This document shows, piece by piece, positions 1 to 43,174 of a stretch of DNA of 43,174 bases. The position numbers and the translations under genes are program-made. The stretch comes from Devosia equisanguinis. GTDB lineage: Bacteria > Pseudomonadota > Alphaproteobacteria > Rhizobiales > Hyphomicrobiaceae. Positions within the stretch are counted from its first letter, which is position 1; each line of letters begins with the position of its first letter. The stretch spans positions 1 through 43,174 of the forward strand of contig CAMDBL010000010.1 in NCBI GenBank assembly GCA_945889015.1. The letters are read 5' to 3'. Below the pieces are notes generated by a model. That model saw only the letters and a program-made list of their open reading frames with translations. It ran no database searches and was not told the DNA's origin.

Positions 1-10
1 GGAGGACGCA

Positions 11-757
11 ATGAGCGGAAGGCGGCTGTCGGGCAAGGTCGCGATGATCTCGGGCGGGGCGCGGGGCATCGGCCGGGCGGCCGCCGAGCGGTTTCATGCC
101 GAGGGCGCGACCGTGATCGTCGCCGATATCGACCCGGCCGCCGAGGGCATCGGCGGCGAGCCCGCGGTGCATCTCGACGTGACGCGAGACGCCGACTGGC
201 GCGCGGCGGCCGATGCGGTCATCGCGCGGCACGGCCGGCTCGATGTCCTCCTCAACAACGCCGGCGTCGTGCGGATGGGGAGTATCGAGGACCTGACCGA
301 CGAAGACTGGCGGTCGACGCTGTCGATCAACGTCGATGGCGTATTCTACGGCTGCCGTCACGGCGTGCGGGTGATGAAGGGCACGGGCGGCTCCATCATC
401 AACATGAGCTCGGTCTCCGGCATCGTCGGCGGGCACAATCTCGTCGCCTACAACGCCTCCAAGGGGGCCGTGCGGCTGCTGACCAAATCGGTCGCGCTGC
501 ACTGTGCGCGCAAGGGCTATCGCCTGCGCTGCAACTCGGTTCATCCCGCGTTCGTCGAGACCGGCATGCTCGACGACATCGTCGCCCGGGCACGTGACCG
601 GGAGGGCGCGCGGGCCAAGCTCGGCGGCGCCATTCCGCTGGGGCGCACCGCCGAGCCACGCGAGATTGCCGACCTGCTAGTCTACCTCGCGTCCGACGAG
701 TCCACCTTCGTCACCGGCTCCGAGATGGTGATCGACGGCGGTCTTTCGGCGCAATAG
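11..757 (+). CDS. SDR family NAD(P)-dependent oxidoreductase
   Basis: A 248-residue classical short-chain dehydrogenase of normal length. Visible are the cofactor-binding glycine motif GGARGIG (residues 15-21), the NNAG motif (82-85), the structural Asn107, the catalytic serine region (NMSS, 131-134) and the active-site Y147-x3-K151. An aspartate in VADID near residue 39 at the end of beta strand 2 favours NAD(H) over NADP(H). The substrate cannot be read from the sequence; 3-oxoacyl-ACP-reductase or 3-alpha-hydroxysteroid-dehydrogenase-like enzymes look alike. The ATG is preceded by GGAGG at the very start of the window, so upstream operon partners are out of view. It converges on the PPK2 gene with a 21-base gap. 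Confidence 0.9.
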   Translation: MSGRRLSGKVAMISGGARGIGRAAAERFHAEGATVIVADIDPAAEGIGGEPAVHLDVTRDADWRAAADAVIARHGRLDVLLNNAGVVRMGSIEDLTDEDWRSTLSINVDGVFYGCRHGVRVMKGTGGSIINMSSVSGIVGGHNLVAYNASKGAVRLLTKSVALHCARKGYRLRCNSVHPAFVETGMLDDIVARARDREGARAKLGGAIPLGRTAEPREIADLLVYLASDESTFVTGSEMVIDGGLSAQ

Positions 758-778
758 ACCGGGTGGGGTCGGCGTGGG

Positions 779-1681
779 CTATTTCTCCGCGGCTTCGGCG
801 CCGTAGAGGAATTCCGGGCTGTCGCCGACGATCCGGGGATCCGGCTTGCCGACGACCTCCGCATCCTTGTCCTTGTAGTCGATCGCCGACAGCACGACGC
901 GGATCGCCTCCAGTCGGGCGCGGCGCTGGTCGTTGGCGCGCACCACCGTCCATGGGCTCGCCGGCGTGTGGGTGAAGCGGAACATTTCCGCCTGCGCCTG
1001 GGTGTAGTCGTCCCACTTCTCGATCGCGGCGAGATCGATCTCGGTCAGCTTCCAGCGCTTCAAGGGATCGTGGCGGCGCTCGTGGAAGCGCACGAGCTGC
1101 GTCTCGCGGCCGATGGTCAGGAACACTTTGAACAACTTGATGCCGTCGCGGATCAACTGGCCTTCGATCTCCGGCGCCTCGCGCAGGAAGTCGGCGACCT
1201 GATCGCTCGAGGCGAAGCCCATCACCCGCTCGACGCCGGCGCGATTGTACCAGGAGCGGTCGAACAGCACGATATCGCCGCGCGTCGGCAAATGGGCGAG
1301 ATAGCGCTGAAAATACCATTGGCCGCGCTCGGTGTCTGTCGGCTTGGTGAGCGCCACTGCGCGGGCGTGGCGGGGATTCAAATGCTGCATGAAGGCCGAG
1401 ATGCAGCCGCCCTTGCCGGCGGCGTCGCGCCCCTCGAACAGCACGACGATGCGCATCCCCTCCCTCTGCACGTGCGCCTGCAGCTTCAGCAGCTCGATCT
1501 GCAGCGCCTCGAGCTGGTGCTCGTAGGATTTCCGTTTCAGCTTCTTGTCGTAGGGATAGCCGCCTGAGGTGAACTCCGCTTCCGTGATCGCGGCCGGCAG
1601 CTTGCCGTCGTCGATGTCGAATTTCGCCAGCGTGCCGATTGCCGCCGCTCGCTTCTTGCCGCTCTTGTCCGACTTGGCCAT
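779..1681 (-). CDS. ppk2: polyphosphate kinase 2, class I (polyP:nucleoside diphosphate phosphotransferase)
   Basis: A 300-residue cytoplasmic PPK2, which moves phosphate between inorganic polyphosphate and nucleotides. The Walker A loop is FEGRDAAGKGG (82-92), the lid/Arg region includes TERGQWYFQRY (117-127), and the Walker B-like motif is FDRSWYNRAGVERVMGF (140-156), all class I hallmarks. The start at 1681 (MAKSDKSGKK) is preferred: the open frame reaches 1765, but the extra 28 residues are low-complexity and not typical of the family. A Lys-rich N-terminal tail is usual. The gene is divergent from phoR with 165 bases between starts, so phosphate-dependent control is plausible. A TGACGTCA palindrome (1681-1688) covers the start codon region. 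Confidence 0.93.
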   Translation of the reverse strand: MAKSDKSGKKRAAAIGTLAKFDIDDGKLPAAITEAEFTSGGYPYDKKLKRKSYEHQLEALQIELLKLQAHVQREGMRIVVLFEGRDAAGKGGCISAFMQHLNPRHARAVALTKPTDTERGQWYFQRYLAHLPTRGDIVLFDRSWYNRAGVERVMGFASSDQVADFLREAPEIEGQLIRDGIKLFKVFLTIGRETQLVRFHERRHDPLKRWKLTEIDLAAIEKWDDYTQAQAEMFRFTHTPASPWTVVRANDQRRARLEAIRVVLSAIDYKDKDAEVVGKPDPRIVGDSPEFLYGAEAAEK

Positions 1682-1693
1682 GACGTCATCGTT

Positions 1694-1715
1694 CCTTCGT
1701 CGCAGTGTCATAAGA
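1694..1715 (+). promoter_or_regulatory. weak candidate Pho box between ppk2 and phoR
   Basis: Two 11-base units can be read here: CCTTCGT plus four bases, then GTGTCAT plus AAGA. The second unit fits the PhoB half-site CTGTCAT well (6 of 7); the first fits poorly (4 of 7). The position between the divergent ppk2 and phoR genes is what makes it worth recording. No convincing -10 element was identified with it. Confidence 0.2.
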
Positions 1716-1846
1716 GCATACGCCAATCCAGCGGCAAACGCTGCCGCCGCGTCGGCGAACGGCATTAACGAAGCGCGCTGCGGTTAAAGCGGCGCTGGCG
1801 TCGGGCCTGGGCTAACATGACGAGGAGATGAGGCGATGTCGACGAC

Positions 1847-3040
1847 GTGGTACAGCCGATGGTGGATTGGGTGACGCGGGTGGAACGAGCCGTCAGAGCG
1901 GTGCGCGCGGCGGGAGCGGAGATGGTCGCGGGCCGTGATGCGGGCGAGTCGGAGGGTGCCGGATACGGCAGTGGCGAGCCGGCCGTCTGGCGTGCCGTCG
2001 TCGATGCCTTGCCGGACGGCGCCATCGTGCTCGACAGCGAGGGGCGCGTGATGCACCACAATCTGGCCGCGCGTGATCTCTTCCCGCGGCTGCGCCCGGG
2101 CTTGGTGCTGGCGCAGGTGATGCGCCACCCCGACCTGCTCGCGGCGGCGGATCGCGCCGTGCTCGCGCCCGATCCGGTCGAGGTGCAGATCGTCGAGCAC
2201 ATGCCGATCGAGCGGCGTATCACGGCGCGTGTCAGCCGGCTCAGCGAGGCACCGGTGGAACGGCAGCCGGCGCTGCTGGTCACCTTCAGGGATCTGTCGG
2301 AGCAGGACCGGCTGGCGCAGATGCGGGCGGATTTCGTCGCCAACGCCAGTCACGAGCTGCGCACGCCGCTCGCCTCGCTGCGCGGCTATGTCGAGACCCT
2401 GCAGGGACCGGCTCGCAACGATGCCGTCGCGCGCGAGCGCTTCCTCGCCAGCATGGCGGATCATGCCGCCCGCATGACCCGGCTGATCGACGACCTCCTG
2501 TCGCTGTCGCGGATCGAAATGCGCCAGCACCTGCCGCCGCGCACGATCGTCGATCTCGATGCGGTGGCGGCGTCGGCCTTGCAGGGGATGGAGCCGCTGG
2601 CGACGGCGGCGCGCGTGACGCTGAAGCTGTCGCCGTTGCAGGGGCGGGCGTTTGCGCGCGCCGACCGCGACGAGATCGTGCAGGTGCTGCAAAACCTCTT
2701 GCAGAACGCCATCAAGTACGGGCGCGAAGGCGGCAAGGTCGAGGTGCGGCTGTCGCGCGAGACGGCGACCGGCCTCGCAGGGCAGGGCCGCATCGCCGTC
2801 GCCGTGATCGACGACGGTCCGGGCATCCCGGCCGAGCACCTGCCGCGGCTGACCGAGCGCTTCTACCGCGTCAACCCCGGCACCAGCCGCGACAAGGGTG
2901 GTACCGGCCTCGGCCTCGCCATCGTCAAGCACGTGATGACCCGCCACCGCGGCGAGCTGCGCATCGCCTCGCAGGTGGGCGAGGGCTCGCGCTTCACGAT
3001 CGTCCTCGACGAGGTGGCGGGGTCGGGCGCTGGCGATTGA
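1847..3040 (+). CDS. phoR: phosphate-regulon sensor histidine kinase PhoR (no membrane anchor visible)
   Basis: A 397-residue histidine kinase expected to phosphorylate PhoB. A PAS-like domain covers about residues 48-150. The HisKA motif NASHELRTPLASLRGY has its phospho-acceptor at His169. The HATPase domain shows the N box (QNLLQNAIKYG), DDGPGIP, the F box RFYRVN and GGTGLGLAIVKH. The GTG at 1847 follows the purine-rich GGAGATGAGG at 1824-1833; an ATG at 1859 is the alternative, and an in-frame ATG at 1817 is stopped at 1829. Unlike most PhoR proteins, the N-terminus (about 45 residues before PAS) has no hydrophobic segment, so the kinase looks cytosolic. It heads the pst-pho cluster, 156 bases before pstS. 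Confidence 0.93.
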   Translation: MVQPMVDWVTRVERAVRAVRAAGAEMVAGRDAGESEGAGYGSGEPAVWRAVVDALPDGAIVLDSEGRVMHHNLAARDLFPRLRPGLVLAQVMRHPDLLAAADRAVLAPDPVEVQIVEHMPIERRITARVSRLSEAPVERQPALLVTFRDLSEQDRLAQMRADFVANASHELRTPLASLRGYVETLQGPARNDAVARERFLASMADHAARMTRLIDDLLSLSRIEMRQHLPPRTIVDLDAVAASALQGMEPLATAARVTLKLSPLQGRAFARADRDEIVQVLQNLLQNAIKYGREGGKVEVRLSRETATGLAGQGRIAVAVIDDGPGIPAEHLPRLTERFYRVNPGTSRDKGGTGLGLAIVKHVMTRHRGELRIASQVGEGSRFTIVLDEVAGSGAGD

Positions 3041-3079
3041 GCGGTTGAGTATTTTTATCATATATATCAATTATTTAAT

Positions 3080-3102
3080 CTGTCATCAAGCGGATGCATC
3101 CG
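3080..3102 (+). promoter_or_regulatory. PhoB half-site and 12-bp palindrome upstream of pstS
   Basis: CTGTCAT at 3080-3086 is a perfect Pho half-site in an AT-rich stretch (3048-3080), where a phosphate-controlled promoter for pstS would be expected. The repeats 11 bases up- or downstream do not match, so this is not a full Pho box. It runs into the perfect palindrome CGGATGCATCCG (3091-3102). A 7-bp GC-rich hairpin (3120-3138, loop of 5) follows in the leader. Confidence 0.3.
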
Positions 3103-3196
3103 TGGTCTAGTGATTGTGCGCCACCGAAGGCCGGTGGCCGGACGGAGGGGCAACGAAGCCGCTCCAATCCAAGCAAACGTGCCAGGAGATTTCAGC

Positions 3197-4261
3197 GTGA
3201 CAACCAAGCTCACAGCCGCATCGGTGGCTACGGCGACGATCGTCGGCGCATTGGCGCTCGCCAGCGCGGCGACCGCCCAGACCCGCGAGCAGATCCGTAT
3301 CGTCGGATCCTCGACTGTCTATCCGTTCACAACGGCGGTCGCCGAGCAGTTCGGCAAATCCGGCGGTGGCAAGACCCCGGTCGTCGAGTCGACCGGCACT
3401 GGCGGCGGCATGAAGCTGTTCTGCGCCGGCGTCGGCCCGACCCACCCGGACATGACCAACGCTTCGCGCGCCATGAAGAAGGGCGAGTTCGACGATTGCC
3501 AGAAGAACGGCGTCAAGGATGTCGTCGAGCTCAAGGTCGGCATCGACGGCCTGACGATCGCTCATTCCAAGGCTGGTCCCGAGCTGAAGCTCACAATGGC
3601 GCAGGTCTTCCTTGCGCTCGCCGAGCAGGTTCCGGGTGCGGACGGCAAGCTCGTGGCCAATCCCAACAAGACCTGGTCGGACATCGACAAGTCGCTGCCG
3701 AGCATCAAGATCGAGGTTCTCGGGCCGCCGCCGACCTCGGGCACCCGCGACAGCTTCCACGAGCTGTTCCTCGAGGCCGGCGCCGCGAGCATACCGGCCA
3801 TGAAGGAGTTGAAGAAGGCTGACGCCAAGGCGTTCGACAAAGCCTGGAAGTCGATCCGCAAGGACGGCGCCTACGTCGAGGCCGGCGAGAACGACAACGT
3901 CATCGTGCAGAAGCTCGAGGCCAACAAGAACGCCTTCGGCATCTTCGGCTACTCCTTCCTCGAAGAGAACGCCGCCAAGCTCAAGGGCGTTCCGATGGAC
4001 GGCGTGGAGCCGACCTACGACACGATTTCGTCGGGCAAGTACAAGGGCGCCCGCCCGTTGTTCGTCTACGTCAAGAAGCAGCACGTCGGCGTGATCCCGG
4101 GCATCGACAAGTTCGTCGCCGAGTACGTCTCTGCGAAGGCGATGTCGAAGGACGGCTATCTCGCCCGCAAGGGTCTGGTCGCGCTGCCGAAGGCAGAGGC
4201 CGACAAGATTTCCGCCGACGCGAAGGCCATGAAGCCGCTCGCTGCTTCCGACGTGAAGTAA
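3197..4261 (+). CDS. pstS: periplasmic phosphate-binding protein PstS
   Basis: A 354-residue ABC-transporter binding protein that captures inorganic phosphate in the periplasm and hands it to PstCA. The GTG start at 3197 is chosen because AGGAGA lies 7 bases upstream and it opens straight into a signal peptide (TTKLTAASVATATIVGALAL, then ASAATAQT, cleavage near residue 28). The frame is open further up to 3110, but that part is Arg/Pro-rich and lacks a leader. The phosphate-loop motif GSSTVYPFTT (37-46), the TGTGGG-type loop and the SGTRDSFHELF segment are typical of PstS. First gene of the pst transport set and separated from pstC by a strong hairpin. Confidence 0.95.
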   Translation: MTTKLTAASVATATIVGALALASAATAQTREQIRIVGSSTVYPFTTAVAEQFGKSGGGKTPVVESTGTGGGMKLFCAGVGPTHPDMTNASRAMKKGEFDDCQKNGVKDVVELKVGIDGLTIAHSKAGPELKLTMAQVFLALAEQVPGADGKLVANPNKTWSDIDKSLPSIKIEVLGPPPTSGTRDSFHELFLEAGAASIPAMKELKKADAKAFDKAWKSIRKDGAYVEAGENDNVIVQKLEANKNAFGIFGYSFLEENAAKLKGVPMDGVEPTYDTISSGKYKGARPLFVYVKKQHVGVIPGIDKFVAEYVSAKAMSKDGYLARKGLVALPKAEADKISADAKAMKPLAASDVK

Positions 4262-4280
4262 GCGGAGCTACACTCATCGT

Positions 4281-4311
4281 CGCTGCCGGTGGCTCCAAAG
4301 CCCCGGCAGCG
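4281..4311 (+). promoter_or_regulatory. intercistronic stem-loop between pstS and pstC
   Basis: A 13-bp stem (arms 4281-4294 and 4299-4311) with a single bulged T at 4290 and the four-base loop CCAA. No T run follows, so it is not a classical terminator. Such hairpins after a binding-protein gene commonly protect the upstream mRNA from 3' exonucleases or partly block read-through. That would give more PstS than permease; this role is inferred. Confidence 0.7.
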
Positions 4312-4394
4312 AATTCATGGATATCCAGTCGACCTCATGCCGTTGCCGCCGAAACGGTGGGCCGGCCCGGGTCACGTTCGCCGAGGATGGTGGC

Positions 4395-5798
4395 ATGCCT
4401 GCCGTTTACTTCTCAGCCCTGGCACTGCTCGTCTTGCTCGGCTTCTTCGTCGCGCGCCAGCGCGCTGCCGCGCTGACGGCAAAGGGCAGCTCTTCCGACA
4501 GGCAGAGGATCCATTCGCTGCCCATTTATCACGGCTTGTTTGCCGCGACGGTGATCTTGATGCCGATGCTGGCGATCTTCGCAATCGGTGCTCCCATCGT
4601 CGCCAAGCTTGCCGAAAGCGGCGCCATGTCGCTGCTTCCAGCTTCGATCACCGCAAACGAGCTTCAGCGCGGCGCAGCGCTGCGCGACGTGATCAATCTT
4701 GCGATGGGGCATGGTTCGGTTGCTGCGTCGGCAGAGGTATCCCGTGCCGCACAAGCCTACAGTGCCACCCTGTCCACCTACAACTGGGCCATGCTCGCGG
4801 CGGGGGTCGCCGCGGGGCTGATCGGGCTACTCGCCAGCTTGAGCCGCGTCAGCATTGCGTTCCGTGCGCGAAATAGTTTTGAAAAAGTCGTTCTGGTGGT
4901 GCTCATCGCCTGCGCCACCGTCGCCATTCTGACCACGGTCGGCATCGTCTTTTCGGTGCTGTTCGAGACCTACCGCTTCTTTTTCGATCCGGCCTTGAGT
5001 GGCCGTCCGACCGTCCAGGGATTCCTCTTCGGCACCGAATGGAACCCTCAGGCCGCGCTTCGAGCCGATCAGGGCGAGATCAAGACCGCCTTCGGCTTCA
5101 TACCCCTGCTGACGGGCACACTATTGATCACCACGATCGCCATCGTGGTGGCTGGTCCGCTCGGCCTGTTCTCGGCGATCTATCTCTCGGAGTATGCGAC
5201 GCCACGCTTCCGCGCCGTGGCCAAGCCTGTTCTCGAAGTTCTGGCGGGTATACCGACCGTGGTTTTGGGGTTCTTCGCGGCGCTGACCGTCGCACCTCTC
5301 ATCCGAGGCTGGGGCCAGCATTTCGGATTGGACATCGCCTCAGAGTCTGCACTCGCTGCCGGTCTTGTCATGGGGATGATGATCATTCCGTTCATCTCCT
5401 CGCTCTCTGATGACGTCATCAACGCCGTGCCCCAGTCGCTGCGCGATGGTGCGTATGCATTGGGTGCAACGAAGGCTGAGGCCATCAAGCAGGTGGTGCT
5501 GCCGGCGGCACTGCCAGGCATCGTTTCAGCCTTCATGCTCGCGATCAGCCGCGCCGTCGGAGAAACGATGATCGTGGTGATGGCGGCTGGTCTGGCCGCC
5601 AACTTGACCTTCAATCCACTGGACGCTGTGACGACCATCACCGTGCAGATCAAGACCATCCTGGTCGGTGACCAGGAGTTCGACAGCGCCAAGACGCTGG
5701 CAGCCTTCGCGCTCGGCTTCGTCCTGTTCTTCCTCACGCTCATGTTGAACGTGATCGCACTGCAGATCGTGAAGAGATATCGAGAGCAATATGACTGA
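4395..5798 (+). CDS. pstC: phosphate ABC transporter permease PstC (long form)
   Basis: A 467-residue inner-membrane permease, one half of the phosphate channel. The start at 4395 (MPAVYFSALALLV) has GAGG 7 bases upstream; an in-frame ATG at 4317 would add 26 Cys/Arg-rich residues directly after the hairpin and is less likely. The N-terminal part (about 1-200) carries extra membrane segments and a soluble stretch absent from the roughly 320-residue E. coli protein, as in other alphaproteobacterial PstC. The C-terminal half holds the permease core with the EAA loop LRDGAYALGATKAEAIKQVV, which docks on PstB. It overlaps pstA by 8 bases, indicating translational coupling. Confidence 0.94.
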   Translation: MPAVYFSALALLVLLGFFVARQRAAALTAKGSSSDRQRIHSLPIYHGLFAATVILMPMLAIFAIGAPIVAKLAESGAMSLLPASITANELQRGAALRDVINLAMGHGSVAASAEVSRAAQAYSATLSTYNWAMLAAGVAAGLIGLLASLSRVSIAFRARNSFEKVVLVVLIACATVAILTTVGIVFSVLFETYRFFFDPALSGRPTVQGFLFGTEWNPQAALRADQGEIKTAFGFIPLLTGTLLITTIAIVVAGPLGLFSAIYLSEYATPRFRAVAKPVLEVLAGIPTVVLGFFAALTVAPLIRGWGQHFGLDIASESALAAGLVMGMMIIPFISSLSDDVINAVPQSLRDGAYALGATKAEAIKQVVLPAALPGIVSAFMLAISRAVGETMIVVMAAGLAANLTFNPLDAVTTITVQIKTILVGDQEFDSAKTLAAFALGFVLFFLTLMLNVIALQIVKRYREQYD

Positions 5799-7524
5799 TG
5801 TGACCTCGCTGGATTTGCCCGTCAGCCGACGGGTCGACGTAACGTCGGACAAGGCGCAGAGGCAGATCCGAGCCCGCTATCGGGCCGAGCGGCGCTTCCG
5901 GTCCTATGGGCTGATCGCGCTCGCAATCACAGCGCTTTTCCTCGTGGTGCTGATGTTCGACATCGTGCGCAACGCTTTGCCGGCGTTCACGCATCATTCA
6001 CTGGTGATGGACGTGCCGGTGTCGGCCGAGGCCGTCGATCCCGAGGGCAAGAAGGATGTGGCGACCATCAAAGGCGCCGACTACTTCCCGGTCACTCGCG
6101 ATGCGCTCAACGCAGCAATTCCCGGCATCGAGGGGAGAGCGGCTCAGAGGACGCTGGCTCAGATTCTCAGCACCGGAGCACCGGATGCGTTGCGCGACCA
6201 GCTCGTCGCCGATCCTTCCCTGATTGGAAAGTCCGTGCGCACGCGTCTGATGCTGTCCGACGATGCGGACCTCTACTTGAAGGGGTCGGGGACCACGATC
6301 ACGAGCCGCCGCGCGCGCGGTACCGCTACTCCCAGCGGCACCACGGGCGAAATCACCATCCTGACCTCCAGCAACGACTTCGCAGACGAACTCGTGGCCG
6401 TCAAAACTGCACTCGCCGATCGCGGGCGTCAGATCAGCGCCGAGGCGAGCCGGTTGGAGCGCAGCGGTTCCACGACGGTCGCAGCCCGCATTCAAGAGCT
6501 CAAGAAGGAGGCCGTCGACCTCGAAGCCCGCTATCGCCAGCCGAAGGTCGAGGAGACGCTGGATAGTTCCGTGCCGAGCCTGCTCGTGGAGCTCAACGGT
6601 GGACTGGTGAAGGTCACGAAGCTCAACGACATCGGGGTAACGGGCAACGTGCTGTTACCTCTCAAATCGGCCGACGAGGCCAAGCCCGGCGATTGGAAAG
6701 TCGTCAATTACACTGTCCCCGAGAGCGGCCGCAAGGTCTCGGATCAGGAGGTTGCTTTCCTCGAGCGATTGAAGGCTCAGGGCGTGGTCGAGCGCCATTT
6801 CAACTGGCAGTTCCTGACCTCGGGCGACAGCCGCGAGCCCGAACTCGCCGGCATTCGTGGCGCACTGATGGGCTCGATCCTGACGCTGTTCGTCACGCTG
6901 GCACTTTGCCTGCCGATCGGCGTCATGGCCGCTGTCTATCTCGAGGAGTTCGCTCCCAAGAACAGGCTCACCGAGATCATCGAGGTCAACATCAACAATC
7001 TCGCTGCGGTACCGTCCATCGTTTTCGGTCTGCTCGGTCTTGCGGTTTTCCTCAATTTCTTCGGGCTGCCGCGATCGGCGCCCCTCGTCGGTGGTCTGGT
7101 GCTCGCCCTGCTGGTGCTGCCAACCATCATCATCGCTGGCCGTGCCGCGATCAAGGCAGTGCCGCCCTCCATCAAGGAGGCCGCTCTCGGTGTCGGCGCC
7201 TCGCATCAGCAGGCGGTGTTCCACCACGTTCTGCCGCTGGCCATGCCCGGTATCATGACCGGCACGATCATCGGCATGGCGCATGCGCTGGGAGAGACGG
7301 CCCCGTTGCTGATGATCGGCATGATCGCCTTCATCGTCGACGTGCCGTCGGCCCTCACCGAAGCCGCGACCGTGCTGCCCGTTCAGATTTTCCTCTGGTC
7401 CGATCTGCCTGAGCCAGCCTTCCAGTCCAAGACAGCTGCCGCGATCGTGGTGCTGCTGGTGTTCCTGTTCGCGATGAACGGGGCCGCCATCTGGCTGCGA
7501 AAGAAATTCGAGACGCGCTGGTAA
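5791..7524 (+). CDS. pstA: phosphate ABC transporter permease PstA (long form)
   Basis: A 577-residue permease, partner of PstC. The first membrane helix lies near residues 33-55. It is followed by an N-terminal extramembrane domain of about 300 residues (the PstA N-terminal extension found in Alphaproteobacteria). The permease core begins near residue 345 ([20 protein letters not shown]) and carries the EAA loop [20 protein letters not shown]. The E. coli protein is about half this length and lacks the extension. The ATG at 5791 overlaps the pstC end; the stop shares its last base with an ATG, but pstB probably starts further down at 7572. Confidence 0.94.
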
Positions 7525-7571
7525 TGCCGAGTCGTCGCCCCACTCCTGTCACGCATCCTGAGGACGCCACA

Positions 7572-8372
7572 ATGGACGCCATGACCGCTCCCGCTCCAGT
7601 TGCGACGACCGCCTTTCGGGCCAAGGTTCTGGCACGCGGCGTCGACGTCTACTACGGCGAGAAACACGCCATCAAATCGCTGAGCATCGATATACCCGAT
7701 TGCTCGGTGACATCCTTCATCGGCCCGTCGGGATGTGGAAAATCGACGTTCCTGCGCTGCATCAATCGCATGAACGACACCATTCCGATCTGCCGGGTCA
7801 CCGGCTCGATCGAAATCGACGGTCAAGACATTTACGATCCCAAGCTCGATGTCGTGCAGCTGCGCGCCCGTGTCGGCATGGTGTTCCAAAAGCCCAATCC
7901 CTTCCCGAAATCGATCTACGAGAACGTCGCCTACGGTCCGCGCATCCACGGGCTTGCGCGCTCCAAGGCGGAGCTGGACGAGATCGTGACGACCAGTCTC
8001 GAGAAGGCGGGGCTGTTCAAGGAGGTCCAGGACCGGCTCAACGAGTCCGGCACGGGGCTGTCCGGCGGCCAGCAGCAGCGGCTTTGCATCGCCCGTGCGA
8101 TCGCGGTCAATCCGGAGGTGATCCTGATGGACGAGCCTTGCTCCGCGCTCGATCCCATCGCCACCGCCAAGATCGAGGAGCTGATCGACGAGTTGCGGGC
8201 GAATTTCTGCATCATCATCGTCACGCACTCGATGCAGCAGGCAGCCCGCGTCTCGCAGCGAACGGCGTTCTTCCATCTCGGCACGCTGGTGGAAGAGGGT
8301 GACACTGCAGCGATTTTCACGAATCCGAACGACAAGCGCACCCAGGACTACATCACCGGCCGCTTCGGCTGA
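7572..8372 (+). CDS. pstB: phosphate ABC transporter ATP-binding protein PstB
   Basis: A 266-residue ATPase that powers phosphate import. Walker A is GPSGCGKST (51-59), the Q loop lies in [12 protein letters not shown], the ABC signature is LSGGQQQR (163-170), Walker B is VILMDEP with the D loop SALDP, and the switch His is in [10 protein letters not shown]. The [14 protein letters not shown] segment is diagnostic for PstB among ABC ATPases. The start at 7572 has TGAGGA 8 bases upstream; the ATG at 7524, overlapping the pstA stop, would add 16 residues and has no such site. The next gene, phoU, follows after 59 bases. Confidence 0.96.
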
Positions 8373-8431
8373 GGATGCCGGCGGGGGAAGTGCTGCCGCA
8401 GGCTTGCGGTTATATGCAGAGGACACCAGTA

Positions 8432-9154
8432 ATGGCCGACCACACTGTCAAATCCTACGAGAGCGAGCTGGCCCTGCTCGACAAGCGCATCGCCCACATG
8501 GGAGGTCTCGCCGAGCAGATCCTCGGTCAGTCCTTCCAGGCGCTGGAGCGGCGCGACCCACACATGGCCGAGGCCGTGGTCAAGGCCGACCGCGCCATCG
8601 ACATGCTCCAGCGCGAGATCGAGGAGCAGGCCGTGTTCATGATCGCACGGCGTCAGCCGATGGCGGACGATCTGCGCCACATCATCGGTGCGCTCAGGAT
8701 CACCGGTGATCTCGAGCGTGTCGGCGATCTCGCCAAGAACACCGCCAAGCGCGCGCTCGCGATCGCCCACGAGCAGCCGCCCAAGCCTTTGATTTCCGGG
8801 CTTCGCCACATGGTCGAGCTGGCGATGCGCCAACTGAAGGACGTGCTCGATGCCTATGCCGAGCGCGATGCCGAAAAAGCGATGAAGGTGTGGCGCGAGG
8901 ACGAGCAGATCGACGCGATGTACAACTCCCTGTTCCGGGAGCTGCTGACCTACATGATGGAGGATCCGCGCAACATCGGGCTGTCGACGCACCTCCTGTT
9001 CGGCGCCAAGAACGTCGAGCGGGTCGGCGATCACACCACCAACATCGCCGAGACCATCGCCTATCTGGTTCAAGGCACGGCAATTACGGATGAGCGTCCC
9101 AAGGGCGACGATACCAGCTCGACCCCGATCACCGGCCGCGACGACAGGGCCTGA
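8432..9154 (+). CDS. phoU: phosphate signalling protein PhoU
   Basis: A 240-residue all-helical protein that links the Pst transporter to PhoR and holds the regulon off when phosphate is plentiful. Two PhoU repeats are visible: the first around MGGLAEQILGQSFQALERRD with DLERVGDLAKNTAKRA, the second around MRQLKDVLDAYAERDAEKA with NVERVGDHTTNIAETI. The E/DxxRxxD metal-binding motif occurs once per repeat (LERVGD and VERVGD). The start at 8432 has AGAGGA 8 bases upstream; the frame is open to 8375 but that start lacks a site. It lies between pstB and phoB, in the usual order. Confidence 0.96.
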   Translation: MADHTVKSYESELALLDKRIAHMGGLAEQILGQSFQALERRDPHMAEAVVKADRAIDMLQREIEEQAVFMIARRQPMADDLRHIIGALRITGDLERVGDLAKNTAKRALAIAHEQPPKPLISGLRHMVELAMRQLKDVLDAYAERDAEKAMKVWREDEQIDAMYNSLFRELLTYMMEDPRNIGLSTHLLFGAKNVERVGDHTTNIAETIAYLVQGTAITDERPKGDDTSSTPITGRDDRA

Positions 9155-9171
9155 ACCGGCAAGGAGCGAAC

Positions 9172-9864
9172 ATGGCCGCCACCATCCTGGTCGTCGAGGA
9201 CGAGGCGTCTCTGGCCGAGATCCTGCGTTACAATCTGGAGGCCGAGGGGTTCGTGGTGCTGCATGCGGCCACCGGCGAGGACGCGGAGGTGCTTGCCGAG
9301 GAGCGCGGGCCGGATCTCATCGTTCTCGACTGGATGCTGCCGAGCGTCTCGGGCATCGAGCTTTGCCGCCGTTTCCGCTCGCGCCAGCAGACGCGGGCGG
9401 TGCCGATCCTGATGCTGACGGCGCGCGGCGAGGAGGCCGATCGGGTACGCGGGCTTTCGACGGGTGCGGATGACTACGTCGTCAAGCCGTTCTCGCTGCC
9501 CGAGCTGATGGCGCGTATCCGCGCGCTGCTGCGGCGCGCCAGTCCCGACCGGGTCGCGGAGGTGTTGCGCTTCGCCGACATCGAACTCGACCGCGCGGCG
9601 CACAAAGTTAAGCGCGGCCATCGTGACGTGCGGCTCGGGCCGACGGAGTATCGGCTTCTCGAGTACGTGATGGAGAATCCGGGGCGGGTGCTGTCGCGTG
9701 CGCAGCTGCTCGACGGCGTGTGGGGCCGCGATGCCTTCGTCGACGAGCGCACGGTCGACGTGCACATCGGCCGCCTGCGCAAGGCGCTGGTGCGCGGACG
9801 CGAGGCCGATCCGATCCGAACGGTTCGCGGCGCCGGCTATGTGTTCGGCGAGCGGTCGCGGTGA
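9172..9864 (+). CDS. phoB: phosphate-regulon response regulator PhoB
   Basis: A 230-residue OmpR-family regulator that, when phosphorylated by PhoR, binds Pho boxes and recruits RNA polymerase. The receiver domain has the acidic pair ED (9-10), phospho-acceptor Asp53 in VLDWMLP, Thr83 in MLTARGEE and Lys105 in DYVVKPFS. The C-terminal winged helix (about 130-228) contains LGPTEYRLLEYVMENPGRVL, the transactivation-loop region, and the recognition helix VDERTVDVHIGRLRKAL. AAGGAG lies 6 bases upstream of the ATG; the gap after phoU is only 17 bases. It is the last gene of the pho cluster and converges on gcrA. Confidence 0.96.
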   Translation: MAATILVVEDEASLAEILRYNLEAEGFVVLHAATGEDAEVLAEERGPDLIVLDWMLPSVSGIELCRRFRSRQQTRAVPILMLTARGEEADRVRGLSTGADDYVVKPFSLPELMARIRALLRRASPDRVAEVLRFADIELDRAAHKVKRGHRDVRLGPTEYRLLEYVMENPGRVLSRAQLLDGVWGRDAFVDERTVDVHIGRLRKALVRGREADPIRTVRGAGYVFGERSR

Positions 9865-9890
9865 ACCCAGCCTCGGTCGCGTGAGATTGG

Positions 9891-9926
9891 GAGGACCGGT
9901 GCTGCGCCCCCGCAACCCCGGTCCTC
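9891..9926. terminator. hairpin between convergent phoB and gcrA
   Basis: Perfect 9-bp arms GAGGACCGG (9891-9899) and CCGGTCCTC (9918-9926) with an 18-base loop, 27 bases after phoB. There is no T run on either side, so it is a possible bidirectional end or mRNA-stabilising structure rather than a canonical rho-independent terminator. Confidence 0.45.
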
Positions 9927-9980
9927 GTCCCCCGCCGCCATAGTCCCTCGAGAGTCCCGCGTGTCTACTGTGGTGTCGGC

Positions 9981-10565
9981 TCAGACCGCCGCCGTTTCCT
10001 CTTCCTTCGCGTCGGCGGTCTGGTTGGTGTTGGCGGCCGGCGCAAGCGCGGGCTGGATCATCGGCTCGCGGTCGCGGCGGCGCGGCTGCGGCGGCTGGAA
10101 GGCGCTGCGGGCATGGAACTCGCAGTAGGGCAGGCCCGTGACCTTGCCCTTGCCGCAGAAGTGAAACTCGGGGGTCTGGGGATCGCCGATCGGCCAGCGG
10201 CAGCTGCACTCGGTCAGCGTCTGGATCGACTTGCGCTCGGCCATCGGGATATCCAATTCCTCCAGCGGCTGCTGGTAGGGCTCGGCATCGGGCTGATAGA
10301 GCGCGCGGAGCGCGGGGTTGCCGATCTGCTGGAAGCGGGGCTTGGCCACCAGGCGTTTGGCATTGGCGGGAGACGCCAGGCGCGGCCGAGGCCGGTGCGT
10401 CTTCATGCGGGACGTGGTGGCGCGGCCCGACAAGCCGAGGCGGTGCACTTTGCCGATGACGGCGTTGCGGGTGACCGCACCGATGCGACCGGCGATCTGG
10501 CTGGCGCTCAAGCCTTCGCCCCAGAGCTTCTTCAGAAGCTCGACGCGTTCATCCGTCCAGGCCAT
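9981..10565 (-). CDS. gcrA: GcrA cell-cycle regulator
   Basis: A 194-residue GcrA, the alphaproteobacterial sigma70-associated factor that activates promoters carrying methylated GANTC sites (methylated by CcrM). The N-terminal HTH reads AWTDERVELLKKLWGEGLSA then SQIAGRIGAVTRNAVIGKVH (2-41). The middle is basic and Pro-rich. The C-terminus has the conserved sigma-binding zone with CSCRWPIGDP, FHFCGKGK and GLPYCEFHA. Only the HTH-proximal ATG at 10565 has a good GGGGAG site; the frame is open to 10664, but that segment is Arg-rich and unlike the family. It marks the organism as alphaproteobacterial. Confidence 0.95.
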   Translation of the reverse strand: MAWTDERVELLKKLWGEGLSASQIAGRIGAVTRNAVIGKVHRLGLSGRATTSRMKTHRPRPRLASPANAKRLVAKPRFQQIGNPALRALYQPDAEPYQQPLEELDIPMAERKSIQTLTECSCRWPIGDPQTPEFHFCGKGKVTGLPYCEFHARSAFQPPQPRRRDREPMIQPALAPAANTNQTADAKEEETAAV

Positions 10566-11290
10566 GTTGGCTCCCCTGAGAAAAGCACAACGCTGTGGCG
10601 CGCGCGACACACGGCGCGGCCATCGTTGTGGGGGCTGGCACGAGATGCGATGGCGGCTGCGCAACTGAGCGCGCCACTTCAGGCAGCGGGGCCGAGCCCG
10701 TTACTGACGATTTTGCGGATTACGCTGAACAGAGACTCGCGTACGCTACAGGAATGGGCGCTGATACGAAGCGCCGTACGCGTTGCACGACATACGAAAT
10801 ACTGGTCGCGGATACATCGCGACATGTCGTGGTTAACGAGAGGCAAGCTACAACATCCAGACTTCGCCCCACAAGCCGTGGTCCACGCGCTGTAGGTTAT
10901 TGCACTGGATCTGTTGCCGGTTTGACACGATCCGATTCGTGCTCGCTGTATGTCTGGTGCATGACCGCGTCGTCCCCACGTCTCACCTGTTGCCTGTGGC
11001 CGATCTGGTCATGGCGGCTCGCGCCCCGGGACGTGGTGGCGGATGCGGGCGGCTGGAAATCACAGCGGCCTGAAGAGACGGTCCAGAACGCCTTCGACTG
11101 GCGCGGGTTGCACGAGGGCCGACGTGCAGCGCGACCATCCAGGGCGAGCGATTGCGGCTCCACTTGCGCTATCGCTCCGGGAGCGAGGAGGGCTGCTTCG
11201 AGCCATCGGGCACATGGACTGCTTCACCCATCACGGGCGACACTGTGCTAGGGACGTCGACGTTCCGGTTCTGCTCGAGCTCACAAGTCC
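10566..11290. other. 725-base gap without a convincing gene
   Basis: Open frames here have biased, low-complexity composition and no usable ribosome binding site, so none is called. GANTC sites occur at 10734-10738 (GACTC) and 10934-10938 (GATTC). TTGACA at 10922-10927 is a perfect -35 hexamer, with the GATTC just downstream, but the -10 region 17 to 18 bases on (CTGTAT-like) is poor. It could hold the gcrA promoter on the minus strand and a long leader for the methyltransferase gene. Confidence 0.5.
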
Positions 11291-12253
11291 ATGCGTATCG
11301 ACTATCATCGAACTCTCGTCGCCGACGCCGTTCGCAACCGAGCATTCCATGCGGCGCTCGCCGCCGTGATCAAGCCCGGCACGACGGTCGTCGCCGACAT
11401 CGGCGCGGGCACCGGCCTGCTCGGACTGATGGCCGCGCGGCTCGGGGCGCGGGAGGTCTACCTCTACGAGACCGCCGAGGTGGCCGGCGTCGCCGCGGAA
11501 ATCATCAAGCGCAACCGCGTCCGCAATTGCCATGTCATGCCCTGCCATTCGACCGAGATGCAGAAACCACCGCGAGTGGACGTGGTCGTCTCCGAGACGC
11601 TCGGCAATTATCCCTATGAGGAAGACATCATCGAGACGCTCGCCGATGCGCGAGCCAGGTTCCTGAAGCCGGGCGGGACGTTGATCCCTCAGGGGATCAG
11701 GCAGTATGTCGCCCCGGTGGTGAACGCGCGCTTTCATCGCGAGCTCTGCGCCTGGGACGAGATTGCTGGGTGCCTCGGCGGTACGCAGGCCCTGGCCTTG
11801 GATTTCTCGTCAGCCAAGGTGATGAGCTTCAACAACGTCTATGTCCGCTCCATCACGACCGCCGATCTGCTCGATGGCGGCGCCAGCGCCAGGAGCTGGG
11901 ACGCCATCGATTTCATGGCCCGCAATCGAACGTCTCGCCACGGCGAGATCTCCTGGGCCCTCGATGGGGCCGCCACCGTCTATGGTCTGGCCACGTGGTG
12001 GTCGGCCACGCTCGCCCAATCCATCGAACTCTCCACTGCCCCCGATGCAGCCCGCACGCACTGGGAGCAGCTGTATTTTCCGTTGTCGGCGCCGATCTCC
12101 GCCAATCCGGGCGACTTGATCTGCGCCATGCTGCGCTCGCGGTCGTCCCGCAACGCCGGTACCCATCTGGCGTGGACCGTGATCCACAACGACCGCCATG
12201 GCCGTCTGATCTCGCGCCAGTCGTACGATCTCGACAAGGGCTATCTTCCCTGA
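11291..12253 (+). CDS. protein arginine methyltransferase-like protein (class I SAM-dependent)
   Basis: A 320-residue soluble protein with the architecture of eukaryotic PRMTs. The SAM-binding motif I is VADIGAGTGLLGLMAA (34-49), with the acidic ribose-binding residue in YLYETAE (Glu60). The double-E loop reads SETLGNYPYEED, with E102 and E111 spaced exactly as the PRMT catalytic glutamates. The C-terminal beta barrel carries YGLATWWSATL (231-241) and a THW loop, RTHWEQLYFPL (255-265), another PRMT signature. Ribosomal-protein L11 methyltransferase, a common automatic label, lacks the THW loop. No strong ribosome binding site precedes the ATG, and GTG/ATG alternatives nearby are not better. 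Substrate unknown. Confidence 0.82.
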   Translation: MRIDYHRTLVADAVRNRAFHAALAAVIKPGTTVVADIGAGTGLLGLMAARLGAREVYLYETAEVAGVAAEIIKRNRVRNCHVMPCHSTEMQKPPRVDVVVSETLGNYPYEEDIIETLADARARFLKPGGTLIPQGIRQYVAPVVNARFHRELCAWDEIAGCLGGTQALALDFSSAKVMSFNNVYVRSITTADLLDGGASARSWDAIDFMARNRTSRHGEISWALDGAATVYGLATWWSATLAQSIELSTAPDAARTHWEQLYFPLSAPISANPGDLICAMLRSRSSRNAGTHLAWTVIHNDRHGRLISRQSYDLDKGYLP

Positions 12254-12278
12254 TCGAAGCGGCAAATCTCTCGACTCA

Positions 12279-12749
12279 CTATCTTCGCCAGTGAGGCGGC
12301 AAGCTGGGGCGTCCGTCCGAGCGCCACCCGTAGCGCCGATCGCCGCGAAACGCCGGCACCGCTGGTCGCCAATCATAGAAGCCATAGTAGGGCATCGGTC
12401 CATAGCCGTAGCGATAGCCGTTTCGCGCGAAGTCGCCCGGGTAGGCCAGGCCATATGGCCGGCTCCACGAAGGCGAGCGCCACCGATATCTCTCCGGCCC
12501 GAGATAGGCCCTCCGGCGCGGCCTCCTCTCACCATAAGCAGGTGACGTATCGCGATAGCGCCACGCGGGCACCGGCGCCTCCCACCTCTCCGGCTGGCGC
12601 AATACGCCGCCGCCGAGCTGGGGGTCGAAATAGCGGACCACCGCCGGTGCGGCCACCGCTGGCGGCTCAGCCGGCTCCGCAGCTTCAGCGACATCGATGG
12701 TGAGCATCATGGCGAGAATGCCGGCCGCCGCCGAACGTGCAAAGATCAT
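12279..12749 (-). CDS. small secreted Arg/Tyr/Pro-rich protein of unknown function
   Basis: A 156-residue protein with a signal peptide (MIFARSAAAGILAMMLTIDV, then AEAAEP, cleavage near residue 24). The mature part is rich in Arg, Tyr, Trp, Pro and Gly (for example RYGYGPMPYYGFYDW) and has no recognisable enzyme motif. Similar basic, aromatic exported proteins are frequent in Rhizobiales but undefined. A sigma70-like promoter at 12798-12826 points at it, which supports it being real despite the biased composition. It converges on the methyltransferase gene with 25 bases between the ends. Confidence 0.7.
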   Translation of the reverse strand: MIFARSAAAGILAMMLTIDVAEAAEPAEPPAVAAPAVVRYFDPQLGGGVLRQPERWEAPVPAWRYRDTSPAYGERRPRRRAYLGPERYRWRSPSWSRPYGLAYPGDFARNGYRYGYGPMPYYGFYDWRPAVPAFRGDRRYGWRSDGRPSLPPHWRR

Positions 12750-12797
12750 GTTACTCCCTCATACGCAGACCCGGTGCGAGGACCACCGTCAAATCTC

Positions 12798-12826
12798 ACT
12801 ATACATACACTTTATGTTCTTGTAAA
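12798..12826 (-). promoter_or_regulatory. sigma70-type promoter for the 12279-12749 gene
   Basis: On the minus strand TTTACA (12821-12826), a 17-base spacer and TATAGT (12798-12803) form a near-consensus promoter, with transcription expected to start near 12790, about 40 bases before the ATG at 12749. The region is markedly AT-rich compared with its surroundings. Confidence 0.65.
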
Positions 12827-12840
12827 GTTCTATTGTATGT
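12803..12840. repeat. nested inverted repeat over the promoter
   Basis: ACATAC-ACTTTA (12803-12814) pairs with TAAAGT (12823-12828) and GTATGT (12835-12840), with an 8-base loop and a 6-base insertion on one side. It overlaps the spacer and -35 of the minus-strand promoter and lies 68 bases past the hydrolase stop. It could be an operator, or a structure ending the hydrolase transcript. Confidence 0.5.
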
Positions 12841-12907
12841 GCCATGAAGAATTCTTCCAGCATTCGGATGCCGGTGGCTTTGAACCTCCGGAGCCGACGA
12901 CGTGATG

Positions 12908-13819
12908 TCAGTCGAGCAGGTGTTGCTTGACGAAGGCTGCGGCGGCCTCGCCCGCACGCGCGAGATGGGATTTTTGGGAGTACAGGCTCATGTGTGAAAC
13001 TCTGGGGATGACGGCCAGCTGTTTGCGGGGCGACGGTATCGAGTGGAAGGCCTCGATCTCCTGGTCCCACAGCGTGATCTCGTCTCCCTCCGCCACCACC
13101 ATGAGAATTGGCGTATTGGTGATCCGGCGGGTGAAGGGGAAGACGGAGTAGTTGAGCAGAAGCTCGGTCGACTCCGTAGTGCTCCAGTGCTGGTGAAGCG
13201 GCGCCTCTCTCGCCTTGATATCGTGAAAAACCTCATGAATCAGAGGGAAGGGCCACGTGGACAGCTCCAGATGCGGCTCGAGGGACGAGAACGCGAATTT
13301 TGCAGATGGAGCCCCTGTCGAACGAGCGCGACGATCTTTGAGGAGCGCCTCCTGCAGGTCGTTGAAGCGCGTCGTGCCGTGGACGCGCCGCATGTTCTCA
13401 TACCCGTCGACAACCGGAATATTGGAGATGATGCATTTGACCCGCGGATCGATCGCCCCGGTGATCAGTACGTGGCCACCGGCGTACGAGATCCCCCAGA
13501 TACCGATCCGTTCGGGATCGACGTCGGCAAGGGTCTCGGCATAGCTGATGGCATTGCGAAAATCCTCGATCTGCTTCCACGGATCGATGTGCTGGCGCGG
13601 TTGCCCCTCGCTCGCGCCCATGCAGCGATAGTCGAACATCAGCACCGCGCAGCCGGCCGCGACGAGCGCATCGGCGTAGTGCGGCATGACGATCTCTTTC
13701 ACGTAGCACCACCCACCGCCCATGATCAGCAACGGCGGCCGAACCACTCCTTCAGGATGGATCAGTGTTCCTCGTACCTTCGCGTCGACGCTTGTGAATT
13801 CGACATCGCGCTTCTTCAT
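12908..13819 (-). CDS. alpha/beta hydrolase (dienelactone-hydrolase-like)
   Basis: A 303-residue cytoplasmic hydrolase. The oxyanion region is IMGGGWCYVK (32-41), the nucleophile elbow GISYAGG places Ser111, and the acid and base of the triad are probably Asp246 (VAEGDEIT) and His276 (RVSHMSLY). The start at 13819 (MKKRDVEF) has GGGAG 8 bases upstream; the frame continues to 14092, but that part runs antisense through the neighbouring gene. It is divergent from the carboxymuconolactone-decarboxylase-like gene with 115 bases between starts, so the two may share control and a degradation pathway. The substrate is not evident. Confidence 0.85.
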   Translation of the reverse strand: MKKRDVEFTSVDAKVRGTLIHPEGVVRPPLLIMGGGWCYVKEIVMPHYADALVAAGCAVLMFDYRCMGASEGQPRQHIDPWKQIEDFRNAISYAETLADVDPERIGIWGISYAGGHVLITGAIDPRVKCIISNIPVVDGYENMRRVHGTTRFNDLQEALLKDRRARSTGAPSAKFAFSSLEPHLELSTWPFPLIHEVFHDIKAREAPLHQHWSTTESTELLLNYSVFPFTRRITNTPILMVVAEGDEITLWDQEIEAFHSIPSPRKQLAVIPRVSHMSLYSQKSHLARAGEAAAAFVKQHLLD

Positions 13820-13934
13820 GACCAAGCTCCCGAATACTGATCCGGCGAATTGATGATCATTGACCGGATGCGTCAAGAGGCCGACCCTGGGCGGGCCTGC
13901 CGGAAGCGCAGGGAGGATGAGATGGGAGAACCTG

Positions 13935-14507
13935 ATGAGCGGTGTAGGAGAAGGACCACGTTTTTCGCAGCTTGAGTTGGATGGCATGAGGCCGGACCAG
14001 AAGGTGGTCGCCGAGAAAATGCTCAGCGGACCGCGGAAAGGCATGAAGGGGCCATTCAATGTTCTGCTGCGACATCCCGAACTCTGCGACAAGGTGCAGG
14101 CGCTCGGAGCGGTGATCCGCTTTCAGAACGAGATTCCAGATCCTCTGAAAGAGATGGCGATCATCATGACAGGGCGCCACTGGACGGCGAGCTACGAATT
14201 TCAGGCGCACCGGCGCATGGCTCTGGAAGCGGGGCTCTCGCCTGCCATTTGCGATGCGATCGCCGAGGGGAAGCGGCCTTCGGCGATGTCGGCCGACGAA
14301 GCGATTATTTACGACTTCTGCTCCGAGTTGTTGGTCACGGGGCAGGTTTCAGATGCGCCATATGAGCAAGTGAAGGCGCGGTGGGGAGAAAAGGGAGTGG
14401 TCGATCTGACGGCGACGGTCGGCTACTACTGCGTGGCTTCACTGGTGCTGAATGTTGCACGCCATCCGCTGCCCGAAGGTGCCGTGGCCTTGAAGCCTCT
14501 GAGCTAG
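13935..14507 (+). CDS. carboxymuconolactone decarboxylase / AhpD-like protein
   Basis: A 190-residue helical protein of the CMD superfamily. The core reads PDPLKEMAIIMTGRHWTASY followed by EFQAHRRMALEAGLSP, with the conserved Glu and the His of the E-x-x-x-H type motif; the AhpD CxxC pair is absent, so peroxidase activity is unlikely. The start at 13935 (MSGVGEG) has GGAG about 6 bases upstream; the frame is open to 13860. Family members take part in protocatechuate or lactone breakdown, or are uncharacterised. The divergent alpha/beta hydrolase suggests a joint catabolic role. Confidence 0.82.
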   Translation: MSGVGEGPRFSQLELDGMRPDQKVVAEKMLSGPRKGMKGPFNVLLRHPELCDKVQALGAVIRFQNEIPDPLKEMAIIMTGRHWTASYEFQAHRRMALEAGLSPAICDAIAEGKRPSAMSADEAIIYDFCSELLVTGQVSDAPYEQVKARWGEKGVVDLTATVGYYCVASLVLNVARHPLPEGAVALKPLS

Positions 14508-14537
14508 GCTCTGCGCCTCGAGTAGCCGCTATGCCGA

Positions 14538-14572
14538 CCGCCTCCCGGTACGTTGCTCGGCCGGTGAGGCGG
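14538..14572 (+). terminator. possible terminator after the CMD-like gene
   Basis: CCGCCTC (14538-14544) pairs with GAGGCGG (14566-14572), with further C/G pairing inside a loop of about 20 bases, 30 bases past the stop. No T run follows. Confidence 0.35.
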
Positions 14573-14660
14573 CCTCGATCCCAGTCGGCGGGTGGGTGCG
14601 CTATGATCGGGCCGGATGCCATCTCGATCTCAGCAATTCCATGTTGTTCTTATTATGTTC

Positions 14661-14689
14661 TTTACATCTTCTGGCATCCAGCGTACACT
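14661..14689 (+). promoter_or_regulatory. sigma70-type promoter for the HTH protein gene
   Basis: TTTACA (14661-14666), a 17-base spacer and TACACT (14684-14689) lie in a local AT-rich stretch. Transcription would begin near 14696, about 30 bases before the ATG at 14725. Confidence 0.55.
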
Positions 14690-14724
14690 GCTCAAACACC
14701 GCGGCGTTTGGGAAGGATCGTGTG

Positions 14725-15207
14725 ATGGCTCGAATTCAGTGGCAGCGTTTCGTCTGGAAAGGTGGCGCAGACGAGTATGCATTCGAGGTCGTGGATGGTG
14801 GGCTGTTCGGCCGTTTGAGCGTCGGTGCGTCACGCGAGGTGACGCTTCCCATGGTGGCCTGGGAGGGGATGCTGGACAGCGTCGCGATGGCGCGCAAGGG
14901 CAAGGCACAGAGTGATCGGATGCAACCGGATCGAGCCTTTGCCAGATGGAGTGATGTCGAGGTCGCGCGGCTGGAGGCGGGCTTCAAGCACGGCCAGACG
15001 ATCGCGCAACTCGCCCGGTCTCACAACCGCAGTCTCGATGCCGTCGAACATCAGTTGGTGAGGCTCGGATTGTGGAACCGGCTGGAGCGGCGAGCAATGT
15101 CGCAGAGCCCGCCTTTTCCGCTGGAGGACGCGTGGAGAGACGAGTTGGCGGCCGAGCAGAACTGGAAGTCGACTGCCGAAGATCAATGTGATCGCGGCGG
15201 CGATTAG
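14725..15207 (+). CDS. small HTH protein with GcrA/Myb-like C-terminus, unknown function
   Basis: A 160-residue protein with two visible parts. Residues 5-58 form a beta-rich segment (FEVVDGGLFGRLSVG, then REVTLPMVAWEGML) that distantly recalls PC4-like single-strand-binding folds, though this is only an impression. Residues 74-117 form an HTH, RWSDVEVARLEAGFKHGQTI and AQLARSHNRSLDAVEHQLVR. Its layout matches the HTH of GcrA encoded 4 kb upstream (W-[TS]-D then a long helix, a G turn, IA.., and a terminal RLGL). The start at 14725 has GGAAGG 8 bases upstream and a promoter at 14661-14689. It converges on the HAD gene with a 15-base gap. Probably a DNA-binding regulator. Confidence 0.7.
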   Translation: MARIQWQRFVWKGGADEYAFEVVDGGLFGRLSVGASREVTLPMVAWEGMLDSVAMARKGKAQSDRMQPDRAFARWSDVEVARLEAGFKHGQTIAQLARSHNRSLDAVEHQLVRLGLWNRLERRAMSQSPPFPLEDAWRDELAAEQNWKSTAEDQCDRGGD

Positions 15208-15222
15208 CTTTGCGCAGGTTGC

Positions 15223-16224
15223 CTATTTCGACTTCTCGATGCCGCGCCGGAAGTGCCACATTTCTTCCTGGAGTTGAATGTCGGCAATAATTCGGTCCAG
15301 CAGTCGCGTGGTTCGGCGAAAGAGTTCTGAACCTCGGCGATAGTCTGCGACGGCGAAGAAATCGATCCGGCCGGCGCGAAGCAGATCGACACACTTTTCC
15401 TTGTTCTTGCGAGGGGGATGAACCGCGATCGCGTATCCGCCGTTCTTTCGCATCACCGTCATCGACGGCACGTCGGTGTCGCCGTCGCCGAAGTAGATCA
15501 TCTGCGAGAACGGGACAGGTCGTTCACCCTCGGGCATGTGCTGATTGATGCTCTGTCCGAGATCCTCGACTCCCTTGTTGATGCGAAAAAGGTACTGCGT
15601 CTTGCCGGTGTCGGTGATCACGCGTTTGGGATAGGGCAGATCATAGGCTTCGAACCAGTACTCGGAGGCGAAGACATTGTGGAACCGCGGAAAAATGCGC
15701 GTCCCCTCGATGATCTCGATCAATCCCGAGGAGATCAGATAGTGACGAACTTCTATGCCTGCTCGTTCGGAGCGGATTCGAACGTACTCCTCGATGTCGT
15801 CGAACCAGGTCTCGACTCCATCGAACAATTCCACGGCGCGTCCGAGATCGACGAGGTCGTCGCGGTCGATACGCACGCCTGCGGCCTTGGCCTTCTTGTA
15901 CATCAGATGCATGTACGTGATGAGGCTGTCGGCGCCCTCCTTCTGCGCGATCCTGTTCGATTCCGCCCAGAACTCGTGTGGATCGACGCCGAGCTTCGGC
16001 AGCACCGTGTATTCCTGCATTGGCTTCGGCGACAACGTGCCGTCGAAATCGTAGACCAGGGCAATCGACTTGCGATTGAAGGCCGGCTTGGCTTGGACCG
16101 CGTTTCGCGAGGGCGTCTCAGCCGGCCTATGCGCGGATTTCGGCTTGGCTGCCGGCCGCTGTCGAGGCGCGTCGTCGTCCACAGCTTTCTCGCGCCGCGC
16201 GCTCCGCTCGATCCGCTCGACCAT
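15223..16224 (-). CDS. HAD-superfamily phosphatase (phosphoserine-phosphatase-like)
   Basis: A 333-residue hydrolase. Motif I is VYDFDGTLS with nucleophile Asp59 and acid Asp61; motif II Ser is in YLISSGLIE; motif III Lys is probably K208 in TDTGKTQ; motif IV is FGDGDTDVPSM (D247, D249, D251). The long helical cap between residues 70 and 155 fits the C1-cap type. The first 50 residues are a charged, Lys/Arg/Pro-rich tail without motif. The start at 16224 has GGAGAG upstream; the frame is open to 16353. The substrate cannot be inferred; the protein is longer than typical SerB-like enzymes. Confidence 0.82.
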   Translation of the reverse strand: MVERIERSARREKAVDDDAPRQRPAAKPKSAHRPAETPSRNAVQAKPAFNRKSIALVYDFDGTLSPKPMQEYTVLPKLGVDPHEFWAESNRIAQKEGADSLITYMHLMYKKAKAAGVRIDRDDLVDLGRAVELFDGVETWFDDIEEYVRIRSERAGIEVRHYLISSGLIEIIEGTRIFPRFHNVFASEYWFEAYDLPYPKRVITDTGKTQYLFRINKGVEDLGQSINQHMPEGERPVPFSQMIYFGDGDTDVPSMTVMRKNGGYAIAVHPPRKNKEKCVDLLRAGRIDFFAVADYRRGSELFRRTTRLLDRIIADIQLQEEMWHFRRGIEKSK

Positions 16225-16471
16225 GACGCTCTCCTCGACGTGTCTGCTTGGCTCCACAACTCGCCAGAAGCATCCACCGATTCGGGTGGCGGCAAGAAGG
16301 CGTGGCGGCTGGCTATCCCGGCTTCCTATCCCCGGTCCGCGCGGCCTCGTCATCGACGGCGGGCGATCGGCAGTCGAACAAGCCTTGGGGAAACAAGCGG
16401 GTTTGCGACGCGAGGTCGTGGCCTTGTCCTGGAGAGTAGGCTAGGAGGGGCCAGGACGAGGATCGATCGAC

Positions 16472-17620
16472 ATGTCCAATACCACTGCTTCGACAGCATC
16501 GGCCTCCGCGCTGGCCGCCATCGGCCCGAAGTCGGGTATCTTGCCAGTTCAGATGTTGCGGCGGCTCGTCGACGACGGGGCCATTCTGCTGGCAGAGCCC
16601 CCCGCGCGCGATCAGCTGCAGCCGGCCAGTCTCGATCTTCGGCTCGGACCCCTGGCCGTGCGGGTTCGGGCGAGCTTCCTGCCGGGTCCAGGCACTCGGG
16701 TCCACGACAAGCTGGACGAGCTCGCGCTGCACCGGATCGACTTGACGGCCGGCGCCGTGCTCGAGACCGGCTGCGTCTACGTCGTGCCGCTGCTGGAATC
16801 CCTGGCGCTTCCTGCCGACATCGCCGCTGCGGCCAATCCGAAAAGCTCGACCGGGCGACTGGACGTCTTTACCCGCGTGATCGCAGATGGCGTCAACGCC
16901 TTCGACCAAATTCCGTCGGGCTATTCAGGACCACTTTATGCCGAGATCTGTCCGCAGACATTCCCGGTCCTGGTCCGGCGTGGGTCGAAACTCAGCCAGC
17001 TACGTTTCAGGCAGGGCGACCCGCGCGAATCCGACGAGACGCTTCGCTTCCTGCATGCGCGCGAGCCATTGGTGAGCGGTGGTCTCTCCGACATCGAGAA
17101 CGGCATCGCGCTGTCGGTGGATCTGTCGCTGTCGGCAGCTCACGGCGAGACGGGTCTCGTCGGCTATCGCGCGAAGCGCAATACCAGTGTCGTCGATGTG
17201 GACAAGGTCGGTGGGCACGAGGTGCTGGAATTCTGGGATCCGATCCATGTCCGCGGGGATCGGCGGCGGCTGATCCTCGATCCTGACCAGTTTTACATCC
17301 TGGCGTCCAAGGAGGCGGTCAATATCCCGCCGACGCACGCAGCGGAGATGCTTCCGTTCAATCCGTTGGTCGGCGAGTTCCGGGTCCACTACGCCGGGTT
17401 TATGGATCCGGGCTTCGGTCATGGCGCGACCGGTGGATCGGGCTCTCGCGTCGTGCTGGAGGTGCGGTCGCACAAGGTGCCGTTCATCCTGGAGGATGGC
17501 CAGATCATCGGTCGCCTCGTCTACGAGCGCATGTGCGAGGTTCCGGAGCTCTTGTACGGCCGCGACCTCGGCTCGAATTACCAGGCGCAAGGGCTCAAAC
17601 TGTCGAAACACTTCAAGTAG
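16472..17620 (+). CDS. dcd: 2'-deoxycytidine 5'-triphosphate deaminase, two-domain form
   Basis: A 382-residue enzyme that turns dCTP into dUTP for thymidylate synthesis. It contains two Dcd/dUTPase-fold halves. The first (about 20-185) keeps the catalytic set: SSTGRLDVF gives Ser125/126 and Arg129, and PLYAEICPQTF gives Glu158. The second (about 195-375) has the fold motifs FMDPGFGHG and VVLEVRSHKVPF but lacks the Ser-x-x-Arg motif, so it is probably structural. The E. coli enzyme is about half this length; the double form occurs in Alphaproteobacteria. No good ribosome binding site precedes the ATG. It is divergent from the HAD gene. Confidence 0.88.
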   Translation: MSNTTASTASASALAAIGPKSGILPVQMLRRLVDDGAILLAEPPARDQLQPASLDLRLGPLAVRVRASFLPGPGTRVHDKLDELALHRIDLTAGAVLETGCVYVVPLLESLALPADIAAAANPKSSTGRLDVFTRVIADGVNAFDQIPSGYSGPLYAEICPQTFPVLVRRGSKLSQLRFRQGDPRESDETLRFLHAREPLVSGGLSDIENGIALSVDLSLSAAHGETGLVGYRAKRNTSVVDVDKVGGHEVLEFWDPIHVRGDRRRLILDPDQFYILASKEAVNIPPTHAAEMLPFNPLVGEFRVHYAGFMDPGFGHGATGGSGSRVVLEVRSHKVPFILEDGQIIGRLVYERMCEVPELLYGRDLGSNYQAQGLKLSKHFK

Positions 17621-17640
17621 CCGCCGGCCGCATGCCAGAC

Positions 17641-17670
17641 ACTCGAGGCGTGATCGGAACTCACGCGAGT
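17641..17670 (+). terminator. possible terminator after dcd
   Basis: ACTCG-CGTGA (17641-17653, with a 3-base bulge AGG) pairs with TCACGCGAGT (17661-17670), a 10-bp stem 20 bases past the stop. The following TTGGGGTGTCTT is only moderately T-rich. Confidence 0.45.
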
Positions 17671-17959
17671 TTGGGGTGTCTTGCCGTCCGGCCAGGGTGA
17701 GCGATGGTCTGAATGATGCACGCCCTCCGTGCGGCAGCATGCGATGGTCGTGCTATCGGCATCGGCGACGACAGTGGCCGGGCAGCGCCCCGCGCATCGC
17801 TCCGCTGGATACAGTGGCGCTCTCGACGTGGTCGAGACGGGCCTGCCCCGCGTGCGATCTTTGATGAGGCACCGTCGGTGACCCAGCACTCATCGCCCCT
17901 GCTCCGGTCGCCCCGGACGTCGATGGTGTGACATGATGGCCCTCGCGGCTGGCGCACGC
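17671..17959. other. gap without gene (part of 339 bases between dcd and yqgE)
   Basis: Past the hairpin after dcd, I see no open frame with a ribosome binding site and protein-like composition, no RNA gene and no repeat. The two flanking genes are convergent, so a long 3' region is not surprising. Confidence 0.5.
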
Positions 17960-18574
17960 TCAGGCGTGCCCGGCCTCGCTGACGAGGTGCGAGGGGTCGA
18001 TGCCGAGCTTGCTCAGGGCGCGGTGATACTTGCCGTCGCAGTCGTGGTCGAACACGAGGCCGAGATCGGCTGTGCAGTGGAGCCAGCCGTTGGCCTGGAT
18101 CTCGTCCTCGAGCTGACCGGGGGCCCATCCCGCATAGCCGAGCGCGAGGAGCGACTGCTCGGGGCCGCGGTCATCGGCCATCGCCTTGAGAATGTCGATC
18201 GTCGCCGTCAGGCTGACGGTGGCGTCGATCTGAAGGGTGGCATTCTCGGCAAAATAGTCGGCCGAGTGCAGCACGAATCCACGCCCGGTCTCCACCGGAC
18301 CACCGACATGCACGGTCTTGTCCTGGATCGATCGCGGTAGAGTTTTGCCGGCGGTCTTGCCGATGATGCCGAGTTGCGAGAGAAGGCCCGGCAGCTTCAT
18401 GTCGGGCGCCGGCTGATTGATGATCAGGCCCATGGCCCCTTCCGGCGAGTGTGCGCACATGTAGATGACCGAGCGCTGGAAACGCTTGTCGGACATCGAA
18501 GGCATCGCCATCAGAAGTTGGCCGTCGAGATAGCCACTTCCACTTCTGCGGCGGGATTTGCGCGGCATCTTCAT
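17960..18574 (-). CDS. yqgE: YqgE/AlgH family protein (UPF0301)
   Basis: A 204-residue protein of the widespread but poorly understood YqgE/AlgH family. Typical stretches are [56 protein letters not shown] and [17 protein letters not shown], in family order and at normal length. An ATG six bases further in (18568) gives MPRKSRRR and is equally possible; neither has a clear ribosome binding site. Its molecular role is unknown; AlgH was named from alginate regulation in Pseudomonas. Confidence 0.92.
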
Positions 18575-18720
18575 GGAGCGAGACTAGCGCCCATCGCGGC
18601 CGTCTGGAAGACGGAATTCTTACTCGAGCGCGTCGATCGACTGAGACGCGACTGTCGCTGCTCCACCGCAACCCTGTATATACTGACCGCGCAAGGGCGG
18701 CGATACCGCAGGCCCGATCG

Positions 18721-19617
18721 ATGTTGGATCGAGGGAGCCGCCTGATCGTGTCGTCAACAGTGAGAGACCTCGGGGGCGCCGTGCTCGCCGGCGCCATGCT
18801 GGCCTCCATGCTGGCGTTGATGCTTCCGGCCGGGGGGGCGTGTGCCGAAATCGCCTCGGATTGGCACCAAGCCTACAACAGTCGCGTGCGGCTGGTGGCG
18901 GCGAGTGAAGCGGGTAAGGCCTACGCGGCCATCGAGATCGAGATGGCGCCAGGGTGGAAGACTTACTGGCGCAACCCGGGCGACGGTGGCGGCGTGCCGC
19001 CGGCATTCTCGTGGAAAGAGTCCGGCAATCTGCTGTCGAGCGTGGTGCTGTACCCCGCACCCAAGCGCATCAAGGACGCCGCCGGCGACACGATCGGCTA
19101 CAGCGGCCAAGTGGTGTTTCCTGTCCGCTTCGCGCCCGCCGATCCCGCAAGGCCGGTGAAGCTCGCCTTGGATCTCGAGTTCGGCATCTGCAAGGATATC
19201 TGCGTGCCGGTGGAGGCGCGGCTCGAGCTCGAGGTCCCGCCACGACTCGACGGCCAGATGCCGGCCGAGCTGACGTCGGCCCTGGAGCGCGTGCCTCGCG
19301 TGGCGGAAGCAGCCCGCTCGAAGGATCCCAGAGTGGTGCGTCGAGAGGCCCGCCTCGACGGCGACAAGCCGAGACTCCTGCTGGAGGTCGACTATCCCGG
19401 CGGAGTGGAGGGGGCCGATGCCTTCATCGAGGGGCCGGACGGGGTGTTCGTGCCGCAGCCGCAACTCGACGCTTCGACTTCTCGAGCGGGGCTGCGCCGA
19501 ACGTTCATCGTCGACCTTTCCGCTGGAGTGGACGTGTCCGAGCTGCGCGGCATGCGCCTGACGGTGACCTTGACCAGCGACGCGGGACAGAGCCAGGCGC
19601 ATTGGCCGCTGGACTGA
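18721..19617 (+). CDS. stand-alone DsbD N-terminal-domain protein (exported)
   Basis: A 298-residue protein with a signal peptide (hydrophobic 19-36, cleavage near GGACA-EI). The mature part matches the periplasmic alpha domain of DsbD/ScsB: APGWKTYWRNPGDGG (76-90), GYSGQVVFPVRF (126-137), and a Cys pair in FGICKDICVPVE (C157, C161). DsbD normally continues with a membrane domain and a thioredoxin domain; both are absent and no such gene lies nearby. A GTG at 18748 with GAGGGAG upstream is an alternative start that leaves the signal peptide intact. A peroxiredoxin follows 181 bases downstream, suggesting a thiol-redox context. Confidence 0.82.
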   Translation: MLDRGSRLIVSSTVRDLGGAVLAGAMLASMLALMLPAGGACAEIASDWHQAYNSRVRLVAASEAGKAYAAIEIEMAPGWKTYWRNPGDGGGVPPAFSWKESGNLLSSVVLYPAPKRIKDAAGDTIGYSGQVVFPVRFAPADPARPVKLALDLEFGICKDICVPVEARLELEVPPRLDGQMPAELTSALERVPRVAEAARSKDPRVVRREARLDGDKPRLLLEVDYPGGVEGADAFIEGPDGVFVPQPQLDASTSRAGLRRTFIVDLSAGVDVSELRGMRLTVTLTSDAGQSQAHWPLD

Positions 19618-19798
19618 GCCAGAGGGTTGCCGTGAGCGGACCCTCGCCATGTGTCGGCGAGTCGCGCGATCAAGATGATTTCACTTGGCCTGGTCGCTGG
19701 TGCGCTCGTATGTTTCCGGCCATTGGGGGGCTCTCGACCCGATCGCTGCGATGCGCCCCCGGATTGCTCCCCCAACAGACCAACCAGGAGAGACGAGC

Positions 19799-20296
19799 AT
19801 GACGATCAAGGTCGGAGACAAGCTGCCCGAGACGACGTTCACGGTGATGGGGCCCGAAGGGCCGAAGCCCGCGACCACCGCCGAGGTGTTCGGTGGCAAG
19901 AAGGTGGCGCTGTTCGCGGTGCCTGGCGCCTACACGCCGACGTGCTCCAAGCAGCACATGCCAGGTTTCGTGGAGCGCGCGGCCGAATTGAAGGCCAAGG
20001 GCTATGCGACCGTCGCCTGTACGGCCGTCAACGACGTGTTCGTGCTGACCAACTGGGCCCAGGATACCGGCGCGACCGGCAAGATCGAGATGCTCGCCGA
20101 CGGCAGCGCAGACTTCGCCAAGAAGCTGGGCCTCGAGATCGACCTGAACGCGCGCGGACTTGGGATGCGCTCCAAGCGCTACTCGATGGCGGTCGAGGAC
20201 GGCGTGGTGAAGATCCTGAACGTCGAGGATGCGCCCCCGCAGCACGAGAAGTCCAGCGCCGCGACGCTGTGCTCGATGATCGACCGGACGCTCTGA
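19799..20296 (+). CDS. Prx5-type peroxiredoxin
   Basis: A 165-residue thiol peroxidase that reduces hydrogen peroxide and organic hydroperoxides. The peroxidatic motif PGAYTPTCS places CP at Cys49, and Cys74 in ATVACTAVND could be a resolving or glutathione-linked residue. The length and the FVLTNWAQDTG segment match the AhpC/Prx5-like subgroup, often glutaredoxin-dependent. The start at 19799 has AGGAGA 8 bases upstream; the frame is open to 19685. No signal peptide, so cytoplasmic. A strong terminator follows 24 bases after the stop. Confidence 0.92.
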   Translation: MTIKVGDKLPETTFTVMGPEGPKPATTAEVFGGKKVALFAVPGAYTPTCSKQHMPGFVERAAELKAKGYATVACTAVNDVFVLTNWAQDTGATGKIEMLADGSADFAKKLGLEIDLNARGLGMRSKRYSMAVEDGVVKILNVEDAPPQHEKSSAATLCSMIDRTL

Positions 20297-20320
20297 GCGT
20301 TCGCTGCGCGCACGAGGCCG

Positions 20321-20369
20321 CTGGAAAGCGAGAGAGGCCGGTCGCAGGACCGGCCTCTCTGTTTTCCAG
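20321..20369. terminator. rho-independent terminator, probably bidirectional
   Basis: A perfect 13-bp stem (20331-20343 with 20348-20360) and a 4-base loop GCAG are extended by an outer pairing CTGGAAA (20321-20327) with TTTCCAG (20363-20369). TTTT follows the inner stem on the plus strand. It lies between the peroxiredoxin (plus) and the small secreted peptide gene (minus), ending both. Confidence 0.85.
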
Positions 20370-20382
20370 CGTCGATCTGGAT

Positions 20383-20517
20383 TCAATTGTCCCAGTTCAA
20401 CGCCCGTTCGGCCCAGGCTGGACCGTCGCCGTTGGTGTTGGTGCCGCCGTAGGGGCCGGCCTGCACGGCGCCGGCCAGCGACATTGCGATCACGAGCGCT
20501 GCGAGAATCGTCTTCAT
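20383..20517 (-). CDS. 44-residue secreted peptide of unknown function
   Basis: A short gene read directly from the sequence. It begins MKTILAALVIAMSLAGAV, then QAGPYGG, a clear signal peptide with cleavage after VQA, leaving about 24 residues that start GPYGGTNTNGDG and end with a Trp/Asn-rich tail (ERALNWDN). The ATG at 20517 has GGAGATGAGC upstream with GGAG at proper distance; an ATG two codons earlier is too close to that site. The mature peptide has no Cys and no recognised motif. The strong terminator 14 bases beyond its stop supports a real transcription unit. Confidence 0.72.
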   Translation of the reverse strand: MKTILAALVIAMSLAGAVQAGPYGGTNTNGDGPAWAERALNWDN

Positions 20518-20824
20518 GCTCATCTCCGTCGGATTTTTGCTTTTGGTGAGTTGGCCGCATGTGTCGTTCGCGAGGGTTCGGACCGGCCGGCCATTTCCGG
20601 TGCCGATGACGAGAAGGTAGGCGCGGGCAGCGGCAAAGAGAACTCACAAGGCGATCCTGCGGTCTCACTTCGCGGTGACGCTGTGGCGAGCCAACGTGTC
20701 CCGGCGTGAACGCGGCCTGTGCAGCCCACGCTTCATCGCGCACTGGATGGCGTGATCGATGGTCGCGATGGAGTGATCGCCTCGGTGATCGTCTGGAGAG
20801 CGCACTCGACGCCGGTGCATCACG
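20518..20824. other. 307-base gap, nothing recognised
   Basis: Should hold the promoter of the 44-residue peptide gene and the 3' end of the minus-strand membrane protein gene. I found no near-consensus promoter, hairpin or coding frame. Confidence 0.4.
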
Positions 20825-21601
20825 TCACGGCGTGCGCGCCGGGGCAGGCGGCGAGGGGGACTGAAGGGGGCCGTTCGGCTTCACCGGCGCGACCAGGCTG
20901 CGGCTCGAGGCCTCGACCAAGGTGATCTTCTGCCAGATCTTCGCCGACAGATTGCTGGTCAGCCGTTCGACGTCGTTGACCACGTCGATCACTTGCGGAT
21001 CGGTCGAACTCTGCGCATAGAGGGCCGCGATCTTGGCGGTCAGCGACAGCAGCTCCGAGCAGTAGTCGAGATAGCGGGTCAGCTCGAACGGCGTCATCGT
21101 CCGTTTCGGCGAGTGGGGTGTGTCGTGCGCCTCGCCGATCAGGATGCTCGGGTCCTTGGTGAGCTGATGCATGTCGACGACGTGCACGATCGAGCGCAGC
21201 TCGTGCAGATGGCGGAGCGCGGCACGCCGCTTGATCCTTGTCTCCAAGGTGACCAGGAAGAACAGCGCGCCGCCGACCACGATCAGCATGTTGAGGCCGG
21301 CGTCGATGCCCTGCATCATGCCGAACACCTCGGTCGAGGCCTGGAGGTCGCGCATGGTGCTTGCGGAGTAGCCGAGCAGTGCGATGGCACAGATGCCGAG
21401 CGCCATGACGGCGGCACTGAGCAACCGCAGGCCGTAGTTCGGTCGCGCCAGCGCCGTGCAGCGCGTATGCGCCTGTCGCGCGAGGCCCGTCACCTCGGCG
21501 GCGACACGGGTCAGGCTCGCATCCGGAAAGCGCTCTCGAATCCGCTGCTCGAGCGTGGCGAGCGTTTCGGCGATCTTGTCGGGGTGAAGTGTGCGGTACA
21601 T
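20825..21601 (-). CDS. membrane protein of unknown function (two helices)
   Basis: A 258-residue protein. Two hydrophobic segments, near residues 58-80 (LRLLSAAVMALGICAIALLG) and 101-119 (AGLNMLIVVGGALFFLVTL), flank a short loop; both ends are therefore on the same side, probably the cytoplasm. The N-terminal 50 residues and the C-terminal 140 residues are mostly helical, with a stretch around DPQVIDVVNDVERLTSNLSA that may be a coiled coil; the tail is Pro-rich. I do not recognise a family. The gene starts 15 bases after the acyltransferase stop and is probably cotranscribed with dapD and the acyltransferase. Confidence 0.72.
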   Translation of the reverse strand: MYRTLHPDKIAETLATLEQRIRERFPDASLTRVAAEVTGLARQAHTRCTALARPNYGLRLLSAAVMALGICAIALLGYSASTMRDLQASTEVFGMMQGIDAGLNMLIVVGGALFFLVTLETRIKRRAALRHLHELRSIVHVVDMHQLTKDPSILIGEAHDTPHSPKRTMTPFELTRYLDYCSELLSLTAKIAALYAQSSTDPQVIDVVNDVERLTSNLSAKIWQKITLVEASSRSLVAPVKPNGPLQSPSPPAPARTP

Positions 21602-21616
21602 GGCGGTGCCGGTTGG

Positions 21617-22645
21617 TCAGAGGGTGGCCGCACGGCATGGCAGGGTCCGGTAGGCCAAGCGGCGGGACAGTGCGAGCGACCATCTTTCGACGGCGTGGAA
21701 GAATAGCCAGGCAATCAGGATGCTGCCAGCCGTGGCCGTGAGGACGGCCGCAGGCGGGCTGAAGCCCAGCACCACGATGAGTGCCCCTCTCAACCAGCTG
21801 CCGACGCTGTCGTGATAGAGGTAGAGCGAATAGGAGATGCGGCCCATGAAATTGGTGACGGGCGTGCTGATCTCCCAGCGCAGGAACAGCAGTGCCACGA
21901 TGGGCGTGTAAATCACGAACCGCCAGTCTTCGTAGATCATAAGCGCTGCGACCGGGATCGCCAGCGCCGTCAACTCGTGGCCGCCTATGAGTTTCACCTT
22001 GTACTGATACAGCAGGATTCCGAACACGAAATAGCTGGCGTGCGTCACGAACAAGGGAATGGTCGGCAAGAGCCCAACCAACATCGGTATTTGCAAACCG
22101 ATGAGCAGCCCCAGTGCCGATACGCGGTACACACGCCTGGAGCTGCTGATGAAGCCGAACAACAGCGCGATGGTCAGATAATACTGAAACTCGTAGGCCA
22201 GGGTCCAATAGACGCTCACGTACCAGTGATGCGGTGAGCCGAGCGCCGTCGCGAGATCGACGAGATAGCCTAGATGGAGAAAGGGCGTCGCATCGTCGAG
22301 CCTGATGGGGTGGCCGGAGACGGAGAAGCCGAAACGCAGCCAGAGAACAACCGCCACGATGATCGAGACGAGATAGGGAGGCTCGATGCGCGCGATGCGC
22401 TTCAACACGAAGGTCCAGAACGTTCGGAGTTCGTATCCCCCGGTGTGCATTGCGAGCGGAATGACGAAGCCCGATATGATGAAGAACAGCCGGATGCCGT
22501 CGGCTCCCCCTGCAGCGAAATAGCTCCGCAGGTGGCCGAGTGGTGTGCCCTCGAACAGGGTGCCGCCGGCACTGAGGTGAAACAGGCAGACGACGAGAGA
22601 CGCGTAGCCGCGTGCGAGATCGACCGAGCTCAGATGCTTTTGCAC
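21617..22645 (-). CDS. acyltransferase 3 family membrane protein (OafA-like)
   Basis: A 342-residue integral membrane O-acyltransferase with about ten helices. The N-terminus has the family start LSSVDLARGYASLVVCLFHL, with the catalytic His in the first helix (FHLSAG), then GGADGIRLFFIISGFVI and the FVLKRIARIEPPYLVSI motif with the conserved Arg. Such proteins add acetyl or succinyl groups to surface polysaccharides, lipids or peptidoglycan. The GTG at 22645 (VQKHLSS) is preceded by GGTGGGGG; a GTG at 22657 is an alternative. It lies 26 bases after dapD on the same strand; coupling to cell-wall precursor synthesis is possible but not shown. Confidence 0.88.
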   Translation of the reverse strand: MQKHLSSVDLARGYASLVVCLFHLSAGGTLFEGTPLGHLRSYFAAGGADGIRLFFIISGFVIPLAMHTGGYELRTFWTFVLKRIARIEPPYLVSIIVAVVLWLRFGFSVSGHPIRLDDATPFLHLGYLVDLATALGSPHHWYVSVYWTLAYEFQYYLTIALLFGFISSSRRVYRVSALGLLIGLQIPMLVGLLPTIPLFVTHASYFVFGILLYQYKVKLIGGHELTALAIPVAALMIYEDWRFVIYTPIVALLFLRWEISTPVTNFMGRISYSLYLYHDSVGSWLRGALIVVLGFSPPAAVLTATAGSILIAWLFFHAVERWSLALSRRLAYRTLPCRAATL

Positions 22646-22671
22646 AGTCGCCCCCACCCGCGCCGTCGCTC

Positions 22672-23532
<861 letters not shown>

Positions 23533-23875
23533 GGACGTCGGCCTCCGGCTTGGCTCTCAGCTTCAGGCGGTTGTGACAAGGCCCCGCGGGGGTGTCAATC
23601 GGCGGCGGCGGGCTTCTCCCCCAGCGACCCGCTGTCCGCGCCGCTCAGCACCACCCGACCGGTCCGGAGGAACCTTTCAGAAATTTGCCGGCAAATACCG
23701 AGAAGTCCCGGCACGTATACTCTCACGTCGGATTGACGGAAGGCTGGATAAAAGCCTAGCCTGGGCTCTGGATCTTTGCCGATAGAGTTTTGCGTTCGGC
23801 TGTTGATCCGGAGCCGGGAGGGGAGGAGGTGCCGGTCTCGGTGCTGCTCCCCGCCCGGCTACACTCATGAGCGGC
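23533..23875. other. 343-base gap with one strong hairpin, no gene
   Basis: Between the luciferase-like gene and dapD, both on the minus strand. It should contain the dapD promoter, but no near-consensus hexamers were found. A smaller hairpin (AGGCT, 7-base loop, AGCCT) lies near 23740-23757, and the large stem-loop at 23812-23860 is listed separately. Confidence 0.5.
23812..23860 (-). terminator. strong stem-loop after the luciferase-like gene
   Basis: Arms 23812-23825 and 23847-23860 pair at 13 of 14 positions (AGCCGGG-x-GGGGAG with CTCCCC-x-CCCGGCT) around a 21-base loop, 16 bases past the stop on the minus strand. There is no T run, so termination would be imperfect or the hairpin protects the transcript. 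Confidence 0.5.
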
Positions 23876-25024
23876 TCACAGTTTCCCGCTCGGCCCCAGC
23901 CGCTTCTCGGTTGCCTTCTTGGACGCCGACCCCGCCTGGGCGCTGAACTTGGGCGTGTTGGCGCGCAGCCAGGCGTAATTCTCCTCCTGCATCTGCAAGC
24001 GGCCTGCGAATTTCGGCACGACGTAGCGCATGAACAGCTCGTAGCTGGACTTGCTCTTCTCGAAATTTGCCCAGTTGATGGTCTGCAGCAGCACCGTGCC
24101 GAAGCCGCCGGTCTTGTCCCAATACTTCTCGAGATAGGCGATGGCGTCGTCCGGCGTGCCGACGACGGCCGCGCCACGCCCGACCACGTCCTCGACTCCA
24201 CCGGTGCCGAGCAGACCCTTCGGGTTCACGCCGAGGGTGTACTCCTGCCACTTGTCGAACCCGAAGCGCACGTTCTGGAACGCTTCCTCGCGGGTCGGGG
24301 CGAGATGCATGTAGAGCACGAGGCGGAAATCGCCGCGGTCCATGGTCCGGCCGTGCTCGGCGGCGGTCTTCTCGGCGACCTTCCAGTTGACGTCGAGGAC
24401 GTCGTAGCCGGCGATGCTGGATGCGGCGAGGCAAAGCAGGCCGAGACCATGCTTGCCGGCGAGCCAGGCCCCGTTCGGCGAGAACGCGTTGGCGATGGCG
24501 ACGTGCGGGCGCGGCCGGGTGTAGGGCAGGTAGTTGAGCCGGCCGTTGACCATCTCGAACCAGTCGGACTTGTGGGTGATGGTCTCGCCCGCGAACAGGC
24601 GCAGGATGATCTCCAGCGACTCCTCCATGCGGTCGCGTTGCGTGTCGGGATCGATGCCGAGCATCGCCGCGTCCGAGACCAGCGCGCCCGGGCCGATGCC
24701 GAGCATCACCCGTCCGCGGGTCTGATGATCGAGCTGCACGATCCGGTCCGCCACCAGCAGCGGATGGTGGTAGGGGAGGGAGACGACACCGGTGCCGAGC
24801 ATGATCCGCTTGGTCCGCTCCGCCGCGGCCGCGATGAAGATCTCCGGGCTCGCGATCAGCTCGTAGCCGCTCGAATGATGCTCGCCGATCCAGACCTCGT
24901 CATAGCCGAGCTTCTCGCCCCATTCGACCAGCTCGAGGTCGCGCTGAATGCACAGCGTCGGATCCTCGTCGACAGGGTGATGCGGGGGAATGAAGAGGCC
25001 GGTACGGAGGCGATGCTTGTCCAT
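23876..25024 (-). CDS. LLM class flavin-dependent monooxygenase (luciferase-like)
   Basis: A 382-residue enzyme of the bacterial-luciferase superfamily, using reduced FMN or F420-like flavin and oxygen. Typical stretches are GLFIPPHHPVDEDPTL at the N-terminus, DEVWIGEHHSSGYEL, RIMLGTGVVSLPYHHPLLVA, MLGIGPGALVSDAAMLGIDP and a C-terminal VVGTPDDAIAYLEKY, in the standard barrel order. The start at 25024 (MDKHRLR) has GAGGAAA upstream; the frame is open to 25147. The substrate is unknown; limonene- and alkane-monooxygenase-like members are the nearest impressions. The C-terminal tail is Lys/Ala-rich. Confidence 0.9.
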   Translation of the reverse strand: MDKHRLRTGLFIPPHHPVDEDPTLCIQRDLELVEWGEKLGYDEVWIGEHHSSGYELIASPEIFIAAAAERTKRIMLGTGVVSLPYHHPLLVADRIVQLDHQTRGRVMLGIGPGALVSDAAMLGIDPDTQRDRMEESLEIILRLFAGETITHKSDWFEMVNGRLNYLPYTRPRPHVAIANAFSPNGAWLAGKHGLGLLCLAASSIAGYDVLDVNWKVAEKTAAEHGRTMDRGDFRLVLYMHLAPTREEAFQNVRFGFDKWQEYTLGVNPKGLLGTGGVEDVVGRGAAVVGTPDDAIAYLEKYWDKTGGFGTVLLQTINWANFEKSKSSYELFMRYVVPKFAGRLQMQEENYAWLRANTPKFSAQAGSASKKATEKRLGPSGKL

Positions 25025-25215
25025 GATCGTTTCCTCGAGGTGGCGGCCGGTGTCCGGCTTTCCCGTCGAGCTTTTATCCGAGACCTGGCCGGCAGGCGAC
25101 CGGCCGGCGTGCCGGGCAGCCAGACCCAATCGCGGGCTTGACGGCACACGAGGCGTCTGCCCACGCCGGTTGGGTACTCTGCTGCGCCGGTGCGATCAGG
25201 AGTGCCGAGGCGCCG

Positions 25216-25890
25216 TCACAGCACCGTGACGCGCACCGACCTCGGCGCGCCGGAGGTGGCGCCCTTGCCGTCGGCGACGATCACCTCGAAGCGTGCGTCG
25301 CGGCCGCTGCTGCCGTCGTGCTGGAACAGCACGCGGCCGGCAGCGAGGTCGGCCTGGGTAAATACGTTGACCGGCCGGGTGCTGTCGCCGGCAAGCATGA
25401 TCGAGCCGCCCGTCATCCGCGTCACCGAGAAGCGCAGATCCTCGGCCTTGTCGTCTGGGTCGCGGGCGTCGAGATCGGCCAGGGTGATGCGAACGGATTT
25501 GCCGCGCGTCACCTCGATGGCAAAGTCGCCACCGAGCGATGGGGGCACGTTGTGCACCTCGGCGCTGAGTTCGCCGCCGGGCTCCAACGACATGCTGCCG
25601 TACTGGACGTTGCCGACGACAGAGCCACTGCTGCGAATGGTGATCAGCCGCCGCACGCGGATCACCCCTTCCAGATTGCCGTGCACCTCGGCTGTGTCGG
25701 CGTTGACTTGACCGAGGCAACGGCCGCCGCGATGCACGACGACAGTGCCGGCGTTCAACTCGCCCTCGAATGCTCCCTTGATTTCGATCCTGCGGCAGTT
25801 GTGGATCTGGCCCTTGATGCCGGTATCCGCCCCGATGACCATGACGCCTGGTTCGCTGCTCACGATGGTCTCCCCGTCCGCCCCGACCAC
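25216..25890 (-). CDS. bactofilin-like protein with a C-terminal cadherin/CSPG-type domain
   Basis: About 224 residues. Residues 15-118 form a bactofilin (polymer-forming cytoskeletal) beta helix: GVMVIGADTGIKGQIH, IEIKGAFEGELNAGTVVVHRG, VHGNLEGVIRVRRLITI, SVVGNVQYGSMSLEPGGEL. Residues 130-224 resemble a CSPG/cadherin-like repeat: VRITLADLDARDPDDKAEDL, RFSVTRMTGGSIML, VFTQADLAAGRVLFQHDG. The pairing is unusual because bactofilins are cytoplasmic scaffolds whereas the second domain type is mostly extracellular. The start is uncertain: GTG at 25890 is used; an ATG at 25842 begins directly at the bactofilin core, and the frame stays open to 26097 through an unnatural Arg-rich stretch. No signal peptide is visible. 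Confidence 0.7.
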   Translation of the reverse strand: MVGADGETIVSSEPGVMVIGADTGIKGQIHNCRRIEIKGAFEGELNAGTVVVHRGGRCLGQVNADTAEVHGNLEGVIRVRRLITIRSSGSVVGNVQYGSMSLEPGGELSAEVHNVPPSLGGDFAIEVTRGKSVRITLADLDARDPDDKAEDLRFSVTRMTGGSIMLAGDSTRPVNVFTQADLAAGRVLFQHDGSSGRDARFEVIVADGKGATSGAPRSVRVTVL

Positions 25891-26318
25891 GCTGATGATC
25901 TCGTGGCACTGTGCCTGGAAGAGGGCGGGGTGCGTCAAGCACGATGGTGTGCGACGGCAGCGGCGTCTGGCCTCATCGAGACGCGGCGGTCTCCGTTTTC
26001 GCCGTGCCGCGGCGGGTGTCGACGTCCAGCTTGCGGTCGGTGACGGCCGCGACATGCCGCTTCGGGTCCCGATCAAGCGCCGAATAGGCCGGGACAAAAA
26101 GAGAACGATAACGACTTAAACGATTGCCGATGCGACTGTAATCTCTGTTCCATGGATTCTGGATCCTTGAAAAGATTGTCTTTGCACAATGGTTTCTGTG
26201 GATGAGGCAATTATACAACTTTGCGGCTTTGAATTTGTTCTGTACAGTGTTTACACGGTGTATGGTTTCTGCGCCAGACACGACGTATCCGGCGTAGTGC
26301 GTATTCAGAGGTCGAGTT
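25891..26318. other. 428-base gap, AT-rich in its right half
   Basis: Separates the divergent bactofilin-like gene and the orphan gene at 26319. From about 26090 the base composition turns clearly AT-rich. Small inverted repeats occur: ATTGT-6-ACAAT (about 26176-26191) and TACAC-G-GTGTA (26252-26262). TGTGGATGA near 26198 is one base from a DnaA box, but single. No full promoter and no gene were recognised. Confidence 0.45.
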
Positions 26319-26804
26319 GTGGCAGTCGTTGAAAATCGCGTATTGAATTGCGCCGAGGAAACGCGCGAACAAGGCGATCGTCTGATCGCGCTGACGCTCT
26401 CCCGGCCACCCGTTTGGGTTGCGCGAGCGCTCGAGAGCATCCGACGGGATTATCCGCAGGCGCGCACGAGAACGTCGGCTTCGGGCTTCAGCATTTCTGC
26501 CCTCGGCCCCGAGGGATTTCCTGTCTCGCTGGAGATCGACGGGGATGTGTTCCGGGTCTGGTTCGCCCGTTGCATGCACGAGTTTCGCGATGTCGAGAGC
26601 GCGCTGAAGTGCGTGGACTTCGCACTTTCTGATCGGGCTGTCCTGAAAATCAAATTCATTGGCGCGACCGCTTCCGAGTGGACCCTCGGACGTCGGGATT
26701 CGACCACCGATAAAGTCGATCCGCTGCTGGCTGGCGGCTCGGGCATGCGCGTGTTCTGGCAGCCGGCGCGCGAGGAAGTGTTCACAAATCGGCTTGCCTC
26801 CTAA
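26319..26804 (+). CDS. hypothetical protein, 161 residues
   Basis: A soluble protein with no signal peptide or membrane segment and no family I recognise. It starts with GTG, preceded by AGAGG 7 bases upstream. The composition is protein-like, with an apparent alternating strand pattern (SISALGPEGFPVSLEIDGDV, then FRVWFARCMHEF) suggesting a small alpha/beta fold, and two Cys (residues 11 and 90s region). It is followed by the secreted TPR gene after 67 bases on the same strand, so cotranscription is possible. Confidence 0.6.
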   Translation: MAVVENRVLNCAEETREQGDRLIALTLSRPPVWVARALESIRRDYPQARTRTSASGFSISALGPEGFPVSLEIDGDVFRVWFARCMHEFRDVESALKCVDFALSDRAVLKIKFIGATASEWTLGRRDSTTDKVDPLLAGGSGMRVFWQPAREEVFTNRLAS

Positions 26805-26871
26805 AGCCATTCGCCCCCCTCGAACGGTCCCGGCCCCTTGCCGATCAATTTTGTCCAGGTGGTGTTGTTTC

Positions 26872-27585
26872 ATGATTGAGCTGGATGCATTCGCGCGGAC
26901 GTTCATGCGGACCGCGGTGATGGCGGTCGCTGTCGGCATGGGTGGCGCTGTGGCACTCGCGGCGTCTGCCGAGCAGGTGCACGCTCCCCTGCGTCCAAAC
27001 CTCGAGGCGGGGCGTCAGCACGGGATGCAGGGCGCGTCCTTGCTGGCGAAGGGGCATCTGTCCGAAGCCAAGATCGAGCTGGTTCGCGCCATCCTGCTCA
27101 ATCCCGCCGACCACGTTGCCCATATTAATCTCGGAATTATTCAATACCGGGAAAGTGAATGGGGCAAATCGATCTTTCACTTCAGCCAGGCGCTGGTCAG
27201 CCGTCCCAAAACGAATGTGGCGCTGATGATGCGCGGGATGGCGTTTGTCCGGCTCGCTGAATACGACGAGGCGATCGAGGATTTCAGTCGAGCGATCGCG
27301 AACGACCATGGATTGGCCACCGCATTCGCCGGCCGGGCGCTGGCGCTGCAGAAAAAAGGCGATGCCTCTCGCGCGATTGCCGATGCGAATGCGGCGATGT
27401 CCCTGGGCCTCGTCGATCCGGAGATTTATCGCACGAGGGGCTTGGCGCTCGAGGCCTTGGGCCACCGCGAGCGGGGTGGCGAGGACCTGCAGATGGCGGT
27501 GCTGCTCGAGAAGGTGCGGCACGGCGCCAGCGCGACACCTGCTGCGACGACGGAAGTGGTCTCTGCAGCGGAGTCCCAACGCTAG
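26872..27585 (+). CDS. exported tetratricopeptide-repeat protein
   Basis: A 237-residue protein with a signal peptide (MRTAVMAVAVGMGGAVALAA near 12-31, cleavage after ASA). At least four TPR units follow: GASLLAKGHLSEAKIELVRA, HINLGIIQYRESEWGKSIFH, MRGMAFVRLAEYDEAIEDFS, AGRALALQKKGDASRAIADA, and a fifth, degenerate, at TRGLALEALGHRERGGEDL. It should act as a periplasmic protein-binding scaffold; the partner is unknown. The ATG at 26872 has AGGTGG 8 bases upstream; the frame is open further up without a better site. Confidence 0.82.
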   Translation: MIELDAFARTFMRTAVMAVAVGMGGAVALAASAEQVHAPLRPNLEAGRQHGMQGASLLAKGHLSEAKIELVRAILLNPADHVAHINLGIIQYRESEWGKSIFHFSQALVSRPKTNVALMMRGMAFVRLAEYDEAIEDFSRAIANDHGLATAFAGRALALQKKGDASRAIADANAAMSLGLVDPEIYRTRGLALEALGHRERGGEDLQMAVLLEKVRHGASATPAATTEVVSAAESQR

Positions 27586-27663
27586 CCAGGGCCGACGGGT
27601 GAGCGCGCTCCTGCGATGGCTGTGACCCCATGCGGCGCCGGGCCGTGAGGTCTTTGATCGGGC

Positions 27664-28560
27664 TCACGGTTTCCCAGCCAGCCTCCGATACACCCTGATT
27701 ACCTGGCTGTCGTCGCGGCCGCCGTGGCCGAGGCCGGAGGCGGAGATGAACTGCTGGTGCGCGGCGGCCGCCAGCGGCAGCCCCATCTTGGCGGCCTTGC
27801 CGGCCCCGAGCACGAGGTCGAGGTCCTTGACGAAGATGTCGATCGCGCTCGTCACCTCGCCGTCGTCGTGGACCATGCGTGGGCCGCGGTTCTTCAGCAT
27901 CCAGCTCCCGGCAGCCGACGCCGAGAGTATGTCGAGGGCGCGGCCAGGGTCGATGCCGGCTTTCTCGGCGAAGGCGAGGCCTTCGGCGGCGACCGCGATA
28001 TGCACGCCGGCGAGCAGCTGGTTGACGATCTTCATCGCCGCGCCCTGTCCGGGCTTGTCGCCGAGGTGATGCAGGTTTGGACCGCCCATCGCCGCCAGGA
28101 TCGGCTTTTCCCGCTCGAACAGTGCGGCGGGAGCGGCCGCCATGATGGTCAGCGTGCCGGACTGGGCGCCGACGGTGCCGCCGGAGACGGGCGCGTCGAT
28201 GAAGCCACGGCCGGTGGCTTCCACCCTGGTGGCGGTGGCGGCGACGCGATCGGGCGCGCAGGTCGACATCAGGATCACGGATGCACCCGGCGCGGTCGCG
28301 GCCAGCGCACCGTCCTCGAACAGCACGCGGTCGGCCTGATCGGCGTTGACAACCATCAGGATCAGCGTCGTGACACCTGTGGCCGCCTGTGCAGCCGAGC
28401 CCGCGCCATGCCCGCCCGCGGCGATCAGCTTGTCGAGCGCCTCGCGGCGGATGTCGTAACCGGTGACGTGCATCTGCTTGGAGACCAGCACCTCGGCCAT
28501 GGCGCCGCCCATGGCGCCGAGGCCGATGAACCCGATCCGTGCCTTGCCTTGTGCACTCAT
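27664..28560 (-). CDS. 3-hydroxyisobutyrate-dehydrogenase-family NAD(P)-dependent oxidoreductase
   Basis: A 298-residue beta-hydroxyacid dehydrogenase. The Rossmann motif is GFIGLGAMGGAMA (10-22), the substrate-binding motif is FIDAPVSGGTVGAQ, and the catalytic Lys lies in GAAMKIVNQLLAGVH; the C-terminal helical domain includes KDLDLVLGAGKAAKMGLPLA. The overall pattern is closest to L-threonate dehydrogenase or tartronate semialdehyde reductase types, but the substrate cannot be fixed. A GGGAGCGGG sequence precedes the ATG. It is divergent from the SpoU methyltransferase gene, with 119 bases between starts. Confidence 0.9.
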   Translation of the reverse strand: MSAQGKARIGFIGLGAMGGAMAEVLVSKQMHVTGYDIRREALDKLIAAGGHGAGSAAQAATGVTTLILMVVNADQADRVLFEDGALAATAPGASVILMSTCAPDRVAATATRVEATGRGFIDAPVSGGTVGAQSGTLTIMAAAPAALFEREKPILAAMGGPNLHHLGDKPGQGAAMKIVNQLLAGVHIAVAAEGLAFAEKAGIDPGRALDILSASAAGSWMLKNRGPRMVHDDGEVTSAIDIFVKDLDLVLGAGKAAKMGLPLAAAAHQQFISASGLGHGGRDDSQVIRVYRRLAGKP

Positions 28561-28679
28561 GCCACCCGCTCCCTGGCTTCCCGCGACCGCTGTCGTCCCG
28601 GGTCATGCGTATGCTAGGACGGGGCCGCCGCCAAGACCGGCGGCATGATCTTCTTTCCAGCGATCGGAGCCCGACGCGT

Positions 28680-29270
28680 ATGACCGCCCCCATGATCGCT
28701 CCGTGGCCGCCCCTGCCGCGCGGCTACTTCGCCATCGGCGCCGAGCGCATCTCCAAGGCGCTGAACCTCGGCAACATCATGCGCTCGGCACACGGGTTCG
28801 GCGCCGCCTTCACGTTCACGGTCGGCGCCTCCTATCAGGCGATGGAAGCACGGGCCGATACCTCAAAGGGCCAGTGGCATCTGCCGCACTACAACTTCGC
28901 CGGCCTCGACGAGATGATGCTGCCGCAGGGCTGCCAGCTCGTCGGTGTCGAGCTCGTCGACGAGGCGATCGATTTGCCGAGCTTCCGCCATCCGCTGCGC
29001 GCGGCCTATGTGCTCGGTCCCGAGCGGGGATCGCTTTCGCCGCCGCTGCTGGAGCGCTGCGATTTCGTCGTTAAGATCCCGACCCACTTCTGCATCAACG
29101 TCGCCATGGCCGGCGCCATCGTCATGTACGACCGGGTGAAGAGCATGGCGCGGTTCGCCGAGCGCCCGGTGGCGGCGGGCGGTCCGATCGAGAGCCTGCC
29201 CGAGCACGTTTCCGGCGGCCTGATCATCCGCAGCGAGCGCCGCGCCAAGCGCGAGGGCACTGCAACTTGA
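28680..29270 (+). CDS. SpoU/TrmH-family RNA 2'-O-methyltransferase
   Basis: A 196-residue SPOUT-fold enzyme that methylates a ribose in tRNA or rRNA with SAM. The three SpoU motifs are present: ISKALNLGNIMRSAHGFGA (motif 1, with the catalytic Arg of NIMRSA), YVLGPERGSLSPPL (motif 2), and IPTHFCINVAMAGAIVMYDR (motif 3). It lacks the N-terminal extension of larger RlmB-type members. The ATG at 28680 follows GGAG; an ATG four codons later is possible. Target RNA unknown. A 640-base gap with a structured region follows. Confidence 0.9.
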   Translation: MTAPMIAPWPPLPRGYFAIGAERISKALNLGNIMRSAHGFGAAFTFTVGASYQAMEARADTSKGQWHLPHYNFAGLDEMMLPQGCQLVGVELVDEAIDLPSFRHPLRAAYVLGPERGSLSPPLLERCDFVVKIPTHFCINVAMAGAIVMYDRVKSMARFAERPVAAGGPIESLPEHVSGGLIIRSERRAKREGTAT

Positions 29271-29401
29271 TTGCGGATTCACGCTGAAGTTTCAGTCGTC
29301 TGTGGCGAACGTCGTTTTCACGAAAACACCTTGCCCGCGTCAAAGTCCGGACCCGGCGCGGCCCCCGATCCGCCCCAAAGCGGAGCGATACATATCACCG
29401 T

Positions 29402-29489
29402 TGCCTCTTGGCCCGGTCCTGGACAGAGGCTCTGGATTTCTCAGCCCCCCAGCCCCCCGGGTCGCTGAAATGGATCGGGCCATCAGGCA
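29402..29489 (+). ncRNA. candidate structured RNA (long hairpin) upstream of a terminator
   Basis: Arms 29402-29419 and 29472-29489 pair at 16 of 18 positions (two mismatches, one G-U). An inner stem (29438-29445 with 29464-29470) closes a C-rich loop, and an internal bulge of about 18 bases contains a small CAGAG-G-CTCTG palindrome. A further hairpin CACGA-GAGTT-TCGTG lies at 29488-29502. A strong rho-independent terminator follows at 29568-29604, so the region could be a small RNA of 150 to 300 bases or a long 3' end of the SpoU gene. It does not match tRNA, SRP RNA or tmRNA as I know them. Confidence 0.4.
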
Positions 29490-29567
29490 CGAGAGTTTCG
29501 TGAGTGTAGCCTGGGTGCCCTAGCCCGTACCCGAGCCCTGTCTCAAGACCCTATCTCCAAAGCATAT

Positions 29568-29604
29568 GGCCATCGGCGTCCCCCACGCCGGTGGCCTTTT
29601 TTTT
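29568..29604 (+). terminator. rho-independent terminator
   Basis: A 12-bp GC-rich stem (29568-29579 with 29585-29596, one T-G pair), a loop of five C, and eight consecutive T. It is the most canonical terminator in the window. No coding gene ends within 290 bases upstream on this strand. Confidence 0.9.
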
Positions 29605-29907
29605 GGTGGCGGGGCCTGGTCTGCCGTCGTCGTGCTTGCGGGACGCGTCAAGTCGGCTCGCTCATCGCCATGCGCGAAGCTCCCTTTTGGGCGAACGACA
29701 GCACGTATTCTTCCCGGCATCTACCACGACACCGTGTTGCGTCGTTGCCGGCGATGACGGGAGATCTGTCCCGCAGCGGGCGGCGTTGAACTGAATGCGT
29801 GAATGCGCGAGCCGAAGACTGCTCGCAGTGCTCTCGAGTTTCCATATCGCCTTTTGTTGCATCAAACGGCGGGCGATAGATCGCGATCAGGCGCAAGGAT
29901 TTGGAAG
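29605..29907. other. 303-base gap without a gene
   Basis: From the terminator to the SDR start. Short open frames here lack ribosome binding sites and have Arg-rich composition. It should hold the SDR promoter; no clear hexamer pair was found. Confidence 0.4.
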
Positions 29908-30624
29908 GTGCGGGTACTCGTCGTGGGAGCAACGGGAGGGTTGGGGACGGCGCTCGTGGCGTTGCTCCAAGACGACCGTCGTGTCACGCGTCTCACCGCG
30001 TGGTCCCGTAAGGTGGAGCCCGTGACGGGCGGGGCGGCGAGCGCGAGGATCGTGCGGGAAGAAGTCGATCTCCTCGACGAGCCGTCGATCGAGGCGGCGG
30101 CCCGGAGCCTCGGCGAGGTGGACCTCGCGATCGTCGCGACAGGGCTGTTGCACGATGGCACTCTAAAGCCGGAGAAGTCGTGGCGATCACTGGATGCGCG
30201 TGACATGCTGCGCGTCTTCGAGATCAACGCCATCGGCCCTGCTCTCATCGCCAAGCACGTGCTGCCGCTCCTGCCTCGGGACAGGCGTGCGGTGTTCGCG
30301 GTGCTTTCGGCCCGCGTCGGCAGCATCGGCGACAACCGGCTGGGGGGCTGGCACAGCTATCGTGCGTCGAAAGCGGCGCTGAACCAATACATCCGCTGCT
30401 TCGGCATCGAGTTGGCGGCCAAGCGTCCGCACGCGATCTGCGTCGGTCTGCACCCGGGCACCGTCGATTCCGCATTGTCGAAGCCGTTTCAAGCGGCAGT
30501 GCCACCCGGCAAGCTGTTCACGCCCGAGCAATCCGCTCGCCGTCTCCTGAGTGTGCTCGACAGCCTGATGCCGGCTCAGTCCGGCCGGGTCTTCGATTGG
30601 GCGGGCATCGAAATCGGGCCCTGA
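29908..30624 (+). CDS. SDR family protein (C-factor-like)
   Basis: A 238-residue short-chain dehydrogenase. It begins with the nucleotide-binding strand VRVLVVGATGGLGTAL (GxxGGxG), has the catalytic set Asn107, Ser134, Tyr151 and Lys155 (SYRASKAALNQY), and the PGTVDSALSKPF loop typical of C-factor/CsgA-like and YciK-like SDRs. The GTG at 29908 has AAGGA 8 bases upstream and starts directly at the first strand; the frame is open to 29803 with no site. The substrate is unknown. It precedes htpG by 144 bases on the same strand. Confidence 0.87.
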   Translation: MRVLVVGATGGLGTALVALLQDDRRVTRLTAWSRKVEPVTGGAASARIVREEVDLLDEPSIEAAARSLGEVDLAIVATGLLHDGTLKPEKSWRSLDARDMLRVFEINAIGPALIAKHVLPLLPRDRRAVFAVLSARVGSIGDNRLGGWHSYRASKAALNQYIRCFGIELAAKRPHAICVGLHPGTVDSALSKPFQAAVPPGKLFTPEQSARRLLSVLDSLMPAQSGRVFDWAGIEIGP

Positions 30625-30768
30625 GCGCGCCTTGGTCGGGATCGGGGGCCGCGGACGTCAGCGGCATGATCCGACCAGCCCCCTTGATCGCCTCGCCCAC
30701 TGGCCCTAAATCCCCCGGCGCCCGGTTTTCCGGCGCGCTTCGGATTTCCCAAGTCGAGGTCGATTTCG

Positions 30769-32685
30769 ATGGCTGATCAAGATCTTGCCCAGCAGCCGTT
30801 CCAGGCCGAGGTGGCCCGGCTGCTGCACATGATGGTGCACTCGGTCTACACCGAGAAGGAGATCTTCCTGCGAGAGCTCGTGTCCAACGCCTCGGACGCC
30901 TGCGACAAGCTGCGCTACGAGGCGATCGCGCGGCCGGAATTTCTCGGCAAGGACGCGGCCGAGGAAGCCGGCCGGCTCGTCATCCGCATCGCACCGGACA
31001 AGGATGGCAAGACCCTCACGGTCTCCGACACCGGCATCGGCATGTCGAAGGACGAGATGATCGCCAATCTTGGCACCATCGCCCGCTCCGGCACGCGCGA
31101 GTTTCTCGACAAGCTCGAAGGGGAGTCGAAATCCTCCGCGGCCGAGGGCGGCAATGCGCAGAATACGTCGCTGATCGGCCAGTTCGGCGTCGGCTTCTAC
31201 TCGGCCTTCATGGTCGCCGACCAGATCGAGGTGACGAGCCGCCGCGCCGGCGAGGCGAGTGCCCACGTCTGGCGGTCAGACGGCATGAGCGGCTTCACCA
31301 TCCGCGAGGCCTCGCCCGAGGAATCCGCCGCTGTGCCGCGTGGCACCTCGATCCGCCTCACGCTCAAGACGGACGCCCAGACCTTTCTCGAGCCCTACGA
31401 GATCGAGCGTATCGTCCGCACCTACTCCGATCACATCCTGTTTCCTGTCGAGATCCCGGACGGCAAGAGCGGCTGGCGGCAGGCGAATTCGGCGAGCGCG
31501 CTGTGGCAGCGGTCCAAATCCGAGGTGAAGCCGGAGCAATACGAGGAAGCCTATCGCTCGCTCACCGGGCGGATGGACAAGCCGCGGCTCACCGTCCACT
31601 ACAAGGCCGAGGGGCGGCAGGCCTACGCGGTGCTGCTGTTCGTGCCGGAGGCAAAGCCGTTCGATCTTTACGATCCCACGCGCAAGGGCCGCACGAAGCT
31701 CTACGTGCGGCGCGTCTTCATCACCGACGACGCCGAGCTGCTGCCGGCCTATCTGCGCTTCGTCGTCGGCGTCGTCGACAGCGAGGACGTGCCGCTGAAC
31801 ATCTCGCGCGAGATGCTGCAGAACAATCCGCTCGTGGCGCAGATCCGCAAGGCGTTGACGCAGCGCGTCTTGACCGAACTCGACGGTTTCGCGGGCAAGG
31901 ACGGCGCGGGCTACGAGACGCTGTGGGAGGCGTTCGGACCGGTGCTGAAGGAAGGTCTCTACGAGGACTTCGAGCGTCGCGACCAATTGCTCAAGCTCTC
32001 CCGCTTCAAGTCGACGGCCGGCACCGGCTGGCGCTCGCTGCAGCAGTACGTCGCCGACATGAAGCCCAATCAGACCGACATCTACTACCTGGCCGGCGAC
32101 AGCATCGAGCGGCTGAACGCCAGTCCGCAGCTCGAGGCGGCGCGCGCGCGCGGCGTCGAGGTGCTGCTGTTGACCGATGCGGTCGATCATTTCTGGTCGT
32201 CCGCCGGCAACGGGTTCGACGGCAAGCCGCTGCGCTCACTGACCCAGGGCGACGTCGACTTGTCGCTGATCCCCCTCGTCACGCCCGACGGCGCGGAGGC
32301 GAAGGAGACGGTCGCCGACGCGAAGGGGCTGATCGACGGGCTGAAGAGTGCGCTCGGCGACCGGGTCAGCGACGTGCGCCAATCGAAGCGGCTGGTGTCG
32401 AGCGCCGTCTGTCTCGTCGCCTCGGGCAGTGGACCCGATCTCGGGCTCGAGAAGATCTTGTCGCGCCAGGAACGCGGTGTCGGCGCCAAGCCGGTGCTCG
32501 AGGTCAATGCGGAGCATCCGCTGGTGCGCCGGGTTGCAGCCGCGTTCGCGGCGTCGGACACGGAAGCGTCGGATCTCGCCGAATTGCTGCTCGACCAAGC
32601 CCACATCCTCGACGGCGAGGCCCCGGCCGATCCGGCCAAGTTCGCCGAGCGGATGAACCGTCTGCTGTTGAAAGGGATGGGCTAG
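30769..32685 (+). CDS. htpG: molecular chaperone HtpG (Hsp90)
   Basis: A 638-residue cytoplasmic Hsp90. The N-terminal GHKL ATPase domain has [20 protein letters not shown] (Glu and Asn for ATP), [11 protein letters not shown] and [15 protein letters not shown]. The middle domain has the catalytic Arg region [20 protein letters not shown], and the C-terminal dimerisation domain ends near residue 630. Length and domain order are normal. GAGG lies 10 bases before the ATG. Convergent with the GGDEF-EAL gene after 50 bases. Confidence 0.97.
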
Positions 32686-32735
32686 GAGCGGCGATCGTTC
32701 ATGTCCAGCTCGATGCCCTGCGGGCCGGCCGAAAG

Positions 32736-35207
32736 TCACGCCGCGGTTTGAAGGTCGCGCGCGAGCCGGGCCAGGATCGGCGGTAGCGCGTCCGGCGGCA
32801 CCGGCCGGCTGATCAGATAGCCCTGGGCGTGCGAGCAACCGGCGGCCCGTACCATCTCGAGATCGTCGGCGGTCTCGACGCCCTCCGCGACCGTGCCCAT
32901 GCCGAGACTGCGGGCCATGTTGACGATCGCCTGCACGATCGCCACGCAGTTGCTGCGGCCGGCGGCGTCGCGGATGAAGCTCTTGTCGATCTTGAGCCCG
33001 TCGAAGGGAAACCGCCTGAGATAGCTCAACGACGAATAGCCGGTGCCGAAATCGTCGAGCAGCACGATGACGCCGAGGCTGCGCAGCTGATTGAGAACCC
33101 CGAGTACGCCGTCGTTCTCCTGCAACAGCGTGGACTCCGTGATCTCGATGGTCAGGCGGGTGGCCGCCAGCCCCGACTGGGCCAGCGCATCGGTGACGAG
33201 GGCCGCCACGTCCCCGTCCTTGAATTGCGCCGGCGACAGATTGACCGAGACCTTGATGTCCTCCGGCCATCCCGCCGCGATCCGACAGGCGGTGCGGATG
33301 ACCCAGGCTCCGATCTCGCCGATGAGGCCCGCTTCCTCCGCCACCGGAATGAAATCGACGGGCGATACCGTGCCCCGCTCGGGATGGTGCCAGCGTATCA
33401 GCGCTTCGCAGCCGATCACCTTGTCCGAGCGCAGCTCGATCACCGGCTGAAAAACCAGTGCGAGCTGGTCGCTGGCCAGCGCCTGCTTGAGGTCCAGCTC
33501 GAGGCTGCGCCGTGCGAGGAAGCTCTCTTGAATGTCAGGCGTATAGAGACAGGCACGGCCCTTGCCGCTGGCCTTCGCCCGATAAAGCGCGAGGTCGGCA
33601 TTCTTGATCAACTCGTCCGCATCGAGCGCGTCTTGCGGCGCCATCGAGGTGCCGATGCTCGTACCGATCTCGATGGTGTGCTCACCGATCCGGTAGGGCT
33701 TGCTGATCGCGCCGACGAGCCGGCGGGCCAGATCGGACGCCGACTGGGGGCTACCGGCATCGATCTGGACGACGGCGAACTCGTCGCCGCCCAGGCGCGC
33801 GACGGTGTCGGTCGCCCGCACGCTCTTGCTGAGCCGGGCGGCCACGGCCTTGAGCAGGGCATCGCCGACGGGATGTCCGAGTACGTCGTTGACCGCCTTG
33901 AAGCGATCGAGGTCGAGATAGTGCAGCGCAAACGCCGATCCAGCCCGCACACGGTCGAGCTCGCGGTCGAGAACCGCCTTGAGCTCGATCCGGTTGGCGA
34001 GATTGGTCAGGGCGTCGTGGCTGGCCATGTGCGCGATACGACGCGAGGCGGTTTGCTGCGCCGTCACGTCCTCGTGCGTCGCGACCCAGCCGCCGCCGGC
34101 CATGGGAACGCGCGTGACGCAGATCCAGCGACCGTCGCTGTTGCGCAGAACTTCCACGCTCGACTGCGTCACCGGCTTGATCCGCGCCTTGAGGAAATCC
34201 TCCGGCGTCTCTTGATTGAACTGCCCCCGGCGGATGCGATGCTCCAGCAACTGGCGGAAGGTCGTGCCGGGGCGCGCCTCCTCCTCGGTCAGGTCGAACA
34301 GTGCGCGGTAGCGGTGGTTGCAGACGACCAGCCGCTGATCGGCGTCGAACATGCACAGTCCCTGGGACATGTTGTTGATGGCGATGTCGAAATGCTGGTT
34401 CGTCTGCCTCAGCTTGGCCTCGTTCTCCAGCAGCGCGATGGCGTTGGCGCGGAACACCAGCACGGCGCGGGCGATGTCGCCGACCTCGTCGGGCGAGCCT
34501 AGGGATGGAATGGTGACATCGGTGTCGTTGGCCGCGAGCCGCATCATGACGCCTCTCAGACGCCCCAGCCGCGAGACGGTCGAATGCGTGATGGTCATAC
34601 CGACCGGGCCCAAAACAATCATCGTGGCAACGATGCAAACCCAGAACCAGGTATTGATCGAGGCGGCACTCTCCGTCAGCTCGCGCGCCCAGCTCTGGGT
34701 TCTCAGCGTCTGCTGGAGACGGTGCCCAGCGATGAACTCGGCGATGTGCTGGGCGATCGCCGCGTACTGGGATGCCGCGAGCGACGCCTGATCCTGAGCG
34801 TAGTTGGACGCGAACATGAACACGCGCTGGCGGTGGTCGATCAGCATTGGCAGCAGAGGAAGGAGGGTCGCATACAGATCCGGCGCGCCCTTCTGCATCA
34901 AGCTCGCTAGCTGGCCTTCCAGCTCGGCCGCGGCGGCCTGATGCCGATCGAGCTGCTCACGCTCGACCTCGGCCGGGGCGCTCTCCACCAGTCGGCGGTG
35001 CTGCTCCAGCTTGACCTCGAGGTCCGCGGCCGTGGTGATGCCGGTGGCAACGGTGGTGGAGACATGCTGCGACGCCTGGAACGTGATCTCCGAAAGCCGT
35101 AATGCGGGGATCGCCAGCGCCGCCACCGCGGCCAGCGTCAGTCCGGCGACCAGCCACGATCGTGCAGCGATGCCTCGCCGCCAGAAACTCACTACGCTCT
35201 GCTGCAT
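32736..35207 (-). CDS. membrane GGDEF-EAL protein with HAMP and PAS domains
   Basis: An 823-residue cyclic-di-GMP turnover protein. Helices at 16-38 and 186-205 bracket a helical periplasmic sensor domain; then HAMP (about 208-262), PAS (270-385), GGDEF (395-560) and EAL (570-815). The diguanylate cyclase site is intact (RLGGDEFAV, 471-479), with an RxxD inhibitory site five residues earlier (R464-D467). The phosphodiesterase site looks intact (CEALIRWHHPE, and DDFGTGYSSLSYL). Both activities are thus possible. It begins 31 bases after the PstS-like gene on the same strand, so the binding protein probably feeds its periplasmic sensor. Confidence 0.93.
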   Translation of the reverse strand: MQQSVVSFWRRGIAARSWLVAGLTLAAVAALAIPALRLSEITFQASQHVSTTVATGITTAADLEVKLEQHRRLVESAPAEVEREQLDRHQAAAAELEGQLASLMQKGAPDLYATLLPLLPMLIDHRQRVFMFASNYAQDQASLAASQYAAIAQHIAEFIAGHRLQQTLRTQSWARELTESAASINTWFWVCIVATMIVLGPVGMTITHSTVSRLGRLRGVMMRLAANDTDVTIPSLGSPDEVGDIARAVLVFRANAIALLENEAKLRQTNQHFDIAINNMSQGLCMFDADQRLVVCNHRYRALFDLTEEEARPGTTFRQLLEHRIRRGQFNQETPEDFLKARIKPVTQSSVEVLRNSDGRWICVTRVPMAGGGWVATHEDVTAQQTASRRIAHMASHDALTNLANRIELKAVLDRELDRVRAGSAFALHYLDLDRFKAVNDVLGHPVGDALLKAVAARLSKSVRATDTVARLGGDEFAVVQIDAGSPQSASDLARRLVGAISKPYRIGEHTIEIGTSIGTSMAPQDALDADELIKNADLALYRAKASGKGRACLYTPDIQESFLARRSLELDLKQALASDQLALVFQPVIELRSDKVIGCEALIRWHHPERGTVSPVDFIPVAEEAGLIGEIGAWVIRTACRIAAGWPEDIKVSVNLSPAQFKDGDVAALVTDALAQSGLAATRLTIEITESTLLQENDGVLGVLNQLRSLGVIVLLDDFGTGYSSLSYLRRFPFDGLKIDKSFIRDAAGRSNCVAIVQAIVNMARSLGMGTVAEGVETADDLEMVRAAGCSHAQGYLISRPVPPDALPPILARLARDLQTAA

Positions 35208-35238
35208 GATGGGTTCTCTGATGACGATGCCCAGTGGG

Positions 35239-36093
35239 TCACTTCTCGCTGGTGGCGAGGCGGCGCTGCGCGATGATCCGTGCGGTGTCGATGACAGCCG
35301 TGGCGCGCGAGCTGGGCTTGCCGAGTGACACGAGGTAGAGCTGCTGCTCGATCACCTCCTCGACCTCGAGGTCGATCAGTGCATGGGCTGCGGTGAGCTT
35401 CAACTGACTGAGGCCGAGTGCGGTCGGTTCCTGCGCGACGACCTTGATCACCTGCGCCCCGCTTCCCATTGGCAGCTGGTTGGCGGCCAGGATCGGTCCG
35501 CCGCCGAGAAGGCCGGTCTGGACCGTCTGGGTCACGCCGCCGGAGCGGCTGTAGACGACGCGGATCGGCGCATCGGGACCGCCGAGCGTGCGCCAGCTCG
35601 TGATCTGGCCGGTCAGGATCTTGCGGACGATGTCGAGGCTGGCCTTCTTGACTGGATTGGATGGATGCAGGGCGAACGCCACGCGCGTGGAATCGACCAG
35701 ATGCGCACTGAGCTGAGACAGCTGGTCCTGATTAAACCTGGCGGTGAGGCCGGCGATCTCGGACTCGAGGGAAGACGAGATCATCGCGAGATCCGCACGG
35801 CCTTCGAGCAGAGAGATGAGACCACTCTGCGACTTGTTCGGGATGACCTTCAAAGTCACGCCCGACATCGTCTCGATCACGCGCTGGTAAGGCTCCATGA
35901 GGCGCGAGTTGAACGTTGTTGAGCCCTGAACGACGAGCGTTTCGGCTCGAACCCGATGGGGCGCGAGCAACGTCATCGCGATGACGACGAAAAGCGAAAT
36001 GGAGAGTTTGATGTATCGGACCGGAAATGCGCCAGGGAGCTCGGAGCAATACAGAAAAGAGCAGGGGAAATGGTGCAATGATATTGGTCGCAT
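35239..36093 (-). CDS. PstS-like periplasmic substrate-binding protein
   Basis: A 284-residue exported protein. The hydrophobic leader lies at 28-48 (YIKLSISLFVVIAMTLLAPH), preceded by a long N-terminal region, with the mature part from about residue 51 (ETLVVQGSTTFNSRL). VQGSTTF resembles the phosphate-loop GSST of PstS, and SGLISLLEGRADLAMISSSL plus YSRSGGVTQTV fit the PBP-like fold. No permease or ATPase follows; instead a GGDEF-EAL gene does, so it probably serves sensing rather than transport. The start at 36093 has GGGAG 7 bases upstream; the frame is open to 36285. Confidence 0.8.
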   Translation of the reverse strand: MRPISLHHFPCSFLYCSELPGAFPVRYIKLSISLFVVIAMTLLAPHRVRAETLVVQGSTTFNSRLMEPYQRVIETMSGVTLKVIPNKSQSGLISLLEGRADLAMISSSLESEIAGLTARFNQDQLSQLSAHLVDSTRVAFALHPSNPVKKASLDIVRKILTGQITSWRTLGGPDAPIRVVYSRSGGVTQTVQTGLLGGGPILAANQLPMGSGAQVIKVVAQEPTALGLSQLKLTAAHALIDLEVEEVIEQQLYLVSLGKPSSRATAVIDTARIIAQRRLATSEK

Positions 36094-36480
36094 GGGGTGC
36101 TCCCTGGCGCATGGACGCACCGGACGCAGCGGGCGCCGGGTGATGCGCACGCTCGAACGGAACGATCGGTGGGATGGGAACATGCCGGGCACGGCCGGCT
36201 CACGGATGGCATCATGCCTTCGAGCCGGAGGTGGGTGGGGTGCCGGGGCTCGACCGTGACGACGACAATAAACTGCAGTTATCAATAATGCGTTGAGCGT
36301 CTCAAAACAAATTTTTGCCGGTGTGCTGCATTCTCTCGGCCGACACCGCTCGTTTCAGAATCGATTTGTCTTCGTATTTGCCTGGAACTGCGGCGCCCGC
36401 TTCAGCATGGAATTGAGGGACGGTTGATAGGGTCGTGTTCCAGACGGCCGATGCCCGGCCGGTTATATGAGGAGCTTGGC
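36094..36480. other. 387-base gap between divergent PstS-like and small membrane peptide genes
   Basis: Contains the probable promoter of the PstS-like gene (36278-36305, minus strand) with the palindrome AACTGCAGTT at 36271-36280. The part 36306-36480, before the small membrane peptide, contains TTGATA at about 36424 but no partner hexamer at proper spacing. No gene recognised. Confidence 0.45.
36278..36305 (-). promoter_or_regulatory. possible promoter of the PstS-like/GGDEF-EAL operon
   Basis: On the minus strand TTGAGA (36300-36305), a 16-base spacer and GATAAC (36278-36283). The perfect 10-bp palindrome AACTGCAGTT (36271-36280) overlaps the -10 and likely start point, as an operator would. 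The leader to the ATG at 36093 would be about 175 bases. Confidence 0.35.
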
Positions 36481-36573
36481 ATGGCCTTCGTGTCGATGAG
36501 ATGGGGATGGGGCAACACCGGCCCGCTTTTGGCGTTGGCGCTGTTGCCGCTGTTCTGTCTGTTGGCAGCATAG
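36481..36573 (+). CDS. 30-residue single-helix membrane peptide
   Basis: A very short gene read directly from the sequence. GAGGAG lies 7 bases before the ATG. The peptide starts MAFVSMRWGWGNTGP and ends in a continuous hydrophobic helix LLALALLPLFCLLAA up to the TAG. Such peptides often bind and adjust larger membrane proteins. It ends 23 bases from the stop of the large rhodanese-YidC-dikinase gene on the other strand. Without comparison it cannot be proven to be translated, but the ribosome binding site and composition are persuasive. Confidence 0.55.
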   Translation: MAFVSMRWGWGNTGPLLALALLPLFCLLAA

Positions 36574-36596
36574 GCCACACAGGCGAGCCTCAGCTC

Positions 36597-39500
36597 TCAG
36601 GCCGCAGCTCGCTCGACCGCCTCCCCGGAGGTGGCCGCATCATCGGCTGCATCGCTGGTCACGCCGGCCGTGTCCGGGGGAACGACCTCGATCCTGCCAT
36701 CGGTCTCGAGTGCGATGCGGGCTCCGGGCGAGATCGCCGAGAGATCCTCCACGCCGACGATCATCGCCACGTCGCGCTCGCGCGCGAGCAGCGCCATGTG
36801 ACTGAGCCAGCCGCCGAGCTGGATGACGATGCCGCCGGCGGTCCGGAGGTAGGGAAGCCATGCCGGATGAAACATGCGGGCGACGATGATGTCGCCTGGC
36901 TCGAAGCCCGCGATCGGTAGGCCGCGCTCGGCCTCGGTGTCGCCGACAGGCACAGCGCGGCCGACGGCGCGGCGGGAGCCCGCGACTCGGGTTCCACCGA
37001 GCGTCCCCCTCGCCAGCGGTGAGGCGAGAGTTCCGGCTGCGGCACGCTCGAGCTGAGGCAACGTGAGGCTCGCCTGCGGCGGCCGCCGCCCGGCCCACAG
37101 CTCGCGCGTGAGGCGGCGCTCACCGGCCAGGCGGTTCAGGTCCGCCGACTCCGGCTCGCCGAGCCGCGCCAGCTCCTCGAACGTCAAATGGAACGAGAGG
37201 CCGTCCCATCCCAGGCGCCGGTCGAGCGCCACGATCGCACGCCGCAGCAGCGCCAACTCGCGCAGCGAATGATGCTTGGCATCCTCCTTCAGCGTCTCGA
37301 GTCTACGGGCGCTCTCGACCAGTCCGGCGAGATCGTCCGGCAGCGGAACGGCTCCGGTGTCGTCGCGCTGGTGTGGTGCGCCGATCATGCCGGGCAATGC
37401 CAGCAGGCTCGCCTCGTCCTCGCCGTAGCGCGGCTCCGACAGCTCGTAGTCGAACGCCGCGCGGTGGCCGGCGGCGTCGCGCAGGGCCTCGATCCGCCGT
37501 TGACCGTCGAGGGCTGCCGCGGTCGCAATCCCGGCGGCGATGGTGGTCGGCGGCGCGCCCGAAAGCCAGTGGGCGGCGTCGAGCCCGCGGGAGCCCAGAG
37601 CTTGTGTCGCCTGCGCGACGACGATGCCGGCGGCGATGTTGACGACATCGACGGCGACGTGCGTCTCGTGGAGGAAGCCGTCATGGAGCTTGCCGATCTC
37701 GGTGACGAGCCGCGGCGTCGGCATGCGATCGAAGTCCACCGCCTCGAGCAGCGCCATGCGCTCGATGAACGTCGGCAGGAACGTCTCGCGAAATGTCCTC
37801 TCGATGGCGGGAACGGATCGAACCAGCTTGACCAGGGATCTGCGGGTGACAGTGGGTGCGCGGCGCCGGGCTTCGATCTTGTCGACGTAGAGCCGGCCGG
37901 CGATCGTGGTCAGATAACTCGCCTGTTCCTCATCGACCCGGTAGCCGAGGCCGAGCCGGCGACAGGCGAGGTCGACGCTGCCGCCGCTCGACCACATCGC
38001 CTCCATCAGTGACAGTGACAGCGTCGTCGGTCGCGGCAACTGCTCGGACATCTCGTTCTGCTGGAACAGGATCGCATCGGCACCCGCCTCGCGAGCCATC
38101 CCGGCGCCGCGCCCCAGGATGCGGCTCCAGTCGGCCTGCAGCAGCCGCTCGTCGTCGTCGCGGCTCATGAGGCTGGTGATGTCGCGGCTCTGCACGATGT
38201 GAAAGCCATCATTCGTCCAGGTCCATTCGATGTCTTGCGGCGCGCCGAACATCCTTTCGGCCCGCCTTCCGACCTCGAGCAGCGCCGAAAGCTCGATTGG
38301 AGCCGCCGCATCCCCGCCGAGTGGTGTCTGCGAATATCGCCCGAAACGAAACGTACCTGGCAGCGCGCGACCCGAGACGAGCGCATCCGCGTCCCCGTCG
38401 ACCATCTCGACCAGCGCGGCGGCCGGTGAGAGCGGATCGCGCGTGAACAGAACGCCGGCATGCCGCGCGGATATCATCTGCTGAAGGATGATATTGCCGT
38501 CGCTCGGTGCCATGTCGTAGCTCGCGGCACGCTCGGCCGTGAACGATGCGGCGACCCGGCCGACGGCGGCCTCGAGCCCGGCGCGGTCGACATGCAACTC
38601 ACTGTCGAATACGCCGGCGAAACTGTGTACGGCCCCGTCCTCGGCGGCGGCCGAGCTGCGCACGGCAAGTGGCTGCCGTCCGAGCCGGCGCCACAGCCTG
38701 TCGAGAGTACGGCGCCGCTGACGTTGTGTGGCCGTGGCGAAGCGCTCGAGGAAGGGCGCGGTCAACACGATGCCCGCCGGCACGCCGATGCCCGCACTTT
38801 GCAGACGGGCGAGACGGTAGGCCTTGTTGCCCGCGCCGGCGAGACGCTCGGCGTCGCGCAGCGAGACGACGCCGGCAGGGAGGCCCCACTGCAGGCGGCG
38901 CCGATGGAGCCAGCGGACGGGTGCTGCCAGAAAGCTGAGGTCGGCGGTGATCAAGGTGCGTTGGAGCAGCAGCAACGCGGCACTCGCGACGAGATAGATG
39001 TCGGCAGCCGCCGAGAGGAGCGCCGCCGCGGTCGTCATCGCAGCGAGCCCGAGGGTCCAGACGATCATGCGGTGGCGCTGCGTCTCGGCGAGGCTGACGT
39101 GCAGATAGATGGCGATCAGAATACCGAACAGCAGCGGCAGCAGCAGTGTCTCGTCGCGGGTGTCGAGGCTTTCCATCCACCACAGCGCCTGGGGCAACTC
39201 GCCCGCGAGGCGGTGGACGCTGGCGATGGCGAGCGTCATGATCGGAAGGAACAGCAGCGCCAGCAGGTTGCGGCCCGGCGTCAGTCCATGACGGCGATAG
39301 AACGCCTGGATCGCCCGCATGCGGCGCGGCGGATCGGCCGCGAGGCGGGACTTCAAGAGATCGAGCTCCGCGGTCAGCCTCCGGCTCGCGATCTGGTCGC
39401 GCTCCGCCTTCAACGACAGCGGCAGGATCAGCAGCCGCGAGAGCAACGCGACGAACAGGATCGCCCAGGGGAAGCCGGTTTCGCGGGCGAGGGTTGCGAG

Positions 39501-40703
39501 GGTCGGCGTGGTGTGGTCGAGGGCCTTGTCCCAGAGACTGCGCTGGCTCTGCGCGATCCAGGCCTCGACGTGCGGCGGGCGGCCGGACGGAATGAAATAC
39601 TCCCACGGCACCGTATAGCGGCCGCGGAAGTCGTGGCCGGCGCGGGTCAGCTCGAGGCCGATCACCTCGCCGAAGAAGCAGCTTCGGCGGTCGTAGCAGG
39701 GCGCCACGATCGGCCGTCTGGGCAGGCTCGCGATCCTCTCCTTGATCGCGGCGGTGGTCATGCGGCGCATCGGGAAGTTGACGGCGCCGGGGAGATGGCC
39801 GGTCGCGAACTCGCCGGGATAGCGCATGTCGACGAACAGCACATTGTCGGTGCGGACGAGGTCGTGCACCTGCGCCGTATCGAGCAGCGTATTTTGGTTG
39901 GGATACGACTGTATGGCGCGCAGTTCGTCGAGCGTGCGGTCCTGCAAGCCGCTCATCGGCCGCTTCTCCACCACCCATTTCTCGAGTCCGCCGATGATGA
40001 ACCGGCAGTCGATCCCCTTCGCGGCCAGCGCGATGCAGTTCTCCGAGCTGCGATTGCCGTTGTGGCAAACCATCAGCGTCGTCTTGCCCTTGAGGTCGAT
40101 GTGCGACATCGGCAGGTCGGGGCCGCGGACGGCGATGGATCCGGGCGGAGCGCCCATCTCGGTCTCGGCGGTCTCGCGGATGTCCAGGATGACGACGTCG
40201 GAGGCGTTCCTCGCTGTTTCGAGGAGGCGCGCGGCCTCCTGCGTCGTGATGCCGAGAGGGTGGCCGGCCTGCTGGCTGAAGGAAAGCTCCTTCAACGTTG
40301 GATCGGGAGTCGGCTGGCCCGGCAGCCGCGATGGTCTCAGCAATGTCGCCTGGAGCCTCGCACTGCGCTCGTTGCGCGCGTCCTGCCACTGGTAGGCATT
40401 GAAGCCGATCGAGACGATGGCTAGCGCGGCGAAGCCGAGTAGGCTCCAGAGCATGACGCGCGAGGATCGCTGCCAGCCGGTGCGGGCGGCGACAGCGGCT
40501 CCACCACCCAGCATCGCGGTCACCAGCGCCACCACCTGCGAAACGCTCGACAGCGAGCCGATCACCAGCTCGGGGGAGGGGATCGCGAGGGCGGGGACCG
40601 CAAGACCAGCCAGCGCGGCCATCACTACAAGGAGGCTCACGCTGAGGCGCGCGGCGGCGTTTCGCCCTGGCACCCGCGCCCGAGCAGGATTATCAACGTG
40701 CAT
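36597..40703 (-). CDS. fusion protein: two rhodanese domains, YidC/Oxa1-like membrane domain, PEP-synthase/Rph-like ATP-dependent phosphotransferase
   Basis: A 1368-residue protein; residue numbers count from the GTG at 40706, one codon before the chosen ATG. N-terminal helices at about 21-42, 54-74 and 84-104. Rhodanese 1 (150-250) has the loop CHNGNRS (Cys214); rhodanese 2 (275-375) has DMRYPGEFATGHLPGAVNF and CYDRRSC (Cys337). Residues 411-590 read like YidC/Oxa1: SRLLILPLSLKAERDQ, a charged hairpin, FYRRHGLTPGRN, LPIM, then four more helices. Residues 615-845 form the ATP-grasp of PEP synthase: GNKAYRLARL, AVRSSAAAEDG, SFAGVFDS, GVLFTRDPLSP, DIEWTWTNDG, IVQSRDIT. Residues 850-1230 are helical and unassigned; 1265-1342 is the swivelling domain with phospho-His1303 in GGWLSHMALLARE. 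No PEP-binding TIM barrel. The substrate is unknown; the ribosome binding site is weak. Confidence 0.85.
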   Translation of the reverse strand: MHVDNPARARVPGRNAAARLSVSLLVVMAALAGLAVPALAIPSPELVIGSLSSVSQVVALVTAMLGGGAAVAARTGWQRSSRVMLWSLLGFAALAIVSIGFNAYQWQDARNERSARLQATLLRPSRLPGQPTPDPTLKELSFSQQAGHPLGITTQEAARLLETARNASDVVILDIRETAETEMGAPPGSIAVRGPDLPMSHIDLKGKTTLMVCHNGNRSSENCIALAAKGIDCRFIIGGLEKWVVEKRPMSGLQDRTLDELRAIQSYPNQNTLLDTAQVHDLVRTDNVLFVDMRYPGEFATGHLPGAVNFPMRRMTTAAIKERIASLPRRPIVAPCYDRRSCFFGEVIGLELTRAGHDFRGRYTVPWEYFIPSGRPPHVEAWIAQSQRSLWDKALDHTTPTLATLARETGFPWAILFVALLSRLLILPLSLKAERDQIASRRLTAELDLLKSRLAADPPRRMRAIQAFYRRHGLTPGRNLLALLFLPIMTLAIASVHRLAGELPQALWWMESLDTRDETLLLPLLFGILIAIYLHVSLAETQRHRMIVWTLGLAAMTTAAALLSAAADIYLVASAALLLLQRTLITADLSFLAAPVRWLHRRRLQWGLPAGVVSLRDAERLAGAGNKAYRLARLQSAGIGVPAGIVLTAPFLERFATATQRQRRRTLDRLWRRLGRQPLAVRSSAAAEDGAVHSFAGVFDSELHVDRAGLEAAVGRVAASFTAERAASYDMAPSDGNIILQQMISARHAGVLFTRDPLSPAAALVEMVDGDADALVSGRALPGTFRFGRYSQTPLGGDAAAPIELSALLEVGRRAERMFGAPQDIEWTWTNDGFHIVQSRDITSLMSRDDDERLLQADWSRILGRGAGMAREAGADAILFQQNEMSEQLPRPTTLSLSLMEAMWSSGGSVDLACRRLGLGYRVDEEQASYLTTIAGRLYVDKIEARRRAPTVTRRSLVKLVRSVPAIERTFRETFLPTFIERMALLEAVDFDRMPTPRLVTEIGKLHDGFLHETHVAVDVVNIAAGIVVAQATQALGSRGLDAAHWLSGAPPTTIAAGIATAAALDGQRRIEALRDAAGHRAAFDYELSEPRYGEDEASLLALPGMIGAPHQRDDTGAVPLPDDLAGLVESARRLETLKEDAKHHSLRELALLRRAIVALDRRLGWDGLSFHLTFEELARLGEPESADLNRLAGERRLTRELWAGRRPPQASLTLPQLERAAAGTLASPLARGTLGGTRVAGSRRAVGRAVPVGDTEAERGLPIAGFEPGDIIVARMFHPAWLPYLRTAGGIVIQLGGWLSHMALLARERDVAMIVGVEDLSAISPGARIALETDGRIEVVPPDTAGVTSDAADDAATSGEAVERAAA

Positions 40704-41043
40704 CACGAATGTATCTCAACTCAAGGTTGTGTAATGTGTCACACTCCTGTCATGAATGGTTCGCGAGCGTCAAGCGGAAGCTGGCTAATGCGCGACGCGC
40801 GCTCCGTCGTCACTCAGTCCGCGGACTCCCGATCACCGTCCTGTGGACAGCCGAGCACTGCCGACCCAGCAGATGTCGGACGAGTGACGACTGCGACTTT
40901 CGTCTAGAGCCTCCGAACGCATCGAAGTGGCGAATCCTTGGGCAGGCGGCTTGACGCCTGGGCGAAAGCCTGTGAGCCTTGGCATAGTAGGTCCGCCAAA
41001 AAAACATGCCTGGAAAGGGCGGCGGATCAAGGGAGGATACAGA
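40704..41043. other. 340-base divergent gap upstream of the ABC transporter operon
   Basis: Between the divergent fusion-protein and ABC ATPase genes. It holds GTGT-C-ACAC (40736-40744) and a perfect inverted repeat CAGGCG-6-CGCCTG (40943-40960) whose loop and right arm include TTGACG, a possible -35 without a partner at normal spacing. These could be operators of a sugar-responsive regulator. No gene recognised; the start at 41044 rests on a good GGGAGG. Confidence 0.4.
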
Positions 41044-42108
41044 ATGGCGTCTGTCGAGATCCGCGACGTTCGCAAGGCATTCGGTCCCGTGGAAATCCTG
41101 CACGGTGTCTCCGTGCCGATCTCGGATGGCGAGTTCGTGGTTCTCGTCGGCCCTTCGGGTTGCGGCAAGTCCACGCTGTTGCGCATGATCGCAGGGCTGG
41201 AAAACATCACATCGGGAACGATCTCGATCGGTGATCGCGTGGTCAACCACGTGCATCCCAAAGAGCGCGACATCGCGATGGTGTTCCAGAATTACGCGCT
41301 CTATCCACACATGACCGTCGGCGACAACATGGCGTTCTCGCTGAAATTGCGGGATGCCCCCAAGGACGTCATCAAGGAGCGCGTCGACAAGGCGGCCGGC
41401 ATCCTCGGCCTCGACAAACTGCTCGACCGCTATCCCCGGCAGCTCTCGGGTGGCCAGCGCCAGCGCGTCGCCATGGGGCGCGCGATCGTGCGTGATCCTC
41501 AGGTGTTCTTGTTCGACGAGCCGCTGTCGAACCTCGACGCCAAGCTGCGCGTCGCCATGCGCACCGAGATCAAGGAGCTGCACCAGCGGCTGAAGACGAC
41601 GACCGTGTACGTCACGCACGACCAGATCGAGGCGATGACGATGGCCGACAAGATCGTCGTCATGCACGACGGCATCGTCGAGCAGATGGGCGCGCCGCTG
41701 GAGCTCTACGATCGACCGAGCAACGTCTTCGTGGCCGGCTTCATCGGCTCGCCGGCAATGAATTTCATCGAGGGCCACATCAAGTCCGACGGTGGCAAGC
41801 CCTACGCCGAAGCCGCCGGCAAAGCGCGTCTGCCGCTCGTCTCCGCGCCCGCGGGCAGCGATGGCCGCCCGGTGATCTACGGCACCCGGCCCGAGCATCT
41901 CGACATCGCCGATGACGGCTTCGAGGCCGAGGTGGTGGTGGTCGAGCCGACCGGATCGGAGACGCAGGTGGTCGCCCGGCTCGGTGACAGGGATCTGATC
42001 GGCGTATTCCGGGAGCGTCACGAGTTCAAGCCGGGCCAGAAGATCCGGTTGAAGCCACGGGCGGACGTCGCGCACGTGTTCGACAAGCAGACGGGGCAGC
42101 GCCTCTAG
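41044..42108 (+). CDS. ABC transporter ATP-binding protein, MalK/UgpC type
   Basis: A 354-residue ATPase of the carbohydrate-uptake (CUT1) class. Walker [10 protein letters not shown] (37-45), Q loop FQNYALYPHMTV, signature LSGGQRQR, Walker B VFLFDEPLSNLDAKLR and switch VYVTHDQIEAMT are all intact. After FVAGFIGSPAMNF comes the C-terminal TOBE regulatory domain (about 240-354) with GTRPEHLDIADD, usual for MalK, UgpC and MsmK. The start at 41044 has GGGAGG 8 bases upstream; the frame is open to 40927. A solute-binding protein gene follows after 52 bases; the permease genes must lie beyond the window. Confidence 0.94.
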   Translation: MASVEIRDVRKAFGPVEILHGVSVPISDGEFVVLVGPSGCGKSTLLRMIAGLENITSGTISIGDRVVNHVHPKERDIAMVFQNYALYPHMTVGDNMAFSLKLRDAPKDVIKERVDKAAGILGLDKLLDRYPRQLSGGQRQRVAMGRAIVRDPQVFLFDEPLSNLDAKLRVAMRTEIKELHQRLKTTTVYVTHDQIEAMTMADKIVVMHDGIVEQMGAPLELYDRPSNVFVAGFIGSPAMNFIEGHIKSDGGKPYAEAAGKARLPLVSAPAGSDGRPVIYGTRPEHLDIADDGFEAEVVVVEPTGSETQVVARLGDRDLIGVFRERHEFKPGQKIRLKPRADVAHVFDKQTGQRL

Positions 42109-42160
42109 ATCCGTCACCAGAAGACCCGAAAAGCCAAGTCAACCAAGGGAGAGCGACACG

Positions 42161-43174
42161 ATGACCGACAAGACGATTTCACGCCGTTCCGTGATGACAG
42201 GTGCGGCTGCCGCTGGCGGTTTTGCCGCGCTCGGTGGCCTCGATGGTTTCGCCACCGCCTGGGCGCAGAGCGCTCCGTTCAAGGCGGAGAAGGGCGCCAA
42301 GCTGCAACTTCTGCGCTGGAAGCGCTTCATCCAGGCGGAGGAGGACGCATTCATGCGCGTCGTCGCCGCCTTCACCAAGGCGACCGGCGTTGCGGTCAAC
42401 GTCGTCAACGAGTCGCTCGACGACGTGCAGCCGAAGGCTTCGGTCGCCGCGAATACCAATCAGGGTCCGGACTTGTTCTGGGGCCTCTACTCCCTGCCGC
42501 ACCTCTTCCCCGAAAAGTGTGTCGACGTGACGGATGTCGCCGATTATCTCGGCAAGAAATATGGTGGCTGGGTCGAGACGGCGCAGACGTATGGCAAGTC
42601 GAAGGGCAAGTGGATCGCCCTGCCGATCGCCTACAACGGCAACGTCATCAACTTCCGCCAGTCGATGATCGAGAAGGCGGGCTTCAAGGAGGTTCCGAAG
42701 GATACCGCCGGTTTCCTCGAGCTGATGAAGGCGCTGAAGGCCAAGAGCGTCGCAGGCGGCTTCGCGCTCGGTCGCGCCTCGGGCGACGGCAACGCCTGGG
42801 TGCATTGGGCGCTCTGGGCCCACGGCGGTAACCTCGTCGACAAGAACGACAAGGTGACCATCAACTCGGATGGCACGGTGAAGGCGCTCGAGTACGCGAA
42901 GGCCATGTCCGATCACTTCGTGCCGGGCACCGCATCCTGGAACGACGCCTTCAACAACAAGGCGTTCCTGGCGGGCGAGGTCAGCCTGACCAACAACGGC
43001 GTGTCGATCTACGCCGCGGCCAAGGCGGGTGCCGCCAAGGATCCGAAGATGAAAGAGATCATGGACGACATGAACCATTCTCTCTGGCCGGTCGGTCCAG
43101 TCGGGAAGCCGACCGAGTTCCACATCGCCTACCCGATGATGCTCATGAAATACTCGAAGGTGCCGAACGCGGCG
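42161..43174 (+). CDS. ABC transporter extracellular solute-binding protein (family 1), 3' end outside the window
   Basis: The first 338 residues of a periplasmic binding protein; the frame runs off the window edge. The N-terminus is a twin-arginine signal, ISRRSVMTGAAAAGGFAALG and ending ATAWAQ, so it is exported folded. The mature part fits family 1 sugar-binding proteins: QLLRWKRFIQAEEDAFMRVV, FTKATGVAVNVVNESLDDVQ, NQGPDLFWGLYSLPHLFPEK, KWIALPIAYNGNVINFRQSM, NKAFLAGEVSLTNNGVSIY. AAGGGAGAG lies upstream of the ATG. With the preceding MalK-type ATPase it forms a sugar or polyol uptake operon; the ligand is unknown. Confidence 0.93.
   Translation, partial: MTDKTISRRSVMTGAAAAGGFAALGGLDGFATAWAQSAPFKAEKGAKLQLLRWKRFIQAEEDAFMRVVAAFTKATGVAVNVVNESLDDVQPKASVAANTNQGPDLFWGLYSLPHLFPEKCVDVTDVADYLGKKYGGWVETAQTYGKSKGKWIALPIAYNGNVINFRQSMIEKAGFKEVPKDTAGFLELMKALKAKSVAGGFALGRASGDGNAWVHWALWAHGGNLVDKNDKVTINSDGTVKALEYAKAMSDHFVPGTASWNDAFNNKAFLAGEVSLTNNGVSIYAAAKAGAAKDPKMKEIMDDMNHSLWPVGPVGKPTEFHIAYPMMLMKYSKVPNAA

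Follow-up and report, generated by a model that had tools for sequence, protein, structure and literature searches.

Small-molecule dikinases have been described as a large and mostly unexplored group of enzymes, at least in the available portions of two reports (PMC4844700, PMC12167813), and AioXSR and ArrXSR are presented, in the accessible part of another report, as three-component sensors of anions (PMC5908839). The window analysed here, a stretch of 43,174 nucleotides from Devosia equisanguinis, encodes a protein that shares the domain order and the catalytic Lys, Arg and His residues with rifampin phosphotransferase (Rph; PDB 5hv1 and 5fbs) and with the small-molecule dikinases PigC/RedH, HpeHI and PpsAB; in contrast to these Rph-type enzymes, it is joined to membrane and rhodanese domains. 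The domain order by Pfam is rhodanese, rhodanese, YidC/Oxa1, ATP-grasp and swivelling phospho-histidine domain: when applied to the window's protein alone, the profiles Rhodanese (1.6e-17), 60KD_IMP, PPDK_N (1e-24) and PEP-utilizers (1.3e-14) all gave matches that exceed the curated cut-offs. These matches, segment by segment, and those of the structural model to YidC and Rph bear out the domain calls that a preliminary description had made. The gene occupies positions 36597..40706 on the minus strand, with the stop codon at 36597-36599; we count the 1368 amino acids from the ATG at 40703. The preliminary description started at the GTG one codon upstream (40706), and its Cys214, Cys337 and His1303 are therefore Cys213, Cys336 and His1302 here. 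The rhodanese-YidC-dikinase fusion represents a real, conserved and apparently unstudied family: database annotation of the fusion proteins is generic, and a search of published open-access papers found no description of a protein combining the three parts, looser queries listing papers that, by title and opening of the abstract, deal with other subjects. The host genome also encodes a YidC of the ordinary kind (contig C15, 207 bits) and one further PPDK_N protein, so that the fusion is an extra, divergent copy.

Judged from sequence and model, the C-terminal part has the order of an Rph-type small-molecule dikinase: an ATP-grasp domain with Lys627, Arg682 and Glu826 (residues 612-850; 38154..38870, minus strand), an Rph-like substrate-binding domain with the motifs GHRxxxDYE and KExxKH (residues 851-1240; 36984..38153, minus strand), and a C-terminal swivel domain with the phospho-histidine His1302, the equivalent of Rph His825 (residues 1241-1342; 36678..36983, minus strand). 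The model matches Rph over 645 residues with a Z of 22.2; the high rmsd of 11.4 A is what one would expect of swivelling domains, and the ATP-grasp by itself superimposes on that of Rph with a Z of 21.2 and 3.0 A over 227 residues. The catalytic residues are indeed intact, as had been claimed, in all family members that cover them: Lys627 (Rph Lys22) and Arg682 (Rph Arg117) are each kept in 23/23, so that the ATP-grasp does not lack these residues of the nucleotide site, and His1302 in 21/21 sequences. The region 850-1230, which had been suggested as the substrate site, matches the substrate-binding domain of Rph by model and partly by sequence. In the alignment, the phosphate-contacting Arg666-Glu667/Lys670 of the Rph second site correspond to Lys1139-Glu1140/Lys1143, with Lys1139 present in 21/21 and Glu1140 in 19/21 sequences, the exchange of Arg for Lys being conservative. 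Counterparts of the rifampin contacts Gln336/Gln337 appear to be Gly907/Gly908, judging from a weak profile alignment (-1.3 bits) with its edge extended by five residues. In the fold comparison, the ATP-grasp part fits PEP synthase and PPDK no worse than Rph. The earlier label of a PEP synthase has nevertheless to be abandoned: the His domain comes last as in Rph, and no Pfam match to a PEP-binding barrel was found up to an E of 1.

The membrane domain (residues 405-590; 38934..39491, minus strand) is of the YidC/Oxa1 type. The likeness proposed for the segment 411-590 was confirmed by 60KD_IMP, which covers residues 413-586 with 48.7 bits at a cut-off of 35, and by a YidC fold in the model (Z 17.5, 3.2 A over 196 residues); the NCBIfam YidC model TIGR03592 gave 42.9 bits, under its own cut-off of 84.3. 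The domain has the fold, the predicted orientation and the groove Arg in common with YidC/Oxa1 insertases: Arg423, the equivalent of Arg366 in E. coli YidC, is kept in 23/23 members. Unlike in the insertases, two rhodaneses stand in for the periplasmic domain, and the cytosolic mouth bears conserved TPxRN and KxxxDQ motifs: the former replaces NPLGG of E. coli YidC, and K432, D436 and Q437 of the latter are absent from that protein. The rhodaneses are predicted to be periplasmic and the dikinase cytosolic, a topology that is new relative to the preliminary description. The mean counts of Lys+Arg over Asp+Glu are 5.4/1.2 in the N-tail (17 sequences), 4.2/0.3 in the first loop (20 sequences) and, for 23 sequences each, 11.1/5.6 in the YidC C1 loop, 1.3/3.3 in loop 497-520, 2.7/0.1 in loop 539-549 and 3.3/0.4 in the segment past the last helix, a pattern that agrees throughout with the known orientation of YidC.

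The N-terminal part of the protein has a signal-peptide-like helix that terminates in A-L-A and is followed by the motif IPSPEL and a two-helix membrane hairpin (residues 20-110 for helix and hairpin; 40374..40646, minus strand). Rhodanese domain 1 (residues 151-250; 39954..40253, minus strand) has the loop C213-H-N-G-N-R218, and domain 2 (residues 262-380; 39564..39920, minus strand) the loop C336-Y-D-R-R-S-C342. Of the two stretches matched by Pfam Rhodanese, the first covers residues 161-244, and domain 1 also gave a fold match (Z 15.2, 1.7 A over 99 residues), while domain 2 was assigned by Pfam, by matches to tandem rhodaneses and by sequence similarity over residues 279-333. Two rhodanese folds in series are likewise found in the tandem-domain thiosulfate/mercaptopyruvate sulfurtransferases; in Foldseek, the best three entries matched with E values of 4e-8 to 2e-7, at an rmsd of 14-15 A across both domains. 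A further shared feature is that the catalytic Cys is best kept in the second domain: in the fusion, Cys336 is present in 23/23 members and Cys213 in 20/22, the other two having lost the Cys. The second loop, CYDRRSC, as well as the membrane-bound and predicted periplasmic location set the fusion apart from the tandem enzymes. With mean pair identities of 0.54 and 0.57, as compared to 0.41 for the YidC domain and 0.35 for the substrate domain, the rhodaneses are the best-conserved parts and thus hardly passive linkers.

From sequence and model, we tentatively favour the idea of a transmembrane small-molecule dikinase: a molecule from the periplasm, which may be a thiol or a compound with sulfane sulfur, would be taken through the YidC-like groove, phosphorylated and trapped. 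An enzyme anchored in the membrane whose YidC-like domain holds a hydrophobic or thiol-bearing substrate, as proposed earlier, is likewise conceivable. An Rph-type engine attached behind a YidC/Oxa1-type domain that is itself preceded by two rhodaneses could work in the following way: rhodanese 2 with its invariant Cys336 would take up or release the substrate, thiol- or sulfane-sulfur-bearing or of a similar kind, on the periplasmic side, the groove with the invariant Arg423 would lead this substrate, as such or in a lipid-soluble form, to the cytosolic face, and the Rph-type domain would convert ATP to AMP and Pi via phospho-His1302, so that the phosphorylated substrate is trapped inside (vectorial phosphorylation). 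The neighbouring binding and membrane signalling proteins may sense an external anion-like ligand and switch the system or the behaviour of the cell. Against this reading, YidC is to our knowledge an insertase and not a conduit for small molecules, the passage step would be without precedent, and two of 22 members have lost the Cys of rhodanese 1. In favour of retention, phosphorylation by the homologous dikinase HpeHI has been suggested to prevent the loss of a diffusing substrate from the cell (PMC12167813). A more elaborate version, in which a sulfurtransferase in the periplasm, a conduit with the YidC fold and a dikinase in the cytosol form a single-polypeptide group translocator that moves a sulfur-bearing or hydrophobic molecule over the inner membrane and phosphorylates it, controlled by a dedicated anion-sensing pair, seems unlikely to hold in full; if true, it would amount to vectorial phosphorylation outside the PTS and to a use of the YidC fold in transport. 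That a dikinase carries a YidC fold and predicted periplasmic rhodaneses suggests either that molecules are taken up and trapped in a new way or that the YidC fold has acquired another role.

It is also possible, if rather doubtful, that the dikinase faces the lipid phase: the YidC-like groove would bind or flip a membrane lipid, a quinol or another hydrophobic alcohol as the substrate of the cytosolic Rph-type domain, and the rhodaneses would serve as a gating redox or sulfur sensor. A separate cyanobacterial family, for which we know of no name, joins a similar dikinase to PlsY, a membrane enzyme of phospholipid synthesis, and this resemblance (an integral membrane protein joined to an Rph-type dikinase) shows that the engine has been recruited to membrane proteins. 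Moreover, Rph itself phosphorylates a large hydrophobic drug, as stated in the accessible portion of the report (PMC4844700). However, the cyanobacterial proteins differ in the membrane partner and in the second-site residues, and they form a separate clade and thus need not share a substrate with the fusion. In a tree of 32 rows, which contained 13 of the 23 fusion members and no characterised Rph sequence, the fusion dikinases form their own clade on a long stem; the fusion and PlsY-dikinase clades are each fully supported (100/100), and the deeper branch has only 93/79. Dropped from this tree were a PPS-type protein with another domain order (L061), three PlsY rows (L072, L075 and L076) and a partial PlsY row (L025). 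Because of the two separate clades, we dropped the idea of a link by descent to PlsY-dikinase lipid synthesis. The finding that the rhodaneses and not the groove are best conserved also argues against a lipid-facing enzyme.

The YidC domain with its groove Arg might instead suggest a factor for membrane-protein biogenesis, i.e. a YidC paralogue with insertion controlled by the rhodaneses and by phosphoryl transfer, and the rhodanese YibN has been reported, in the discussion of a study, as an interaction partner of YidC in E. coli (PMC12282094). We consider this clearly unlikely: an ordinary YidC is present in the genome, the NPLGG motif has given way to TPxRN and the K432/D436/Q437 residues are foreign to E. 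coli YidC, and a complete small-molecule dikinase with its substrate domain exceeds what a regulator would need. The analogy to YibN is set back further by its rhodanese domain, which is predicted to be cytosolic (PMC12282094), whereas the rhodaneses of the fusion are predicted to be periplasmic.

The gene is followed, 311 bp downstream, by a gene for a PstS-like periplasmic binding protein (PBP_like_2; 35239..36285, minus strand) and, 31 bp past the latter, by one for a membrane sensor with the domains HAMP-PAS-GGDEF-EAL (32736..35207, minus strand). In 16/23 loci, the fusion adjoins a pair of this kind, a periplasmic binding protein with a membrane signalling protein, in four layouts, several of these loci being close relatives and not independent; like the topology, this linkage was absent from the preliminary description. 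The pair resembles a sensor for a nutrient or an ion. In 7/23 loci, the neighbours are a histidine kinase and a binding protein of the PhnD type, as in AioXSR/ArrXSR; unlike in those systems, the linked enzyme is neither an arsenic oxidase nor a reductase. A PstS-like protein is found in 9/23 loci, partnered by GGDEF/EAL proteins (seven), an MCP (one) or a cut-off partner (one); the window's own pair, which has no kinase, belongs to this kind. No such neighbours were present within about 7.9 kb on both flanks of locus L004. Among PDB entries, the binding protein of locus L011 is nearest to phosphite/phosphonate binders (1e-24 to 1e-26) and is PtxB-like by sequence; arsenic sensing was rejected for this protein, which matches AioX with an E of only 0.001. 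By sequence, the window's binding protein resembles a phosphate binder. Since these relatives bind phosphite/phosphonate and phosphate rather than sulfur compounds, what the pair senses may have no relation to a thiol substrate. Such linked histidine kinases or GGDEF-EAL proteins, and the resemblance of the swivel domain to PTS enzyme I (five rows with Z 12.1-14.6 among the matches listed), could point to a signal relay, with the phospho-His domain exchanging phosphate with the sensors and the fusion being a receptor instead of a metabolic enzyme. This is very unlikely: the type of signalling partner varies between loci, which a direct phospho-partner would hardly tolerate, and the full Rph-like substrate domain is retained.

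The assembly behind the window is a draft in 360 contigs, but a chance or assembly artefact uniting unrelated genes is refuted by the same domain order, aligned over the same parts, in 22 further loci (four of them, L009, L015, L017 and L022, cut by contig ends), by 81 plasmid records that carry the fusion at a coverage of at least 80%, complete plasmids among them, and by the correlated divergence of the parts (r 0.57-0.81 over 19 proteins). The fusion is also present in Phaeobacter, Leisingera and Tritonibacter, which can be cultured. A phage origin was rejected, the lone PHROG match being a weak one to a kinase (E 0.0023), as was a role in anti-phage defence, PADLOC having matched neither the fusion nor its two neighbours. 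A single deletion seems to have removed the block at the fusion locus from two relatives. Among the genomes searched, the N-terminal hairpin turned up nowhere but in fusion proteins and in two remnants: for the class (372 genomes), there were only two matches, both in fusion frames, one of them the window's own, and for the family (103 genomes) there were eight, i.e. six frames of more than 1300 amino acids, our own included, and the two deletion remnants.

Our work has established the anatomy of the fusion protein, the family to which it belongs and the genes that accompany it. The gene occupies an open frame at 36597-40706 on the minus strand; counted from the ATG at 40703, the protein has 1368 residues. 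Its Pfam matches are two rhodanese stretches, 60KD_IMP (YidC/Oxa1), PPDK_N and PEP-utilizers, each scoring above the curated cut-off. The YidC/Oxa1 similarity, on which the preliminary description had staked the most, was borne out: 60KD_IMP reaches 48.7 bits where 35 are required, a profile of the fusion family matches YidC sequence in the PDB at 5e-16, and structure comparison matches our model to YidC over 196 residues (Z 17.5, 3.2 Å). The domain is divergent: it scores under the cut-off of the NCBIfam YidC model, and in a separate comparison it reaches 54 bits versus 207 for the ordinary YidC of the genome. Our searches of open-access literature turned up no description of the rhodanese-YidC-dikinase combination; every single domain is already known.

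Among 26 related loci, the N-terminal parts also align in 22 (L002-L023; four cut by contig ends), and the remaining four match the dikinase part alone. The fusion is rare overall: with the window's own genome counted, it was detected in 2 of 385 genomes from its class (E 1e-60) and in 3 of 398 from its phylum (1e-25). Within the bacterial family, 8 of 103 genomes carry the N-terminal hairpin, six in frames above 1300 residues (own genome counted) and two as remnants. In PLSDB, at least 80% of the protein is covered in 81 of 72,556 records, many of which are strains of one species and hence not independent. Of the 83 records matched by the N-terminal 581 residues, 59 are from Phaeobacter, 17 from Leisingera, 3 from Tritonibacter and 2 from Parasedimentitalea; Ruegeria and Deinococcus contribute one each, the Deinococcus match spanning just 20% of this query. 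Nearly all of the matches listed are annotated as 'PEP/pyruvate-binding domain-containing protein', one as 'rhodanese-like domain-containing protein'. The five fusion parts diverge in a correlated way (r 0.57-0.81; computed on 19 of the 23 proteins, the four truncated ones omitted), as joint inheritance would give.

The dikinase chemistry is predicted. The model of the C-terminal 760 residues (mean pLDDT 86.3, pTM 0.84) matches rifampin phosphotransferase (Rph) over 645 residues (Z 22.2, rmsd 11.4 Å), and we attribute this rmsd to a domain swing because the ATP-grasp alone fits at 3.0 Å (Z 21.2). PEP synthase (2ols; Z 22.3, 233 residues) and PPDK (1dik; Z 21.8, 218 residues) equal Rph on Z, yet they span far fewer residues. 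According to the Rph study (PMC4844700), ATP is held in position by Lys22 and Arg117, the phosphate travels on His825, and Arg666-Glu667 act in the second transfer; the alignment pairs these residues with Lys627, Arg682, His1302 and Lys1139-Glu1140. The rifampin contacts Gln336/Gln337 seem to be Gly907/Gly908 in the fusion, in a stretch too weakly aligned for certainty, and this apparent swap makes a different substrate likely. A tree of 32 dikinase sequences, without a characterised Rph among them, groups the 13 fusion rows into a single clade (100/100).

The N-terminal model (pLDDT 83.1, pTM 0.56) contains a helical hairpin, two domains of rhodanese fold and a YidC core; its structure comparison tested mostly rhodanese 1, and rhodanese 2 is based on the second Pfam stretch, tandem matches with large rmsd and sequence. 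By charge counts, five segments are cytosolic (N-tail, hairpin loop, YidC C1 loop, the loop near 545 and the tail past the last helix) and loop 497-520 lies outside, which fits the orientation of YidC. The rhodaneses are therefore predicted to lie outside the cytosol, and would thus occupy the place of YidC's periplasmic domain. They are the best-conserved parts by mean pair identity. Cys336 of rhodanese 2 is kept in 23 of 23 proteins and Cys213 of rhodanese 1 in 20 of 22, a pattern resembling that of tandem sulfurtransferases whose second domain is the catalytic one. Arg423, the equivalent of the YidC groove Arg366, is kept in 23/23, as is each of K432, D436, Q437 and R478-N479, which are absent from E. 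coli YidC; these lie at the cytosolic mouth of the groove and would face the dikinase. Directly past the signal-like helix stands an IPSPEL motif (40566-40583, minus strand; residues 41-46), preceded by an Ala-x-Ala that by eye resembles a signal-peptidase site. A-I-P-S-P is invariant in all 21 members covering it and E-L nearly so; among the genomes searched, this hairpin occurs only in fusions and two remnants.

In 16 of 23 loci, a periplasmic binding protein adjoins the fusion together with a membrane signalling protein (phmmer within 8 kb, E 1e-5; the seeds were taken from L005, L011 and the window). The binding protein is PstS-like in nine (window, L002, L003, L005, L007, L008, L010, L016, L019) and PhnD/PtxB-like in seven (L011-L014, L018, L020, L023). 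Four layouts occur: the pair lies downstream on the fusion's strand in seven loci, upstream and divergent in six, downstream and convergent in two, and upstream on the fusion's strand in one. Pfam identifies the signalling partner of the window as a HAMP-PAS-GGDEF-EAL protein and that of L005 as an MCP; L011 and L014 each have a hybrid kinase there, L023 a plain one. The others were assigned via phmmer; the one in L008 is cut off. Of seven loci without the pair, six have less than 2.2 kb on one side; in L004 the survey did not find it despite about 7.9 kb on both sides. In this Ramlibacter MAG (L004:12036-14921, plus strand), an MFS transporter starts 15 bp after the fusion, followed by a low-molecular-weight phosphatase-like gene and a TctC-type binding protein instead of the usual pair. 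The closest solved relatives of the L011 binding protein are phosphite/phosphonate binders and those of the window's are phosphate binders; the ligand sensed may be phosphate-like.

We infer that the rhodaneses handle a periplasmic substrate, that the YidC-like groove passes it onward and that the dikinase phosphorylates it inside the cell. This mechanism would extend the suggestion, made in the HpeHI article (PMC12167813), that phosphorylation by such dikinases retains diffusing substrates in the cell. The main competing explanations invoke a lipid or quinol substrate or a role in membrane biogenesis; a phosphate-like ligand would directly suit neither a thiol nor a lipid substrate. We class the fusion among the small-molecule dikinases, as a membrane-bound form of them, with a possible transport role as the bolder reading.

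In two relatives, one deletion has seemingly linked the 5' part of the fusion gene with the 3' part of the EAL gene: the L031 remnant (1360-2523, plus strand) holds fusion residues ~25-99 and, 18 bp on, EAL-protein residues 566-804, and the L030 remnant (1486-2435, plus strand) holds residues ~11-176, then EAL-protein residues 680-823. The gene directly downstream of both also directly follows the intact clusters in L010 and L016; thus fusion, binding protein and sensor genes seem to have been lost together as a block. The joined frame of L031 is open over 387 aa and may encode a membrane-anchored EAL protein.

Other dikinases were met as well. In Cyanobacteria, a PlsY-like acyltransferase is joined to an Rph-type dikinase (L024:7389-10211, plus strand, Aphanocapsa MAG; L025:4446-6323, plus strand; further loci L071-L083), the Pfam PlsY assignment coming from L024 and L025. 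The 940-aa protein was matched in 89 of 145 genomes of L024's class (E 1e-40 or better, its own counted); in 54 of these a single match spans its full length (residues <=12 to >=927; some rows report one internal stop). One possibility is that the dikinase supplies PlsY with a substrate, e.g. acyl phosphate or glycerol 3-phosphate. Finally, a Pseudoalteromonas dikinase (L059:2507-5155, plus strand) adjoins a PigD gene and is therefore probably a PigC-type prodigiosin enzyme.
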